DNA of 64,000 nt. It comes from Dechloromonas denitrificans (GTDB lineage: Bacteria > Pseudomonadota > Gammaproteobacteria > Burkholderiales > Rhodocyclaceae). The translations under genes and the position numbers were made by a program. Position 1 is the first letter of the stretch; each line of letters starts with the position of its first letter. The notes under the pieces were generated by a model that had not been told where the DNA came from, searched no databases, and saw nothing but the letters and a program-made list of their open reading frames with translations. The stretch is taken from assembly GCF_020510685.1 (NCBI RefSeq), contig NZ_CP075185.1, positions 1,488,001 through 1,552,000 of the forward strand, in the 5' to 3' direction. Positions 1-64,000 of this stretch are shown in pieces.

Positions 1-115
1 ACCGGAAGGCAGGTCTGGGAGCACTGTAGGGACGAGTCGGGGCAAGCGGAAATACTGTTTGTTTGGGTCGATATACGATGAAAGGAATATGGATACCGAC
101 CGAATGGCGGGCAAA

Positions 116-142
116 GAAAAAGGCCGCCCGGAGGCGGCCTTG
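116..142 (-). terminator. Intrinsic terminator of the metNIQ operon
   Basis: On the minus strand a 9-bp GC-rich stem (AAGGCCGCC / GGCGGCCTT, loop TCCG) is followed by a run of five T. It lies about 25 bases after the metQ stop codon, where the operon should end. Confidence 0.85.
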
Positions 143-164
143 GCAGATGGCTGTGTGGTCTTGC

Positions 165-965
165 TTACTGTAGGTAGGCCGGGCGGGAATAACCCTGGAA
201 GTGCTTGTCGAGCACTGCCTTGTATTCGGGCGACTTGAAGGCGGCGACCAGATCCTGCGTCCAGGCCTTGTTCTGGTCTTCGGTCTTGACGGCAACGACG
301 TTCAGGTAGTGGTCCGGGGTCTTTTCCAGGGCCAGGGCTTCGCTCAGCTTGAGGCCGGAGGCGATGGCGAAGTTGCCGGGCACGACGACCAGGGCGGCGT
401 CATCCAGCGTGCGCGGCAACTGGGCGGCTTCGATCGGGGTCAGTTGCAGCTTGCGCGGATTCTCGGCGACGTCCTTCTCGGTCGCCTTCAGCGCGTCGAT
501 GCCGGTCTTGACCTTGATCAGGCCGTTCTGTTCCAGGAAGTGCAGGGCGCGTGCGAGGTTGGCCGGGTCGTTGGGCAGCGTGACGCGTTCGCCGCCCTTC
601 AGCTCGTTGAGGTTCTTCAGCTTCTTGGCGTAGAGACCCATCGGGGCGACCGGCACCTTGACCACGTCGGTCAGGTTGAGGCCCTTGTCGGCCGAGAACT
701 TCTTCAGGTAGATGACGTGCTGGAACACGTTGGCGTCGAGCGAGCCCTGGGCCAGCGCCAGGTTGGGCTGGACGTAGTCGTTGAACTCGACCAGCTTGAC
801 GGTGTAGCCCTTCTTTTCGAGGATCGGCTTGATGCCCAGCTTGACCTGGTCGAAATTGGGGCCGGCGGTGGCGCCGATGGTCAGCGTCTTCTTTTCCTGG
901 GCGGCGGCGCCGGCAACCAGGCCGAGGGCCAGGCTGGCGATGAACAGGGAACGGATCAGTTTCAT
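165..965 (-). CDS. metQ: Methionine ABC transporter substrate-binding protein MetQ
   Basis: A 266-residue NlpA/MetQ-family periplasmic binding protein that captures methionine (often D- and L-forms) for the MetNI transporter. Residues 1-22 form a signal peptide ending in AAAQ. The mature part starts TLTIGATAGP and carries the family pattern of a lysine-rich N-lobe and an LPNDPAN motif near residue 130. Unlike Escherichia coli MetQ there is no lipobox cysteine, so it is probably soluble in the periplasm. It is the last gene of a metN-metI-metQ operon, 34 bases after metI, and is followed by an intrinsic terminator. The family and gene order make the assignment firm; substrate range is inferred. 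Confidence 0.93.
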   Translation of the reverse strand: MKLIRSLFIASLALGLVAGAAAQEKKTLTIGATAGPNFDQVKLGIKPILEKKGYTVKLVEFNDYVQPNLALAQGSLDANVFQHVIYLKKFSADKGLNLTDVVKVPVAPMGLYAKKLKNLNELKGGERVTLPNDPANLARALHFLEQNGLIKVKTGIDALKATEKDVAENPRKLQLTPIEAAQLPRTLDDAALVVVPGNFAIASGLKLSEALALEKTPDHYLNVVAVKTEDQNKAWTQDLVAAFKSPEYKAVLDKHFQGYSRPAYLQ

Positions 966-999
966 TTTTGTGGGAACTCCGTGGTTTGGGGGGAAAGGT

Positions 1000-1677
1000 T
1001 TAGCGTTTGTCGACGCGGCGGGCCAGCCACTGGCCGAGGAACTGGATGCCCTGGACGAGGACGACCAACAGCACGATGGTGATCAGCATCACGTCGGTCT
1101 GGAAGCGGTAGTAGCCGTAGCGGATCGCCAGGTCGCCGATGCCGCCGCCGCCGACCACCCCGGCCACCGCCGAGTAGGAGAGGAAGCTGACGGCGGTGAT
1201 GGTGACGGCGAGGATCAGGCCGGAACGGGCCTCGACCAGCAGCACCTGGCTGACGATTTGCAGCGGCGAGGCGCCCATCGCCTCGGCCGCCTCGATGACG
1301 CCGCGCGGCACGTCGCGCAGCGTCTGCTCGATGATCCGGGCGAAATAGAAGATGGCGGCGAGCGACAGCGGCACGCTGGCGGCCAGTGGGCCGATCGAGG
1401 TGCCGACGATGTGGCGGGTGAACGGCGAGACGGCGACCAGCAGGATGATGAAGGGGAAGGAACGGAAAACGTTGATGAAGCCGTTGGCCACCAGGTTGAA
1501 GCGGCGATAGCGGCCGAGCACTTGGCCGCTGCTGGTCAGGAAGACCAGGATGCCGAGGGCGCCGCCGATGGTGATGGCGGCAGTCAGGCAGATCAGCATC
1601 ATCAGGCCGGTTTCGCCGGCCGCCTTGCCGATTTCCGGCATCAGTTCGATGAAGGTGTCGAGGATGGTGTCAAACAT
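1000..1677 (-). CDS. metI: Methionine ABC transporter permease MetI
   Basis: A 225-residue inner-membrane permease of the methionine uptake transporter. It has about five hydrophobic segments and the cytoplasmic coupling-loop motif of ABC permeases (EAAEAMGASP at about residues 129-138), which contacts the ATPase MetN. The C-terminal half has a glycine-rich GVVGGGGIGD stretch typical of MetI. The start overlaps the end of metN by 8 bases, implying translational coupling, and metQ follows. Length matches the family (about 217-225). Confidence 0.94.
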   Translation of the reverse strand: MFDTILDTFIELMPEIGKAAGETGLMMLICLTAAITIGGALGILVFLTSSGQVLGRYRRFNLVANGFINVFRSFPFIILLVAVSPFTRHIVGTSIGPLAASVPLSLAAIFYFARIIEQTLRDVPRGVIEAAEAMGASPLQIVSQVLLVEARSGLILAVTITAVSFLSYSAVAGVVGGGGIGDLAIRYGYYRFQTDVMLITIVLLVVLVQGIQFLGQWLARRVDKR

Positions 1678-2497
1678 TGGGCACCTCTGCCAGATGGCTG
1701 CCGGTGGTTGCGGGTTCGTCCGGGCTGGCCTCGCCTTCGCCGAAGTCGCGCAGCCACTGGGCGAGTTGCGATTCGGGCGGGATCCGGCCGTTGTCGATGG
1801 TCAGGCGCTCGACGATGCGGCCGCCTTCCATCACCGAAACGCGGTGGCACAGGCGGCGGATGACGCCCATCTCGTGGCTGACCAGCAGGATGGTGACGCC
1901 GAGCCGGCGATTGACGTCGGCCAGCACTTCGAGCAGCGACTGCGTCGTGCGCGGGTCGAGGGCCGACGTCGGTTCGTCGGCCAGCAAGACATGCGGTTCG
2001 GGGGCCAGGGCGCGGGCGATGGCGACGCGCTGCTTCTGGCCGCCGGACAGCTGGGCCGGGTAGGCGTCGGCTTTGTCCGACAGACCGACGAATTCGAGGC
2101 AGGTCTTGACCCGTTCGGCGATCCGCGCTTCGGCGGCGCCGCCGATGCGCAGCGGGAAGGCGACGTTGTCGGCGACGGTGCGGTTATGCAGCAGGTTGAA
2201 GTGCTGGAAGATCATGCCGATGCGCTGGCGAGCGGCGCGCAGTGCGGCCGGGCGCATCGTCATCAGGTCTTCGCCATGGACGATGACCTGGCCGCCGTCC
2301 GGGCGTTCAAGCAGGTTGGCCAGACGGAGCAAGGTCGATTTGCCGGCGCCGGAAAAACCGATGATGCCGTGGATCTCGCCGGGCGCGACATCGAGGTCGG
2401 TCGGCTGGACGCCGACCTGCTGGCCATCCGGGGTGCGGAAGCTTTTGCTGACACCGCGCAGCGCAATGGCCGGGGTGTCGGTTTTTTGAGTTGTCAT
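1670..2497 (-). CDS. metN: Methionine ABC transporter ATP-binding protein MetN, without NIL domain
   Basis: ATPase of the methionine importer, 275 residues from the ATG at 2497 (MTTQ). It shows a Walker A (GFSGAGKST, about 48-56), ABC signature LSGGQKQR, Walker B LLADEPTS and a switch histidine in LVSHEMG. The frame stays open upstream to 2701, but that stretch is a structured leader and does not read like protein, so the ATG at 2497 is preferred although it lacks a clear Shine-Dalgarno sequence. Typical MetN is about 340 residues with a C-terminal NIL domain that senses methionine for transinhibition. Here the protein ends about 30 residues after the ATPase core, so that domain is missing. 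Confidence 0.92.
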   Translation of the reverse strand: MTTQKTDTPAIALRGVSKSFRTPDGQQVGVQPTDLDVAPGEIHGIIGFSGAGKSTLLRLANLLERPDGGQVIVHGEDLMTMRPAALRAARQRIGMIFQHFNLLHNRTVADNVAFPLRIGGAAEARIAERVKTCLEFVGLSDKADAYPAQLSGGQKQRVAIARALAPEPHVLLADEPTSALDPRTTQSLLEVLADVNRRLGVTILLVSHEMGVIRRLCHRVSVMEGGRIVERLTIDNGRIPPESQLAQWLRDFGEGEASPDEPATTGSHLAEVPNV

Positions 2498-2527
2498 TAG
2501 GGGGAAAACGCTGTTCTGATAATTTGG

Positions 2528-2605
2528 GGCGCCGTACTCGGCTACTTCGAAAGTGCCCCCGACCTTGCCCGGCGGGGTGGCTTGATGCCGCCTGGCGCCG
2601 TCGGG
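2528..2605 (-). ncRNA. Pseudoknotted metN leader, candidate riboswitch
   Basis: Read on the minus strand from 2605, an outer 6-bp stem (2600-2605 with 2558-2563) encloses an unpaired GGCGCC (2594-2599) and an inner 5-bp hairpin (2588-2592 with 2571-2575). About 24 bases after the outer stem a second GGCGCC (2528-2533) can pair with the enclosed one, making a pseudoknot 31 bases before the metN start. This order of elements is like that of the SAH riboswitch class as I remember it. Family identity is not established. Confidence 0.4.
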
Positions 2606-2622
2606 AAAGAGGCAAGGGTGGG

Positions 2623-2651
2623 ACTTTAAAAGCCGGACCGCGGCATTGCAA
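2623..2651 (-). promoter_or_regulatory. Promoter of metNIQ
   Basis: Minus strand: a -35 box TTGCAA (2646-2651), a 17-base spacer and a -10 box TAAAGT (2623-2628). Transcription would start near 2616, about 10 bases before the structured leader, giving a 5' untranslated region of about 119 bases. Confidence 0.55.
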
Positions 2652-2812
2652 CCTGATTGTAATGATGGGTATTGCGTTGTCCGGCATCGGAAAGACTGCA
2701 TCCGGGCAATTTAGCCGATGGCGCGGCGGCTTGTGAAATACCGTTTATTTCTTTTTATATGCCGCAATGTTTGGCCGGTCGGCCCATCGGCGTGGGCTGC
2801 TTGGCTTTGTCT

Positions 2813-3991
2813 TCATCGATCAAGCGGGTTTTCGTCGGCCGGCTTTTTCATCTGCGGGTCGAGCAGGCTGGTCCACCGGATGTTCAGTTTTTTGTCATCG
2901 CTCAGCTTCTGCAAGGCGTGCAGGCGCGGCTCGTCGAAAACAAAGGCGTTTTGGCCGTGGCCGATCGCCGTCAGCTTGTGGTGCAAACCGATGGCGGCCG
3001 CCGGATCGGCGCCGAGTTCGAGGATCCGTTCGAGGGCCCAGGCGTCGGCCTCTTCGAACTGGGTGCCGGCAACCCACGACACGCCTTCCAGTGCTTCGCG
3101 GTTTTTTGATGAATCGAAAAGGATCGAACTGGAGCGCGTTTGCGCCGCACCCGACAAGACCGAGCCGCCAATCGCCGATCCCGCCTGGTTGGCCAGCGCG
3201 GCCCCGGAGATTTCGGCCGCCTTGGCTATGGCGCTGACGCTGTTCAGCAGCAAGGCCGCCTTGATCAGGGCGCGCAGCGGGAGATAGGCGTAGTGATAGG
3301 CCTTCATCCGCGCTCCGGCGGTTTCCGAGAGGCCCTGGGTCCACAGCACGATCCACAGCGCTTCGTCGGCTGACGGATCGGTGCTGAAGACGGGGAGGGG
3401 GTGGGTGCTTTCCAGCCAGTGGTAATTCTGGGTGTCGGGCGCATCGCGCGGGGCGATCCGGACCCGGCCGCGGCAGACTTCAAACGGCTCGACGGAGACC
3501 CGCTTGCCGCGGGCATTGGTCACGGTAAACGGGGCGCCAAGATCGCGCAGTTCGAGCAGATAGCTTTGCATCTCGTTGCCATCCGAACTCGAGTAGCGAT
3601 TGATCCTGGCTATTTTTTCGCCCCAGCTCAGGCTCGACCCCGGTGCGGCGCCAACCACGGTTGGCCGCTCATCGACGCCAAAGAACCGCACCCAGGCGAC
3701 TTTTTCATCCGGTGTCAAAGCTTCGCTGCTGACGGTCACGAAGGGCAGCTCCCATTGCCGCTCGCACTCGGCGGGGCGGGAGCGGCTGCTTTTCTCGATG
3801 GCCGGGCGCAGGACGGCCAGGCCGTTCCCGGTCGCCCGGATTGCCGAGACCAGCTTGTCATCGAGCCGGCGACCGTCGTCTTGGGCGTATTTGATGCCGC
3901 AACCTGAAATGGCAACCATCAGGCCGATCAACAGTGCCGTCCGGCAGGTTCCGGTGAGCCGGTGACGGTAGCAAGGTCGGGGTCGCGGCAT
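2813..3991 (-). CDS. Lipoprotein with degenerate M48-metallopeptidase-like domain
   Basis: A 392-residue protein from the ATG at 3991 (MPRPRP). A basic, hydrophobic signal ends in the lipobox AISGC, predicting an outer- or inner-membrane lipoprotein. The last 120 residues resemble the C-terminal part of M48 peptidases: an EADAWALERILELGADP segment (compare the M48 zinc ligand region EADRxGLxxMxxAGYDP) followed by a DEPRLHALQKL stretch like the family's tHPxxxxRI element. The upstream HExxH zinc motif is not visible, so it is probably not an active protease of the standard type. An alternative start at 4039 would overlap the mechanosensitive channel gene by 32 bases. Function unknown. Confidence 0.7.
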   Translation of the reverse strand: MPRPRPCYRHRLTGTCRTALLIGLMVAISGCGIKYAQDDGRRLDDKLVSAIRATGNGLAVLRPAIEKSSRSRPAECERQWELPFVTVSSEALTPDEKVAWVRFFGVDERPTVVGAAPGSSLSWGEKIARINRYSSSDGNEMQSYLLELRDLGAPFTVTNARGKRVSVEPFEVCRGRVRIAPRDAPDTQNYHWLESTHPLPVFSTDPSADEALWIVLWTQGLSETAGARMKAYHYAYLPLRALIKAALLLNSVSAIAKAAEISGAALANQAGSAIGGSVLSGAAQTRSSSILFDSSKNREALEGVSWVAGTQFEEADAWALERILELGADPAAAIGLHHKLTAIGHGQNAFVFDEPRLHALQKLSDDKKLNIRWTSLLDPQMKKPADENPLDR

Positions 3992-4007
3992 CGCTAATTT
4001 CGTTGAG

Positions 4008-4835
4008 TCAGGCGCTGTTGCCGAGCATTCTGATTTCACATTGCGGCAGGGCGATGACGATGTTCCGTGCGGCGAAGGTCTCGAGTATCGTCTGGTTGAC
4101 CTCGCTGATCACCGCATCGTAGTCCGGTACGCTGACCCACGGGGTGACGCCGATCGTCACTCCGGACTCGGCAAGACGGGTCACTCCGAGCTGCGGCACA
4201 GGGTCTTTCAGGACGCGCGGATTGGCTTGCAGAATTTCGCTTATCAGGCGCAAGGCGACGTTCACATCGGTTTGGTAGGAAACGCCCAGCGCAATGTTCA
4301 GGCGCCGTATCCGGCCATAGTTGTGGAGAATCTCGCCGACGATCTTGCGGTTCGGGATCACCACTTTCGACAGGTCGGTATGCCCGAGCGTCGTGCTGAA
4401 CAGGCTGATGTCGAGCACCTCGCCTTCTTCCTTGGCGATCGAAATGTAATCGCCGACATGGAAAGGCCGGGTGAAGATGATGGTCAGGCCTGCCACGATG
4501 TTGCCGAGTATGCCCTGCATGGCCAGCGCGACGCCGGCACCGGCGACGCCGAGGCCGGCAATCAGCGGCAGGAGCTCGACGCCGAGATTTTGCAGGGCCA
4601 TGATGGCGAAGAGCCCGAGGATCACCAGCTGGGCGATGCGGACCAGCAGCGAGCGGACCGGCGCTTCAAGATTCAGGCGGACCAGCAGGCGTTCGAGCAG
4701 GTTCCCGACCCAGCGGCCGACCATGTAGCCGGCCACCAGGATGATGATCGCCACGACCAGCTTGGGTCCGAAGCGAATGGCCATATCCAGCGCGGAAGAC
4801 TTGATCTGGTCGAGCGATTGCAGTGACTTATCCAT
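4008..4835 (-). CDS. mscS: Small-conductance mechanosensitive channel, MscS family
   Basis: A 275-residue channel that opens under membrane tension to release solutes during hypoosmotic shock. Three N-terminal membrane helices are visible. The pore-lining third helix has the alanine/glycine-rich MscS signature (GVAGAGVALAMQGILGNIVA, about residues 95-115), followed by the beta-domain entrance TIIFTRPFHVGDYI. Length is that of minimal MscS (286 in E. coli). It sits 53 bases after a large penicillin-binding protein gene on the same strand and 16 bases before the lipoprotein gene, so the three may be cotranscribed in an envelope-related cluster. Confidence 0.93.
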   Translation of the reverse strand: MDKSLQSLDQIKSSALDMAIRFGPKLVVAIIILVAGYMVGRWVGNLLERLLVRLNLEAPVRSLLVRIAQLVILGLFAIMALQNLGVELLPLIAGLGVAGAGVALAMQGILGNIVAGLTIIFTRPFHVGDYISIAKEEGEVLDISLFSTTLGHTDLSKVVIPNRKIVGEILHNYGRIRRLNIALGVSYQTDVNVALRLISEILQANPRVLKDPVPQLGVTRLAESGVTIGVTPWVSVPDYDAVISEVNQTILETFAARNIVIALPQCEIRMLGNSA

Positions 4836-4888
4836 GGCACACCCCCTTGTTTTGATTAACTACCGGCTTCAATCGTCGTGCCGCCCGA

Positions 4889-7800
4889 TCACGAAGTACA
4901 GCCTGTGGCGTTCGGTTCGAGATGCGGCAGCAACACCGGCCCCATCGACTTGAGGATCTGGACCGGCAGCGCCGAGGTGAAATTGTAGCTGCCGGCTTCG
5001 GGGCCGATGACATAGGCGGTCAGGGTGCCGAAATGATTCGGGCCGATATAAAAGACGAAGGTGGCGGTGCGGTTCATCGCCACGCCGCGCGTGTTGTTGC
5101 CGCTGATCACGATACGGTTGTCGCCGGTGCCGGTTTTGCCGCCGAGGGCCAGCGGCGAGCCGTCGGCCAGCTTGAAGGCGCCGGACAGACGGCGGGCGGT
5201 GCCGCCTTCGACCACCTCGGACAGCGCGTTGCGCAGCGCAGCGGCGACTTCCGGCGCCATCACCCGTTTGCCTTCGCCGGTTTCCCGCGCAAAGCGCGTT
5301 TCGTAAGGCGTATCGACGGCGAACGCCAGCTTGTCGATGCGTTGCGTCGGCAGCTGCACGCCATCATTGACAATGATGCCCATCAGGTCGGCCAGTGCCG
5401 CCGGACGGTCGCCCGAACTGCCGAGTGCGGTGGCCAGCGACGGCACCAGATGGCCGAAGGGGTAGCCGAGGCGGGCCCAGCGCCGATGAATGTCGAGGAA
5501 GGCTTCGACTTCCAGCATGGTGTAGATGCGCGAGTCCTGGGCGCCCTTGAAGCGGGTACGGAACAACCAGCCATAGACCGCCTGCCGCTCGTTGGCGCTG
5601 GCCTGCACGGTCTCGCTCCAGCTCGCTTGCGGATTGGCTGAAAGAAAGCCGACCAGCCAGAGTTCCAGCGGATGAACGCGGGCGACATAGCCGCGGTCCG
5701 GCAGATCGTAGATCTCGGGGGCGTTGCGCGCATACAGCTTGTCAATCCGCTCGGCGGACAGCGCCTCGCCGTTCAGACGCTGGCTGAGGAACTGCTTGAG
5801 CGCCTCGGGCGACGCCTGCGGCGACAGGTAGCGGAACACCGCGGCGAGACGGTCGGCGCCCGGGCGCAAGCCGTCGAGGAAGACATCACGGATTTCCTCC
5901 GGCTGCTTGCCCTGATACTTGTGCCAGAAGCGGCGCAGGAAAACCTGTCCTTCGCGATCGGCGAAACGGGCGAGATATTCCAGGCGTCGCGGATCGTTGT
6001 CGTTCTTCAGCAACTGCGCCGAGCTGCCCGGCACCTGGTACATCGCGTAGCGCACCACGTCGCGCATCAGGCGGACGAAAACCAGGTTGATCGAGCCTTG
6101 CAGCGCCTCGCGCACGGTCGGCATGCGCCCGTCGTCCTCGTGGCGGAAATTGTTGAATTCATGGGCGCCGCCGCCGGTGAAGAAGCTCTCGCCGGGGCTG
6201 GCCGAATAGTGACGCTCCAGTGCCGCCTGCAGCATTGCCGGCAGGCTGCGATCGGTCGCCGTGCTCAGGTGTTCGATCGCCCACAGCGTCAGACGGTCGT
6301 GTTGTTCGCTACGCATCCGGCGCAGGTCGGCTGCGGGCAGCTCGGTCAGGCGCTGATGCAGTTCGGCGACGATTTCGAGGTAGGTGGTCAGCACCCGCAG
6401 CTTGGCGGTGGAGCCGAGTTCGAGCTTGCTTCCCTCGTTGATGTCGAGCGGCTGGTCGGTTGTGTCGGTCTGCACGCGGACGCGGTTGCCGTCCGCCGTG
6501 CGTTCGACCAGGTTGAAGCTGTAGCGGACCAAACCGAGCTTGGCCGGATTGAGCATGCGCTCGCCGAGCAGCCCCTGGCGTCGGGCAAAGTCGGGATCGC
6601 CCAGTTTTTCCAGGAATTCGCTGACCTGCTGTTGCAGCGCGCCGTTCAGCGTCGTCGAGACATGGGCGTCAAAGCGGTCGAGCTCGTAGAGCGATGCGTC
6701 GAGCATGCCGGCCAGCCGGTTGCGGATCGCCGTCGTCCCTTTGCCGATGTCGGTTGGCAGGCGGGCCGGGTTTGCCTTCATGTCGCGGAACTTCAGCGGC
6801 TCGGCGAGGGCGGCGTCGCGCAGGGCCGGGCTGACCAGACCGTTGTCGGCCAGCAGACGGACATAGCTCTGGGAGAGGCGTTCGAGGTTATCGCGGCCGG
6901 CCCGCGACAGGTAGTACGACGGTCGTCGGTGGGCGATCATCAGCGCCACCGACTGGTGCAGTGCCGTTCCTTGCGCGGCCAGGGTGGCGCCACTGCCTTC
7001 CGGCGCGGCGAGCAGCGCATTGACTTGGTCGAAATCGGCGGCGAACCACACCCACAGCCCGTCGGCGATGCCATTGACTTCGCCGTAGCCAGGCGCCGCC
7101 GAGAGCGGTACGGTATTCAGGTAGTCGAGCAGGACCCGGCGGCGTACCGGCAGCGTCTCCTCGCCATCCAGATAGGCGCGGACGCTGGCCGACAGCATCT
7201 GGCGCAGCTTTTCGTGCGAGTCGTAAGTCACGCCGTCGGGCGAATGGCGATATTTCTCGATCTGGGTGGCCAGCGTGCTGCCGCCCGGGGCATCGAAGTC
7301 CTCGCTGACCAGATGGCCGACCCGACCCAGCACGGCCCGCGTGAAGCGGACCCAGTCGACGGCCGGATTCATTTTCGGCCGTGATTCGTCGAGCAGGTCG
7401 CGGTTTTCGATGAACATCAGCGCCTCGGCCATTTTCGGCGGCACCGCCGCGAAGTCGGGGTAGCCGTGATAGGGATAGCGGAAGCGGTGCAGCGTCTCGC
7501 CGCGGCAGTCGACCAGATCCAGCCCGGCCCGCGATTTCTCGTGAAAGGGCGGGAAGTTGCCGCGTTCGGTGTAATCCATCAGCTTGGCGGAAAAACGGGC
7601 TTGCTGCTTGAGTACGAAGCCGCGGCTGCCGAGCCGCTCGATGGTCTGCGGCAGTTCGGTGTAGCCCATCCGCTGATCGAACGGACCATGTGCCGGAAAG
7701 CGGATGGCATCGCTGGCCCCGTCGACCAGCCGGTAATCGAGTCCGGCGGCGTAGTTGGCGAGGTAACTCGCCTGGAAGTGCGAGGTCTTGACCTCATTGG

Positions 7801-7939
7801 CGATCAGCAAACCGCCGACCAGCAGCAGCAACAGGAGCAGACCGGCCAGCGGCCTGCGCCAGCGGCGAAAAAAATGCTTTAGCGATGCGAACAACGACTG
7901 CGGCTTGTTTGGATCTTGGTGGTTCTCTGCGGGGGCCAT
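4889..7939 (-). CDS. Large class A penicillin-binding protein (GT51 transglycosylase plus transpeptidase)
   Basis: A 1016-residue bifunctional cell-wall synthase: it polymerises lipid II and cross-links peptides in the periplasm. A cytoplasmic N-terminus and one membrane anchor (about residues 33-48) precede a GT51 domain with ENRD (about 178) and GGSTLATQIEK (about 218). The transpeptidase domain has the nucleophile motif STAK (about 508), an SIN motif in GSINLVFVRL, and KTGTG (about 934). Typical PBP1 proteins are 750-850 residues. The extra length lies between the GT51 domain and the STAK motif and between the SIN and KTG motifs. It does not look like a clear mrcA or mrcB orthologue, so no symbol is given. 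Confidence 0.85.
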   Translation of the reverse strand: MAPAENHQDPNKPQSLFASLKHFFRRWRRPLAGLLLLLLLVGGLLIANEVKTSHFQASYLANYAAGLDYRLVDGASDAIRFPAHGPFDQRMGYTELPQTIERLGSRGFVLKQQARFSAKLMDYTERGNFPPFHEKSRAGLDLVDCRGETLHRFRYPYHGYPDFAAVPPKMAEALMFIENRDLLDESRPKMNPAVDWVRFTRAVLGRVGHLVSEDFDAPGGSTLATQIEKYRHSPDGVTYDSHEKLRQMLSASVRAYLDGEETLPVRRRVLLDYLNTVPLSAAPGYGEVNGIADGLWVWFAADFDQVNALLAAPEGSGATLAAQGTALHQSVALMIAHRRPSYYLSRAGRDNLERLSQSYVRLLADNGLVSPALRDAALAEPLKFRDMKANPARLPTDIGKGTTAIRNRLAGMLDASLYELDRFDAHVSTTLNGALQQQVSEFLEKLGDPDFARRQGLLGERMLNPAKLGLVRYSFNLVERTADGNRVRVQTDTTDQPLDINEGSKLELGSTAKLRVLTTYLEIVAELHQRLTELPAADLRRMRSEQHDRLTLWAIEHLSTATDRSLPAMLQAALERHYSASPGESFFTGGGAHEFNNFRHEDDGRMPTVREALQGSINLVFVRLMRDVVRYAMYQVPGSSAQLLKNDNDPRRLEYLARFADREGQVFLRRFWHKYQGKQPEEIRDVFLDGLRPGADRLAAVFRYLSPQASPEALKQFLSQRLNGEALSAERIDKLYARNAPEIYDLPDRGYVARVHPLELWLVGFLSANPQASWSETVQASANERQAVYGWLFRTRFKGAQDSRIYTMLEVEAFLDIHRRWARLGYPFGHLVPSLATALGSSGDRPAALADLMGIIVNDGVQLPTQRIDKLAFAVDTPYETRFARETGEGKRVMAPEVAAALRNALSEVVEGGTARRLSGAFKLADGSPLALGGKTGTGDNRIVISGNNTRGVAMNRTATFVFYIGPNHFGTLTAYVIGPEAGSYNFTSALPVQILKSMGPVLLPHLEPNATGCTS

Positions 7940-8048
7940 GAATTCTGTATTTTAATTAGGAAAAATTTCGATCTCTGTCGACGCATAGTGTCAGCTAAGT
8001 CGCACGCTGTGTAAATTGCCTGCCGGCCATCAATCCTGTCCCGGTGAC

Positions 8049-9155
8049 TTATTTGGCATGTGCCGTCCGATTCTGTCGCTGATCGATCCGTTTGGCCAGT
8101 TGGGTTGCCAAATCGAGCAGTTCCGCAGCGTTTTCCAGACCGTCCAGGAAGCGTTGCGGAATCCCCGAGAGTCCCGTCTGGGCACCAGCCAGCGCCCCGG
8201 TGAGCATGGCCCGCGCCAGATTCTGACCGCCCCCGTTTACCGCATGCAGTACGGCCGATTCGAAGTCGTCGGCAAAGCGGGCCGCCAGATAGTAGGCAGC
8301 GGGGAACTGGTGATAGACCGCACAGGGCATGCCGTATACCAGCGACACCTTCCAGGCCGGTTCGATGCGAATGTCGGGATCGACCGCCGCCCGGGCGATC
8401 GATGATTGGCTGAGCAAGGCATCCGGTGACGGGAAACGGCCGGCGCTCTGCGCTTCCGTCTCGCCCGGGCGCGGCGCCTGCAAGTTGCCGCTGGTTACCG
8501 CATGGAAGGGCAAGGCTCCCGATTTGACGCGGGCCATCAGCTTGTCCGACAGCGTGGTGTCGAGCGGCTGGCCTTCGACCAGCATGCCGAGGACCGCGCC
8601 GAAGGCGACAGTCATCGCGACGACGGTGCCGTCGTTCTGGGTGAGCAGCGTATTGCCGGTGACGGCCGAGGCCAGCTCGGCCGGCTGCAAGGCATGGCAG
8701 ACGGCGATGGCCAGGGTCCGTTCGGCGGCTTCGGTGGTGTCGGCATTGCCCGCCACCTGCCCCCAGGGCAAGCCCTGTCCGACGCGCTTGCGCCAGGCTT
8801 CGCGGATCGACTGGCTGGTGTAGCCGCCGGGGCCCTGCATCGGCGTGCCGTCAAGCAGCGGGAAGAAGGTCGTATCGAGGCGCCGGCAGAAGTCGGCTTC
8901 ATCGTAGCCGTCGCAAGCGACCAGGGATTCCAGGGTCAGGCGCAGCAGCACGCCGGACTGCGATGCCTGGCCGGCCTTCATGCCGGCGTGATAACGCCCG
9001 GCTTTGGGCGTGGTGTAATCGGAAATCCATTGACCATAATCGGCATGCAGTTGATCCAGGTCGTAATACCAATGCGGGCCGAGAGCCAACGCATCGCCGA
9101 TGAAGGCGCCGATCAATGCGCCTGTCGCGCGGTCTTGCAGTGAATGGGCGGGCAT
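8049..9155 (-). CDS. ADP-ribosylglycohydrolase-like protein lacking metal-binding aspartates
   Basis: A 368-residue protein from the ATG at 9155 (MPAHSLQDRA). The first family motif is intact (GALIGAFIGDALALG, near residue 12), as is the C-terminal GALAGA...GIP pattern. Active DraG/ARH enzymes bind two Mg or Mn ions through TDDT and GGDxDT motifs. Here the equivalents read ASQSG and NGGGQN, so the usual ligands are absent. It is therefore likely a non-hydrolytic or altered-activity member of the fold. It is transcribed divergently from cbpA. The frame stays open upstream to 10328, but that extension is antisense to cbpA and is not protein-like. Confidence 0.8.
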   Translation of the reverse strand: MPAHSLQDRATGALIGAFIGDALALGPHWYYDLDQLHADYGQWISDYTTPKAGRYHAGMKAGQASQSGVLLRLTLESLVACDGYDEADFCRRLDTTFFPLLDGTPMQGPGGYTSQSIREAWRKRVGQGLPWGQVAGNADTTEAAERTLAIAVCHALQPAELASAVTGNTLLTQNDGTVVAMTVAFGAVLGMLVEGQPLDTTLSDKLMARVKSGALPFHAVTSGNLQAPRPGETEAQSAGRFPSPDALLSQSSIARAAVDPDIRIEPAWKVSLVYGMPCAVYHQFPAAYYLAARFADDFESAVLHAVNGGGQNLARAMLTGALAGAQTGLSGIPQRFLDGLENAAELLDLATQLAKRIDQRQNRTAHAK

Positions 9156-9278
9156 CGTGGCGCTCCGTGATTGGACTAGGTTGGTTGCTACCGTAGCGTA
9201 TCGGCCGCAGCTTGAATAGCCAGTTGTTGCGCTGCGGGTGTAGATTCTGATTTTGTCGACCGCAACGAGTTTCGCACC

Positions 9279-10217
9279 ATGAAATTCAAGGACTATTACG
9301 AAATTCTCGGTGTGCCGCGTAGCGCAACGCAGGACGATGTCAAACGCGCCTACCGCAAGCTGGCCCGCAAGTACCATCCGGATGTCAGCAAGGTTGCCGA
9401 TGCCGAGATTCGTTTCAAGGAACTCGGCGAGGCCTACGCCGTGCTCAAGGACCCCGAAAAACGCGCCGCCTACGACCAGATGGGCAGCGAGTGGAAGACC
9501 GGGCAGGACTTCCAGCCGCCGCCGGGCTGGGATGCCGGATTTGAATTCAGCGGCCGGGATTTTGCGGCGGGGCCGGACAGCGAGCCCAGCGATTTCTTCG
9601 AAGCCTTGTTCGGCCGGCGGACCGGGGCCGGTCAGCGGGCCCACATGCATGCCCAGGGCCAGGACCATCACGCCAAGGTCATGATCGATCTGGCCGATGC
9701 CTACTCCGGCGCCCAGCGCACCATTTCGCTGCGCATGCCGGTGCTCGATGCGCAGGGCAATGTCACGCTCCAGGAGCGCAAGCTCGACGTCAGCATACCC
9801 AAGGGCATCCGGGCCGGGCAGCATCTGCGCCTGGCCGGGCAGGGCGGTCCCGGCACGGGCGGCGGGGCGGCCGGCGATCTGTATCTGGAAATTGCCTTCA
9901 ACCCCCATCCGCAGTTTCGGGTCGATGGCCGCGATGTCTATCTGGATCTGCCGCTCGCCCCTTGGGAGGCCGCCCTCGGCGCCTCGATCGCCGCGCCGAC
10001 GCCGGAAGGCCCGGTGCAACTGACGATTCCGCCCAACTCGGCGGCCGGTCGTCAACTGCGCCTGAAAGGCCGGGGCATTCCGGGGACGCCGCCGGGCGAT
10101 CTCTATGTCGTGCTGAAACTTGTCTTGCCGCCGGCCGAGACGGAGAGTGCCCGGGAGGCCTATCGGGCAATGGCCAGGGCTTTTGCGTTCAACCCGCGAA
10201 CCAAGCAGAAAGGGTGA
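9279..10217 (+). CDS. cbpA: Curved DNA-binding protein / DnaJ-type co-chaperone CbpA
   Basis: A 312-residue Hsp40 protein. It has an N-terminal J domain (residues 1-70, DYYEILGV start and YHPDVS loop carrying the HPD motif that stimulates DnaK). A short glycine/phenylalanine-containing linker follows, then a two-lobe DnaJ C-terminal domain with no zinc finger. That layout and length are those of CbpA (306 in E. coli), which also binds curved DNA in stationary phase. The downstream gene encodes its specific modulator CbpM 6 bases later, which confirms the identity. Confidence 0.94.
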   Translation: MKFKDYYEILGVPRSATQDDVKRAYRKLARKYHPDVSKVADAEIRFKELGEAYAVLKDPEKRAAYDQMGSEWKTGQDFQPPPGWDAGFEFSGRDFAAGPDSEPSDFFEALFGRRTGAGQRAHMHAQGQDHHAKVMIDLADAYSGAQRTISLRMPVLDAQGNVTLQERKLDVSIPKGIRAGQHLRLAGQGGPGTGGGAAGDLYLEIAFNPHPQFRVDGRDVYLDLPLAPWEAALGASIAAPTPEGPVQLTIPPNSAAGRQLRLKGRGIPGTPPGDLYVVLKLVLPPAETESAREAYRAMARAFAFNPRTKQKG

Positions 10218-10223
10218 TCCGTC

Positions 10224-10541
10224 ATGCCGCAAGCGAATATCACTTTGATTCAGGGCGTGATCGTCGAAGAGGACGTTCGGCTGACGCTGGTCGAGCTTTG
10301 TCAGGCCTGCAATGTCGCCGAGGAACATGTGCGGGCCTGGGTCATCGAAGGTGTCCTCGAACCGGTTGGCGAATCGCCGCCGGAATGGCGTTTCAGCGGC
10401 GACTCGCTGCGCCGGGCGCGGCTGGCCTGGCGGTTGTCCCAGGATCTCGAGATCAATCCGCCCGGAGTCGCCCTGGCGCTCGACCTGCTCGACGAAATCG
10501 CCACACTGCGGGCCCGCCTGCAGCGTTCGGGAAGCAGCTGA
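10224..10541 (+). CDS. cbpM: Chaperone modulator CbpM
   Basis: A 105-residue MerR-like winged-helix protein that binds the J domain of CbpA and blocks its stimulation of DnaK. A helix-turn-helix region (LTLVELCQACNV...VRAWVIEGVLEP, about residues 20-48) is followed by an arginine-rich dimerisation helix and a C-terminal coiled coil. It lies 6 bases after cbpA in the standard cbpA-cbpM order. The product is convergent with the response regulator gene, 21 bases apart, with no clear terminator between them. Confidence 0.92.
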   Translation: MPQANITLIQGVIVEEDVRLTLVELCQACNVAEEHVRAWVIEGVLEPVGESPPEWRFSGDSLRRARLAWRLSQDLEINPPGVALALDLLDEIATLRARLQRSGSS

Positions 10542-10562
10542 GTGGTCTCCCTCGAGCGAGTT

Positions 10563-11192
10563 CTATTCCATGATCAGGCCGTGCCTCAAGGCATAACGCA
10601 CCAGATCGGCATTGTTTTCGATACCGAGTTTTTGCATCAGGCGCGTCTTGTACGTGCTGACCGTCTTGGCGCTCAAGTGCAGCATCTCGCCGATTTCGGT
10701 CAGGGAAAGCCCCTCGGAGCAGAACTTCAGCACCGCAAATTCCCGGTTGGTCAGTCTGGCATGCGGCGAGCTGTCATCGCGCGGGTCAAAGATCATGGCG
10801 TCGGTCAGGCACGGGTCGATGAAGCGGCCGCCATTGCCCACCTTGCGAATGGCGGCGAGCAGCGTGCTCGGGGCGCAATCCTTGGTGACATAGCCGGCGG
10901 CTCCCGAGCGCAGGACGCGCGAAACCAACTGCACTTCATTGTGCATGCTCAGGACCAGGATCGGGACGTTGGGCACTTCGCTATGCACCCGGGAAATCAG
11001 ATCGAGGTTGCTGAGTCCGGGCATCGACAAATCGGTCAGCAATACGTCGATTCCACCCAGCCGCAGCCGGGACAGTATTTCGCTGCCCTGGCTGGCTTCG
11101 CCAGCGACATCGAGATCGATTTCGCTGGCGATGATCTGCTTCAGACCACTGCGGACGATGCTGTGATCGTCGGCGATCAGGATGCGGAGCAT
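10563..11192 (-). CDS. NarL/FixJ-type response regulator
   Basis: A 209-residue transcription factor. The receiver domain (1-120) has the acidic pair DD at positions 8-9, phospho-acceptor Asp in LLTDLSMPG (about 54) and Lys in YVTKD. The C-terminal LuxR helix-turn-helix (about 143-205) reads LTNREFAVLKF...LSLTEIGEMLHLSAKTVSTYKTR. A good ribosome site AGGAGAA precedes the ATG. Its start overlaps the end of the histidine kinase gene by 16 bases, so the two form a two-component pair. Input signal and target genes are not evident from the sequence. Confidence 0.92.
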   Translation of the reverse strand: MLRILIADDHSIVRSGLKQIIASEIDLDVAGEASQGSEILSRLRLGGIDVLLTDLSMPGLSNLDLISRVHSEVPNVPILVLSMHNEVQLVSRVLRSGAAGYVTKDCAPSTLLAAIRKVGNGGRFIDPCLTDAMIFDPRDDSSPHARLTNREFAVLKFCSEGLSLTEIGEMLHLSAKTVSTYKTRLMQKLGIENNADLVRYALRHGLIME

Positions 11193-12730
11193 GTGGGTTC
11201 TCCTAAGGGAAGGGTGATGCGCAGGTTGGTCCCCCGGCCCCTGGCGCTGTCGATGACCAGCTTGCCGCCAAATACTTCCAGGCGTTCGACCATGCCGAGC
11301 AGTCCGAACGACTGGCTGCCGACTTTTTTCGGTTCGAAGCCCTGGCCGTTGTCGGCGATGCGCAGCTCAATCTTTTTGTCGTTCAGGCTCAGTTCGATGT
11401 CTACCCGGCTCGCCTGGGCATGGCGGGCAATATTGATCAGCGATTCCTGGACGATGCGGAACAAGGCGGTGGCCCGTACATCATCCAGCGGCACTTCGCC
11501 GCAGGCCTTGATGCAGCAGGGGATGTTGCTGTATTTGCGAAAGCTGTCGGCCAACCACTCGAGAGAGGCCAGAAAGCCCATGTTGAGTACCGCGGGTCGT
11601 AATTCGGTGGCGATCTGACGCATTACCCGGACGGCTTTGCTCAGGATGTGTTCCATCGAGTCGAGGCGCTGCTGAACGTTCTCCTTCGGGCCATCCAATT
11701 CGCGGCGGAGCAAGTCGAGATTCATTTTCAGGGCCATCAATTGCGAGCCCAGCTCGTCATGGACTTCCCGGGCGATCCGCTTGCGCTCCATTTCCATCGC
11801 CCGCTCGCTATGGGCCGCCAGATCGCGCAATTGCTTCCGTGATTCGAGGAGTTTGCGTTCCATGTTCTTTTGTTTCGAAAGATCAAACACAAATGACACC
11901 CCCAGCGCCTCGTCCAAATCGAGGCAGGCGCAGCCGATCAGGATCGGAATGATGTTGCCGTCCGACCGCAGGGCCTGTCGTTCGGAAGGCGGGAAACGCT
12001 TGCCGGAAACCACGGCGGCAAGATCGTGGGCCATCGCCAGGCGTTCTTCGGGAACGCACAACTGGAGAAGATTAACCCGCCCGGACAGCACATCTTCCTG
12101 CTTCAGTTCGAGCATCTGGAGGAGTGCGCCATTGGCCTCGATCAGCCGGCCATTCAGGTGCCAAAAGACGATACCGATGGTGCTCGAGTCAACCATGCAT
12201 TGCAGCAGGGCATTGCGTTCGCGAAGTGCTTCTATGTCGCGCTGGAGTTCGATGCATTTCTTGACCGACCGGGGTTGTCCCTCCGGCGTCGGGCTTATCC
12301 GCTTGTTTTCCGGTTGTTCAAGCTTGCGGCGCAGATTGCGGAGCGCCAGATGCGTCGCGATGCGGGTATGCAGTTCGTGGTCGATGACGGGCTTGCTGAT
12401 GTAGTCGCTCCCCCCGCTGGCGAAGACTTTATTGCGCTCCGCAGTGCCGCCGCTCGAACCGAGGAAAATGATCGGAATGTCTCGCGTTTTTGGGGTTGCC
12501 TTGATTCGGATGCATATGTCGTAGGCGTTGACGCCCAGCGTATCGATATCGAAAACGATCAGATCGGGTTCGGTATTTTCGATGTGGCTCATCGCTTCAT
12601 GGATGCCGGTTGCCGCATGGGCCATGCAACCGCGTTGCTGGAGAAGCTTCGTCAGTTGGCGGTGCTCAGGTAAAGCCTCGTTTACGAACAGTATCGCGCT
12701 GTCGATTGAACTGACTTCAGGTAGATGCAA
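11177..12730 (-). CDS. Receiver-PAS-histidine kinase (HisKA_3 type)
   Basis: A 517-residue soluble kinase, partner of the overlapping LuxR-type regulator. Domains in order: receiver-like (about 12-130), PAS (about 165-285), HisKA_3 dimerisation helix with REVHDELGSQL (His at about 324) and an HATPase_c domain with NGQGF and the final RGRGTNLRI. No transmembrane segment, so it senses a cytosolic cue, possibly through the PAS domain. The receiver keeps a candidate phospho-acceptor (VFDIDTLG) but its acidic pocket reads VNE instead of VDD, so phosphotransfer may be altered. The start is a TTG with a GAGG ribosome site 7 bases upstream. Confidence 0.88.
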   Translation of the reverse strand: MHLPEVSSIDSAILFVNEALPEHRQLTKLLQQRGCMAHAATGIHEAMSHIENTEPDLIVFDIDTLGVNAYDICIRIKATPKTRDIPIIFLGSSGGTAERNKVFASGGSDYISKPVIDHELHTRIATHLALRNLRRKLEQPENKRISPTPEGQPRSVKKCIELQRDIEALRERNALLQCMVDSSTIGIVFWHLNGRLIEANGALLQMLELKQEDVLSGRVNLLQLCVPEERLAMAHDLAAVVSGKRFPPSERQALRSDGNIIPILIGCACLDLDEALGVSFVFDLSKQKNMERKLLESRKQLRDLAAHSERAMEMERKRIAREVHDELGSQLMALKMNLDLLRRELDGPKENVQQRLDSMEHILSKAVRVMRQIATELRPAVLNMGFLASLEWLADSFRKYSNIPCCIKACGEVPLDDVRATALFRIVQESLINIARHAQASRVDIELSLNDKKIELRIADNGQGFEPKKVGSQSFGLLGMVERLEVFGGKLVIDSARGRGTNLRITLPLGEPTCSAS

Positions 12731-12835
12731 TTTTGGCCTCGTGGTGAATTTATGATTTATGATGAATTTGTTAGTTAATTGTGCTCGATTTTATGTTAAA
12801 AGCCAGGCAGGGCGGTCATCTTCGGGTTTAAAAAA

Positions 12836-13921
12836 TTAATTGCTGTAAGCAATGATTTCGTGCGGAATTTGATCAAGCGGGATGATTCTGTCGGCTGCGT
12901 CCAGCTTGATCGCCTCCTTCGGCATGCCAAAAACGACACAGGTCGATTCATCCTCGGCGATGGTGCTGGCGCCGCTCTCGCGCATTTCCTTCAAGCCGCG
13001 GGCACCATCGTCGCCCATGCCGGTCATGATGATGCCCAAGGCGTTCTTGCCGGCGACCTGGGCGACCGAGCGGAAAAGCACATCGACCGACGGCTTGTGA
13101 CGGTTGACCAGCGGGCCGTCCTTGACCTCGACGTAATACTGGGCGCCGCTGCGCTTCACCATCATGTGCCGGCCACCGGGCGCAATCAGCGCCAGTCCGG
13201 AGCGCACCCGGTCACCATCCCGGGCTTCGCGCACTTCCAACTGGCAAAGCCCGTTGAGGCGGCTGGCAAACATCGCGGTGAATTTTTCCGGCATGTGCTG
13301 GACGATGACGATGCCGGTACAGACGGCGGGCAGCCGGGTCAATACGGCTTCCAGCGCCTGGGTGCCGCCGGTCGAGGTGCCGATGGCCACCAGCTTGTCG
13401 GTGGTGCTGTACATCGTCGCCCCGCGATGGCTGCTCGGCAGCACCGCCTCGACCGGAATTCTTGGCGGAATCCCGGGCGTGCTCGGGTGCATCGTCTGCC
13501 GGCGCAACGCCCCGATGTTGGCGCGTGCGGCAGCCTTGATGGCGCTCAGGATGTCGTTGGTCGAGTCCTGGAGGAAGGACTTGAGGTCCATTTTTGGCTT
13601 GGTGATGATGCACACCGCGCCGGCCGCCAGCGCTTCCATGCTGACCTGGGCGCCGCGCTCGGCCAGGGAGGAGCAGATGATGACCGGGGTCGGGTGTTCG
13701 GCCATGATCTTCTTCAGGAAGGTCAGGCCGTCCATGCGCGGCATTTCGATATCGAGGACCAGGACGTCCGGCCACCTGGCTTTCATTTTTTCCAGCGCGT
13801 AGACCGGGTCCTGCGCCGTGGCGATGACCTCGATCGTCGGATCCTTGGATATCGCTTGCGTCACCACCTGCCGGACCAGGGCCGAGTCGTCGACGATCAT
13901 TACCTTGATTTTGTTGCTCAT
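12836..13921 (-). CDS. cheB: Protein-glutamate methylesterase/deamidase CheB
   Basis: A 361-residue enzyme that removes methyl groups from chemoreceptors for adaptation. The receiver domain is N-terminal (VDDSALVRQ, phospho-Asp in [12 protein letters not shown] at about 59). The methylesterase domain has the catalytic triad Ser in GTSTGGT (about 181), His in VQHMPEKF (about 208) and Asp in GMGDDGA (about 301). Its ATG overlaps the cheD stop by 4 bases. It is the last gene of the long chemotaxis operon; 105 AT-rich bases separate it from the kinase gene downstream. Confidence 0.95.
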
Positions 13922-14424
13922 ACGGGGAGTTTTCCATTACTCGGTTGATTGCCGGGCGCGGCCAGCCAGACGTGGCCGGTGGCGAGATCGAGAGACAGCC
14001 GGCGGTGGCGGGTTCCGCCGACGTGTTCGGCAACCACCCACAGCCCATGCTGGGCGAGAGCCCGCCGTGCCGCCTCGATGTTGCGGTGGCCGATCTCGAG
14101 AGTGCCGGCCCGGCTGCCGGCAAACATGTTGCCGCCGCCGAAGAGCTTGGCCTGACAGGTGTTGGGCGAAATATTGCGGGCGCGCAGTTCGTTGGCAAAC
14201 AGCTCGAGTATTTCGTCGGCATAGCGCCCGTCGAGCGGGCTGCCGGGGGGGCGCCGGCGACTGGGCAGCAGAATGTGGCACATGCCGCCAATATGATGAC
14301 GCGGGCACCAGAGCGTCACCGAGACGCAGGAACCGAGCAGCGTGCCGATCCGTCTGGGGGCCGAGCCAAAGAAGAACTCGCCGGGATGCAGAAATACGTC
14401 GGGTTGGACGGCGGGCAGCTTCAT
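13918..14424 (-). CDS. cheD: Chemoreceptor glutamine deamidase CheD
   Basis: A 168-residue enzyme that deamidates specific glutamines of chemoreceptors to glutamate. The catalytic Cys lies in [13 protein letters not shown] and the His in GGMCHILLP, the two conserved patches of the family. The start is the ATG at 14424, which overlaps the cheR stop by 4 bases; the open frame continues upstream inside cheR but is not coding. It sits between cheR and cheB, the usual arrangement of the adaptation genes. Confidence 0.94.
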
Positions 14425-15263
14425 CGCGCTCCGGCGTGGCGATAGATGGTTGGACTGGCGAGGACCAGGTTGTTGGTGAGTCCATTCAGCGATTCGGAAT
14501 GACCGACGACGAAGTGACCGTCGCGCTTCAGGTAGGGCAGAAGATTGGCGATCACCTTGCGCTTGGTCTCGCTCTCGAAATAAATCATCACGTTGCGCAG
14601 AAAGATCACGTCGAATTGGCCAAGTCCGTGGCGCGGCGCCATCAGATTGCAATGCAGGAACTGCACCCGCTGGCGCAACTCCTTGGCAATGAGCAGGGTC
14701 CCCGTATGCTTGCCGAGGCCTTTGAGGCAGTATTTTTTCAGCAAATTGATCGGAATGCCGTCGGTTCGTTCGAGCGGATACTGACCGTATTGTGCCTTGG
14801 CCAGCACCTTGGTGCTGATGTCGGTACCCAGTATTTCCCAGGGGGTGTCGCCCAGGGTTTCCGCCAAGATCATCGCCATCGAGTAAGCCTCCTCGCCACT
14901 CGACGAGGCGGCGCTCCAGACGCGGAAGGTACCGCCCTTGCGATGGCTGGCCGCACGCTCGCGAAGAAAGTCGAAATGTTTCGGTTCGCGGAAAAAATAG
15001 GTTTCATTGGTCGTCAGTAAATCGACCATCGTCTGGCGTTCCTGGGCCTCCGCTTCGTTGGTGACATGGCGGAAATACTCGCCGAAAGTGCGGAAATCGA
15101 GCTCCTTGAGGCGTTTTGACAAGCGGCCGACCAACAGTACCTGCTTGGCGTCGGACATGCTGATGCCGGCAATCTGGAAGATCAGTTTCTGGAACTGGGC
15201 AAATTCCGTTTTGGTGATGGCGATGTTGCCGAGCGAAGGGGAGTCTGTCACTGCGTTATCCAA
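14421..15263 (-). CDS. cheR: Chemotaxis methyltransferase CheR
   Basis: A 280-residue S-adenosylmethionine-dependent enzyme that methylates glutamates on receptors. An N-terminal helical domain is followed by the methyltransferase fold with SAASSSGEEAYS (SAM binding, about residues 120-132) and FDVIFLRNVMIYF. The longest reading frame starts with TTG at 15263; a GTG at 15251 is an alternative and neither has a strong ribosome site. It follows the PAS-GGDEF-EAL gene by 17 bases and overlaps cheD by 4. Confidence 0.94.
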   Translation of the reverse strand: MDNAVTDSPSLGNIAITKTEFAQFQKLIFQIAGISMSDAKQVLLVGRLSKRLKELDFRTFGEYFRHVTNEAEAQERQTMVDLLTTNETYFFREPKHFDFLRERAASHRKGGTFRVWSAASSSGEEAYSMAMILAETLGDTPWEILGTDISTKVLAKAQYGQYPLERTDGIPINLLKKYCLKGLGKHTGTLLIAKELRQRVQFLHCNLMAPRHGLGQFDVIFLRNVMIYFESETKRKVIANLLPYLKRDGHFVVGHSESLNGLTNNLVLASPTIYRHAGAR

Positions 15264-15280
15264 TTACTCATAAGGCAAGC

Positions 15281-17812
15281 CTACGGTGCCGCGACCGAGT
15301 CCACCCAGGGGCTACTCCGGATGCCATCGCAGGAAAAGGGGAGGGAGTAGCGTTCCTGCATCAGGGGCATCGCGGCGAATTCATCGGCCGGCATCGGTTT
15401 GCCGTAGCGATAGCCCTGGCCGAGATGGCAGCCGTGCGCCTGGAGAAACTCCTCCTGGATTTGTGTTTCGATACCTTCCGCCACCAGTTCGAGACGCAGG
15501 CTGAGCGCCATGGTGATGATTCCCTTGACCAGTTCGGTACTGTCGTTGTCGAGCATCACATCCTTGATGAACGAGCGGTCAATCTTTAGCACATTGATCG
15601 GGAAGCGCTTCAGGTAGGCGAGCGAGGAGTAGCCGGTGCCGAAATCGTCGATGGCGATGCTGATCCCCATCGCCCGGAACGCATTCAGGGTTCGGCCAAT
15701 GCTCTCGTCGTTATCAAGCAGCAGGCTCTCGGTGATCTCGAATTCGAGCCAGCCAGGCTGGCAGCCGCTCGCCGCCAGCGCTTGCTCGACGGTGGCCACC
15801 AGATCGTTGTCGCGGAACTGGCGCGACGAGAGATTGACGGCGATTTTCAGTTCGCACTCGCCCGCTTTGTTCCAGCAGCGGGCCGCGAAGCAGGCCTGCT
15901 TCAAGACCCAGGCACCGATGCCGACAATCAGGCCGGTATCTTCGGCAATGCCGATGAACTTGTCTGGCTGCACCAGGCCGAGGCTGGGATGCCGCCAGCG
16001 CAGCAGCGCCTCGCCACCGACCAGCCGGCTGTTGCGCAAGTCGATCTTCGGCTGGTAGAAAACCTCCAGTTCGTTCTCCGCTTCCGCCCGCCGCAGCGCG
16101 GTTTCCAGCATCGCCCGTTCGCGCGCCTTGGCGGTCAGCTCGGCGGAATAGAAACGGAAACCGGCCCGGCCGCGGGCCTTGGCATCGTAGAGGGCGGAGT
16201 CGGCGTACTGCAGCAGTTCGGTTGCGGTCGTGCCGTCGGCCGGGAATACGGCAATGCCGATGCTGGCGGAGATGAATACCTCCTGGTTGGCCAAATGAAA
16301 GGGATGGGCCAGCGCATCGAGGATCTTGCGCGAAATGCTGCCGAGGTCAGCGGCATCCCGAATCTCCGGCAGGACGATGGCAAATTCGTCGCCGCCGAGG
16401 CGGGCCACGGTGTCGTAGTCGCGCATCTGGCGGCGCAAACGTTCGGCCGATTCATGCAGCAGCAGATCACCCTGGTTATGGCCGTGCGTGTCGTTGACTT
16501 CCTTAAACCGGTCGATGTCGATAACCAGCAGGCCAAGCACCTGGTTGCGCCGCCCGGCCTTGTCCAGCGCATGATTCAGTCGGTCGTTCAAGAGCGCCCG
16601 GTTGGGCAGGCCGGTCAGGGTGTCGTGAAAGGCCATCTCGTGCAGGCGCGACTCGTAGCTTTTCAGCTCGCTGATGTCCTGGGTGGTCCCGTTCAAGCGT
16701 CTCGGTGTCAGGTCGGGGCCGTATTCGATATGGAGATGGGTCTGCAGGTGATGTACCCGTCCGCCATGCTTGATCCGATAGCCGATGGTCACCTCGTCGT
16801 CGCTTCGTTCGTAGGCGTCCTGCAGCGCCTTGAGGACACGTTTGCGGTCCTCGTCGATGCTCATGGCGAGCAGATCTTCGATCGCCGGCTGCCAGTCGGC
16901 CGGTTGCCCGAAAATCCGGCACATTTCACCGGAAACGACGGCCTTCTTTTCGACGTGGTCCCATTGCCAGTGACCGAGCTGGGCCATCGCCTCGGCCTGG
17001 CGCAGTCGATGTTCGGTTTCCTTGATCGCCGAAACGTCGCGGCCGATGGCGAGAACGCTGGTCACGTCGCCATCCGGCCCAAACTCGGGGGTCATGATGA
17101 TGTGGCTGCAAATCATCCGTCCGTCGCCGGCCGGCCAGGTGTAGTCGAACTCGCTGCGGCGGCCGCTGTCGATCACGCTGTGCAAGGCCAGTTCGTAAAC
17201 CTGGGTTTCTGCTGTCTGAGCGTAATCCGAAGGCTTTTTCCCGAGCAGCGCCTCGGCCGGTACACCGGCCAGGCGGGCGAAGGCCGGGTTGGCATAAATG
17301 CGATAGCCGGCGGGGTCGTAGCGGGCAATGGTGTCCGGCGAGTTCTCGACCAAGGCATGAAATTCCTGCACCCGACGGCAAAGCTCCTTTTCCCTGTGCT
17401 GGCGTTCGCTGATGTCCCGCGCCAGCGCAAGGTTGTAGGTTTCTCCTTCCCAGGTAAGGCAACTGAGCTTGAGTTCGACGGGCACAACCCGTCCATCCTT
17501 TCGCTTGTTGTGACTGGTCAGGGTTTGCGTCTTCAGGCTCAGCATTTCTTGCCAGTGTTCGCGCCAGCGTTCCGGGGAAACTCCGGTATCGATGTCGAAA
17601 ACAGTCATGCTCGACAGATCGTCGAACGAATAACCGAGCATGCTGCACGCCTGGGCATTGACATGGAGGAGTCTGGCGTCCCGGTCGATCAGGTAGAAGG
17701 CATCGCCGACCTGGTCGAGGGCGAGCCGGAGCAGGGCCAACTGCTGCCGTGTGTCGGCCTGCCCGGCGGCGGCTGGCGCCATGCCGCAGTGGTCTGCCTC
17801 CCTTGTTCTCAT
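15281..17812 (-). CDS. PAS-GGDEF-EAL cyclic-di-GMP signalling protein
   Basis: An 843-residue protein from the ATG at 17812, chosen because AGGAG lies 6 bases upstream and because it overlaps the stop of the small upstream ORF by 4 bases (ATGA). Three consecutive PAS-like sensor modules precede a GGDEF domain with an intact RLGGDEF active site and an EAL domain with EALLR and DDFGTGYSSLAYL. It could therefore both make and break cyclic di-GMP; which dominates cannot be read from sequence. No membrane segment. Its place inside the che operon ties second-messenger control to motility. Confidence 0.9.
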   Translation of the reverse strand: MRTREADHCGMAPAAAGQADTRQQLALLRLALDQVGDAFYLIDRDARLLHVNAQACSMLGYSFDDLSSMTVFDIDTGVSPERWREHWQEMLSLKTQTLTSHNKRKDGRVVPVELKLSCLTWEGETYNLALARDISERQHREKELCRRVQEFHALVENSPDTIARYDPAGYRIYANPAFARLAGVPAEALLGKKPSDYAQTAETQVYELALHSVIDSGRRSEFDYTWPAGDGRMICSHIIMTPEFGPDGDVTSVLAIGRDVSAIKETEHRLRQAEAMAQLGHWQWDHVEKKAVVSGEMCRIFGQPADWQPAIEDLLAMSIDEDRKRVLKALQDAYERSDDEVTIGYRIKHGGRVHHLQTHLHIEYGPDLTPRRLNGTTQDISELKSYESRLHEMAFHDTLTGLPNRALLNDRLNHALDKAGRRNQVLGLLVIDIDRFKEVNDTHGHNQGDLLLHESAERLRRQMRDYDTVARLGGDEFAIVLPEIRDAADLGSISRKILDALAHPFHLANQEVFISASIGIAVFPADGTTATELLQYADSALYDAKARGRAGFRFYSAELTAKARERAMLETALRRAEAENELEVFYQPKIDLRNSRLVGGEALLRWRHPSLGLVQPDKFIGIAEDTGLIVGIGAWVLKQACFAARCWNKAGECELKIAVNLSSRQFRDNDLVATVEQALAASGCQPGWLEFEITESLLLDNDESIGRTLNAFRAMGISIAIDDFGTGYSSLAYLKRFPINVLKIDRSFIKDVMLDNDSTELVKGIITMALSLRLELVAEGIETQIQEEFLQAHGCHLGQGYRYGKPMPADEFAAMPLMQERYSLPFSCDGIRSSPWVDSVAAP

Positions 17813-18033
17813 CCGTTTCTCCTGAACAGCCGATGCACTGCCTGATCGGCTCGGTCGGCCGGGAAATCTGCCGGGGTTATGGCGCAAGGTCCGGAGATCG
17901 CCTGGCTAGCGAGCCGATCACCGGCCAGGCTGAGGTAAGTCTGACGACACTCCCGGTAATGGCGAGCCACCGCGTCCGGCAGACTTTCGGTCGGATTGCC
18001 CAAGCCATTCAGCGGTGTGTGGAGTTCTGTCAT
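17809..18033 (-). CDS. Small hypothetical protein coupled to cheW1
   Basis: A 74-residue protein of unknown function. The case for it being real is positional: its ATG shares one base with the cheW1 stop (TGATG) and its stop overlaps the next gene's ATG by 4 bases (ATGA), so it bridges two genes without a gap. The sequence is polar, with an alpha-helical segment (PDAVARHYRECRQTYLSLAG) and no signal or membrane segment. No family recognised. It lies just outside the duplicated cheW-mcp block, and no counterpart follows cheW2. Confidence 0.55.
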   Translation of the reverse strand: MTELHTPLNGLGNPTESLPDAVARHYRECRQTYLSLAGDRLASQAISGPCAITPADFPADRADQAVHRLFRRNG

Positions 18034-18641
18034 CAGTGAATGGCGATAGCGCTCAATGATTGAGACGGCGTCGGGAGCCCGGCTTCCTGGCGGGCCAGGT
18101 TGGCGAGGACGGCCACCTCGCCGAGCGAGAGGATGCGATTGACCTCGAGCAGGACAACGAACTTGCCATTGACCTTGCCCATGCCGCTGATGAAATCGAT
18201 GCGGATCCGCGCCCCGAACTGGGGAGGCGGCTCGATTTCTTCGGGGGGGATTTCCAGCACTTCCGAGACGGCATCGACGACGATGCCCATCTGCTGGCCA
18301 TGGCCTTCGGTTAGTCCGCCATCGCTCGTTTCGAGAATGACGATGCAGGTGCGCTTGGTGACTTCGCTGGCCGGCCGGCCAAAGCGCACCGCCATGTCGA
18401 TGACCGGCACGACCGAGCCGCGCAGGTTGATGACGCCGCGAATGAACGGCGGCACCATCGGTACCTCGGTCAGGGCGCCGTATTCGATGATCTCGCGGAT
18501 GGCGAGAATGCCGATGGCGAACATTTCCTCACCGAGACTGAAGGTCAGGTATTGCTGCTGCTCGATCGCCCCGCTGGCCCCGGTCGCAAGAGCGGAGGGC
18601 GTGGCCGGCGTGGTGACGAGTTGGCTGGGCTGATTGCTCAT
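18033..18641 (-). CDS. cheW: Chemotaxis coupling protein CheW (copy 1)
   Basis: A 202-residue adaptor linking receptors to CheA. A 25-residue polar N-terminal tail precedes the CheW SH3-like fold (YLTFSLGEEMFAIGILAIREIIEY...VPPFIRGVINLRGSVVPVIDM). It is 19 bases after mcp1. From 18079 to its start it appears base-for-base the same as cheW2. The two proteins differ only at the C-terminus: this copy ends with a 13-residue tail (LPTPSQSLSAIAIH after QEAG), the other with AA. Confidence 0.95.
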   Translation of the reverse strand: MSNQPSQLVTTPATPSALATGASGAIEQQQYLTFSLGEEMFAIGILAIREIIEYGALTEVPMVPPFIRGVINLRGSVVPVIDMAVRFGRPASEVTKRTCIVILETSDGGLTEGHGQQMGIVVDAVSEVLEIPPEEIEPPPQFGARIRIDFISGMGKVNGKFVVLLEVNRILSLGEVAVLANLARQEAGLPTPSQSLSAIAIH

Positions 18642-19515
18642 GCGAGAACCTCATTCATCCTTAAAAGCGACCGAAGCTGGCTTCGTCGGCATGCCCGGCG
18701 CCACCATCCTTTTTCATGAACGGCTTGATGTTGCCGGCAGCGCTGGCCCGCGACGGGCGGCTGGCCTGATTGCCGGCGAACTGGCGGGAGCTGCCGTGTT
18801 CGTTGCCGACATTGAAGAAGGACATGATTTCCTGGAGATTGGTCGCCTGCGAGGACATTTCCTCGGCGGTGGCGGCGAGTTCTTCCGAAGCGCTGGCGTT
18901 CTGCTGGGTAATCTGGCTGAGCTGGCTCATCGCGGTATTGACCTGATTGACGCCGACGGTCTGCTCTTCGGAGGCGGAGGTGATTTCCTGCACCAGATCG
19001 GCCGTCTTCTTGGTGGCCGGAACGATTTCGTCGAGCAAGCGCCCGGCCTTTTCCGCCATGCCGACGCTGTTCAGCGCCAGTTGGCCGATTTCCTGGGCGG
19101 CGACGCCGGAGCGTTCGGCGAGCTTGCGCACTTCGGCCGCGACCACCGCGAAGCCCTTGCCGTGTTCGCCGGCGCGGGCTGCTTCAATCGCGGCATTGAG
19201 GGCCAGCAGGTTGGTCTGGTAGGCGATGTCGTCGATGATGCCGATCTTCTTGGCAATCTGCTTCATCGCGCCGACGGTTTCATTCACCGCCTGACCACCC
19301 TCGGCGGCCTTGGTGCTGCCCTGAGCCGACATGCCGTCGGCGACCTTGGCATTCTCGGTGTTCTGCTGGATGGAGGAGGCCATCTGTTCGATCGAGGCCG
19401 AGGTTTCCTCGACCGAGGCGGCTTGTTCGCTCGATGCCTGGGACAGCGACTGGGCCGTGGAGGAAACCTGGGTGGTCGCCGAGGATAGCGCTTCGGTCGT
19501 CGTGTTGACTTCGGA
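18079..19515. repeat. Duplicated cheW-mcp block, copy 1
   Basis: 1437 bases covering most of cheW1 and the signalling half of receptor 1, matching 20621-22057 at a constant offset of 2542. The translations I compared are the same in several frames and on both strands, so the copies are identical or nearly so. Identity stops abruptly at the last codons of cheW and at the start of the signalling domain. Confidence 0.93.
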
Positions 19516-20301
19516 AATGGTTTGGGAGAGCTTGCTGGCCATCAATTGCATAGCGGCCTTGAGTTGCCCGGTTTCGTCCTTGCTGTCGACATCAATCTGT
19601 ACCGTCAGGTCACCTTCGGCTATGCGATTTGCAGCGTCGACCGATTCCTGCAGTGGCTTGGTAATTGATCTGGTAACCCAGGCTGCGATGCCGACACCCA
19701 GCAGGGCGGCTATGGCACCCAGGATAAGCATTAAGGTGCGAGCATCCTGATATTCGATTGCGGCCTGCTTGGCGGAGTCATCCATCAGCTTGCCCTGATA
19801 TCCGATCAGATTGTTCAGGGCATCGAAATAGGCCTGTTGCGCTACCCGGAGTTCACCGAGCAGTAGTAATTTGGCCTCATCTTTTTTATGCTCGTTGAGC
19901 ATCTTCAGAAAAGCGTCAAGTTGAATGCCATATTTGCCACGCGTCTCTATTAATGCTTTTAGAAGTTCTTTGCCTTTTTCGCTGGTGATGGTCTTTTCTA
20001 GGCTGTCGATATTGCTTTTTGCTATGGCACGGGATTCATCAATGCGGGCCAATTCCTTCTTGATCTCGCCCTGTTCATCAAAGAGGATGGCGTTACGAGT
20101 CGAGCGTGCAATCCGGTTGACATGCAGCAAAATGCCATTTGCCAGAACTGTTTTCGGGTAACGGTCATTGGCTAGCTGATCGGTGCCGTTTGCCAACCCT
20201 GAAAGACGGGTAATACCGATCGTCGCGATTGCCGCCATCAGAATCAGGACCAGGCCGAAGCCGAGTCCCAGTCGCATACCGATTTTCATGTTCTTGAACA
20301 T
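18661..20301 (-). CDS. Methyl-accepting chemotaxis protein (receptor 1)
   Basis: A 546-residue receptor. Two membrane helices (about 10-30 and 190-212) flank a periplasmic four-helix-bundle sensor. A HAMP domain follows, then the cytoplasmic signalling hairpin with the conserved tip [20 protein letters not shown]. The start has AGAGGAGA upstream. From residue about 263 to the end it is identical to receptor 2, while the sensor halves are unrelated in detail. There is no C-terminal CheR/CheB-binding pentapeptide of the NWETF type. Confidence 0.94.
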
Positions 20302-20610
20302 TGTTTGTCTCCTCTGTCAAAGTAATTTGTTCAACGCGCTTGATGTATTCGATCGACCCGGTGATGGGGGGTAACTTGGTGTTGATCCACTTCTTCATGG
20401 TTGCTCCGTCATCAGCTGGTTGTGGGGAATCCGTTGTCTTGCCCGTCGCGGCGGGTGACATGGCGAACGAGGCCGGCCTGGTGGCCGGCGCCGCTCACGA
20501 CCGCGACGTCTTTCCGGTGTGCCGGCTACTATGCGAAGGCCGGTTCTTCATCGACCGGTAGGGCGTTGATTTCCTCCTCGTGGTCATTGGTTATGGCGTC
20601 GGGAACCCGG
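20302..20610. other. Gap between receptor 1 and cheW2
   Basis: 309 bases on the leader side of receptor 1. The stretch next to cheW2 shows a 14-base insertion (about 20607-20620) relative to the end of cheW1, which replaces the PTP... tail by AA and a stop. A frame beginning ATGAAGAAGTGG at 20398 runs into mcp1 out of frame and does not look like a gene. No promoter or terminator was convincing. Confidence 0.5.
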
Positions 20611-21183
20611 CTATGCAGCGCCGGCTTCCTGGCGGGCCAGGTTGGCGAGGACGGCCACCTCGCCGAGCGAGAGGATGCGATTGACCTCGAGCAGGACAAC
20701 GAACTTGCCATTGACCTTGCCCATGCCGCTGATGAAATCGATGCGGATCCGCGCCCCGAACTGGGGAGGCGGCTCGATTTCTTCGGGGGGGATTTCCAGC
20801 ACTTCCGAGACGGCATCGACGACGATGCCCATCTGCTGGCCATGGCCTTCGGTTAGTCCGCCATCGCTCGTTTCGAGAATGACGATGCAGGTGCGCTTGG
20901 TGACTTCGCTGGCCGGCCGGCCAAAGCGCACCGCCATGTCGATGACCGGCACGACCGAGCCGCGCAGGTTGATGACGCCGCGAATGAACGGCGGCACCAT
21001 CGGTACCTCGGTCAGGGCGCCGTATTCGATGATCTCGCGGATGGCGAGAATGCCGATGGCGAACATTTCCTCACCGAGACTGAAGGTCAGGTATTGCTGC
21101 TGCTCGATCGCCCCGCTGGCCCCGGTCGCAAGAGCGGAGGGCGTGGCCGGCGTGGTGACGAGTTGGCTGGGCTGATTGCTCAT
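20611..21183 (-). CDS. cheW: Chemotaxis coupling protein CheW (copy 2)
   Basis: A 190-residue CheW, identical to copy 1 through residue 188 and then ending AA. It couples receptors to the CheA kinase. It lies 19 bases after receptor 2, the same spacing as copy 1 to receptor 1, showing that the mcp-cheW pair was duplicated as a unit. The shorter C-terminus follows from a 14-base insertion just before the stop codon. Confidence 0.95.
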   Translation of the reverse strand: MSNQPSQLVTTPATPSALATGASGAIEQQQYLTFSLGEEMFAIGILAIREIIEYGALTEVPMVPPFIRGVINLRGSVVPVIDMAVRFGRPASEVTKRTCIVILETSDGGLTEGHGQQMGIVVDAVSEVLEIPPEEIEPPPQFGARIRIDFISGMGKVNGKFVVLLEVNRILSLGEVAVLANLARQEAGAA

Positions 21184-22057
21184 GCGAGAACCTCATTCAT
21201 CCTTAAAAGCGACCGAAGCTGGCTTCGTCGGCATGCCCGGCGCCACCATCCTTTTTCATGAACGGCTTGATGTTGCCGGCAGCGCTGGCCCGCGACGGGC
21301 GGCTGGCCTGATTGCCGGCGAACTGGCGGGAGCTGCCGTGTTCGTTGCCGACATTGAAGAAGGACATGATTTCCTGGAGATTGGTCGCCTGCGAGGACAT
21401 TTCCTCGGCGGTGGCGGCGAGTTCTTCCGAAGCGCTGGCGTTCTGCTGGGTAATCTGGCTGAGCTGGCTCATCGCGGTATTGACCTGATTGACGCCGACG
21501 GTCTGCTCTTCGGAGGCGGAGGTGATTTCCTGCACCAGATCGGCCGTCTTCTTGGTGGCCGGAACGATTTCGTCGAGCAAGCGCCCGGCCTTTTCCGCCA
21601 TGCCGACGCTGTTCAGCGCCAGTTGGCCGATTTCCTGGGCGGCGACGCCGGAGCGTTCGGCGAGCTTGCGCACTTCGGCCGCGACCACCGCGAAGCCCTT
21701 GCCGTGTTCGCCGGCGCGGGCTGCTTCAATCGCGGCATTGAGGGCCAGCAGGTTGGTCTGGTAGGCGATGTCGTCGATGATGCCGATCTTCTTGGCAATC
21801 TGCTTCATCGCGCCGACGGTTTCATTCACCGCCTGACCACCCTCGGCGGCCTTGGTGCTGCCCTGAGCCGACATGCCGTCGGCGACCTTGGCATTCTCGG
21901 TGTTCTGCTGGATGGAGGAGGCCATCTGTTCGATCGAGGCCGAGGTTTCCTCGACCGAGGCGGCTTGTTCGCTCGATGCCTGGGACAGCGACTGGGCCGT
22001 GGAGGAAACCTGGGTGGTCGCCGAGGATAGCGCTTCGGTCGTCGTGTTGACTTCGGA
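20621..22057. repeat. Duplicated cheW-mcp block, copy 2
   Basis: Counterpart of 18079-19515 in the same orientation. It covers cheW2 and the signalling half of receptor 2. The first mismatch at the right edge is at 22058 (G against A at 19516), after which the two receptors diverge. Confidence 0.93.
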
Positions 22058-23122
22058 GATGGCCTGGGCCAGCTTCTCCACCGTGTTATTGACGGTTTCC
22101 TTGAAGTCCTTCATCTCGCCCTTGTAGTCGCCCTTGACCATCTTGGTCAGGTCGCCCTTTTCCATTTCGACCAGCACGGAAATTGCCTCGTCGATCGGGA
22201 TGACGATGCCGTCGAGGGTCTTGTTGATGCCCTCGACGAGTTTCTTGAAATCGCCTTGGTGCTTGCTGGTATCGACCCGCACATGGATCTTGCCTTCAGC
22301 CCCGGCCTGGATCAGCCCGTCGGTGTCGCCGAGCACGCTCTGGATCGAGGCGGTCATCTGCTTCATCGACGCCATCAGGCTGGTGCTGTCGCCGGCATTG
22401 AGATCAATCTTGCTGCTCAGATCGCCGATCGCGATCTTGTTGGCGATTTCGGCCGCATGGTCGGGTTCGCCACCGAGCTGCTTGAGGAAGGCGCGGGCGA
22501 TGGTATAGCTGATGATGCCGACAGCAGCCAGGGTCAGCGCTGCGATCAGCAGAGACATATAGAACGCCGAGGTTTTTACGGCTTTTGCTTCTTCCGCACC
22601 TTTCAGGGCCAGTTTGACGTTGTGTTCAAATTGCTCGTCGATGCCTTCGGATAGCTTCCTGACCAGCGGTGCAGCATTCTCGGCCAGTTTGAGGGCCTGC
22701 TCCGTCCGGCCTGCCCGTGATTCGACAAAAATGGGTTCGAGCAGAGGGTCATACTGTTCAAACAGCTTCTTCTCCTGATCGAGGAGGCTCTTGTCCTTCT
22801 CGTCAGAAACCAGTCCGTCGCTCTCGTATTTCTTGAAGGCGCTGTGAATGTTGGTACGGATGCCCTTGATCGAGTTTTCAATTTCGGTCAGCTTGGCCGG
22901 ATCCGAGTTGATCAGGAAGCGGTTAGCACCGACGCGGAGCAACAGAACCTGTTTGCGCAGCTCGTCGAGTACGACCAGGCTGGGTACGGCATTGGTATTG
23001 CCGTAATTGGCTGCATCGAAGACCTTGCTCATCTGATACTGACCAAGTCCGGTGAGCAGGGCGATTCCGAGCAGGGCCGAACCGGCCAGCAGGGACATCT
23101 TTTGGGCGACAGTAAGTTTCAT
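21203..23122 (-). CDS. Methyl-accepting chemotaxis protein (receptor 2)
   Basis: A 639-residue receptor. An N-terminal membrane helix, a four-helix-bundle periplasmic sensor (about 35-185), a second helix (about 190-212) and then an extended linker with more than one HAMP-like module (about 215-355) lead into the signalling hairpin. The hairpin is identical to that of receptor 1. AGGGGA precedes the ATG. It follows cheA by 138 bases. The ligand is unknown; the sensor lacks a recognisable Cache or PAS fold. Confidence 0.94.
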
Positions 23123-23260
23123 ATCAATTTCCCCTAAATTTGAAAAAATTTTTCCGAAGGAAGACCGCCGATTCAGGTGTCTTCGCCTGTTTAGTTAAGC
23201 CACTGTTCGTGGAAATTTCGTGAATGCGTTCAGTGGTGGATGGCAAGACAGAACGAGTCA

Positions 23261-25558
23261 TCATGCCGTTTGCTCGCTTGGGGCGTAATTGCTGGCCAGG
23301 GCATGGCGACGAACGTCGCGGCCGGCGACACGACGGACCAGTCCGGGGACGTCGAGAATTAGCGCGACATGTCCGGTACCCAGGATGGTGAAGCCGCTAA
23401 TTCCCTCGATGCCGTTGAAAACTGCGCCGAGTGGGCGAATGACCGTCTGGTACTCGCCCTGCAGGGTGTCCACGACAAGGCCGGCGCGATGCCCGGCGTA
23501 GTTCACCACCACGACGTTTTCTCGCTTGACCGGCTGAAGGAGGAAAGCCAGTTCCGGGTCGATCGCCAGTTTTTCGCCTTCTTCTTCCTCGTCATCCTGT
23601 ATGGCAGCCGGTGGTTCTGGGATGTCGAAAAGATCCTTGAGGCGGATGAAGGGCAGCAGTTCGCCCCTCAGATTGAGGTGGTCCCGGCCTTGTGAGGCAT
23701 CGATCTCCTCTTGCGTCAGTTCGACGCATTCCTCGACCATCTCGAGGGGCACGACGAAGGACGAGGCGCCGACTCCGACCAGGAAACCATCGATGATCGC
23801 CAGGGTGAGCGGCAGCCGGATGCGGATCGTCGTGCCGACGCCTTCGACGCTGTCGATCTCGGTGCTGCCGCGCAGGGCGGTAATGTTGCGGCGCACGACA
23901 TCCATGCCGACGCCGCGGCCGGACAGGTTGTTGACTCGTTCGGCGGTCGAGAAGCCGGGTTCGAAAATCAGGTTGTGGATCTCGTTGTCGCCGAGCGCCT
24001 GATCCGGCTTGACCAGGCCGCGTTCGATGGCTTTGGCCAGGATGCGTTCCTTGGATAAGCCGCCGCCGTCGTCGGTGACCTCGATGGCGATGCTGCCGGA
24101 GTCATGATAAGCGTTGAGGCGCAGCGTGCCTTGCGCCGGCTTGCCGCGGGCCAGCCGCACTTCGGCCGACTCGATGCCATGGTCCATCGAATTGCGGATC
24201 AGGTGGGTCAGCGGGTCGCCGATCTTCTCGACGACGGTCTTGTCGAGCTCGGTTTCGGCCCCGCTGATCTCGAGCTGGATGTCCTTGCCGATTTCCTTGG
24301 AGACATCGCGGACCACCCGCTGGAATTTGTTGAAAGTCGCGCCGATCTGCACCATGCGTAGTTGCAGGGCAGAGTCGCGAACGTTCTCGACCAGCCGGTT
24401 CATCACCGAGGCCGCTTCGATCTGCTCGGGAACACCGCTTTTCAGCGCCAGGAGGTTGATGCTGGCGCTGGCGATGATCAGTTCGCCGATCAGGTTGATG
24501 TGCTCATCGAGCGTTTCGGCATTGACCCGGATCAGGGCTGCATCGCCGCCCTTGTTGTCCTTGACCTGTTTTTGCTTTTGCAGTGCCGCTTCGACGACGG
24601 CCGGGCGCACCACCTGTTGCGAAACCAGAACCTCGCCGATCGGCGGCTCGAGTTCGCCGCCGGCGCGGGCTTCGGTCTGGGCTTTCAGGGCGAGGTCCAG
24701 TTCGGCCGGGGTCAGCGTGCCGCAGCGGACGAGAATTTCACCGAGCCGCATCTCTTCTTCCGGTAGGCTCTGGATCAGGTCGTGGTACTCGACGACCTTG
24801 CTGTGCGGCGGCAGGATACGGACGCGGGCATCGTCCTGGACGAATTCGAAAGCGCCCTCAATGGTCGCCTTGTCGGCCGTGGTCTGGTAATTGAGTTCAA
24901 AACCCAGGTAGCAATCTTCGGCATCCATCTGGTCGGCACCGGGGATCGCCTCGGTCAGCGTGACGATGCTGACGATGCGCCCGAAGGTGGTCAGGTAGCG
25001 GATGAACGATACCGGGTCCATGCCGTTGCGCAGGACGTCGCGGCCAAAACGCAGCGAAATGTGCCAGTTGTCCGACTCGACCCCGCTGCCCGCCGCATCG
25101 CCTTCGCGGACGAAGGGCGGCGGCTCGCTCACCGCCATTGCGGTGCTCTCCGGTGCACTGGCAGCGCCTTGGTTGGCGTGGCTTTTCAGCCGGTCGATCA
25201 GTTCGTCGCTGCGGCTGCCGACTTCTTCCGGCGGGGCGTTGCCGGCCTCGACATGGTCGATCAGGGCGCCCATGTGATCGCAGGTTTCGAGCAGCAGGGC
25301 GACCAACTCGCTGGTGATGCGCAACTCGGCGGCGCGCACCATGTCCAGCACGTTTTCGGCGTTATGGGTGAAGACCACCACGTGATCGAGGCCGAACAGG
25401 CCGGCCGAGCCCTTGATGGTGTGGGCGGCGCGAAAGATGGCGTTGATCAGGTCGGCGTCGTCCGGCGACTGCTCGACCTTGAGCAGGGCCTCCTCCATGT
25501 TTTCGAGAAGTTCGCGACTTTCGATGACAAAGGTCTTGAGTGCGTCGTCAAGGTTCAT
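23261..25558 (-). CDS. cheA: Chemotaxis histidine kinase CheA
   Basis: A 765-residue kinase that phosphorylates CheY and CheB. The HPt domain is N-terminal (phospho-His at 46 in AAHTIKGSAG). A variable middle region with a DUF-like segment (about 145-260) replaces a standard P2. The dimerisation helices and the ATP-binding domain (LIRNSMDHGIE, DDGGGL, GRGVGMDVV) are intact, and a CheW-like regulatory domain closes the protein. It lies 10 bases after the STAS gene in the operon. Confidence 0.95.
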   Translation of the reverse strand: MNLDDALKTFVIESRELLENMEEALLKVEQSPDDADLINAIFRAAHTIKGSAGLFGLDHVVVFTHNAENVLDMVRAAELRITSELVALLLETCDHMGALIDHVEAGNAPPEEVGSRSDELIDRLKSHANQGAASAPESTAMAVSEPPPFVREGDAAGSGVESDNWHISLRFGRDVLRNGMDPVSFIRYLTTFGRIVSIVTLTEAIPGADQMDAEDCYLGFELNYQTTADKATIEGAFEFVQDDARVRILPPHSKVVEYHDLIQSLPEEEMRLGEILVRCGTLTPAELDLALKAQTEARAGGELEPPIGEVLVSQQVVRPAVVEAALQKQKQVKDNKGGDAALIRVNAETLDEHINLIGELIIASASINLLALKSGVPEQIEAASVMNRLVENVRDSALQLRMVQIGATFNKFQRVVRDVSKEIGKDIQLEISGAETELDKTVVEKIGDPLTHLIRNSMDHGIESAEVRLARGKPAQGTLRLNAYHDSGSIAIEVTDDGGGLSKERILAKAIERGLVKPDQALGDNEIHNLIFEPGFSTAERVNNLSGRGVGMDVVRRNITALRGSTEIDSVEGVGTTIRIRLPLTLAIIDGFLVGVGASSFVVPLEMVEECVELTQEEIDASQGRDHLNLRGELLPFIRLKDLFDIPEPPAAIQDDEEEEGEKLAIDPELAFLLQPVKRENVVVVNYAGHRAGLVVDTLQGEYQTVIRPLGAVFNGIEGISGFTILGTGHVALILDVPGLVRRVAGRDVRRHALASNYAPSEQTA

Positions 25559-25568
25559 GGGGAATGCC

Positions 25569-25889
25569 TTAATTTTTGGAGCGGATCAGGACCGGGTCGC
25601 CGAAGAAGCCGGCGAGGTCGCACAGGTCGATCAGGTCGAGCACCGGGTCGCTGTGGCGGGTGAAATGGATATTCTTGCCGCGGCCGAGCGCTTCGATCTT
25701 GGCCAGGATCATCAATTGCAGGCCGGCCGAGTCGATCTCGGTAACGTTGGACAGGTCGATTTCCACCTCCGTCATCTCGGCCTGGCGAATGGTTTGGAGG
25801 ATTTGCTCCTTGAGGGTACTGGCGGTGAAAATGGTGAATTCGCCAGCAATGGCGAGGGCAGGGCAAACGGCTTCCGGCATATCGGCCAT
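25569..25889 (-). CDS. STAS-domain protein (anti-sigma-antagonist-like)
   Basis: A 106-residue single STAS domain. The start at 25889 has AAGGAA 9 bases upstream. The phosphorylatable serine sits in the family motif EIDSAGLQLMI (about residue 57), after a beta-strand VEIDLSNV. Stand-alone STAS proteins bind partner-switch kinases or act as scaffolds. Here it lies between cheY and cheA with 10-11 base gaps, as in some polar-flagellate chemotaxis operons. Its role is inferred from location. Confidence 0.88.
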   Translation of the reverse strand: MADMPEAVCPALAIAGEFTIFTASTLKEQILQTIRQAEMTEVEIDLSNVTEIDSAGLQLMILAKIEALGRGKNIHFTRHSDPVLDLIDLCDLAGFFGDPVLIRSKN

Positions 25890-25900
25890 GACATATTTCC

Positions 25901-26269
25901 TTAAGGCAGGATGAGTTTGGAAACGGCGCCCAGCATCTGGGCCGGTTGGAAGGGTTTGACGACCCAGGCCTTGGCGCCGGCGGCCTGGCCCTCGGCTTTT
26001 TTGCCGTCGCCGGCCTCGGTGGTGAGCATGATGACCGGGGTGAATTTGTAGGCCGGCAGTTGCTTGGCCGCCTTGACGAAGCTGATGCCGTCCATGTTCG
26101 GCATATTTACGTCGCTGATGATCAGGTGGATCTTCCGGCCGTCGAGCTTGCCGAGTGCATCCTTGCCGTCGCAAGCGTCAATCACGTCGTAGCCGGCGCC
26201 CTTCAGGGCGATACTGACGACCTGCCGCAAGGAGGCGGAGTCGTCCACAATCATGATGGTCTTGGCCAT
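25901..26269 (-). CDS. cheY: Chemotaxis response regulator CheY
   Basis: A 122-residue single receiver domain that carries the signal from CheA to the flagellar motor. Acidic pocket DD at 9-10, phospho-Asp in LIISDVNMPNMDG (about 54) and Lys in WVVKPF (about 106) are all present. It lies 12 bases after the MCP-like gene and 11 before the STAS gene. It is the only single-domain CheY in the window; no CheZ phosphatase is seen. Confidence 0.93.
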   Translation of the reverse strand: MAKTIMIVDDSASLRQVVSIALKGAGYDVIDACDGKDALGKLDGRKIHLIISDVNMPNMDGISFVKAAKQLPAYKFTPVIMLTTEAGDGKKAEGQAAGAKAWVVKPFQPAQMLGAVSKLILP

Positions 26270-26281
26270 AGGGAGCTTTCT

Positions 26282-27583
26282 CTAGAAGAAGGTGATTTCG
26301 TTGCTGCCGGCGTCGCTCTGTGCGGCACCGCCGTTATGTACGGCGTGTTGTTCCGGCATGGTGTAGGTTTGGGATAGTTCGGCGAGCCATTGCGCCGCGT
26401 CTACCGCGATAAGGCCATGGCTGTCCGAGAGCTGGCGGTCCCCGTCGGCGATGTTTTGCTGCAGCTTTTTCAGGTCGTTGGTGACATGGTTCAGAACCTG
26501 GCTCACCCGGTCCTGGAACTGCAGGGCGACCAATACTTCGGCGACTTCCTGGCCAATCACGACGCCTTGCTGGCGCAGGTTTTCCGAGGAGTCGGAGAGA
26601 TCGGTCGCGGTCTGGCCAAAACGCGAGACCACCCGGCCGATCACCGTGCTCGAGTCCTGCACCAGCGCTTCGTCCTGTTCGGCGTATTGGCGCGAGGCCA
26701 ACAGGGTGTCGGCAATGGCCTTGTTGACGGTGTCGACCGTTTCGCTGATTTTCTTGCCGGTTTCCCCGGACAGCGTCGAGAGTTTCCGCACTTCGTCCGC
26801 CACCACGGCAAAGCCGCGTCCGACTTCGCCGGCGCGGGCGGCTTCGATCGCGGCATTCAACGCCAGCAGATTGGTCTGTTTGGCGATGTCGCCGACATCC
26901 TGGGCCATGCGCTGCAGCGCCGAGGTATGGCTGGACAGCGTGGTGACTTCGTTGAGCAGCGATTCCTTGCCGGCAAGGGCGGAACGCAAGGAGCTGATGA
27001 TCGAGTCCAGGTCGGTTTTTGCTTCGTTGAGCAAAGTCACCAGGAAGTGGCTGCCCGGCTCGTCGCCGGTCGATCCGCGCGTTGCCGAAACGGCACTCTC
27101 CAGCCGTTGGGAGATGTCGGCAAAACGTTGAGTCAGGGCGATCGTCGCTTCTTCGGTATGGGTCTGGGCCATTTCGATCTGGCCGGACCATACCGGGAGG
27201 ACGCTCAGGCACAGCTGGTCGAGGCCGGCAATGCCGTGCCGGTTCCTTTCGCTGCGTTCCGCTTCGCTTTTTGCCAGCAGCGCTATCAAGCTGGCATGGC
27301 GTTGGCTCACCGTATGCGCCGACCACAGGCCAAAGCCGAGGTTCAGGAGAGCAAGGGTCAGACCGCAGGCGAGGGCGGTGAGCGTCAGTCCCTCGACAAA
27401 AACCAAGCAGCCGAAAAACAATGCGCCAAGCACTGCGAAAGGCAGTATGAATAAAAACCTTGATTCGCCGAAAGCCTCTGAAAATAGCGGCTTCAGGAGG
27501 AGGGGGGTATCAGGATAGTGATCCAAGCTTTTTATCCGAAAAGAAAATTTGTTCGGATAGCTTGCGCCATGACAGATTCGCAA
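26282..27583 (-). CDS. MCP-like signalling protein, first gene of the che operon
   Basis: A 433-residue receptor-like protein. It has one or two membrane helices near residues 43-85 with almost no periplasmic part, and a methyl-accepting signalling region with [30 protein letters not shown] (core tip). The C-terminal [14 protein letters not shown] segment and the acidic/aromatic tail NEITFF are features of a receptor subgroup found beside cheY. The longest frame starts with TTG at 27583; an internal start cannot be excluded. It may sense a membrane or cytosolic state. Confidence 0.82.
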
Positions 27584-27875
27584 TCGAGTCGGTTTGGCTG
27601 ATTTATTTGTAGGGCATTTCTACGGCTTGTAAGTTAAACCCTACATATGCGAAATGAATTTTTGTTTCGCATTTGTTTGTTGATAAATCGTTGTATTGAA
27701 GCGATTTATAAGATTTTTATTTTTAAAAATCTATATAAATAATTTCAATGTTTTATGACGAACGGCAACTCATTGCCCGGTAGGGCCCGCATCGGTTATC
27801 GGGCCGCATTGCCGTGATCGATGAAAAATGATCTGCGCCAAGGTGCCGTCCGGTTGGCGCTGCTAACATTTGTCC
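27584..27875. promoter_or_regulatory. AT-rich divergent control region
   Basis: 292 bases between the chemotaxis operon (leftward) and the MocR regulator (rightward). Much richer in A and T than the flanks and without open frames of interest. It holds the cluster of inverted repeats listed separately. The promoters of both transcription units should lie here, but no box was clear enough to place. Confidence 0.55.
27608..27732. repeat. Cluster of four consecutive inverted repeats
   Basis: In order: TGTAGGG/CCCTACA (27608-27614 with 27639-27645); ATGCGAAA/TTTCGCAT (27647-27654 with 27665-27672, 10-base loop); ATAAATCG/CGATTTAT (27683-27690 with 27702-27709, 11-base loop); AGATTTTT/AAAAATCT (27711-27718 with 27725-27732, 6-base loop). 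All arms are perfect. They may be operators or transcript hairpins. Confidence 0.75.
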
Positions 27876-29288
27876 ATGAGCCTTTACCAAGACATTGCCG
27901 AGCAAACGGAAAAGCTGATCGTCGATGGCACCCTGCGCGCCGGTGACCGCCTGCCATCGGTCAGGCAAGCCTGCCGGATCCATGACATCAGTCCGATTAC
28001 CGTCACCCAGGCTTACTATCAACTGGAAAGCCGCGGGCTGATCGAGGCGCGTCCGCGCTCCGGCTATTTCGTGCGCGCCCGGCTCGGTCGCAGCTTGCCG
28101 GAACCCGGAATGACGCACCCGGTCGGCGGCTCGACGCAGTTGCAGGTCAGCGATTTCATCTTCCAGATTCTCGACAGCGTCCGCGATCCGTCGGTCGTCC
28201 CGCTCGGCTCCAGTTTTCCCAGCCCCTACCTGTTTCCGCTCGCCAAGCTCGGGCGCTTTCTGGCCAGCGCGGCGCGCAAATTCGATCCGCTCGCGACGGT
28301 GACCGATCTGCCGCCCGGTAACGAGGAGCTGCGTCGGCAGCTGGCCTTGCGCTATCTGGCGCACGGCGCCTCGGTCTCGCCGCAGGAAATCGTCATCACC
28401 TCCGGTGCCATGGAGGGACTCAACCTGTGCTTGCAGGCCGTGACCAAGCCGGGCGACCTGATCGCCGTCGAGTCGCCGACTTTTTACGCCGGGCTGCAGG
28501 CCAGCGAGCGGCTGGGTTTGCAGGTGATCGAGATTCCCAGCCATCCACGCGAGGGCGTCAGCCTGACGGCGCTGGCCGACGCGTTGCGCCAGTATCCGGT
28601 CAAGGCCTGCCTGCTGATGTTGAATTTCGCCAACCCGACCGGTAGCCTGGTCACCGACGAGCGCAAGAAAGCCCTGCTCGAACTGCTCTACCGCCACCAG
28701 GTACCGCTGATCGAAGACGACGTCTATGCCGAGCTCTACTTTGGACGACAGGCGCCGCTGTGCAGCAAGGCCGCCGACCCGGACGGCCTGGTGATGCATG
28801 TCTCGTCTTTCTCGAAATGCCTGGCGCCCGGTTATCGGCTGGGCTGGGTGGCGGCCGGGCGATACGCCCGGCAGATCCAGCGCCTGAAACTATCGACCAG
28901 CCTGGCGACCACCGGGCCGGTGCAGATCGCGCTGGCCGAGCATCTGAAACACGGCGCCTACGAAAACCATCTGCGCCAGTTACGACGCCGCTTGGCCGAG
29001 CAGGAGGCGATGCTGGTGGCGGCGGTCGAGCGGCATTTTCCGGCCGGCACCCGTCTGGCCCGGCCGCAAGGCGGCTATTTCCTGTGGCTGGAGCTGCCGC
29101 CGCAGGTCGATACGCTGCTGCTCCACCAGCAGGCGCTGAGCCGGGGGATCAGCATCGCGCCGGGGCCGATCTTTTCGGCCAAGCGCGAGTTCAGCCACTA
29201 CCTGCGCCTCAATTTCGGTCATCCCGAATCGCCGAGCCAGCAGGAAGCGATGGCCACGCTCGGCCAACTGATCGGCGATCAGCTATAA
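27876..29288 (+). CDS. MocR-type PLP-dependent transcription regulator
   Basis: A 470-residue fusion of a GntR winged-helix DNA-binding domain (1-75, SVRQACRIHDISPITVTQAYYQLE) and a fold-type I aminotransferase-like domain. The PLP-binding lysine lies in SSFSKCLAPGYR, and the NP and DD residues that hold the cofactor are visible (MLNFANPTG, LIEDDVYAELYF). MocR proteins sense amino acids or vitamin B6. The ATG at 27876 is preferred to a TTG six bases earlier. The 3' end overlaps the convergent norF-like gene by 6 bases. The target is unknown, but divergent neighbours are common targets in this family. Confidence 0.9.
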   Translation: MSLYQDIAEQTEKLIVDGTLRAGDRLPSVRQACRIHDISPITVTQAYYQLESRGLIEARPRSGYFVRARLGRSLPEPGMTHPVGGSTQLQVSDFIFQILDSVRDPSVVPLGSSFPSPYLFPLAKLGRFLASAARKFDPLATVTDLPPGNEELRRQLALRYLAHGASVSPQEIVITSGAMEGLNLCLQAVTKPGDLIAVESPTFYAGLQASERLGLQVIEIPSHPREGVSLTALADALRQYPVKACLLMLNFANPTGSLVTDERKKALLELLYRHQVPLIEDDVYAELYFGRQAPLCSKAADPDGLVMHVSSFSKCLAPGYRLGWVAAGRYARQIQRLKLSTSLATTGPVQIALAEHLKHGAYENHLRQLRRRLAEQEAMLVAAVERHFPAGTRLARPQGGYFLWLELPPQVDTLLLHQQALSRGISIAPGPIFSAKREFSHYLRLNFGHPESPSQQEAMATLGQLIGDQL

Positions 29289-29591
29289 GGTTGCCCAGCG
29301 GGCGAACTGCCGGCCGTAAAAGGCAGTCAGCATCAGCGCCACCGGCGTGAAGGCGATGAAGCCCTTGAGCAAGCGGCGGATGAACGGATGCGCCAGTTCC
29401 GCCTCGATGAACGTCTGGGCGACCAGCCAGCCCTTGATCCAGACGATGCCGGCGACCAGCAGTTGCAGCCAGGCCGCGCCATGAAGCCACTGACCCAGGC
29501 CGAGACTGAGCAGGGTCAGCGCGACCAGGGCAAGCCAGGTGAGGGTTAGCGGGGTTAGCGTGGTGCCGGGTTGTTGGCTGGGGTGATCCAT
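29283..29591 (-). CDS. norF: NorF-like / cytochrome c oxidase subunit IV-like protein
   Basis: A 102-residue membrane protein with three hydrophobic helices. It has the size, topology and position of NorF, a small accessory subunit encoded beside NorE in denitrifiers, and belongs to the cytochrome oxidase subunit IV-like group. It lies 3 bases after norE. The symbol rests on pairing with the subunit III homologue more than on motifs. Confidence 0.7.
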   Translation of the reverse strand: MDHPSQQPGTTLTPLTLTWLALVALTLLSLGLGQWLHGAAWLQLLVAGIVWIKGWLVAQTFIEAELAHPFIRRLLKGFIAFTPVALMLTAFYGRQFARWATL

Positions 29592-29594
29592 GAT

Positions 29595-30230
29595 TCAGGC
29601 CAGTACGTAGAAGAAGGGGAAGATGATCAGCCAGATGATGTCGGTGGCGTGCCAGTAGCTGGCCAGCGATTCGAGGCCGCTGTAATCCTCGGCCGAATAG
29701 CCGCCGGCCAGATGCCGGGCGAGCACCCAGAGGATGCCGAGAATGCCCCACATGGCGTGTACCAGGTGGTTGAAGGTCAGGTAGTAATAGACGGTGAAGA
29801 AAATGCCCGACTCGCCGTTGATGCCGTGCGCCAGATTCCAGCGGATTTCGAGGTATTTGGCGATCGGATAGCCGAGCGCGGCGACCAGTCCGGCGATCAG
29901 CCAGTACACCGAACGGCGGCGCTGGCCGGCGCGCATCGTCGTCACCGAGCAGGCGATGAAGAAACTGCTGGTCACCATCAGCAGCGTGATCAGCGTGCCG
30001 GACAGCCGCGACAGCCGTTCGGCCCCCTGCTCGAAAGATTCCGGAAAGTGGGCACGGGCAACGAAATAGACGATGAACAGCACGAGAAATTCGATGAACT
30101 CGCAGGTGATGCCGACCCAGATGCCCTTGTTGCCGGGAATGCGTCCCCGGCCGGATGATTCTTGCGGCGTTTCGGGGGCGGGAATGGCGATGGCCGTCAT
30201 GGCTGCAGACTCGTGATTGGATGCCGCCAT
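29595..30230 (-). CDS. norE: NorE-like / cytochrome c oxidase subunit III family protein
   Basis: A 211-residue membrane protein with five predicted helices and the subunit III signature region (FNHLVHAMWGILGILW ... YWHATDIIWLIIFPFFYVLA). The heme-copper oxidase subunit III family includes NorE, which supports nitric oxide reductase activity. The longest frame starts at 30230; an ATG at 30200 is possible. norC and norB are not in the window, so a specific role in NO reduction is inferred. Confidence 0.78.
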   Translation of the reverse strand: MAASNHESAAMTAIAIPAPETPQESSGRGRIPGNKGIWVGITCEFIEFLVLFIVYFVARAHFPESFEQGAERLSRLSGTLITLLMVTSSFFIACSVTTMRAGQRRRSVYWLIAGLVAALGYPIAKYLEIRWNLAHGINGESGIFFTVYYYLTFNHLVHAMWGILGILWVLARHLAGGYSAEDYSGLESLASYWHATDIIWLIIFPFFYVLA

Positions 30231-30398
30231 TGTTTCAGTATCGGAAAAGAATCACAGCGACAGACATCAAAGTTTTCAACCCGCACAGTTGCCGGCTCGA
30301 TTTTGAATCTGTGCCTATAAAAAATCAAACAATCTGGAACTGTTCCTGTTTTGCCTCCGGTGATTTACTGGCGCCCGTCACCGATCAGGAAGGCAAAC

Positions 30399-31790
30399 AT
30401 GAGCAAGCCGGTCAGCAAGGTTCGTGAAGCAAAGCTGGAGTTGTACCGCAAGAAGGGAAAAATTCACGCCAAGGCCATCGACGGCCGGTTCAATAGCCTG
30501 CGCTGGGCGCTGGTCTGGTTCACCCAGATCGTTTTCTACGGCGCTTGCTGGTTGAACTGGGAAACGGCTGGGGCAAGCCGCCAGGCCATCCTGTTCGATA
30601 TCGCCCACGAGAAACTCTACCTGTTCGGCCTGGTGCTCTGGCCGCAGGACGCCTTGCTGCTGGCCTTCGTCCTGATCATCGCGGCGACCGCCCTGTTTCT
30701 CGTCACGGCGCTGGCCGGCCGGCTGTTCTGCGGCTTCGCCTGTCCGCAGACGGTGTACACGGCGATTTTCGCCTGGATCGAGGCGCAGGTCGAAGGCGAT
30801 CATCTGGCGCGCCTGAAACTCGATCAGAGCCCGATGAGCGGCCGCAAGCTGCTGCTGAAAACCCTGAAGCATGGGCTGTGGTGGCTGATTGCGCTGTGGA
30901 CGGCGATTACCTTCGTCGGTTACTTCACGCCCATCCGTGACTTGCTGCCGACGGTGTTCACGCTGACGACCGGGCCGTGGGAAGCTTTCTGGCTGATTTT
31001 CTACGCCGCGTTTACCTACGTCCAGGCTGGTCTGGCGCGCGAGGCGGTGTGCCAGCACATGTGTCCTTACTCCCGTTTCCAGGGTGTGATGTTCGACCCG
31101 ACGACGGCCAATGTCGGCTACGACCGCCAGCGTGGCGAGCCGCGCAATGTCGGACGGCAGGCCGGCCAGACCGGCGACTGCATCGATTGCGGCATCTGCG
31201 TGCAGGTTTGCCCGACCGGCATCGATATCCGCGACGGCCTGCAATACCAGTGCATCAACTGCGGCCTGTGCATCGACGCCTGCGATCAGGTGATGGACAA
31301 GATCGGCGCGCCACGCGGCCTGATCCGTTTTGCCTCCGAACAGGAGCTGGCCGGTCAGGCGAAACCGCAGGGCCTGGGCGGGCGGCCGCGGGTCGGCGTT
31401 TATGTCGGTCTGCTGCTGGTTTTTGTCGGGCTGGGCGGATGGACGCTCAACCAGCGCTCACTGTTGCTGGTCGATGTGCTGCGCGACCGTGGCGCGCTAC
31501 TGCGCGAAACGTCGGAAGGGCGCATCGAGAATGCCTACACGCTGAAATTGATGAATCTCGACGACGCCCCGCGCCACTACAAAATCGCGGTCAGCGGCCT
31601 GCCTGGGCTGGAGATCGTCGGGGCGCAAGAGTTTTCGGCCGAGCCGGGGAGCATCCGGCCGGTCTCGATCACCGTTTCGGCGCCCGGCGAAGGAATGCCG
31701 TCGGGCATCCAGCCGATCCATTTCGAGATCGTCGGCAAGGACACCCCGGCCGTTCGCGTCCAGGAGAAAAGCAGTTTCGTGCTGCCGTAA
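30399..31790 (+). CDS. ccoG: Cytochrome c oxidase accessory protein CcoG (FixG/RdxA)
   Basis: A 463-residue polyferredoxin-like membrane protein needed for copper delivery to cbb3 oxidase. The ATG at 30399 follows AGGAAG. It has four or five membrane helices, a CGFACPQ motif, and two 4Fe-4S clusters (CIDCGICVQVCP and CINCGLCIDACD, about residues 260-300). The C-terminal part has another helix and an immunoglobulin-like periplasmic domain. It is divergent from norE with a 168-base shared region. No ccoNOP genes are present in the window. Confidence 0.94.
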   Translation: MSKPVSKVREAKLELYRKKGKIHAKAIDGRFNSLRWALVWFTQIVFYGACWLNWETAGASRQAILFDIAHEKLYLFGLVLWPQDALLLAFVLIIAATALFLVTALAGRLFCGFACPQTVYTAIFAWIEAQVEGDHLARLKLDQSPMSGRKLLLKTLKHGLWWLIALWTAITFVGYFTPIRDLLPTVFTLTTGPWEAFWLIFYAAFTYVQAGLAREAVCQHMCPYSRFQGVMFDPTTANVGYDRQRGEPRNVGRQAGQTGDCIDCGICVQVCPTGIDIRDGLQYQCINCGLCIDACDQVMDKIGAPRGLIRFASEQELAGQAKPQGLGGRPRVGVYVGLLLVFVGLGGWTLNQRSLLLVDVLRDRGALLRETSEGRIENAYTLKLMNLDDAPRHYKIAVSGLPGLEIVGAQEFSAEPGSIRPVSITVSAPGEGMPSGIQPIHFEIVGKDTPAVRVQEKSSFVLP

Positions 31791-31814
31791 GCGGCCGCTT
31801 CGGGAAAGCCGGTC

Positions 31815-32579
31815 TTAATGCACGGCGTCCGGGCGCCGAGCCTGCTGCCAGGCGATCACGACATGGCTCGAATGGCGCAGGATGGTCTGGTAGTGGGCGG
31901 CGGGCAGGGCGTGCTGCAGCGATTCGAAGAGCAACTGCGTACTCTCCCTGGCTACCACGGTCGCGGCGGCCGGGTCGTCGAGCAGGGCGATCTGCATATG
32001 GGCCAGGGCATCGGCCACCAGCCGCCAGCCGATTTCCGGCAGGCGCTGGTTGACGGCCAGCAGCATGGTGCCCAAATGCTTCACCAGACCACGCGCCTCG
32101 TCCACCGTGTCGCAAGCCAGCATGGCATGCCACAACGCCAGGTGAATGCCCCGGCGGAGATCGACCTTGAAATCGACCGCGTTGGTTTCGCCTTGCTCGA
32201 TGGCTTCGAAGAATTGTCCGAACAACGCATCCGACTGGGGATCCAGGCGACCGCGCAGGGAGGCGATGAGGGCCGAGAGCGCCGGGATGGCGGTGAGTTC
32301 GAACGCCTGGGTGTAGGCCAGCCCCCATTGGTCCAGGCCGTTGATCAGCATGGCCAGACGCAACAACTGTCGGTCGCCGCTGTCTCCGGCCTCGCACCAT
32401 TCGATGCAGCGCGTTTCAAGTTCGCGCAGTGCCTTGCCGAGTTGCTCGGCATCCGGCGTCAGGGCCTGGCGAAACACTTCGCCAAAAATATCTTGCGCCA
32501 GGCGTGCTGTGGCCTGCTGGCTGGCGGCGTCGGCCAGGGCGGAAAGCGCATCGACGATGGGGTTGGGCGTAGTGCTCAT
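31815..32579 (-). CDS. Hypothetical helical protein
   Basis: A 254-residue soluble protein from the ATG at 32579 (MSTTPNPI). It is rich in alanine and leucine and appears wholly alpha-helical, with no signal peptide, membrane segment or catalytic motif that I recognise. Typical segments are LETRCIEWCEAGD and HLALWHAMLACDTVDEARGL. It is convergent with ccoG, 24 bases apart. The reading frame has strong GC3 bias, supporting real coding. Function unknown. Confidence 0.7.
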   Translation of the reverse strand: MSTTPNPIVDALSALADAASQQATARLAQDIFGEVFRQALTPDAEQLGKALRELETRCIEWCEAGDSGDRQLLRLAMLINGLDQWGLAYTQAFELTAIPALSALIASLRGRLDPQSDALFGQFFEAIEQGETNAVDFKVDLRRGIHLALWHAMLACDTVDEARGLVKHLGTMLLAVNQRLPEIGWRLVADALAHMQIALLDDPAAATVVARESTQLLFESLQHALPAAHYQTILRHSSHVVIAWQQARRPDAVH

Positions 32580-32787
32580 CGAGTTTGTCGGAGGTATTGA
32601 CGGGGTGTGCATTTTAACCAAGCTTGGCGGCACATCGAGGTTGTCGAGCGTCGCCGCCTGCTGCAGGTAGCGTGATCCACTTCACGACGGCCGATGCAGC
32701 GATGACCTGGCGACTCTCTCCCGGTGTTTTTTTGTTGCCGAGTCGCGCATGCAGGTCTAGATTGAAAGAAACAAAAAGGAGCTTGTC

Positions 32788-33222
32788 ATGCGCTATTTAG
32801 TGGGGGTGTTGCTGCTTCTCTGTGTTTCGACCGTCAGCGCGGAGGCTTTCCGATGTGTCGGGTCAGGCGGCGAGGTCGTTTTTTCCGACACGCCGTGTGA
32901 CGATGGGGAGCGGTTCAGCAAAATACGTCCGAGTGAGTCTACCCAGGACAGCGAGGCGGCGCGCCGGGCATTGGATAAACAGAAGGCCTATGCCGAGCGC
33001 TTGGCGGCAGAAAACGAAGCCGCGCGGCGAAGTAAAGCCGGTGCCTCGAGCTTGCCGGACGAGTCCAGCCCGCCACCGGCTTCACCTTCCGGGTTAAGCT
33101 TCCCCGGGTCAGGTTCCGGATCGGGCGGCGGTTCTGCTTCTGATTCGTCAGATGGAGTACCGCGCGGCGGATCGACCGGCGGCGTACCGCGCGGCGTGCC
33201 ATCGGCGCCGTCGCGCAAATGA
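32788..33222 (+). CDS. Secreted DUF4124-like protein
   Basis: A 144-residue exported protein. The signal peptide (1-18, ending SAEA) is followed by a DUF4124-type motif FRCVGSGGEVVFSDTPC, whose two cysteines probably form a disulfide. A charged helix and a low-complexity Ser/Gly/Pro tail (about residues 88-144) follow. AAAAAGGAG lies just before the ATG. DUF4124 proteins are common in beta- and gammaproteobacteria and have no settled function. Confidence 0.82.
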   Translation: MRYLVGVLLLLCVSTVSAEAFRCVGSGGEVVFSDTPCDDGERFSKIRPSESTQDSEAARRALDKQKAYAERLAAENEAARRSKAGASSLPDESSPPPASPSGLSFPGSGSGSGGGSASDSSDGVPRGGSTGGVPRGVPSAPSRK

Positions 33223-33241
33223 TCCTTTTTCGGCGGTTGCT

Positions 33242-33625
33242 TTAATCGAGACCGTAGAGTTTCGGGCCTTGCCTGACTGTCGCCCAGACGTAGTCAAGGC
33301 CCTTCTCGGCGATCAGGCGCCGGTGCAAGGGATGCGAAACGAGCTGCCAGGTACATCGCGCCACGGCTTGCCGTTCCTTCTCGGTCAGACCGTCCCAGTC
33401 GATTTTCCCGGCTTCGGACAAAACGACCATCATCAAACGGCGATATTCCGCAGCGTGCACCGGTGAGTTCTTCAGCCTCATGTCGGGCTGTTTCGCCTTG
33501 GCCGGCCATGAGGCTCGCAGTTTGACCAGATACTCGGCGTCGAGGCGTTTCTGTATTGCCAGATACGTATTGATCAAAGCGAGCTTCTCATCATGACTAA
33601 CCTGGTCAAGTGAGGAATTAGGCAT
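33242..33625 (-). CDS. Hypothetical protein
   Basis: A 127-residue soluble protein, basic and mostly helical, with a GGAG ribosome site before the ATG. It contains tryptophan-bearing segments (LRASWPAKAKQPDMRLKN, DYVWATVRQGPKLYGLD) and no motif I recognise. It is convergent with the DUF4124-like gene, 19 bases apart. Composition resembles its neighbours. Confidence 0.65.
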   Translation of the reverse strand: MPNSSLDQVSHDEKLALINTYLAIQKRLDAEYLVKLRASWPAKAKQPDMRLKNSPVHAAEYRRLMMVVLSEAGKIDWDGLTEKERQAVARCTWQLVSHPLHRRLIAEKGLDYVWATVRQGPKLYGLD

Positions 33626-33822
33626 TGCTGGCTCCTTGATTTGCGTCTCCCGATGACACGACCCAGTGGATCATACCGCGGCTTGCACCGGCGGGCAGCG
33701 CTGGATTCATTGATCGCCTGGCTTGGTTGGGCGGCGTTTGGCCGAAGGGTAGAAGCTGCATATATAAGCTAGACTTTGGCAATCGCAAGATCACGGTAGC
33801 GAAATCGCCAACCACATATTCC

Positions 33823-35097
33823 ATGTTCAAGAAGCCAAACCCTCTCGTCCGCCTGATCTGCGCCGGCCTGTTTTGTTTTGGTGGCCTGATAGGTGCTTCG
33901 TTTTTGCTGAGCGGTTGCGAGGTGTCGACTAACGACAATCGGTTCATTGTTGAGCAATGGCACAAACAGGATCTCGAAGCTCATCTGGCCCGCTGGCTTG
34001 CGGTTGCGCCAACGCCATCCGGCCTGATGTTGGGCAGTTTCGATCGCCGGTGGCAGGCGGTTCCGACCCAGGGCGGCGATCTGACTACGCACAGTCGTCT
34101 GATTTTTACGATGGTAAAGGGTTACGAGCATAGCGGCGACAAGCGCTATCTCGAGGTCGCTGTTCGCGGCGCGGAATTTCTGCTGGATCGTTTCCACGAC
34201 CCTCAATACGGTGGCTTCTTCTCCAGAGTCGAAGGCGATGGCAAGGTCGTCAATGCCGGCAAGAATACTTACGGGCATGCCTTCGCACTGTTGGCCCTGG
34301 CGCATGTCGCCCGGGTGACCAAGGACGAAAAATTTCGGGCGGCTGCGCTAAGCGCCTGGGGTGACATAAACAGCCATTTGCGGGATTCGTCTGGTGGGTT
34401 TCGCCCGGACGCACCTCGTGATTTCGGTCCATCGAGCAGCTTGCGCAACCAGAATCCCGTCATGCACATGTTTGAGGCTCTGCTTGCCCTCATTGACGCG
34501 ACAGGTGACCCGCGGGCGCTGGCTGGTGCGCAAAGCGTCGGCAATTTCGTTCTCTACAAACTGCTTGAAGGGCAGCCTGACGGCGGTGCCTGCATTCCCG
34601 AATGGTACGACGAGCATTGGAAAGCGCTGCCGACCAAGGATAAAGGCGGCTATATCGACCTCGGTCACCAATTCGAATGGAGCCACCTGCTCGCTACATC
34701 GGAGAGCAGGGGGCTGCCCGCCCTTTATGGGGCCGCCGCGGATCGATTGCTGAGCTATGGGATCAAGCTCGGCTACGACGACATCGAAGGTGGGGTATTC
34801 AATCGTCTCTACCCGGATGGCTCGATTGACCGTAACAAATACTGGTGGCAACAGGCCGAGGGGTTGCATGCGCTGCTGGTTGCCGCTTCGCGCAGCCAGC
34901 GCCGCGATCTCTGGCGCAGGTATGAACAAACCCTGGAACTGGTCAAGGAACAATTCATTGACGAAATGAATGGTGGTTGGAAACTTGCCGCCAAGCGGAC
35001 CTGCGAATCCGGTCGCTGTGGTGCCGAACAGCCGGAGCCGTATCACATGGTCGCGATGCATTCCGCGGCCTTGGAACTGTCAAAGCCGCTCCGCTGA
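33823..35097 (+). CDS. AGE-family (N-acylglucosamine 2-epimerase fold) lipoprotein
   Basis: A 424-residue protein from the ATG at 33823 (MFKKPN), chosen because it gives a clean signal peptide ending in the lipobox LLSGC. The mature part is an (alpha/alpha)6 barrel of the AGE family with the usual histidine-bearing motifs: NTYGHAFALLALA, NPVMHMFEALLAL and GHQFEWSHLL. AGE-family sugar epimerases/isomerases are normally cytosolic, so a membrane-anchored member outside the cytoplasm is unusual. It could be a periplasmic sugar isomerase or polysaccharide lyase-like enzyme. It is flanked by unrelated genes and gives no pathway clue. Confidence 0.8.
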   Translation: MFKKPNPLVRLICAGLFCFGGLIGASFLLSGCEVSTNDNRFIVEQWHKQDLEAHLARWLAVAPTPSGLMLGSFDRRWQAVPTQGGDLTTHSRLIFTMVKGYEHSGDKRYLEVAVRGAEFLLDRFHDPQYGGFFSRVEGDGKVVNAGKNTYGHAFALLALAHVARVTKDEKFRAAALSAWGDINSHLRDSSGGFRPDAPRDFGPSSSLRNQNPVMHMFEALLALIDATGDPRALAGAQSVGNFVLYKLLEGQPDGGACIPEWYDEHWKALPTKDKGGYIDLGHQFEWSHLLATSESRGLPALYGAAADRLLSYGIKLGYDDIEGGVFNRLYPDGSIDRNKYWWQQAEGLHALLVAASRSQRRDLWRRYEQTLELVKEQFIDEMNGGWKLAAKRTCESGRCGAEQPEPYHMVAMHSAALELSKPLR

Positions 35098-35135
35098 TCC
35101 TGAAACCTGGCGGTTGATGGGCCGAGTACCGACGC

Positions 35136-35993
35136 TTACACTGCCTCTCCCGATTCGATGGCTTTCAGCAGCTCGGCCCGAATTTCGTCGGGCAATGGCA
35201 AGGGTTCGGCCAGTTCGACGAGGTTGGCTCCGGGAACGACTTTGTGGACTTCCTGAAGCAGGCTCAGCAGGGCCGGCAGTTCGAGATCCATCGTGATCAA
35301 TTTGGCGGCATCGGCGGCCAGGCGGGCGATGTTGGCGCGCGGCGTATCGGTGCCCTTGATCAGGATGACGATCAGGCCGGGAAGCTCCCAGGCCTGGGCC
35401 AGCGCCATGGTCAGTTGGCGGAAGGTGAATTCGATTTCCGAGGGGCGCTGCATCAGCGCCCAGTAACGTTCGTTCCATTCCCTGACCTGGGTTTCCTTGT
35501 CGGTCATCTCGGGGGCGAAATGCCAGAGCAGCAATTCGCCGATTTCGACCAGCAGGGCGGCCATCGACACCTCGTCCGGCGAAATGTCGGAACGGCAGTT
35601 GGCCCAGGCGCGGGCGATGGCGGCGGCCAGTACCGATCGGAATTCACAGGTATTGCAACCGGGCAGGACATCGTCGAAAGCCGGGCTGGCTGCGACGATG
35701 GCCTGCAACTCGTCATGGCCGGTCTGCAGGATGGCGGCCAGCGGGGTCGTGGTGTCGTGGCCGAGTTGCCGGGAGCGGCGCTCTTCCGCCCGGCGCAGGA
35801 TCTTCAGGGCGAGATAGGGGTCGGCGTAAACGATGTTGACCAGATCCAGCGCCGACATGCGTTCGCGCGCTTCTTCGCCTTCCGCCTGGAGGGCCGCCAG
35901 GATCGCCCGCGTTCTCGGCAGGACGGGAGTGTCCTTGTCCTTGAGATATTCGACCCACTGATTGATCCCCCAATCCCACTGATGTGGCTGCAT
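35136..35993 (-). CDS. HDOD-domain signalling protein
   Basis: A 285-residue protein with an HDOD domain (about residues 20-215), related to HD phosphohydrolases but lacking their metal ligands: the centre reads ALLVEIGELLLWHFAP where HD enzymes have HD. The C-terminal 70 residues are leucine-rich and helical. HDOD proteins act in signal transduction and are often encoded near cyclic-di-GMP enzymes. An HD-GYP phosphodiesterase is divergently transcribed 188 bases away. Confidence 0.85.
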   Translation of the reverse strand: MQPHQWDWGINQWVEYLKDKDTPVLPRTRAILAALQAEGEEARERMSALDLVNIVYADPYLALKILRRAEERRSRQLGHDTTTPLAAILQTGHDELQAIVAASPAFDDVLPGCNTCEFRSVLAAAIARAWANCRSDISPDEVSMAALLVEIGELLLWHFAPEMTDKETQVREWNERYWALMQRPSEIEFTFRQLTMALAQAWELPGLIVILIKGTDTPRANIARLAADAAKLITMDLELPALLSLLQEVHKVVPGANLVELAEPLPLPDEIRAELLKAIESGEAV

Positions 35994-36181
35994 TTCCTAC
36001 TCCCGATAGCGATGCTCTGGAACACCGAACAGGATACGCGAAGGCGGCACCTGTTGGCTTGGCGACGTCGGGTATTTGCCGGGCTTTTGCGCGGTGAGCC
36101 GGCAAGCCGGGCATTGTTTTGGGCCGGTCAGGCTTGCTTAAGCTTGGGCGCCGATAATGGCTGCTCGAATAGCGCAAGTTA

Positions 36182-37450
36182 GTGGACAGGATGAACTCAT
36201 TTAATCGACTTACCGCCGTGCGTATTGCCACGGTCAGCCTGCTGCTGGCGGCGGTGGCCAGTCCGGTGGCCTGGTTCGTGGCCCGGGAAAATGCCGAGGA
36301 AAGCACGGTTCTGCTGGCGATGGAGGAGTCGCAGCGCCTGGTGCGGCATTTCGACGTGTTCTCGATGCGCCAGCCCGATGCCGAGGCGCATGCGACCCGG
36401 GCGGCCGGGACGATTGCCGGCGGCCTGTTCGATATTGCCGAAATCTACGACGGCAAGGGCGAAAAGCTGGCCGAAGCGATGACTGCCGATGGCACGCTGG
36501 TTGAGGGCATTATTCCCCATCACGCCAAGCCGGCCTATAGCGCCGCGTCTTATGAAAGTCTGAAGCTGCCCGACGGGCGCTGGGTGATGCGCGTCTTTAT
36601 CCCGCTGCGCATGGCGGACGGCAGCCAGTCGCCGATCGACGGTTATTTCGAGGGGGTTCGCGTAGTTCCCGACTGGCAACGCCAGCAAATGCTCGGCAGC
36701 GCGCTGTCCGCCGCCTTGATGGCCGGGCTGGCCGCCTTGCTGTGCGGAGCGGCGATCTATCCGGTGGTGGTTCGCCTGTCGGCCGACAACAAGCGTAAGG
36801 CGAGGGAAGTTCTCGATTCGCATATTTCGATGATGGACGCGCTCGGCCGCGCCATCGCCAAGCGCGATTCCGATACCGGCGCGCACAATTATCGGGTGGC
36901 CTGGGTGGCGGCCAATATTGCCGAAAAAATGGGCATCCGCGATTCGGCGATGCAGGCCTTGATCGCCGGCAGCTTCCTGCACGATGTCGGGAAGATCGGT
37001 ATTCCGGACGGCATCTTGCTCAAGCCGGGAAAGCTCGACGACGAGGAGTTTGCGATCATGCGCACGCATGTCAGCCAGGGTGAGGAGATCGTCACCGGCA
37101 TGGGCTGGCTGGACGGCGCCAATGCGGTGGTCGCCGGACATCACGAAAAGTGGGATGGCAGCGGCTATCCGCGGCGCAGCAAAGGCAAGGAAATTCCGCT
37201 GGCGGCCCGTATCTTTGCCGTCGCCGATGTCTTCGATGCCCTCTGTTCGCGGCGCCCCTACAAGGATCCGATGGGCTTCGATGCGGCGATGCGGATTCTC
37301 GAAAAGGATACCGGCAGCCATTTCGATCCGGCGGTGATGGCCGTCTTCCAGCCGATGGCGCGGGAGATTTTCGACCGTCTGGCCGAGTGCGACGAGGATA
37401 CTGTTCGCCTCTTGCTGGAAGACCGCGTCCGCCAGCATTTCGCGCTGTAG
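36182..37450 (+). CDS. Membrane HD-GYP cyclic-di-GMP phosphodiesterase
   Basis: A 422-residue protein. Two membrane helices (about 13-33 and 178-200) enclose a periplasmic sensor of about 145 residues. The cytosolic HD-GYP domain carries HDVGKIGIPDGIL and HHEKWDGSGYP, the metal- and GYP-motif of enzymes that degrade cyclic di-GMP to pGpG or GMP. The start is GTG at 36182; an ATG nine bases downstream is equally possible. A strong terminator follows. The sensor ligand is unknown. Confidence 0.92.
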   Translation: MDRMNSFNRLTAVRIATVSLLLAAVASPVAWFVARENAEESTVLLAMEESQRLVRHFDVFSMRQPDAEAHATRAAGTIAGGLFDIAEIYDGKGEKLAEAMTADGTLVEGIIPHHAKPAYSAASYESLKLPDGRWVMRVFIPLRMADGSQSPIDGYFEGVRVVPDWQRQQMLGSALSAALMAGLAALLCGAAIYPVVVRLSADNKRKAREVLDSHISMMDALGRAIAKRDSDTGAHNYRVAWVAANIAEKMGIRDSAMQALIAGSFLHDVGKIGIPDGILLKPGKLDDEEFAIMRTHVSQGEEIVTGMGWLDGANAVVAGHHEKWDGSGYPRRSKGKEIPLAARIFAVADVFDALCSRRPYKDPMGFDAAMRILEKDTGSHFDPAVMAVFQPMAREIFDRLAECDEDTVRLLLEDRVRQHFAL

Positions 37451-37469
37451 GCCGGCGAGCCAGCAAAAA

Positions 37470-37502
37470 AAAAACGCCGCCCGATTCCGGGGCGGCGTTT
37501 TT
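37470..37502. terminator. Bidirectional intrinsic terminator
   Basis: A 9-bp perfect stem (ACGCCGCCC / GGGCGGCGT, loop GATTCCG) is preceded by an A run and followed by a T run, so it can stop transcription on both strands. It lies between the convergent HD-GYP gene and the yceI gene. Confidence 0.92.
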
Positions 37503-37518
37503 CGTAGGCTAGGGCCGC

Positions 37519-38097
37519 TTATTCCTTGATCGCTTCGATGGCGACGTCGATGCGCACGTCGTCGCCGACGTAAGGCGCGTACTTGCCGGCGTTGAACTCG
37601 GAGCGTTTGATGACGGCAAAGGCGTTGGCGCCGATCGCGTCCTTCTTCAGCATCGGGTGCGGCATGGCCTGGAAGGAGGTGACGGTCAGGGTCACCGGCT
37701 TGGTGACGCCCTTGATCGTCAGGTTGCCTTCGATGCTGGCCGGCTTGTCGCCTTCGAAGACGACCTTGGTCGACTTGAAGGTGGCGGTCGGGTACTTGGC
37801 GGTGTCGAGGAAGTCTTCACCCTGGATGTGTTCGTTGAAAGTGTCGTAGCCGGTATCGACGGATTTGGTGTCGATCACGATGTCGACCGCGCCGGTCTTG
37901 GCGACCTTGTCGAAAACGACCTTGCCGCTGTTCTTGTTGAAGCGCGAGAGCTGGGTCGAGTAGCCGAAGTGGCTGTACGAGAAACGCGAGAAAGTGTGGG
38001 TGCTGTCGGCAACGTAGGTTTCCGGCGCGGCGATCGCCGGGGCTGCAGCGGCAGCGGCGAGGATGAGGGCGGCAGTGAGCTTGTTGAATTTTTGCAT
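37519..38097 (-). CDS. YceI-family periplasmic protein (copy A)
   Basis: A 192-residue lipocalin-like protein from the ATG at 38097, which has AGGAG upstream and gives a signal peptide ending AIAAP. YceI proteins bind isoprenoid quinones or similar lipids in a beta-barrel; the family patterns HTFSRFSYSHFGYS and IEGNLTIKGVTKPVTL are present. It is the last gene of a dioxygenase-cytochrome b561-YceI-YceI operon and ends at a terminator. The paralogous neighbour shares the NLTIKG motif but is otherwise divergent. Confidence 0.9.
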   Translation of the reverse strand: MQKFNKLTAALILAAAAAAPAIAAPETYVADSTHTFSRFSYSHFGYSTQLSRFNKNSGKVVFDKVAKTGAVDIVIDTKSVDTGYDTFNEHIQGEDFLDTAKYPTATFKSTKVVFEGDKPASIEGNLTIKGVTKPVTLTVTSFQAMPHPMLKKDAIGANAFAVIKRSEFNAGKYAPYVGDDVRIDVAIEAIKE

Positions 38098-38125
38098 GGT
38101 GATTCTCCTGTTGTGGGTCGGGGGG

Positions 38126-38677
38126 TTACTTGGCTGAAGCGGTGATGCGGAACTTGATCTGGACGTCGTTGGCGACGATGTCGAACTTGGCCCAGGTGCC
38201 TTCGCCGATCGAGAAATCGGCGCGGCGGATGGTGAAGGCGCCGTCGAAGACGCCGGTTTTGCCCTGGGCCGTGAAGGTGGCCGGGACGACGACATCCTGC
38301 GTCTTGCCCTTGATGGTCAACTGGCCGGCCACCTCGTAGCGGTTGCCGCCGAGCGGCTTGACGCTGCCGGAGACGAAACGGGCGGTCGGGAAAGCCTTGG
38401 TGTTGAACCATGGCTTGCCGGCGACTTCATCGTCGCCTTCCGGCGCACCGGTGTCGACGCTGGCCAGCTCGACATCGAAGGTCGCCTTGGCGGCCGCCGG
38501 CTTGGCCGGGTCGAAATTGAGCTGGCTGGCAAAGCGCTTGAACTTGCCGTCCACCGCCACGCCCATCTGTTTGTAGACGAAGTTGATGGCGCTCTTCTCG
38601 GGCTGGACCTGGGTGTATTCGACGGCGTGGGCCGAAAAAGTGGCGGCCAGGGCCAATGCGAGTGCAATTCTTTTCAT
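38126..38677 (-). CDS. YceI-family periplasmic protein (copy B)
   Basis: A 183-residue YceI protein with signal peptide (1-18, ending FSAHA). The barrel core shows SAINFVYKQMGVAVDGKF and QLTIKGKTQDVVVP. It lies one base after the cytochrome b561 gene and 28 bases before the other yceI. Pairing of cytochrome b561 with YceI proteins suggests a shared role with a membrane quinone or superoxide-linked electron carrier; this is inference. Confidence 0.9.
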   Translation of the reverse strand: MKRIALALALAATFSAHAVEYTQVQPEKSAINFVYKQMGVAVDGKFKRFASQLNFDPAKPAAAKATFDVELASVDTGAPEGDDEVAGKPWFNTKAFPTARFVSGSVKPLGGNRYEVAGQLTIKGKTQDVVVPATFTAQGKTGVFDGAFTIRRADFSIGEGTWAKFDIVANDVQIKFRITASAK

Positions 38678-38678
38678 G

Positions 38679-39221
38679 TCAGTTCTCCTTGGAGTGCTTG
38701 GGCAGCATCCGGGTCAGGATGTCGTCCTTGTCGATGAAGTGATGTTTCAGGGCGGCCCCGATATGCCCGGCAATGACCGCGACGAACAGCAGGTTGAGGC
38801 TCATATGGACGGTCTGCAGCAGGTCGCCGAGTTCCTTGTTTTTGGCCAGCAGGTCGGGAATCGGCAAGACGCCGAACCAGACCGTCTGGAATCCCTTGGC
38901 CGAACTCATCAGCCAGCCGGACAGCGGGATGGCGAGCATCAGCAGGTAGAGCATCAGGTGCCCGGCGTGGGCGGCCAGCTGCATCAGTTTCGGCATGCTC
39001 GCCGGCAGTTCCGGCGGGCGGTGCGTGACGCGCCAGAACAGGCGCAGCCAGACGAGCAGGAATGCCGTCACGCCGGCCCATTTGTGCCATGAGTAAAGTT
39101 GCAGCTTGGTCGGCGAGAGCGGCAGGTCATGCATGTAGAAACCCAGCCCGATCAGGCCGAAAAGCAGGATGGCCATCAGCCAGTGCAGACCTTTGGCGGT
39201 GGCGGTGTAGCGGTTGGTCAC
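38679..39221 (-). CDS. Cytochrome b561
   Basis: A 180-residue di-heme b membrane protein with four helices. Axial histidines are visible in KGLHWLMA, SWHKWAG, LAAHAGHLMLY and LLQTVHMSLN. It moves electrons between the quinone pool and periplasmic acceptors. The start is GTG at 39221, supported by AAGGAG nearby and by a 4-base overlap with the dioxygenase stop. Two yceI genes follow. Confidence 0.92.
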   Translation of the reverse strand: MTNRYTATAKGLHWLMAILLFGLIGLGFYMHDLPLSPTKLQLYSWHKWAGVTAFLLVWLRLFWRVTHRPPELPASMPKLMQLAAHAGHLMLYLLMLAIPLSGWLMSSAKGFQTVWFGVLPIPDLLAKNKELGDLLQTVHMSLNLLFVAVIAGHIGAALKHHFIDKDDILTRMLPKHSKEN

Positions 39222-40027
39222 GGTCGATCTCCTTGTTGCGGCGAAAACGTGTAGGCATCCATGGCGATGACGTAATCATCGATCCCGGCGTGGAAGCGTT
39301 CGGCCCGGGCGGTGTCGCCACCCGCTCCGAGTGCGACAAAGAGGGGCAGCAAATGTTCATCGCTCGGGTGGGCCTGGACGGCGTCCGGGGCCTGCCGGCG
39401 GTAATCGAGCAGTGCGTCGATATCGCGAGCTTGCAGGCGATCGGCCAGCCAGTCGGTAAACGGCCGCACATAATCCGGGGTCTGACCGCCGTTGCGCCAG
39501 GCCAGCTGGTAATCGCGCAGGTTGTGCGTGACGTTGCCGGAGGCAATCAGCAGAAAGCCGCGGGCGGCCAGCGGCGCCAGCGCCTGACCCAGCCGGTAAG
39601 CCTGCTGCGGCCCGCCGCGGCTCTGGATGGAGAGCGGAATGACCGGCACGTCGGCCTCCGGGAACATCAGGCGCAACGGCACCCAGGCGCCATGGTCGAG
39701 GCCGCGCTGGGCATCCTCGACGACCGGCAGGCCGGCAGCGCGGATCGCCGCGACCACTTCGCTGGCCGCTTCGCGGCAGCCGGTGGCGGGGTAGCGCAAG
39801 GCATACAATTCGTCCGGGAAGCCGGAGAAGTCGTGGATGGTTTCCGGGCGCTCGGCGAAACCGACGGTCGGTACGGCGGTATCCCAATGGGCGCTGACGA
39901 TGACGATGGCGCGGGGCAGGGCCAGCGATCCGGCCAGCCTGACCAGCGCCGCCCCGGCGGCGCCCGGGCGCAGCGCAAAGGTCGGCGCGCCGTGGGGGAC
40001 GAAGAGAGCGGATGGGGTCGGGTTCAT
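39218..40027 (-). CDS. DODA-type extradiol ring-opening dioxygenase (YgiD-like)
   Basis: A 269-residue class III extradiol-type enzyme. Zinc/iron ligands appear in VPHGAP (near residue 12), SAHWD (46) and SDEHLLPLFVALGA (about 225), and the acid-base histidine in LDHGAWVPL. Relatives open catechol-type rings such as DOPA. It heads the operon with cytochrome b561 and yceI and is divergent from a LysR gene 95 bases away, its likely regulator. Substrate unknown. Confidence 0.88.
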   Translation of the reverse strand: MNPTPSALFVPHGAPTFALRPGAAGAALVRLAGSLALPRAIVIVSAHWDTAVPTVGFAERPETIHDFSGFPDELYALRYPATGCREAASEVVAAIRAAGLPVVEDAQRGLDHGAWVPLRLMFPEADVPVIPLSIQSRGGPQQAYRLGQALAPLAARGFLLIASGNVTHNLRDYQLAWRNGGQTPDYVRPFTDWLADRLQARDIDALLDYRRQAPDAVQAHPSDEHLLPLFVALGAGGDTARAERFHAGIDDYVIAMDAYTFSPQQGDRP

Positions 40028-40122
40028 TGCGGTTACTCCTGATGCGATGACCGTACTGTAGTCCTCCTTTTTGCAGCGAAATAGCCGACAATCGGCAAAT
40101 GTTTATTGCCGGAATTGCAACA

Positions 40123-41007
40123 ATGGACCGACTTGACGCAATGCATCTTTTTGTCCGGGTCGCCGAACTCGGCAGCTTTGCCGCCGTGGCGCAGCAACTG
40201 GGGCTGGCCCGTTCGGTGGTGACGCGGCAGATCGCCGCGCTCGAAGCGCACCTCGGCGTCAAGCTGATGGCGCGCAGTACCCGCCGCCTGTCGCTGACGT
40301 CAGCCGGTACGGCCTATCTGGAAAAATGCCGGGTCATCCTGAATCTGGTCGAAACGGCCGAAACCGATGTCGCGGAAGAGCGCGTCAATCCGCGCGGCAA
40401 CATCCGCATCAGTCTGCCGCTCAGCTTCGGCCTGAAACGGCTGGCGCCGCTGCTCCTCGAGTTTTCCCGACGCTACCCGGAGGTCGGGCTGGACATGGAT
40501 TACAGCGACCGGCGGGTCAATCTGATCGAGGAGGGCATCGATCTGTCGATTCGCATCACCCGCCGGCTGGAAGGCAGCGATATCGCCCGACGCATCGGTA
40601 CCGCCCGCATGCTGGCCGTCGCCTCGCCGGATTATCTGGCCCGCCACGGCCGACCGCAGCATCCGGCGGAACTGGCGCATCACGAATGCCTCGGCTACAC
40701 GGTGGGCGGCACCGGGCAAAGCTGGCAGTTCATGGTCGATGGCCAACTGGCGAGTTTCCCGGTACGCAGCCGCATTCACGCCAACAATGGCGATGTGCTG
40801 ACCGAAGCGGCGGCGCAGGGATTGGGCATTACGCTGCAGCCCGATTTCATCATCGACGGTTTTCTCGCGGCCGGCCGCATCGAGGCCGTTCTGGCCGAGT
40901 TTCTGGTGCCCGAACTCGGCATCTACGCCATGCTGCCGAGCAATCGTCATGTGCCGCACCGGGTGCGCGTGCTGATGGACGCACTGGCCGCCGGCCTGGC
41001 CGCCTAG
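40123..41007 (+). CDS. LysR-family transcription regulator
   Basis: A 294-residue regulator from the ATG at 40123 (MDRLDAMHLFVRV). The winged helix-turn-helix (SFAAVAQQLGLARSVVTRQIAALE, about 18-42) is followed by the substrate-binding domain, of the DsdC/AaeR-like group with REP-type VNPRGNIRISLPLSFG. An in-frame ATG 24 bases upstream would add MFIAGIAT. It is divergent from the dioxygenase operon and likely controls it. Confidence 0.92.
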   Translation: MDRLDAMHLFVRVAELGSFAAVAQQLGLARSVVTRQIAALEAHLGVKLMARSTRRLSLTSAGTAYLEKCRVILNLVETAETDVAEERVNPRGNIRISLPLSFGLKRLAPLLLEFSRRYPEVGLDMDYSDRRVNLIEEGIDLSIRITRRLEGSDIARRIGTARMLAVASPDYLARHGRPQHPAELAHHECLGYTVGGTGQSWQFMVDGQLASFPVRSRIHANNGDVLTEAAAQGLGITLQPDFIIDGFLAAGRIEAVLAEFLVPELGIYAMLPSNRHVPHRVRVLMDALAAGLAA

Positions 41008-41022
41008 ACGGGAAAAAAGGGA

Positions 41023-41307
41023 ATGCCGCGGGCCGTGAATTCATTCACAGACACCCGGCGACCGGACGGGCATCATGAAGTCGTTGAAGCTTATTACGAC
41101 AGGTTGTACATCGTGGCATTTCTTAATCCCAAAACCAGCGCTCCACCCCGCAGCCGCATGCCGGCTAACGGCAGGGCGACCGCGTCCGGCGAAAAGGATC
41201 TGTCCAATTTCGATCTGCGCAATGCGCTGGACGACATGAAAGTCAGCGAAATCTCCTTTGCCGAGTTTCTCGCGGTACTGCGCAAGGCCGGCAAGCACCC
41301 GGCCTGA
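41023..41307 (+). CDS. Small hypothetical protein
   Basis: A frame of 94 residues; a GTG at 41113 would give a 64-residue version starting at AFLNPKTS and looks more protein-like than the preceding part. The C-terminus is a helical LSNFDLRNALDDMKVSEISFAEFLAVLRKAG stretch. No family recognised. It lies 15 bases after the LysR gene and on the same strand. Confidence 0.5.
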   Translation: MPRAVNSFTDTRRPDGHHEVVEAYYDRLYIVAFLNPKTSAPPRSRMPANGRATASGEKDLSNFDLRNALDDMKVSEISFAEFLAVLRKAGKHPA

Positions 41308-41408
41308 CGCTCGGCCAGGCTTTATCAAGCTAGGCGACAGGGGGCGTCGAAGGCGGTAAATTGACCGCTTGCAGCGGTCCTCCTGCCTCATTTCGATAGC
41401 CCGAACCC

Positions 41409-41849
41409 ATGCCGAAAACATTCCGTACCGTCTTTGCCACCACGATCTTGCTGCTTGTGCTGCCGGTTCATGCGCTGGACGCTACCAGCGCCGTCACCGT
41501 GACGCCGCTGCTCAAAACCACCAGCACTTGGGATGGCCAGCCGATCGTCTACCCGGAGGGGCAGGGTGAGGTCACCGCCTTCATCATCGAATTGGCAGCC
41601 AACGGCGAGACAGGCTGGCACGAGCACCCGGTCCCTTCCTTCGCCTACATCCTGGAAGGCGAGCTCGAAGTCACCCGGCGCGACGGTTCGGTCAAGCGGC
41701 TGAAACCGGGCGAGGCGCTGGCCGAAGTGGTGAACACCTTCCATAACGGCCGGGCCCTGAATGACCAGCCGGTGAAACTGGTGGTCTTCTACACAGGGGC
41801 CGTCGGCAAGAAACTGACCATTCCGCATCCGGAGTTCCGGCTACCGTAA
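41409..41849 (+). CDS. Periplasmic cupin-domain protein
   Basis: A 146-residue protein with a signal peptide (1-22, ending VHALD) and a single cupin barrel. Metal ligands are likely the histidines of GWHEHPVPSFAYILEGELEV and the His in VVNTFHNG. Cupins of this size bind small molecules or act as dioxygenase-like enzymes; the role here is unknown. It stands alone between unrelated genes. Confidence 0.82.
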   Translation: MPKTFRTVFATTILLLVLPVHALDATSAVTVTPLLKTTSTWDGQPIVYPEGQGEVTAFIIELAANGETGWHEHPVPSFAYILEGELEVTRRDGSVKRLKPGEALAEVVNTFHNGRALNDQPVKLVVFYTGAVGKKLTIPHPEFRLP

Positions 41850-41979
41850 GGGCTGGCTGGTCCTGGCAGTGTTATTTGCTATGACCAACGTGAAAGTGAG
41901 CGCCCTGCGCGGCTTTTCTCGCAGTTCCGCTGACTGCCGGGGGGGCGTCAGCGGTTGTCCGACCACACCGGGTTGGGCA

Positions 41980-42582
41980 TCATTGGGCGGACGAAAACGC
42001 AACACTTCCCAGGATTGCAGCGGCCTTTGTTGCAAATTCTGGATCAGCGTTCTTGGGCATATAACGATGTGAGTAGGCAACACTTACTGCCATTTTCTTG
42101 TTGCTAGGCAGGACGCAAGTGAGTGTCATTATCTCCAAGGTCATTGTTCCCATGGTATTGGTTGTTCGTTTCACTGCTGCGGTGTCGTCACTCACAATGT
42201 GTGCTCGTACACACTCGGTGTTTCGACCATTCTCCAGTACGGCTTCATACTTGGTGGTCTTGAATCGATGAGGGGGAAGTCGTGCCGCATTTATTTCGTT
42301 GGCTTGTGTAGTAAATCCGTCAATAGTGTTGAAGGGTTGCAGGTCGAAGAGATTTCCCTCAATGACAAAGGTCTCATCTGTGGCGGAGCCATATCTTCCA
42401 AGCACTAGCTTGGTAGGCGCTGATGGCGCTCTGAGCCAGCCCGGTTCGTTAGGAGGGGAAACCGAATAGCTTCCCATATTTATTGGCAGAGGCGGCAGCG
42501 GAAGGGCTTCGGGGCGGCGGGGATTTAATGTGCAACCCGCAAGACTTAGGGTGATGGCAAAGATTAGGAGTGCGCGTGGCAT
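41980..42582 (-). CDS. Hypothetical lipoprotein
   Basis: A 200-residue protein with a short signal ending in the lipobox LAGC. AAGGAA precedes the ATG. The mature protein has a proline-rich start (PEALPLPPLP) and a beta-rich body with one cysteine pair (NTECVRAHIV, TLTCVLPS). Codon use is richer in A and T than in the flanking genes, suggesting later acquisition. No family recognised. Confidence 0.7.
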   Translation of the reverse strand: MPRALLIFAITLSLAGCTLNPRRPEALPLPPLPINMGSYSVSPPNEPGWLRAPSAPTKLVLGRYGSATDETFVIEGNLFDLQPFNTIDGFTTQANEINAARLPPHRFKTTKYEAVLENGRNTECVRAHIVSDDTAAVKRTTNTMGTMTLEIMTLTCVLPSNKKMAVSVAYSHRYMPKNADPEFATKAAAILGSVAFSSAQ

Positions 42583-42640
42583 GCTTTCCTTTTATGCGTC
42601 GAAATAAGGCCAAGTATCGGCTCTAATCGTTGGACATGTT

Positions 42641-43405
42641 TTATGAATATGCGATGGTGACAATCAAAAAGTAGAGGACCAGCGCCCACCCTAAACCCTC
42701 AATCACTGAAAGTTTAAAGCGCTTTCCCCGAGAACTGCCTGCTACTTCTGTTCGCTGATGTTGTACGGAGGCTATCGGTTCTGGCCATGCAAATGATTCA
42801 TTGGGAGCAATAGGGGGCCAGGCTTTGAAAGGATATGCCCCCGAATCGAATTCGCAGCCAGTTGTTCGATTTAGCTCCCCTAGAATGCGCTCTAGGCCTA
42901 AATCTCCGGGAACCGCTACATCGTCACCGTTGATGTAAAAGTACCCGTTGGTTTCTTTTGCAAGAATTGCTACGGTGAGCGCCTGCGCAAAATAATCGGC
43001 AATCGAGCGTCCTGCCGATGTACGTGTACAGACTTCATACGCATACTGCTTTACTTTCTTTGGTGGCCATCCCGCGCTTCTAGCCCCCCTCTTTCCAACG
43101 CTGTATCCAAATCCCAATAGCAATGGAACGCCCTGACAAACGCGACCGATTTGAGGTGGTGTTTCAGTGAATGAAATATAGAGGGAAGCACTAGGATTTG
43201 ATTCAAGACAATTCATCTCTGGATGAATAGCAACAGTAAATCCGAGGCTTTTATAAGTCTGAATAACCTTTAACTCTAGGTCTTGGGTATCAGAGCCGAG
43301 AAAACCGTAGACATCAATACTCATAGGTGCGGCTAACGTAGTGAAGTGATTCGCTATAAGCACTGCAGCATAAGGACTGAGCGTTCTCATGTCGAGTGGG
43401 TGCAT
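42641..43405 (-). CDS. Hypothetical protein with C-terminal membrane anchor
   Basis: Up to 254 residues; an ATG at 43324 (MSIDVYGFLG) would give 227 and begins where protein-like sequence starts. Neither start has a clear ribosome site. It ends with one hydrophobic segment (GLGWALVLYFLIVTIAYS), giving a tail-anchored topology. The soluble part contains YFYINGDDVAVPGDLGLERI and no known catalytic motif. The gene is markedly AT-richer than its surroundings, like the lipoprotein gene 58 bases downstream, and both may have arrived together. Confidence 0.6.
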   Translation of the reverse strand: MHPLDMRTLSPYAAVLIANHFTTLAAPMSIDVYGFLGSDTQDLELKVIQTYKSLGFTVAIHPEMNCLESNPSASLYISFTETPPQIGRVCQGVPLLLGFGYSVGKRGARSAGWPPKKVKQYAYEVCTRTSAGRSIADYFAQALTVAILAKETNGYFYINGDDVAVPGDLGLERILGELNRTTGCEFDSGAYPFKAWPPIAPNESFAWPEPIASVQHQRTEVAGSSRGKRFKLSVIEGLGWALVLYFLIVTIAYS

Positions 43406-43672
43406 GGTTTCGTGGTTGAGCTATCGGGCCGATGGGTTGGGGCGGCCCGTTATTCGCATTGCCCCGCACGAATGCTGCGCGTTCCTCGGCACTGATGGTG
43501 GCGCGCGACACGTCGCCTTCTGTGCGTTGTTTCGCCCGGCGCTCGCTGCGCAGGCCGGCGGCGATATTCGCCAAGCCTTGCTACTGGGCGCCCCAGTCGA
43601 TAGGCCTGAATTCCCGCTGGACAGCTCGGCTGGCGCCGCGTAGCATCGCCGCCCCTCCCGCTCTGCTCTCCA

Positions 43673-44959
43673 ATGTCCTATTCTTCCTGCGCCCGCGCCT
43701 GCGGTATCGATTTCGGCACGTCCAACTCCACTGTCGGCTGGCTGCGGCCGGGTCAGCCTACCCTGCTGGCGCTGGAGGATGGCAAGCCGACCTTGCCCTC
43801 GGTCGTTTTCTTCAACGCCGAGGAAGGTTCGGTCAGCTTTGGCCGGGCCGGGCTGCGGGAGTATCTCGACGGTTACGAGGGCCGGCTGATGCGTTCGCTG
43901 AAGAGCCTGCTGGGCAGCAGCCTGATCGATGGGCGCACCGATGTGCAGGGCAGCATCGTCGCTTTTCGCGATCTGCTCACCCAGTTCATCGCCACCTTGA
44001 AGGCGCGTGCCGAGGAGCAAGGCGGACGCGCCTTCGAGCAGGCGGTTCTCGGGCGCCCGGTGTTTTTTGTCGATGACGACCCGGCGGCTGACCGCATCGC
44101 CGAAGAGACGTTGGCCGATATCGCCCGGGCCATCGGTTTGTCCGAGGTGAGTTTCCAGTACGAACCGATCGCCGCCGCCTTTTACTATGAAACCACGCTG
44201 GCTCACGAGGAAGTCGTGCTGGTCGCCGACATCGGCGGCGGTACTTCCGATTTCTCGATTGTCCGCCTTTCGCCGGAACGGGCCCGCGCCGCCGAGCGCT
44301 GGAGCGATGTGCTGGCCAATGGCGGCGTCCATATTGGCGGTACCGATTTCGACCGGCAGCTCAGCCTGGCCACGGTCATGCCGCTGCTCGGTTACCGCAG
44401 CCAGCTCAAGGGCGGGCGCGAAATGCCGTCGAGCATCTATTTCAACCTCGCCACCTGGCACACCATCAATTTTGCCTATGCCCGCCAGACCTGGACCGAA
44501 CAGCAGCGCCTGCTTCTCGATGCCATCGAGCCGGAACGCCTGAATCGTCTGCTGGCGCTGATCCGCGAGCGCGCCGGCCATTGGCTGGCGCATCAGGTCG
44601 AGGAGGCCAAGATCGCGCTCTCCGACAAGGATACGGCCACTCTTCAGCTCGAGCGCTTTGCGCCGGGCGAGCAGAAACTGCTGACGCGCACCGAGTTTGA
44701 TCTGGCGACCGGAATGCTCGTCGACAACATCGAAGCCGCCGTCGCCCGCCTGCTGCCCGAAGCCGGCCTGGCCGCGAGCGGCATCGACACCATCTTCTTC
44801 ACCGGCGGCTCAAGCGGCATCCCGCTGCTGCGCCGACGCATCGCGGCGCTGCTGCCGCAGGCGCGCGTCATCGAAGGCGACCTGTTCGGCAGCATCGGCG
44901 CCGGCCTGGCGGTGGATGCGGCACGCCGCTATGGCACCGTGAAAAATCCGCGCGGCTAA
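43673..44959 (+). CDS. yegD: Hsp70-family protein, YegD-like
   Basis: A 428-residue protein with the actin-like ATPase fold of Hsp70: phosphate-1 motif GIDFGTSNSTVGWL (about 11-24), phosphate-2 VADIGGGTSDFS (about 185), and the adenosine motif FTGGSSGIPLLR (about 380). The substrate-binding and lid domains of DnaK are missing, as in E. coli YegD (450 residues). Its chaperone role is uncertain. It stands alone, with 267 non-coding bases upstream. Confidence 0.88.
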   Translation: MSYSSCARACGIDFGTSNSTVGWLRPGQPTLLALEDGKPTLPSVVFFNAEEGSVSFGRAGLREYLDGYEGRLMRSLKSLLGSSLIDGRTDVQGSIVAFRDLLTQFIATLKARAEEQGGRAFEQAVLGRPVFFVDDDPAADRIAEETLADIARAIGLSEVSFQYEPIAAAFYYETTLAHEEVVLVADIGGGTSDFSIVRLSPERARAAERWSDVLANGGVHIGGTDFDRQLSLATVMPLLGYRSQLKGGREMPSSIYFNLATWHTINFAYARQTWTEQQRLLLDAIEPERLNRLLALIRERAGHWLAHQVEEAKIALSDKDTATLQLERFAPGEQKLLTRTEFDLATGMLVDNIEAAVARLLPEAGLAASGIDTIFFTGGSSGIPLLRRRIAALLPQARVIEGDLFGSIGAGLAVDAARRYGTVKNPRG

Positions 44960-45087
44960 GCAGCGCCTCCCGCGCTGGCCGGGATCCCGATAGGACAAAG
45001 CAGTTCAGCAGTCAGCCCGGCTGGCCCTCCGCTTGTCATGGAGTTTTCACTCGGCTGTCACGCCCGTGTCATCACCTGTTTTTAAAA

Positions 45088-45102
45088 TAATGCAATGCAT
45101 TA
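45088..45102. promoter_or_regulatory. Perfect 15-base palindrome, candidate operator
   Basis: TAATGCA-A-TGCATTA lies 72 bases before the PAP2 phosphatase start, in AT-richer sequence. The arms are 7 bases and fully complementary. It could be the operator of the PAP2/ArnT-like pair; no binding protein is suggested by the sequence. Confidence 0.4.
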
Positions 45103-45174
45103 CGCTGGAATTTATTTGGCGTGTGCACTATGTTATTTGTTAAACGCAGGCATGTTTTGACCGGGAGACTGAAC

Positions 45175-45996
45175 ATGATCGAGAGTCCATCCATTGCTAA
45201 TCAAAGTCCGCAGTTCCAGGACTTTCTCCCGGCTTGGTGCCTGCTGCTTGCGGTGGCTATGGGCATCCTGGTTTGGGGCGATGGTTGGTATGCCGGATTC
45301 TTCACCGCCCAGTCGGTGAGCGGTGTGCTGCCGCCCTGGTTTTGGGGGGCGCTGACGACGCTCGGCGACGAGCGCATGCTGCTGGCTCTGCTGCTGCCGT
45401 TCTCTCTGCGTTTTCCGCGCGTGTTCTGGGCTATCGTCATTGCCTCGCTGCTCGCTGCGCTGCTTGTTCGCGGGTTGAAGCTGGCGGTTCCCATGCCACG
45501 ACCGGCCGAAGTGCTCGATGCCGCCCAGATCACCGTGATTGGCGCGCGCCGGACGGGGCATGGCTTTCCGTCCAGTCATGCTGCAACGATTTTTGCCTTT
45601 GCCGCCGTCTGGGTGGCCCAGTTGGGCTGGCGACGGGGCTTGCCGATACTGGGGCTGGGCGCGCTGGCAAGTTTTTCCCGCGTTGCCGTCGGGGCGCATT
45701 GGCCGATTGATGTCCTGGCCGGCGCCCTGGTCGGTTCGCTGGCGGCCTGGGCCGGGCTGGTTCTGGCTCCTCGCCTGAGCTGGGGCTTGCGCCCGAAAGT
45801 GCAGTGGGGGCTCGTCTGTCTTGCCGCGTTGGCCGTCTGCAGCTTGCCTTTCGACGCCATGGGTTATCCTGAGTCGCTGCTCTTTCGCTGTGCCTTGTGC
45901 GGTTTTGGACTGGCCGGCTTCTGGCGGCATTACCTCCGGCCATTGCTGCAACAGTGGAGCCGGCAGCCGGTGCGTCGATGGAGCAGATTTGGTTGA
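45175..45996 (+). CDS. PAP2-superfamily lipid phosphatase
   Basis: A 273-residue membrane protein with about six helices, from the ATG at 45175 (MIESPSI), which has GGGAG upstream. All three PAP2 phosphatase motifs are present: KLAVPMPRP, GFPSSHAA (catalytic His) and SRVAVGAHWPIDVLAG. Such enzymes act on undecaprenyl pyrophosphate, phosphatidylglycerol phosphate or lipid A. The next gene, 38 bases on, is an ArnT-like glycosyltransferase, which favours a role in lipid A or lipid-carrier phosphate metabolism. Confidence 0.9.
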   Translation: MIESPSIANQSPQFQDFLPAWCLLLAVAMGILVWGDGWYAGFFTAQSVSGVLPPWFWGALTTLGDERMLLALLLPFSLRFPRVFWAIVIASLLAALLVRGLKLAVPMPRPAEVLDAAQITVIGARRTGHGFPSSHAATIFAFAAVWVAQLGWRRGLPILGLGALASFSRVAVGAHWPIDVLAGALVGSLAAWAGLVLAPRLSWGLRPKVQWGLVCLAALAVCSLPFDAMGYPESLLFRCALCGFGLAGFWRHYLRPLLQQWSRQPVRRWSRFG

Positions 45997-46034
45997 AGAA
46001 GTTTTGAATAAAAAGCAGTCATCCGGTAGTCCGC

Positions 46035-47633
46035 ATGCTTTCATCTAAACGTGCCAACCCGGCACTTTGGGGGTTGTCCCTGGCCGTCGTGCTGCTCGCC
46101 TCGCTGTTCGGGCGACCGGACATCCCGATCGACGAAACCCGTTATCTGAGCGTTGCCTGGGAAGCATGGCAGGGCGGCGACTGGCTGATCATGCACATGA
46201 ACGGCCAGCCCTATCATCACAAGCCGCCACTGCTGTTCTGGCTGATCGGCTTGGGCTGGTCGGTGTTCGGGGTCAATGACTGGTGGCCGCGCAGCATTTC
46301 GGCGCTCGCCTCGCTGGCCTGCGTGCTGCTCACGGCGCAGATCGCCGCCCGGCTCTGGCCGGATCGCCACAAGGTGCCGGCGGCCGCCGGCTGGCTGTTG
46401 CTGACCGGCATTTACTGGCTACTGTTCAGTACCTCGGTGATGTTCGACGTGCTGCTGACCGCCTTCACCTTGCTCGCCCTGCGCGGGGTGCTCGATGTCT
46501 GGCGGCGCGGCGGCTGGCGAGGCTGGCTGTGGTGCGGTATCGGACTCGGTCTGGGCGTGCTGACCAAAGGCCCTTTCGTGTTGCTGTTCGTGCTGCCGGT
46601 CGCGGTAGCCGGCCCGTGGTGGGGGGGCGAACGGGCCAGTGGCAAGGCCTGGTGGCGCGGCGTGCTGGCGGCCGGTGGGCTGGGCGCGGCAATCGCCTTG
46701 CTGTGGGTCATCCCGGCCGCCATTTTTGGCGGTGAAGAGTTTCGCAACGCCATCTTGTGGGGCCAGGTGGCCGGCCGGGTCTCCGGCGAGCTGGCGCACC
46801 GTCAGCCGATCTGGTTCTATTTCGCCGCCGGACTTGTCCTGGTCTTCCCGCTTGTGCTCAGCCGGCAGGCCTGGCGGGCCGCCATCGGGCAGGGGCGCCA
46901 GCGAGCCGACAGTGGCACGCGCTTTCTCGCCTGCTGGAGCGTTCCTGCCTTCATTGCGCTGTCGCTCGCTGGTGGCAAACAGTTTCATTACGTTCTTCCA
47001 CTATGGCCAGCCGTCGCCCTGCTTCTGGCTGCCGGGTGGGAGCAGGGCGCGGCGCGGCGTGGCGGCTTGTGGCTGCTGCCGGTCGTCGTCGCCGGCCTGG
47101 GCGGCGCGCTGCTGGCCTTCCCGTTATGGGTGGGAAAACACTGGTTCGCCGCCTACGCCGGGCCGAGTTGGTCGATCGGCGGTGGCTTGCTGGTCGTTCT
47201 GGCTCTCGTCCTGGCTGTCGTCAGCCGGTTGCGCCGGGAGGCACTCCCGGCGACTCTTGCGCTATTCGCGATGGCCGTCACCAGCGTATTGCTGTTGCTG
47301 GTGGTTCGCCCCTTCAGTCCGGCCTTCGACATGACGCCGCTGGCGGCCGAGTTGAGTCAGCTCGAGAAACAAGGCGTCGAGCTTGTTCATGTCAGCGCCT
47401 ATAACGATCAATACCGTTTCTATGGCCGACTGGAACGCCCGCTGTCGCAGATAAGCCGCGACGAACTCGCGGTTTGGTTTGCCGAGCATCCGGAAAGCCG
47501 GGCCATCGTGTATCTGAAAGATCCTGCCGATCTCGCCAAGCTCGATGCCGATTTTTCCCGGCCCTATCTCTCGGGCGGCGTCGCGCTGATCGGCGCCGGG
47601 GCAGCCGGGCAGTGGCGTGCGCTGAGAAAGTAG
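46035..47633 (+). CDS. ArnT-like glycosyltransferase (GT39/GT83 family)
   Basis: A 532-residue integral membrane enzyme with about 11-12 helices. The catalytic loop DETRYLSVAWE (about residue 33) and the motif YHHKPPLLFW match lipid-carrier-dependent transferases such as ArnT, which adds aminoarabinose to lipid A. The C-terminal soluble part is short. The rest of an arn pathway is not in the window, so the sugar donor and acceptor are unknown. It probably forms an operon with the PAP2 gene. Confidence 0.85.
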   Translation: MLSSKRANPALWGLSLAVVLLASLFGRPDIPIDETRYLSVAWEAWQGGDWLIMHMNGQPYHHKPPLLFWLIGLGWSVFGVNDWWPRSISALASLACVLLTAQIAARLWPDRHKVPAAAGWLLLTGIYWLLFSTSVMFDVLLTAFTLLALRGVLDVWRRGGWRGWLWCGIGLGLGVLTKGPFVLLFVLPVAVAGPWWGGERASGKAWWRGVLAAGGLGAAIALLWVIPAAIFGGEEFRNAILWGQVAGRVSGELAHRQPIWFYFAAGLVLVFPLVLSRQAWRAAIGQGRQRADSGTRFLACWSVPAFIALSLAGGKQFHYVLPLWPAVALLLAAGWEQGAARRGGLWLLPVVVAGLGGALLAFPLWVGKHWFAAYAGPSWSIGGGLLVVLALVLAVVSRLRREALPATLALFAMAVTSVLLLLVVRPFSPAFDMTPLAAELSQLEKQGVELVHVSAYNDQYRFYGRLERPLSQISRDELAVWFAEHPESRAIVYLKDPADLAKLDADFSRPYLSGGVALIGAGAAGQWRALRK

Positions 47634-47634
47634 T

Positions 47635-47652
47635 CCCGGGCCGGCGCCCGGG
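47635..47652. terminator. GC-rich hairpin between convergent genes
   Basis: A 7-bp perfect stem (CCCGGGC / GCCCGGG) with a CGGC loop, just after the ArnT-like stop. No T run follows on either strand, so termination efficiency is doubtful. Confidence 0.4.
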
Positions 47653-47672
47653 AAACGGCTTGCCTGGTCCCG

Positions 47673-48344
47673 TCAGAGACCGTCATCGGCCGGCGCTGGC
47701 TGCGCAGCCTGCGCCAAAGGCAGTTCCGGTGGCGGGAAATGTCCGCTGCCCGCTTCCGGTTGCAATGCGCCGGCCTGACTGGCTAGCGGAATCACCCCGG
47801 CCCAGACGGGGATGTTCATATCCTCGGCGCTGTCTTCGGCACCCCAGTTGCGGACCTTGGCCACCGCTTCGCTGAGTGCCAGGCGGAGAATGCGCGTGCC
47901 GGCCAGTTCGCCCGGGCTGGCCGCCCGGACATGGGCGTTGCGGCCGGGGCTGACGTGTTCGAGAAAGGCGGCCATTGCCGCTGCCTTGTCCGATGCTTCA
48001 TCTACCGCGGCAAACTGCCCGTAGATCACCACCGAGCGGTAATTCATCGAATGGTGAAAGGCCGAACGGGCGAGCACCAGCCCGTCGAGGTGGCTGATGC
48101 AGACCGAACATTCGCTGGCGAGCAGGGCGTTGATCAGCCGCGAATTGTTGGCGCCGTGGATGTAGAGGTGTTCGCCGCTCCGCCAGCAGGCGGTCGGCAG
48201 GCAATGGACGCTGCCCTCCGCCGTAAAGGCGATGTGGCAGAGGAAAGCGGCATCGATGATGGCGGCGATGGTCGGCGTTTCGTAATGGGCGCGCTGCGCT
48301 TTGCGCTTGATCTCGGTACGACGGCTGGGAGCGGTGGCAGACAT
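47673..48344 (-). CDS. Pyridoxamine 5'-phosphate oxidase-like flavin-binding protein
   Basis: A 223-residue FMN-binding split-barrel protein from the ATG at 48344 (MSATAPSRR). The N-terminal RTEIKRKAQRAHYE and the HCLPTACWRSGEHLYIHG stretch match the PNPOx-like/NimA group, whose members reduce nitro compounds or bind flavin. The C-terminal 35 residues are proline- and alanine-rich. It is convergent with the ArnT-like gene. The true substrate is unknown. Confidence 0.85.
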   Translation of the reverse strand: MSATAPSRRTEIKRKAQRAHYETPTIAAIIDAAFLCHIAFTAEGSVHCLPTACWRSGEHLYIHGANNSRLINALLASECSVCISHLDGLVLARSAFHHSMNYRSVVIYGQFAAVDEASDKAAAMAAFLEHVSPGRNAHVRAASPGELAGTRILRLALSEAVAKVRNWGAEDSAEDMNIPVWAGVIPLASQAGALQPEAGSGHFPPPELPLAQAAQPAPADDGL

Positions 48345-48492
48345 GGTTGGTTCCGGTGGGCTGGGCGACCAGCATAGCCAATCTTTGGCGCGCTCAAAAG
48401 AGTCGGCAACTGTGCATTGGCGGGAACCAGATGAAATCCGGCCACGTTTATTTCCCCGCTCGCCGTCCGTGGCCGGCCGATTTTGCTGCGGT

Positions 48493-49266
48493 TCAGGCGG
48501 CGAGCAGGCTTTGCAGCTTGCTGTAGAAAGTCTTGTCGCGTTCGTATTGCCCATCGGCGAGCTGCCCCTTATTGGCTTCCAGTGTGGCCAGCAGGTTGTC
48601 GACGGCCTGGCGGTAGCTGTCGATTTTGTCGGGAGGGTACTGCGTTCCCATAGTCTTGCCGTCAACCTCCAGGCCGTAGATGGCGATATGCATGCTCAAC
48701 TGGTAGGTCATCATCTCGCCCATGCCCATCCCGGCGGTCGCCTGGAACCAGGCTTCCTTGAAGGCATCCGGCGCATCCTTGGGCGGGAAGGACATGGTCC
48801 GGGCGGCGCCCACCTCGTCGATTCCGTCATGGTTCAGGTCGACGCTGTAGCCTTCCGGCAGCAGCAGGTTTTGCGCCCCTTCATCGCTCAGTGAGCCGGT
48901 GTCGATGCGCTCGGCCAGGCAGTGGTTCTGGCGCACGGCATCAAGCTCCTTGGCCGACAGCGTGCCGAGAAAGGCGCGGGCGTTTTCGATCCCTCCCGAG
49001 CTGTAGGCCTTGTTCAGCACCTCGGCATAGAGGGCCTGGTTTTCGGTGCTGACGCCGCGCCGGGCCGCGAGTTCGCTATGCGTACTGCCGAGAATGTCGG
49101 CGAGCGACCGGCTGTTGGTCTCGCTGCTGCCGCTACTGTTTTGCGTCGGCGTGCTTTGCGCCGCGAAGGCGGCTTGATAGGCCGCGTAGAAGCCGCTGTC
49201 CGGCGTTTCGCGGTAGCCCAGACGCTGGGAGGTGGTGATTGGCGCTCCGACATTTCTGACATCCAT
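48493..49266 (-). CDS. Hypothetical protein with EF-hand-like loop
   Basis: A 257-residue protein with AAGGAA before the ATG. A Ser/Gln/Thr-rich N-terminal third has no signal peptide. Near residue 145 a DLNHDGIDEVG loop matches a calcium-binding EF-hand or dockerin-type motif. The C-terminus is helical (YRQAVDNLLATLEANKGQL). Similar proteins of unknown role occur in proteobacteria; secretion by a signal-less route is possible. Confidence 0.7.
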   Translation of the reverse strand: MDVRNVGAPITTSQRLGYRETPDSGFYAAYQAAFAAQSTPTQNSSGSSETNSRSLADILGSTHSELAARRGVSTENQALYAEVLNKAYSSGGIENARAFLGTLSAKELDAVRQNHCLAERIDTGSLSDEGAQNLLLPEGYSVDLNHDGIDEVGAARTMSFPPKDAPDAFKEAWFQATAGMGMGEMMTYQLSMHIAIYGLEVDGKTMGTQYPPDKIDSYRQAVDNLLATLEANKGQLADGQYERDKTFYSKLQSLLAA

Positions 49267-49406
49267 GCTGTTTCCTTTCGGTAAGTTTTGCCGTTTTTCG
49301 GGAATGCCGTCCGTTTTCTTGCCGCTTTTCGGTCGGGCAGGGCATTGTTCCGTTGACTAAGCAGGTGACGTGCCAACGGCATGAACGGCGATGCTCGCTG
49401 CGGCTA

Positions 49407-49436
49407 TTGACGCACTGCACAAAATGCCCGCACAAT
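49407..49436 (+). promoter_or_regulatory. Promoter of the eamA leader
   Basis: A -35 box TTGACG (49407-49412), an 18-base spacer and a -10 box CACAAT (49431-49436). The expected start point is near 49443, the first base of the leader peptide ATG, so the leader message may be leaderless. Confidence 0.5.
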
Positions 49437-49442
49437 GAATCT

Positions 49443-49535
49443 ATGAGCTATCGTCCTTTCGCCCTGATTTCGCTTAGCCGCCGCGTTCTGCGTGCGTGGC
49501 GCGTTGTCGTCGATCCGGGGCCGGGAGTGGGGTAG
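49443..49535 (+). CDS. Leader peptide of the eamA attenuator
   Basis: A 30-codon ORF, too small for normal gene calling, directly upstream of an intrinsic terminator and the exporter gene. Codons 13-23 read R-R-V-L-R-A-W-R-V-V-V, an arginine/valine/leucine-rich control run like those of amino acid operon leader peptides. The stop (TAG at 49533) is 24 bases before the terminator stem. No strong ribosome site is seen, which fits a leaderless start. Confidence 0.6.
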   Translation: MSYRPFALISLSRRVLRAWRVVVDPGPGVG

Positions 49536-49568
49536 CTGTTTCATACCGAATTCACCAGAGGCCGCGGA
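49514..49568 (+). promoter_or_regulatory. Predicted antiterminator pairing
   Basis: TCCGGGGCC (49514-49522, within the last codons of the leader peptide) can pair with GGCCGCGGA (49560-49568, the left arm of the terminator) with 8 of 9 matches. This would exclude the terminator hairpin when a ribosome stalls on the preceding valine and arginine codons. Confidence 0.45.
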
Positions 49569-49597
49569 TTCAACCCCGCGGCCTTTTTGTTTTTTAC
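49559..49597 (+). terminator. Intrinsic terminator/attenuator before eamA
   Basis: A 9-bp perfect stem AGGCCGCGG / CCGCGGCCT (49559-49567 with 49576-49584, 8-base loop) is followed by two T runs. It lies between the leader peptide and the exporter gene, 22 bases before the ATG of the exporter, so it must be read through for expression. Confidence 0.9.
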
Positions 49598-49618
49598 TCA
49601 CCATAAGAGGAGCGTTCG

Positions 49619-50524
49619 ATGCCTGTTCCCGTCGCCTATCTCGCCATCGTCCTGATCTGGTCCACTACGCCGCTGGCCATCCAGTGGAGTACGCAAGGGG
49701 CCGGCTTTGCCTTCGCCGTGCTGGCCCGCATGCTGATCGGTGTCGTTGTCGCCGCACTGTTGGTCGCCGCCTGGCGCATCGGCCTGCCGCTGCATGCGCG
49801 GGCGCGTCGGGCCTATCTGGTGGGCGGCCTCGGACTGTTCGGCTCGATGGCCTTGACCTACTGGGCGGCGCGTTACGTGCACTCCGGGTTGGTTTCGGTG
49901 CTCTTCGGTCTGTCGCCGTTGATGGCCGGGGGGCTGGCCGCCCTGTGCCTGGGCGAACGGGCGCTGACGCCACTCAAGCTGGTCGGCATGCTGCTCGGGG
50001 CGCTCGGCCTGGCGGTCATTTTCATCCATGGCGACAGCCTGGGCGGCGAATACGCGCTGGCCGGACTGCTCGTGCTGTTGCTGGCCGTCTTCATTTACTC
50101 GGGCAGTCTGGTCTGGCTGAAGCGGATCGGCGACGACAGCCCACCGCTGGCCACCACGGTCGGTACGCTGCTCGTTTCCCTGCCGTTGTTTACGCTGCTC
50201 TGGGCCGCCACCGACGGACAGTTGCCGGCCTTGGTACCGCTGCGCTCGGCGGGGGCCATCGTCTATCTCGGCGTTTTCGGCTCAGTGATCGGCTTTGCGC
50301 TCTACTATTACGTCATCCAGCACCTCGAGGCTTCGAAAGTGGCCTTGATCACGCTGATCACGCCGGTGCTGGCGCTGCTGCTCGGTCATCTGTTCAATGG
50401 CGAGACGATCGGCTGGCGCCTGTGGCTGGGGAGCGGCCTGATCCTGTTCGGTTTGACCGTGCATCAGGCGAATGCGCTGATTTCCTTGTGTCTCTCGCCG
50501 CGCCCCGCGCGGAGCCTCGGCTAA
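49619..50524 (+). CDS. EamA-family (DMT) transporter, probable metabolite exporter
   Basis: A 301-residue inner-membrane protein with about ten helices in two EamA repeats (roughly 1-135 and 147-290). AGAGGAG lies 7 bases before the ATG. Members of this drug/metabolite family export amino acids, purines or toxic metabolites. An upstream leader peptide and terminator suggest amino-acid-responsive transcription, which supports an amino acid substrate; the codon run hints at valine, leucine or arginine, but this is inference. Confidence 0.9.
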   Translation: MPVPVAYLAIVLIWSTTPLAIQWSTQGAGFAFAVLARMLIGVVVAALLVAAWRIGLPLHARARRAYLVGGLGLFGSMALTYWAARYVHSGLVSVLFGLSPLMAGGLAALCLGERALTPLKLVGMLLGALGLAVIFIHGDSLGGEYALAGLLVLLLAVFIYSGSLVWLKRIGDDSPPLATTVGTLLVSLPLFTLLWAATDGQLPALVPLRSAGAIVYLGVFGSVIGFALYYYVIQHLEASKVALITLITPVLALLLGHLFNGETIGWRLWLGSGLILFGLTVHQANALISLCLSPRPARSLG

Positions 50525-50616
50525 ACACCCGAAACCCGCACCAGATGGTGCATGGGCGCCGCCGACTTCTGTTAATCTGTCACCCCACCAAAATTACCTG
50601 TTTTTCGGAGTTCGGT

Positions 50617-51396
50617 TTGCTGCGGATCTTGATCGTTGATGACAACCTTTCCATGCGCAAGGTACTGGCCGCGTTGTTTACCAGCGCGGGGCACGAGGTC
50701 GTCGGGGCTTTTGCCGACGGCAACGGTATCGAGGAACTGATCCGTCAGACCGCGCCGGATCTCGTTTGTCTCGATTACCACATGCCGGGGCGCGACGGCT
50801 TGACCATCCTGAAGGTCATCCAGGCCGAAATGCCGCAAATCGACGTCGTCTTCATGACCGCTTCCAGCGAGTCCGACATCGAGGAAAAGGCCGCCGATGC
50901 GGGCGCCTCGGGCTTCATTCGCAAGCCGTTCAGCCAGGCGCAGATCATCGACGAACTGCGTGCCGTCGAAGAAACGCGCACGGCCGTGAACCAGGCGGGC
51001 GCAGTGCCTCCTGGTGAGGTCAGGGTGCGCCGGCGGGGCACGGCGGTGATTGCCGACGACAACGGCTCGGTCCGTCTGGTGCTCAAGGGGCTGCTCGAAG
51101 CCTGCGGCCTGCAGGTTGTCCAGTCGGTGGCGACCGGTGGGGAAGCGATTCTGGCGGCCAAGAATCACCAGCCACGGATCCTCTGTCTCGATATCAACAT
51201 GCCGGTGATGGGCGGCCTGGAGGCCTTGCCGCAAATCGTCGAGGCCAGTCCGCAGACCGCGGTGATCATGGTCACCGGCTGCGCCGACAAGATGCTGGTT
51301 GCCCAGTCGGCCGGCCTCGGCGCCGTCGGTTACATCATCAAGCCGCTGCGCCCGGCGTATGTCGAGAACTTCATCCGCAAGCTGCTCGGCGCCTAG
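50617..51396 (+). CDS. Tandem double-receiver response regulator
   Basis: A 259-residue protein with two complete CheY-like domains and no output domain. First: VDDN at the start, phospho-Asp in LVCLDYHMPGRDG, Lys in FIRKPFS. Second: IADDN, phospho-Asp in ILCLDINMPVMGG, Lys in YIIKPLRP. The start is TTG at 50617 with GGAG 6 bases upstream; the frame runs further back through eamA in another phase but is not coding there. It overlaps the end of modC convergently by 4 bases. It may compete for phosphate as a sink or relay. No kinase is adjacent. Confidence 0.88.
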   Translation: MLRILIVDDNLSMRKVLAALFTSAGHEVVGAFADGNGIEELIRQTAPDLVCLDYHMPGRDGLTILKVIQAEMPQIDVVFMTASSESDIEEKAADAGASGFIRKPFSQAQIIDELRAVEETRTAVNQAGAVPPGEVRVRRRGTAVIADDNGSVRLVLKGLLEACGLQVVQSVATGGEAILAAKNHQPRILCLDINMPVMGGLEALPQIVEASPQTAVIMVTGCADKMLVAQSAGLGAVGYIIKPLRPAYVENFIRKLLGA

Positions 51397-52472
51397 GCGA
51401 GCAAGGCCACGGCCTTGATCTGGGCGCGCAGCGCCAGGCCGGGGCGGATATCGAGGCGCTCGGCCGAGCGCCGGGTAATGCGGGCGAGCAAGGGTTCGCC
51501 GGCGACATCGAGTTTGACCAGGACATGACCCGGAGTGTCGGTCGGCGCCTGATCGACGACGACGGCGGCGACGCAATTGAGGATGCTGGTCTGCACCTGG
51601 GGGAGCAGCGCCAGGCTGACATCGCGGGCATGGATGCGACAGCGCAGCGGCGTGCCGACCGGCTCGTCGTGGCGCGAGACGAAAATCGCCCCGCCGGCGA
51701 ATTCGAGGCGGGTCAGGTCGTCGGCTTCGTGCGCCGCGACGCGGGCTTCGATGACCACGCCGGCATCGTCGGCGAAGACGGCCGGCAGGTCGATGCGGCT
51801 GAGCACGGCGTTGAGCGGCCCGCTGGCCACCACCCGGCCCGCGTCGAGCAGTACCAGATGGTCGGCCAGCCGGGCGACTTCGTCCGGGCTGTGGCTGACG
51901 TAGATGATCGGGATCGACAGTTCGCGGTGCAGGCGTTCCAGGTAGGGCAGGATTTCCAGCTTGCGTTTCAGGTCGAGCGCTGCCAGCGGTTCGTCCATCA
52001 GCAGGATTTGCGGCGCGGCGAGCAGGGCGCGGGCAATCGCCACGCGCTGGCATTCGCCGCCGGACAGCTGGCCGGGCGGACGGTCGAGCAAATGACCGAT
52101 GCCGAGCAGCTCGGCCACCGCCGGCAGCGCGAAGCGGCGTTCGTGGGCCGGGGCGCGGCGCTCGCCGAATTCGATGTTGCGACGGACCGACAGATGGGGG
52201 AACAGGCTGGCTTCCTGAAAGACCACGCCGAGCGCCCGCTGGTGCGGCGGCACGAAATGGCCCCGGCTTTCGTCCTGCCAGACCGTGTCGCCGATCGCCA
52301 GGTAGCCGTCCGGTGCCCGTTCCAGTCCGGCCAGGGCGCGCAGCACGGTGGTTTTGCCCGAGCCGGAGTGGCCGAACAGGCCGCTGATGCCGCGCCCGGG
52401 CAGCATCAGGTCGACATCCAGCGTGAAGTCCTGCCGCGCGATACGGAATCTGGCCTGGATTTCGCCGCTCAT
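51393..52472 (-). CDS. modC: Molybdate ABC transporter ATP-binding protein ModC
   Basis: A 359-residue ATPase for molybdate uptake. Walker [10 protein letters not shown] (about 34-42), signature LSGGECQR, Walker [13 protein letters not shown] and the switch His in VSHSPDE are intact. The C-terminal part holds a TOBE/Mop domain (about 290-355) that binds oxyanion. It overlaps modB by 4 bases and is the last gene of the mod operon. Confidence 0.95.
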
Positions 52473-53149
52473 AGGGCTTTGCGGCGAGCCGGGTTGAAGG
52501 TGTAGAGGGCGAGCAGCACCAGGAAGCTGAACAGCACCATGGCGCCGGACAGCCAGTGGGCCTGGGTGTATTCCATCGCCTCGACATGGTCATATATCTG
52601 CACCGAGACGACGCGCGTCTTCTCCGGAATATTGCCGCCGATCATCAGCACGATGCCGAATTCGCCGACGGTGTGGGCGAAGCCGAGAATGGCACCGCTC
52701 AGGAAGCCGGGCTTGGCGAGCGGCACGGCGACCGACCAGAAGGTGTCCCACGGGCTGGCGCGCAGCGTCGCGGCAACTTCCAGCGGCCGCTCGCCGATTG
52801 CCTCGAAGGCGTTCTGGATCGGCTGGACGACGAAGGGCAGGGAATAGAACACCGAGGCGATGACCAGGCCGGGGAAGGTGAAGGGCAGCAGGCCGAGGCC
52901 GAGCGCTTCGGTCAGCTGGCCGAGCGGGCCGTGCGGCCCCATGGTGACGAGCAGGTAGAAGCCGAGCACGGTCGGCGGCAGGACCAGCGGCAAGGCAACC
53001 AGCGCCCCGACCGCACCCTTGAAGGCGGAACGGGTGCGGGCCAGCCACCAGGCGATGGGCGTGCCGATGACGAGCAGCAGCAGGGTCACGACCGTGGCCA
53101 GCTTGAGGGTCAGCCAGATGGCGTTGAGATCGGCACTTTCCATGGTCAA
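52469..53149 (-). CDS. modB: Molybdate ABC transporter permease ModB
   Basis: A 226-residue permease with five to six helices. The coupling-loop motif [20 protein letters not shown] (about 130-150) is characteristic of ModB/CysT-type permeases. It lies between a NifX-like gene (4-base overlap) and modC (4-base overlap), implying tight translational coupling. Confidence 0.94.
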
Positions 53150-53538
53150 TGGCGGGAAAACAGATCGCGCAGTTTACAGAGGCTGGTGGTGATATCAAAG
53201 CGCGGATCGGCCAGCGCTTCGCCGGCCAGGATGCGGGCGATCGCCTCGGCCGGCTCGGCTTCGCCGGTGAGCAGCACGTCGGCGCCGCGTTTTTTCATGT
53301 GGCGGATGAAGCCGTCGCCGGCGCTGGCGCAGACCACCAGATCGATGCCGTCAAGCGGGTGCGGGCCGTCGTCGGCAAACGTGTGGAGGATCTGTTCCTT
53401 GTCCAGATCGACCCGTTTTGGTGCGGGCAGTATCTGGTTGGCACGGTGCTCGGTCAGGTCGTAAACCAGCCATTGCCGGGTTTGTCCGGCATGGCCGCTG
53501 ACGGCGGTGAAGTCTTTGGTGGCGATGGCGATTTTCAT
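53146..53538 (-). CDS. NifX/NifB-like iron-molybdenum cofactor-binding domain protein
   Basis: A 130-residue single-domain protein of the dinitrogenase iron-molybdenum cofactor biosynthesis family (NafY/NifX/VnfX type). It starts [19 protein letters not shown] and has the glycine-rich [20 protein letters not shown] stretch. Members bind metal clusters or molybdenum species. No nif genes are visible here, and its place inside the mod operon suggests a molybdenum-handling role independent of nitrogenase. It overlaps modB by 4 bases. Confidence 0.85.
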
Positions 53539-53541
53539 GGT

Positions 53542-54399
53542 TCAGGGCTCGGTGGCAGGCGGGGCGGCGGTCAGCGTCACGGCCACGTCGCGCGGCGGAG
53601 CGAAATACGGCGCGCTGGTGACCAGGATGTGCGCCCCGGCGCGGGCATAGGCTTCGGCGTTGGCGGCATTGACGCCACCAGCCGCAGCAAGTCGCGTGCC
53701 CGGAAGCTGGCGATGCAGGCGATCGACCGCCTCGGGCGGCATTTTTTCCAGTTGCAGGATGTCGGCGCCGGCCGCCGCCCAGAGCGCCGCTTCGGCCTCG
53801 CTCGACACTTCGACGACGACGGCCCGCTCCGGCCACTGGCGGCGAAGCCGCGCTAGCGTTGCCGGCGGCGCTTCGTCGCCGAGAAAGGCGCGATGCTCGG
53901 CAAAAACCAGCAGGGTTTCCGACAGGCTCAGGCGGTGCGGGCTGGCCCCGGCGCAGAGCACGGCCTTCATCGCCGCGGCCTTGGTGCCGGGAAAGTTCTT
54001 CCGGGTGCATACAACGCTGGCCGCCGGATTGCCGCGCCGGGCGGCGGCGACGATCTCGGCGGTGCTGGTGGCGATTCCCGACAGGTACTCCATCAGGGTT
54101 TGCGCCGTTTTCCAGATGGCATGCAGGGCGCCGGCTTCGCCTTCGAGGCGCAGTATCTCGTCGCCGGCCGCCAGGCGTTCGCCGCTTGCGCGGCTGGCGC
54201 CGATCAGGCGAAGGCCGCGCAGTTGCGCCAGGCGCCCGACCTCTTCGCTGCCGCACAGCAGCATGGCGTAGCGGGCGCGGCAGATCAGTCTTCCCGGTTG
54301 TCGGTCGATGGCCAGGGCGAAGCTGGTCGCATCGCCGCAGGGGACATCTTCAAGCAGCAGGTTTTCCAGGAAGCTGTCGGGCAGCGTGTAGGGGTTCAT
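53542..54399 (-). CDS. modD: ModD, quinolinate phosphoribosyltransferase-like protein
   Basis: A 285-residue protein from the ATG at 54399 (MNPYTLPDSF). It has the NadC-like fold: N-terminal swapped domain, then TRKNFPGTKAAAMKAV and the barrel with ADILQLEKMPPEAV and AAGGVNAANAEAYA. ModD is a NadC paralogue found only in mod operons and its exact reaction is not established. It sits between modA and the NifX-like gene. Distinction from NadC rests on this context. Confidence 0.88.
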   Translation of the reverse strand: MNPYTLPDSFLENLLLEDVPCGDATSFALAIDRQPGRLICRARYAMLLCGSEEVGRLAQLRGLRLIGASRASGERLAAGDEILRLEGEAGALHAIWKTAQTLMEYLSGIATSTAEIVAAARRGNPAASVVCTRKNFPGTKAAAMKAVLCAGASPHRLSLSETLLVFAEHRAFLGDEAPPATLARLRRQWPERAVVVEVSSEAEAALWAAAGADILQLEKMPPEAVDRLHRQLPGTRLAAAGGVNAANAEAYARAGAHILVTSAPYFAPPRDVAVTLTAAPPATEP

Positions 54400-54413
54400 G
54401 CCGGGCGGGGCGC

Positions 54414-55178
<765 letters not shown>

Positions 55179-55249
55179 TTATGGGCGGGGGGCGGCCGAC
55201 CGTTCAGTCGCCTTGCGGCGTCCCGGCTGATCGGCCATGACGGGCTGCT

Positions 55250-56068
55250 TCAGGAATACTTGCAAAGAATGACGGCCGACGCCTTGAACACCGCGCAGGC
55301 CTGGCCGCCGACGACCAGCCCGAGATGCTCGACGCTGTCGTGGGTGACGACGGCGCAGACCGATTTGCCGCTTTTCAGGCTGAGCGTTATTTCGGCATTG
55401 ACCGGGCCGTCGTGGATCCGGGTGATTTCGCCCCACAGTTGATTGCGGGCGCTGGTCTTCACGGTCGGGTCGCTGAGCAGCAGCACCGACGAGGATTTGA
55501 CCAGGGCGTTGATTTCCATGCCGATGCTCAGTCCGAGGTTTTCGGCGGAGTCGATGGTGATGATGGCGACGATCTCGTTTTCGTCATCGAGCTTGATGCG
55601 GACTTCGTAATCGACATGGCCTTCGCGCAGGCCGACGATATGGCCGGCGAACTGGTTGCGGGCGCTGGTTTTCATCGACATGCGCTTGAGCAGTTGGCGA
55701 AACTGCTGGAAGTCGCTGGCTTGCCCGTCGTTCATGCTGGCCGACAGGCGGTCGAGGGCGGCCTGGTATTCGGCCTCGAGCGCCCGGTAGAGCGCGATGG
55801 TCTTGCGGCCGTGTTCGGTGAGCAGCGTGCCGCCGCCGTTCTTGCCCCCGGTCGAGCGGACCACCAGCGGCTGGTCGGCCAGGTTGTTCATTGCATCGAC
55901 GGCATCCCAGGCGGCCTTGTAGGACAGCGGCACGGCTTTTGCTGCCTGGGAAATCGAACCGTGTTGATCGATGGCTTCGAGCAGGCGGATGCGGGTATCG
56001 CCAAGAAAGGTGCCGAACTCGGTATCGACTTCAAGTTTGCCGCGCAGGCGGTGCAGGATCGTATCCAT
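55250..56068 (-). CDS. modE: Molybdate-responsive transcription regulator ModE
   Basis: A 272-residue regulator. The N-terminal LysR-like winged helix (IDQHGSISQAAKAVPLSYKAAWDAVDAMNN, about 30-58) binds DNA. Two C-terminal Mop/TOBE domains begin at MKTSARNQFAGHIVG and VKTSARNQLWGEITR and bind molybdate. It heads the mod operon (89 bases before modA). An inverted repeat 19 bases upstream may be its own operator. Confidence 0.95.
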   Translation of the reverse strand: MDTILHRLRGKLEVDTEFGTFLGDTRIRLLEAIDQHGSISQAAKAVPLSYKAAWDAVDAMNNLADQPLVVRSTGGKNGGGTLLTEHGRKTIALYRALEAEYQAALDRLSASMNDGQASDFQQFRQLLKRMSMKTSARNQFAGHIVGLREGHVDYEVRIKLDDENEIVAIITIDSAENLGLSIGMEINALVKSSSVLLLSDPTVKTSARNQLWGEITRIHDGPVNAEITLSLKSGKSVCAVVTHDSVEHLGLVVGGQACAVFKASAVILCKYS

Positions 56069-56086
56069 GGTTTCGTAATGTCGTAA

Positions 56087-56108
56087 GTTATACAGCGATG
56101 ACTATAAC
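56087..56108. promoter_or_regulatory. ModE-like box upstream of modE
   Basis: Inverted repeat GTTATA-N10-TATAAC, 19 bases before the modE start. It resembles the TATA-rich arms of the ModE operator (as I recall, CGNTATATA-N6-TATATNNCG), so autoregulation is likely. Confidence 0.45.
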
Positions 56109-56204
56109 CCAGCTTCGTTCCGATCAAATACCCGAAAAACGGTGTGGCGCTATGGTTGTCTTTACCAGACGGAGGCGACTACAGTGTCGCTGACCCGACA
56201 ATAA

Positions 56205-56230
56205 ATCGTTAGTATATTTTGTATATAGCG
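56205..56230. promoter_or_regulatory. ModE-like box upstream of the molbindin gene
   Basis: ATCGTTAGTATA-TTTTG-TATATAGCG: the right arm is a perfect ModE half-site (CGCTATATA on the other strand) and the left arm differs by one extra base. It lies 40 bases before the molbindin start and fits molybdate-dependent control by ModE. Confidence 0.55.
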
Positions 56231-56270
56231 AAAAGCGGGCCAGAATCCTTAACTCAGCCAGGAGAACCTC

Positions 56271-56699
56271 ATGAACGTCAGCGCACGCAATGTATTCAAG
56301 GGCAAGATCAGCGCCTTGGTCGATGGTGCCGTCAATGCCGAAGTCGAACTGACCCTGCCGGGCGGCGACAAAATTGTCGCAATCGTGACAGAGGGCAGCG
56401 TCAAATCGCTCGGCCTGGCGGTCGGCAAGGAGGCCGTCGCCTATGTCAAGGCACCGTGGGTCATGCTGCTGGCCGGGCCGGCCAATGTGAAGTTCTCGGC
56501 CCGTAACCAGTTGGCCGGAAAAGTCGCCAAGGTGCAGAAGGGCGCGGTCAATACCGAAGTCGGCATCGTCCTGCCCGGTGGTTCGATCGTGTACGCCGTG
56601 GTGACCAACGAAGCGGTGCTTGAACTCGGTTTGAAGGAAGGCAGCGAAGCCGCGGCGCTGATCAAGGCCAGCCACGTGATTCTCGGCGTGCCGGCCTGA
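56271..56699 (+). CDS. mop: Molbindin (di-Mop/TOBE molybdate-binding protein)
   Basis: A 142-residue cytosolic protein made of two Mop domains, starting at NVSARNVFKGKISAL and FSARNQLAGKVAKV. Molbindins store or buffer molybdate and tungstate as oligomers. CAGGAG precedes the ATG. It is divergent from modE and shares its control region, which has two ModE-like boxes. Confidence 0.93.
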   Translation: MNVSARNVFKGKISALVDGAVNAEVELTLPGGDKIVAIVTEGSVKSLGLAVGKEAVAYVKAPWVMLLAGPANVKFSARNQLAGKVAKVQKGAVNTEVGIVLPGGSIVYAVVTNEAVLELGLKEGSEAAALIKASHVILGVPA

Positions 56700-56850
56700 C
56701 CGTTATTGGCTTGCCGGGAAAAGGCGGTCGCGGCCCAAGCCGCTCTGAAAGTGTGTAGCACCCACTAGAGCATAGCCAGTCGTGGGGCGGAACTGGGCCA
56801 GCTATTGTAGCCAACAAAAGGTTGGTGAGTAGCAGATCAGCTTTCACTTT

Positions 56851-56862
56851 GCTTCGGCCAAG
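56851..56862 (+). repeat. 12-base direct repeat, left copy
   Basis: GCTTCGGCCAAG, matched exactly at 57540-57551. The two copies bracket the AT-richer orphan gene and a terminator, about 690 bases apart. Confidence 0.6.
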
Positions 56863-56881
56863 TCCGCACTGCATAGCATTC

Positions 56882-56913
56882 AAGGGAATCCTTCGGGGTT
56901 CCCTTCCCTTTTT
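56882..56913 (+). terminator. Intrinsic terminator with UUCG tetraloop
   Basis: A 10-bp stem (56882-56891 with 56896-56905; seven A-T/G-C pairs, one G-U) closed by TTCG and followed by CCC and five T. It probably ends the molbindin transcript. Confidence 0.85.
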
Positions 56914-56968
56914 GCATTGTTCTGTTGAATATGGTCTTGTACTATGAATAATCCTCAGCAGGAGAGCC

Positions 56969-57520
56969 ATGTTTGACTCTATCAAAAAACTGTTTTTTTC
57001 TGGCCGAGCCAAGCGGCTTTTAAGCTACGCAGATGGCATTTCAGAGGTGGCGTTGCTCACTGTGTATATGTCAATTACCACCTACATATCATCACAGAAT
57101 CCAGGCTTGGATAGGAATCGTGTGGCCCAAAGAGCGGCGGCATGGACAAACTATTTATTTGGTAGTGATTCTTCTGACCGCCACAGCAACCTCAACCTTG
57201 ATTATGAATATGCGAAGGCGGTTCAATGGTTGGATGACGATTCATCTGGCCTTCAAGAACTGGTCATACAGGGGTTGCGTATAAAGAACACGGTTTACCA
57301 TGCCAGAACCGGCACGGCTGAGTTGAAGGGGGCTGACCTATTGAAAGTGTTTGGGAGCCGCTATCCCGATGCGCCTGATTTGGATAAATACGCTGCATCT
57401 GTGCATTTATCTATGTGGGCATCTTTGACGAGCGAACAAAGGGACGAAGTATTCAATTACATCCGTACAGGCCCGTATGCGAAATATTTCAAGGGTTCCA
57501 AGTCGTTCGGATGGGATTGA
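56969..57520 (+). CDS. Hypothetical protein (AT-richer orphan gene)
   Basis: A 183-residue protein. CAGGAGA precedes the ATG. It has a hydrophobic N-terminal region (KKLFFSGRAKRLLSY...EVALLTVYMSITTYI) that may be a helix bundle rather than a membrane segment, then a polar body (HSNLNLDYEYAKAVQWLDDD, DEVFNYIRTGPYAKYFKG). No known motif. Base and codon use differ from the GC-rich neighbours, and 12-base direct repeats lie on both sides, consistent with acquisition by transfer. Confidence 0.7.
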   Translation: MFDSIKKLFFSGRAKRLLSYADGISEVALLTVYMSITTYISSQNPGLDRNRVAQRAAAWTNYLFGSDSSDRHSNLNLDYEYAKAVQWLDDDSSGLQELVIQGLRIKNTVYHARTGTAELKGADLLKVFGSRYPDAPDLDKYAASVHLSMWASLTSEQRDEVFNYIRTGPYAKYFKGSKSFGWD

Positions 57521-57823
57521 GCAACACCTAAGCTATAGAGCTTCGGCCAAGAACCCCCCCCTTTTTTTCACGTTGGGGCTTCTTCAGAAAGTGCAACACC
57601 CTTTCAGGGGGGGCGCGGCCGCTTTTTTTGTTGGGCCGGGAAAATGTTCCCTGCTGCCCTGCCGTTGCAGCGGATTGATGGATCAGGCCTCGCCCCCGCC
57701 TTGGCGCGAGGCGTTCTGGCTGTTGCTGGAACTTTGCCGCAAGGCGTTGTCGAATCGGGGCCGGAAAACCAATTTGCCGGCACGGTTTGAAACTGCTTCG
57801 ATCAATCTCTTCGGGAGACCGCT
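57521..57823. other. Non-coding gap
   Basis: 303 bases between the orphan gene and the small membrane protein. Includes the second GCTTCGGCCAAG repeat, an inverted repeat AAGCT-ATAG-AGCTT (57530-57543), homopolymer C and T tracts and no protein-like frame. The open frame across 57477-57899 has poor composition and is not called. Confidence 0.5.
57540..57551 (+). repeat. 12-base direct repeat, right copy
   Basis: Second GCTTCGGCCAAG, 20 bases after the orphan gene stop. Matches 56851-56862 exactly; flanking bases differ, so the repeat is sharply bounded. Confidence 0.6.
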
Positions 57824-58108
57824 ATGTCGAAATGGATCAACTTGCTCGCCCTGTCGTTCTTTACCGCCATCCTCGGTGAAACGGTATTTTTCGCGGTGAT
57901 CGACCCGCAGCTCCTCTATCTGTTCGGTGAGCCTGTTTCGTGGAGTCCGATGGTGGTCTATTCCGTGGGGTTTTTCATGTTCTGGGGCCTGACGGCTCTG
58001 ACGGCCGCCTTGGTGGCCTTGATGCAGAAATCCGCGGCAGCGGTTAACCGCGAGCCGGAACTTCGGGCTCGCCAGGCCCGGGACAAACAACTGCCGCGCT
58101 CGGCCTAA
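57824..58108 (+). CDS. Small two-helix membrane protein
   Basis: A 94-residue protein with two strong membrane helices (about 5-25 and 42-67) and a charged C-terminal tail. GGGAG precedes the ATG. No family is recognised with certainty. It is convergent with the di-heme cytochrome gene 35 bases away. Confidence 0.75.
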   Translation: MSKWINLLALSFFTAILGETVFFAVIDPQLLYLFGEPVSWSPMVVYSVGFFMFWGLTALTAALVALMQKSAAAVNREPELRARQARDKQLPRSA

Positions 58109-58143
58109 CCAAAAAACCATTGCTTGTCCCCCGCTCCGGCGGT

Positions 58144-59478
58144 TTACAGCGATTGCAGGAAGGCCTGCACGGCCTGGCGTTGCTCCCGGCTGGCCCGGGC
58201 GTAGCGGCGGCGGGCGGTTTCGGCTTCGCCGCCGTGCCAGAGGATGGCTTCCTCGGCGGTCCTCGCCCGGCCGTCGTGCAGCAGGCCGGTGTTCTCGTTG
58301 ATCGCCTGCAGCGCGCCGAGGCCCCACAGCGGTGCGGTGCGCCACTGGCGGCCGCTGGCCAGATGGTCCGGACGGCCATCGGCCAGTGGCGCCCCCATGT
58401 CGTGCAGCAGTAGGTCGGTGTAGGGTGCGAAAACCTGGCGCGACAGGCGCGGATTGTGCGCCACCTCGCCGGTCAGCAGCGCCGGGCGATGGCAGGTGGC
58501 GCAGCCCAGTTCGGCGAATAGCGCGGCGCCTTTCTTGACCGTCGGGTCGTCGCTCTGCCGGCGGGGTGGCGGGGCGAGGTTGGCCAGGTAGAACTCGATC
58601 TCGGCCAGTTGCACCTCACTCAGCTCCGGCTTGCCGCCGTTGGGCGCGGTACTGCAGGCCGATTGTGCCGGGGTGCAGTTTTCGCCGGGGAACAGCGGCG
58701 AGGTGATGCCCATGTCGCCGATGAAGGCGCCGGCGATCTGCTGTTTCAGGTTGGGCATGTTGGCCTTGAGGCCGAAGCGGCCGGCCACCTGCTGGCCGGT
58801 CGCCCGGTCGGTGACGCGATTGACCGTGCCGCGCACACCATCCGCTTTCTTCTCGGCGGCCAGCGCCGCCAGCGTCTTGTCGTCGACGGCATCGAGCAGG
58901 CCGAGACCGGCGACGTGCGGCGAAACGCGCAGCGAAACCAGCACCTTGCCGAGCGGGCCGTAGGCCAGTTCGGAGAAGCGCACGCTCGGCCAGCGCAGGG
59001 CCACCGCGCTGCCGTCCGCCAGGCGTACCTGCTTGTGGCGCCAATGCAGTTGGGCGCGGCCTTCGCCGGGCACGCCGGGAATCCCTTCCTCGTTCAACTG
59101 GTCGCCGTAGGCCGGGTGCGGCAGCGGCCCACCCTGCGCATTGCGGCCGGGGATCGAGAGGCGGACGAGCATCGACTGCATGCGCTCGGCCGGCTGTTCC
59201 GGGGCGCCGCCCCGGCCGTTCTTGGCGTGGCAGGAGATGCAGGCCAGGCGGTTGTAAAGCGGGCCGAGGCCGTCGACGGTGGTGTCGTTGGCCGGGGCGA
59301 TTACCCAGCTCTGGCGGAACAGGCTGCGGCCCCGCCGGAAGCGTTCGTTTTCGTCGCCGTTCAGGCCGGCCAACGGCCGACTGAGGACTTCGCGGTCGGT
59401 CGCCGGCGCGGGTTCATCGGCGCGGGCCAGCGGTGCCAGCAGGCAGGCGCCAAGCAGAAGGAGGATAGGCGCTCTCAT
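58144..59478 (-). CDS. Di-heme c-type cytochrome, DHOR/thiol oxidoreductase family
   Basis: A 444-residue periplasmic protein from the ATG at 59478, with a signal peptide (1-19). Two heme c motifs are present: CISCH (near residue 80) and CATCH (near residue 350), with the family end pattern RTAPLWGLGALQAIN...LLHDGRART. It resembles MauG/CcpA-like di-heme oxidoreductases annotated as thiol oxidoreductases. It is the last gene of the TonB-receptor operon, overlapping the binding-protein gene by 4 bases. Confidence 0.88.
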   Translation of the reverse strand: MRAPILLLLGACLLAPLARADEPAPATDREVLSRPLAGLNGDENERFRRGRSLFRQSWVIAPANDTTVDGLGPLYNRLACISCHAKNGRGGAPEQPAERMQSMLVRLSIPGRNAQGGPLPHPAYGDQLNEEGIPGVPGEGRAQLHWRHKQVRLADGSAVALRWPSVRFSELAYGPLGKVLVSLRVSPHVAGLGLLDAVDDKTLAALAAEKKADGVRGTVNRVTDRATGQQVAGRFGLKANMPNLKQQIAGAFIGDMGITSPLFPGENCTPAQSACSTAPNGGKPELSEVQLAEIEFYLANLAPPPRRQSDDPTVKKGAALFAELGCATCHRPALLTGEVAHNPRLSRQVFAPYTDLLLHDMGAPLADGRPDHLASGRQWRTAPLWGLGALQAINENTGLLHDGRARTAEEAILWHGGEAETARRRYARASREQRQAVQAFLQSL

Positions 59479-60779
59479 GCTCCGGCCTCCTCGAGTAGTT
59501 GGCGGGCCGCCGTGCGGTTGCGGCTGGCGGCGGCGCTCCAGGCGATTTCCGCCGGCGTCGGTGTGCCGGGGTTTTCGCCTTCCAGGCGCTGGCCGATCAG
59601 GCGGTGAAGGGCCGGATCGTTGGCGGCGGCTTCGTCGAGCGGCGGCGTGCTGAGCAAGGTGCGGACGGCCGGCACTGGCTTGCCGGCCTGCTCGGCTGCC
59701 TGCAGGCGGCGCCACAGCCCGGTCAATTCGTCGTGCGGTTCGATCAGCATCTGCTGGAACAGGCTGGCCGACGTGGCCAGGCGCGGGCGGGCGGCGGCGC
59801 TGTCGAATTGCAGGCCGCCGGCAGCGGCTGCGGCAAAGGGGTTGAAGGAGGTTTTCGGCAAGCCGGCATAGGCGTCGGGTCGGATCGGCAGGCGGCGGAT
59901 GTCCGGGTGAGCGAGCAGCTTCTGGCCGCCCGTCGACAGCAGGAAATTGACGAAGGCGGCGGCGCCGTCGGGGTTGGCACAATCGCGGGTGACGGCGACA
60001 TGGGCCGGATTGAGGCCGGTGTGGCGCGGGTAGATGAAGCTGAGCGGCGCCCCGTTGGCAATCGCCGAATTGACGAAGAAATCGATCGACAAGCCAACGG
60101 CGCAGCGGCCGGCGGTGATCTCATCGGTCACGAAGGTCGAGCCGCGGTCGACCTGGCGGGCATTGGCCGAAATTTCGCTCCACAGCGCCCAGCCGCGCTG
60201 CCAGCCGTAGGCCTGGAGGACGATTTCGACCATCGGCGGGGCGAAGCCGACCCGGGCCGGGACGGGCAGGGCGATCAGCCCGGCCAGGCGCGGATCGGTC
60301 AGGTCGTCCCAGTCGGTCGGCAGCGGCAGGCCGCGGGCGGCCAGCGCGGACGGCGCAACGACAAAGCCGAAGCCGGCGATTTCGCTGGCCGTGTAGAAGC
60401 CGGCCGGGTCGGCCAGCTCGGTCTGGCCGACATGGTCGGGCAGCGCCTGGCGGTCGATCGGCAGCTTGCGCCAGACGCCCGCCGTGGCGAGGCGGGCAAA
60501 GGTGCGCGGCGAGGCCGACCAGTAGACGTCGGCGCCGCCGTGGCCGGGCTGCTGCAGGTAGGGCGCGGCATCGTTCGGCATGCGCCAGACGACGCGCAGG
60601 CGGTATTGCGGGTAAGCCTTTTCGAAAGCGGCTTCGATCCGCGAGACGAATTCGTCCGCGTAGCTGGTGACGACGGTCACGGTCTGCGGCGCGGCGAAAG
60701 CTGGGCCGGCCAGGCTCAGGCCGAGCAGGCCGGCGCCCTGGATGAATTGCCGGCGGCTGTTCTTGAAAGGGACGTTCAT
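59475..60779 (-). CDS. Tat-exported ABC-type substrate-binding protein, Fe(III)/AfuA-like
   Basis: A 434-residue solute-binding protein from the ATG at 60779 (MNVPFKNS). A twin-arginine signal SRRQFIQGAGLLGLSLAG directs folded export. The body matches iron/thiamine/putrescine-type binding proteins (VVTSYADEFVSRIEAAFEK, ADVYWSASP). A C-terminal extension of about 110 residues beyond the binding fold is unusual. No ABC permease or ATPase gene is nearby, so it may work with a distant transporter or sense a ligand. It overlaps its neighbours by 4 bases on both sides. Confidence 0.82.
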   Translation of the reverse strand: MNVPFKNSRRQFIQGAGLLGLSLAGPAFAAPQTVTVVTSYADEFVSRIEAAFEKAYPQYRLRVVWRMPNDAAPYLQQPGHGGADVYWSASPRTFARLATAGVWRKLPIDRQALPDHVGQTELADPAGFYTASEIAGFGFVVAPSALAARGLPLPTDWDDLTDPRLAGLIALPVPARVGFAPPMVEIVLQAYGWQRGWALWSEISANARQVDRGSTFVTDEITAGRCAVGLSIDFFVNSAIANGAPLSFIYPRHTGLNPAHVAVTRDCANPDGAAAFVNFLLSTGGQKLLAHPDIRRLPIRPDAYAGLPKTSFNPFAAAAAGGLQFDSAAARPRLATSASLFQQMLIEPHDELTGLWRRLQAAEQAGKPVPAVRTLLSTPPLDEAAANDPALHRLIGQRLEGENPGTPTPAEIAWSAAASRNRTAARQLLEEAGA

Positions 60780-61366
60780 GCGTGTTCTCCCGTCTGATGC
60801 AGTGTTTTTGTCCGACCGATGAACGGCATGTGAACGCCCGTTGCCGATGGCTGGACCGGTGTCGCGAAAAACCAGCTTTCCAGCGCGGCACGGTTGCCTT
60901 CGAGTTCTATTGCCAGCCCGCCGGTAAATTGGCGCCAGGCTGCCAGATGCTTTTCCGGCACGACGCACAGGCAGGGAATCTCCCGGCTCATGATCTCCAG
61001 CATCTCGGCGCTGAAGCCTTCGCCATGCGCTTCCAGTCCGGAAAAACGGTTGAAGACGGCGAGATTGGCTCCTTCCTCGGCGATGCGGCGCAAAACCGCG
61101 CTGGCCTCGGCGATGCCGGCGGTGTCGAGGCGGCAGGAAGTGGAATGCTGGCCGAGGTCGTGGGTGATCGGGTAGAGCTTGCCGTCGTCGAGATCGACCA
61201 GCGAAAACGCGCAGCCGTGCCGGCCCTGGTGCATCTCCTGGACCAGGCCGCGAACCCGCCAGCCGCGGTTGATCAGGGAAATGGCGAAGCCGGCGACGAG
61301 GTCGTCGATACCGCCGTTGTCGCGTTGCACGACGGCGGCAATGGCGGGCTTGATCAGGTGGTTCAT
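60776..61366 (-). CDS. DUF2478 domain protein
   Basis: A 196-residue protein from the ATG at 61366 with a strong TAGGAGGT ribosome site. It matches the DUF2478 pattern: an N-terminal IAAVVQRDNGGIDDLVAGFA strand-loop, then SCRLDTAGIAEAS and AVFNRFSGLEAHGEGF. The fold is NTPase-like but a full P-loop is not visible. Function is unknown; relatives are often annotated beside molybdenum or metal genes, from memory. It follows the TonB receptor by 8 bases. Confidence 0.8.
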   Translation of the reverse strand: MNHLIKPAIAAVVQRDNGGIDDLVAGFAISLINRGWRVRGLVQEMHQGRHGCAFSLVDLDDGKLYPITHDLGQHSTSCRLDTAGIAEASAVLRRIAEEGANLAVFNRFSGLEAHGEGFSAEMLEIMSREIPCLCVVPEKHLAAWRQFTGGLAIELEGNRAALESWFFATPVQPSATGVHMPFIGRTKTLHQTGEHA

Positions 61367-61374
61367 GTGACCTC

Positions 61375-63495
61375 CTAGAACTGGAAGCGGGTGGCTAGGA
61401 CAAAATTGCGCCCTTCCTGCGGATAGCCATCGACCAACTGATAATTTTTGTCGGTCAGATTGCGGCCGGTCAGAGAAACCGACCAGTCGCGCATGAGCAG
61501 ATATTCCAACTTGAGGCTCAGCAGATCGTAGGCACCTGTTTTGACATAGCCGGTACCGACGGCCTTGCTGGACCAACGGTCGCTGGCGTGCTCCAAAGCC
61601 GGAATGACGGTCAGTCCGCTGATCGGGCGCCACTTGGCGTAGATGAAAGCCTTGTGCTGCGGCGTGGTCGTCAGGCGGGCAGTTGAATCGTTCGGGTTGT
61701 TCAACTGCGTATCGATGTAGCTGTAGTTTCCCCCCACTTCGAGCGAGGACGACACGGCAGCCGTTAGACCCAGTTCGACGCCCTTGAATGTTGCTTCGCC
61801 GACGTTTTGACTCTGACTATAGGTCGTCCCGTTATAGACGATGGGAACCGACTGAATGGCATCCTTGACTTCGCTATGGAAAATTGCCGCTTCACCACGA
61901 ATGCCTGACATCAGGACATCGGCAATGCCCAGTTCAATATTCGTGGCCCGTTCGGGCTTGATCCAGGGGTTTGAAATGGCACCACCAAAGCGAGAGCTGA
62001 AGCGCTCGAACATCGTCGGGAATCGTGTGCGATCGGAAACAGAGAGATGGGCCTTGCCCGTATTGCTGTAGCGATAGATGCCGGCAGCCTGATAATTCGT
62101 CGCATAGCTGTCCGAGATGGGTTGATTGAAAAGTCGCGAGGGAATCGAGCCGCCGGGACTTGCAAACTCCTCCGCCTGCTTCGAATAACGGGTATCGCGA
62201 CTGATCCCGCCAACTAGATCGAACTTCGACGTGATGTGCCATGTGTCCTCAATAGCCACGGAGACGGTATCCTCGACCGTTTTTTGGGCTGGTTCGGTAA
62301 AGTTGGCAGGCGTAGTCGTCGTCGCTGCACGGGTGTATTGCCACTCCTTATGCTCATCTCGACGATAGTGGAGAGCTGCCTTGAGGGTCTGCTGAGCAAA
62401 ATAATCGGTGCCAACTTCGACGCTGAAGCCCTTGGCGTTGTCGTCGTAATAGCTGACGAAATTCTGGGTATTCAGTGAAACGTTGGTGTACGCAACCAAG
62501 GTGTTTTCAAAGGTGTTGTAGTACGCACGGGTCTTCAGATAGGTCTTGTCGGAAAGCTGGGTATGCGACAACCAATAAAGACTGGAGGTGTCCCAGGTCG
62601 GCCAGTCCCAAGTGCTGATCGTCGATGTCCCGGTTACCGCGCCGATGCCGTGTTTTTCACCTTCCTGCTTGACGAAATTCAGCGAATATTCATCGGTGGC
62701 ATTTGGTGTAAAGCCGGCTTTCAGATTGACTCGCCAGTCCTTCTTGCTGGTGTTGTCACGGTCGCCGCCGTTTTCGGCAACCGTCGGCTTGAAGTCATTC
62801 GATACCCGCCAGTGGTCCATGTCGCGTTGTTCAACGCTGGCCTGAAGATAATATGACTCCTGCCGTCCGCCGACACTAACGTACTCGGTATTGCCGCTGT
62901 ACTTGCCATCATTGCCGAACGAGGCCGAAGCGCGTGCCTCTCCCTCGAAAGGTTTAACCGGTTTGCGCGTCACCAGATTGATCGCGCCGCCCATCCCATC
63001 CGGGCCGTTGAGAACGGAGACATAGCCTTTCGACACCTGGATTTCAGACAAGTCGGGCGTCAGGAAGCGGTCAAAGTCGATCCGGTTGTCAGCCGGCAAA
63101 TACAGGCGAATACCATCCATGAACAATGGAACCTGCCAGCGATCAAAGCCACGGATACTGATGAGCGATTCGTTACGGCTTCCCGAGCCAGCCGTCGTCG
63201 TTACCCCCGGGATGATATTCAACGCTTCGGGCAGAGCATCCCGGCTGAAATCCAAAATCTGCTCACGATCCAGCGTAGCGGTTCCAAGCGGCGTCTCGTC
63301 TTCACGCTTGGCACTGACGGTGATCTGGCCAAGTGTGAATACGTTGCTCTCTGCTGCGGCGCTGCCAGTCTTGCTGTCTGTGGTGTCAGCGGCAGATTGC
63401 ATTGAGAATGCTGCGGCCAGCAGTGCAGGTAGTAGTCGAAGAGCAAACTTGTGACCATGCTCTATCGCTTGTTTTTCAGAAATGAGTCTTGGCAT
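61375..63495 (-). CDS. TonB-dependent outer-membrane receptor
   Basis: A 706-residue siderophore/metal-type receptor from the ATG at 63495 (MPRLISEKQ). A signal peptide (ending SAADT, about 45) precedes a plug domain with TonB-box-like QITVSAKRED and ALPEALNIIPGV, then a 22-strand barrel that closes with the canonical aromatic end RFQF. The upstream open frame is not protein-like. It heads an operon with DUF2478, a Tat-exported binding protein and a di-heme cytochrome. The ligand is unknown. AT-richer codon use than the following genes is seen in its barrel. Confidence 0.9.
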   Translation of the reverse strand: MPRLISEKQAIEHGHKFALRLLPALLAAAFSMQSAADTTDSKTGSAAAESNVFTLGQITVSAKREDETPLGTATLDREQILDFSRDALPEALNIIPGVTTTAGSGSRNESLISIRGFDRWQVPLFMDGIRLYLPADNRIDFDRFLTPDLSEIQVSKGYVSVLNGPDGMGGAINLVTRKPVKPFEGEARASASFGNDGKYSGNTEYVSVGGRQESYYLQASVEQRDMDHWRVSNDFKPTVAENGGDRDNTSKKDWRVNLKAGFTPNATDEYSLNFVKQEGEKHGIGAVTGTSTISTWDWPTWDTSSLYWLSHTQLSDKTYLKTRAYYNTFENTLVAYTNVSLNTQNFVSYYDDNAKGFSVEVGTDYFAQQTLKAALHYRRDEHKEWQYTRAATTTTPANFTEPAQKTVEDTVSVAIEDTWHITSKFDLVGGISRDTRYSKQAEEFASPGGSIPSRLFNQPISDSYATNYQAAGIYRYSNTGKAHLSVSDRTRFPTMFERFSSRFGGAISNPWIKPERATNIELGIADVLMSGIRGEAAIFHSEVKDAIQSVPIVYNGTTYSQSQNVGEATFKGVELGLTAAVSSSLEVGGNYSYIDTQLNNPNDSTARLTTTPQHKAFIYAKWRPISGLTVIPALEHASDRWSSKAVGTGYVKTGAYDLLSLKLEYLLMRDWSVSLTGRNLTDKNYQLVDGYPQEGRNFVLATRFQF

Positions 63496-63596
63496 ACGTT
63501 CCCCCAGAACAGTTGATGTGGCTGTAAATAACAAAATCAGTAAGCAAGCAAATACCGATAAGCCTTCCCAATTTGAGATGCTGGCCAGGCTCCGGT

Positions 63597-64000
63597 TTAG
63601 CGTGGCATCGTCTGGCTGAAGGCGTAGAAGCCGCGGGGCGAGCGGCAGTCGCTGGCGCTGCTCCGGCGATAGACCAGCCAGCGCTCGTCGCGCAGGCGCC
63701 AGGCGGCCAGTTCCTCGCTGTAGGTGACGACTTGGTAGAACTCCTCGTCGTCGTCCGAGGCCAACTCGGTCAGTTCGAAACGGTAGGCGGTGAAGCAGGC
63801 CTGATCGTCGGCGTCGTAACCCACCGTGCGATCGGCGCTGATTTCGTATTCGCTGTATTGCGCGAAATAGAGCGGGGCGTCGACCGCGTCCAGCCATTCG
63901 TCCGGCAGGTGGCTGCCCCAGGCCGGCAGGCGCTCCGCCTGGCGGTTTTTCCGGCTTTTTCCGAGGTTGGTGGCAGGCGAACGGGTGGCGGATGGCGTTT
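63597..64000 (-). CDS. Hypothetical protein, 5' end outside the window
   Basis: A partial frame, open from the window edge (first codon read at 63998) to a stop at 63597, at least 134 residues. It contains LPDEWLDAVDAPLYFAQYSE and FTAYRFELTELASDDDEEFYQ, then WLVYRRSSASDCRSPRGFYAFS. No known family. A GTG at 63824 could be read as a start, but upstream sequence in the same frame is protein-like, so the gene probably begins beyond 64000. Confidence 0.65.
   Translation of the reverse strand, partial: TPSATRSPATNLGKSRKNRQAERLPAWGSHLPDEWLDAVDAPLYFAQYSEYEISADRTVGYDADDQACFTAYRFELTELASDDDEEFYQVVTYSEELAAWRLRDERWLVYRRSSASDCRSPRGFYAFSQTMPR

Follow-up and report, generated by a model that had tools for sequence, protein, structure and literature searches.

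A putative attenuator with one conserved tryptophan codon precedes an EamA-family transporter gene in Dechloromonas denitrificans and relatives

The locus

The window, by which we mean the whole stretch of 64,000 nucleotides that was analysed, comes from Dechloromonas denitrificans, whose genome of 4.62 Mb is a single contig. It contains a gene for an EamA-family transporter that is preceded by a promoter, a short leader ORF and an intrinsic terminator, arranged as follows.

49407..49436, + strand: sigma-70-type promoter, -35 TTGACG (49407-49412) and -10 CACAAT (49431-49436) with an 18-nt spacer
49443..49535, + strand: leader ORF of 30 codons, probably leaderless, ATG at 49443 and stop at 49533-49535
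49497..49499, + strand: Trp codon TGG, codon 19 of the leader, proposed as the sensor from the leader comparison
49514..49522, + strand: antiterminator arm TCCGGGGCC, within the leader ORF
49560..49568, + strand: shared arm GGCCGCGGA, whose partner is either 49514-49522 or the right arm of the terminator
49557..49588, + strand: intrinsic terminator, 11-pair stem (49557-49586) followed by a T-run
49606..49612, + strand: AGAGGAG, probable ribosome-binding site for the transporter, read from the sequence
49619..50524, + strand: EamA-family (DMT superfamily) transporter, 301 aa, ATG at 49619, PF00892 E = 4.1e-34

The leader ORF translates as MSYRPFALISLSRRVLRAWRVVVDPGPGVG, and eight of nine positions of TCCGGGGCC can pair with GGCCGCGGA, the left arm of the terminator. 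The promoter is the only promoter-like site within 48900-51000, a region in which shuffles yield 0.4. As in trp-type attenuators, a translatable leader ORF, judged by sequence alone, thus lies behind its own promoter and before a structural gene. The original prediction had named the promoter, the leader ORF, the pairing segment, the terminator and the EamA gene with its AGAGGAG, and each of them was recovered where it had been placed. The element had been described as a translational attenuator; its anatomy is that of transcription attenuation instead.

None of the 4227 Rfam models matched in the window, the best score in the region being that of suhB/mmgR with 18.2 bits against a cut-off of 41, and the open-licence PMC literature yielded no account of an EamA gene preceded by a Trp attenuator. 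Premature terminators are the subject of one paper there (PMC2965389). Divergent from the leader, a 257-aa ORF on the reverse strand (48493-49266) had no Pfam match over the 256 residues scanned. Upstream of the attenuator and in the same direction, two other loci carry an ORF labelled by eye as a MocR-like regulator (L053, 14-1486; L071, 986-2488).

Conservation and distribution

An ortholog of the EamA gene was found at E<=1e-60 in 38 of 76 congeneric genomes. All of the best 30 congeneric EamA loci, the window's own included, have TTGAC, an ATG at a near-constant distance from it, a leader with Trp and a terminator. A covariance model, R1, gave 37 strong matches (E<1e-12, with E-values that are rough for this model and for the broader R2) among the same 76 genomes, which are nearly the genomes that have the gene. 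The exceptions are G007 and G042, with the gene and no R1 match, G002, matched by R2 only, and G061 and G070, which have an R1 match yet no gene match at E<=1e-60.

Among the best 80 named EamA loci the element was present in 66, including one (L083) that the script had missed and that was counted by hand. The taxa concerned are Rhodocyclales, Thiobacillus and other Hydrogenophilales, Gallionellaceae, Nitrosomonadales and two Chromatiaceae (L118, L124). The element was not found at L077, L084, L085, L086, L092, L094, L102, L103, L106, L111 and L113, while L115 and L123, with a terminator and without this leader, were not counted, and neither was L108, with only 31 nt of upstream sequence. EamA homologs without the element hence make up 13 of the 79 judgeable loci.

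At the level of the order, R1 matched 19 of 399 genomes at E<=1e-3, several of the matches being terminator look-alikes; those of about 28-33 bits that do not stand before EamA (L043-L047, L049-L051) were read as such and dropped. The R2 model, built on 47 diverse rows, matched 30 of the 399 genomes at E<=1e-4 and, at the same threshold, 37 of 369 sampled genomes of the class, or 31 of 272 genera with the window's own genus included. An EamA gene lies downstream in 49 of the 56 R2 loci (L139-L194), 46 of them recognised by profile and three (L170, L186, L193) cut at contig ends. Among the 29 class-level loci (L166-L194), 20 have a Trp leader ORF with TTGA 35-38 nt before its ATG, L192 has the attenuator pattern without Trp, and for the other eight the script recovered no complete pattern. 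The R2 loci without EamA downstream are L160, whose leader lacks Trp, L161, L163, L164, L165, L179 and L191. By eye, L160 stands before a transglutaminase-like ORF and L161 before an aminotransferase resembling argD, and L179, with a two-Trp leader, stands before another ORF; these three are possibly moved or unrelated attenuators.

Start of the leader

TTGA is found 35-38 nt upstream of the ATG in all 85 distinct leaders, and in 74 of them the distance is 36 nt; the script gave preference to ATGs that had this motif 28-50 nt upstream, without fixing the distance exactly. In 72 of the 85, 6 nt separate the end of the best -10 hexamer from the ATG, as in the window. This fixed distance between promoter and ATG points to a transcription start at or beside the ATG, and the leader ORF is probably leaderless, without a ribosome-binding site. 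The rnTrpL RNA of Sinorhizobium meliloti likewise starts with its ATG (PMC7298713).

The conserved codon

A Trp codon occurs at codon 17-25 in 83 of the 85 distinct leaders, which is the fair figure for a column that is anchored on Trp itself; the script that picked the ORFs gave weight both to an upstream TTGA at 28-50 nt and to the presence of a Trp, so that another ORF could have been chosen where several exist. The distance from ATG to Trp takes eight values (codons 17 and 19-25), and the frame has therefore been kept despite changes in length. Once the 83 leaders are anchored on Trp, the best Val column reaches 39/83 and the best Arg columns 63/83 and 61/83. When only the 45 leaders that are less than 60% identical are taken, the strongest columns after Trp are Arg at -2 (30/45) and Arg at +1 (28/45), with a maximum of 17/45 for Val. 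The original prediction had proposed, as its test, to look for conservation of the leader codons and the two hairpins among relatives; the hairpins are kept, as described below, and the Val and Arg codons vary.

The leaders hold few other Trp codons, 12 among 2554, and tandem Trp codons were seen in L090 only, so that the tandem or multiple codons of trp-type attenuators are lacking. Within the genus, variability upstream of the Trp is about the same at the first, second and third positions of the codons (0.81, 0.73 and 0.90 bits), from which the peptide appears to be little constrained and it is the codon that seems to matter. Exceptions exist: the Trp is missing while the other parts are apparently intact in L130, in L192, in L140 and in L041, which is the same place as L139; L041 and L130 are the two Trp-less leaders among the 85. 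L145, of the same genus as L139 and L140, has the Trp.

Alternative pairing

Both alternative structures are unusually stable compared with dinucleotide shuffles, with z = -5.67 for the terminator hairpin and z = -3.18 for the antiterminator segment 49512-49574. The leader upstream of the arm folds no better than shuffles (z = -0.41), and a pause hairpin ahead of the Trp codon is therefore not proposed. Terminator-like patterns as such are common, with four in the region and 2.9 in shuffles, and the case thus rests on the strength and conservation of this particular hairpin. With -27.2 kcal/mol the antiterminator segment exceeds the terminator hairpin by itself (-21.1 kcal/mol) in stability, which suggests that an arm left free should prevail as long as the right arm has yet to be made. 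When the whole untranslated leader is folded, the terminator is present and the arm is base-paired to leader sequence further upstream.

Pairing was counted on an alignment of 47 diverse rows (A4); an earlier search in which any 8-mer was allowed often chose segments upstream of the Trp and is not the basis of these counts. In the terminator stem 98.8% of cells are paired, both sides have changed at five of nine pairs, and the covariation score was reached by none of 500 shuffles. For the antiterminator 85.0% of cells are paired, compared with 23-46% for slid controls, and four of its nine pairs have changed on both sides. Its covariation score was reached by two of 500 shuffles, and relatedness among the rows can inflate such scores. 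The paired fraction is barely above the shuffled mean (82.9%), which is high because the arms are GC-rich and conserved. The fifth base of the shared arm is A in 15 rows, in all of which the upstream arm has T. It is G in the other 32; opposite it stand G in 23 rows, T in three, C in three and A in one, and the partner is missing in two. One antiterminator pair is accordingly a G-G mismatch in 23 of 47 rows, which counts against the model. Pairing in the gammaproteobacterial loci was looked at by script only, and several of these have a best partner other than the expected segment. A mutually exclusive antiterminator and intrinsic terminator, as in trp-type attenuators, are what the alignment supports, and the two pairings are kept across relatives as the original prediction of a leader-peptide attenuator would have it.

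The spacing between the codon and the arm is likewise constrained. From the end of TGG to the antiterminator arm there are 10-17 nt in 44 of 45 rows and 23 in L081, and the spacing is exactly 10 nt in eight of the 45; the codon of the presumably sensed amino acid is thus kept just upstream of the arm, another trait of trp-type attenuators. The arm lies inside the leader ORF in all 45 rows, with the stop codon 5-37 nt after it. A ribosome with TGG in its A site ends about 10 nt past that codon. With this footprint, a ribosome waiting at TGG would leave the arm free, and one at the stop would cover the arm in most leaders. As read in the aligned sequences, the parts, the conserved Trp codon with its spacing to the arm and both alternative pairings are present.

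Proposed mechanism and alternatives

We consider it likely that the element is a ribosome-mediated transcription attenuator that reads the charging of tRNA-Trp at one Trp codon. With the transcription start at the leader ATG, or just beside it, a ribosome would begin on the leaderless ORF. With ample Trp-tRNA it would pass codon 19, reach the stop and cover 49514-49522, whereupon the terminator would form and transcription end near 49588. A ribosome waiting at codon 19 would leave the arm free to pair with 49560-49568 and block the terminator, and the EamA gene would be transcribed, together with a chorismate-mutase-like gene where this is kept. Translation of the leader, the stall, the Trp-tRNA signal and the direction of the response, on at low charging, we infer. 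Two further observations count in favour of Trp sensing. A leader ORF holding four Trp codons, MTPLRIWNEWHGWRRWRP, lies 126 nt ahead of the trpE ATG in the same genome (G000:C1, L132 position 1300, outside the window), where no T-run terminator between leader and trpE was seen by eye; and relatives carry a chorismate mutase type II in the attenuator-EamA unit. It counts against Trp sensing that most leaders have a single Trp codon, that the Trp is missing from a few (L041, L130, L140, L192), that some EamA homologs lack the element and that the controlled gene is not biosynthetic.

Another reading, to which we give a small chance, is nascent-peptide arrest, in which an excess of a ligand, free Trp or the substrate of the transporter, would stall the ribosome through a Trp/Arg peptide and induce an exporter in the manner of TnaC. 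The TnaC leader peptide has a key Trp residue and works by arrest at the stop codon and Rho. Arrest would suit an exporter as well as a chorismate mutase that diverts chorismate from Trp, and Arg is frequent before and after the Trp. The EamA leader shares with TnaC a Trp-bearing peptide and differs from it in its intrinsic terminator, its weak peptide constraint and its variable distance from Trp to the stop, 9 to about 20 residues following the Trp where TnaC-type arrest would have a fixed number. In the eight rows with 10-nt spacing, moreover, a ribosome arrested after the Trp would, by the footprint given above, overlap the arm, and at least in these rows a wait for Trp-tRNA agrees better with the geometry than an arrest once Trp has been added.

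Unlikely in our estimate is that the element senses slow translation in general, or drugs that target the ribosome, with the Trp codon as no more than the slow step. A near-invariant Trp codon is not expected of such a sensor, and the surrounding Arg codons are mostly CGC or CGT, presumably not rare ones. There is a published precedent in the ribosome-mediated transcription attenuation of an exporter by bmrB, which stands before bmrCD in Bacillus subtilis and responds to lincomycin, erythromycin and chloramphenicol (PMC4191407). The likeness lies in leader-peptide transcription attenuation of an exporter; the bmrB system differs in its drug signal and ABC pump, where the EamA element has one conserved amino-acid codon and an EamA-type transporter. 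That Val or Arg codons are the sensor, as originally proposed from the R-R-V-L-R-A-W-R-V-V-V run of the window's leader, is very improbable, since both are replaced across families (Val at most 39/83, Arg at most 63/83) against 83/85 for Trp.

Textbook trp leaders have two or more Trp codons in a row. The EamA element shares with the trpL of E. coli and the leaderless trpL of S. meliloti a Trp leader ORF and an antiterminator opposed to an intrinsic terminator, and with the latter probably also the start of the leader RNA at its ATG (PMC7298713). The trp operon attenuators have several Trp codons in a row and control Trp biosynthesis, whereas the EamA element usually has one, with the antiterminator arm inside the ORF, and precedes a transporter, to which some relatives add the chorismate-mutase-like gene. 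Such a leader would manage with one Trp codon, probably without a ribosome-binding site, and would unite an EamA transporter family with tryptophan across many genera of beta- and gammaproteobacteria.

The transporter and its substrate

Members of the EamA family are usually viewed as exporters. The paradox raised by the original prediction, a presumed exporter that is switched on when charged tRNA is low, remains, with the difference that it concerns Trp and not Val or Arg. Either the EamA protein imports, which would fit a response that is on at low charging, or poor charging of tRNA-Trp is a sign of some other stress. The superfamily of the EamA protein also includes RibN. This transporter was found through an FMN riboswitch in Rhizobium and imports under end-product control (PMC4418817). 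A further and unlikely option is efflux by EamA of a Trp-like antimetabolite, or of a compound that inhibits tryptophanyl-tRNA synthetase, the effect of which on charging the attenuator would detect. The cell would then sense a poison through the very step that is poisoned, and it would be understandable that an exporter responds to low charged tRNA. The element makes two proposals testable, namely that EamA imports aromatic amino acids or that it exports something that depletes charged tRNA-Trp.

The transporter matches the EamA family in general, and the YedA and YddG models match it weakly, below their cut-offs; for the YddG aromatic amino acid exporters (NF050091) it scores 37.4 bits against a curated cut-off of 300. 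A PDB search with the EamA profile gave no matches at E<=0.01. In an all-against-all comparison of ORFs around 40 loci, 20 unnamed and 20 named, the EamA cluster spans 32 and the next largest cluster five, and in the absence of another conserved neighbour, synteny gives no substrate. The gene controlled, EamA in the R2 loci counted above (49/56), is also not one of biosynthesis of the amino acid presumably sensed, as it would be in a trp-type attenuator.

A chorismate-mutase-like second gene

The distance from the terminator to EamA falls into three classes among the 30 congeneric loci. It is 353-384 nt in 15, of which 13 have a chorismate-mutase-like ORF, shortened in L029; 122-162 nt in 11; and 32-46 nt in four, the window included. 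The attenuator persists where the enzyme gene has been lost, so that EamA is the constant target. The second gene is a chorismate mutase type II (PF01817, 7.1e-19), nearest to the isochorismate lyase and "CM-like" models and below their cut-offs, and PchB is the only solved relative that was found. By a simple motif, at least 17 of the best 80 named loci keep the gene, which, judged by its family assignment, is a second link to aromatic metabolism. Most of the loci with 122-162 nt (L010, L012, L014, L015, L017, L018, L022, L023, L024, L026 and L027) contain ORFs of 27-34 codons that retain the ends of the chorismate-mutase-like gene, a pattern of repeated internal loss in which the attenuator stays.
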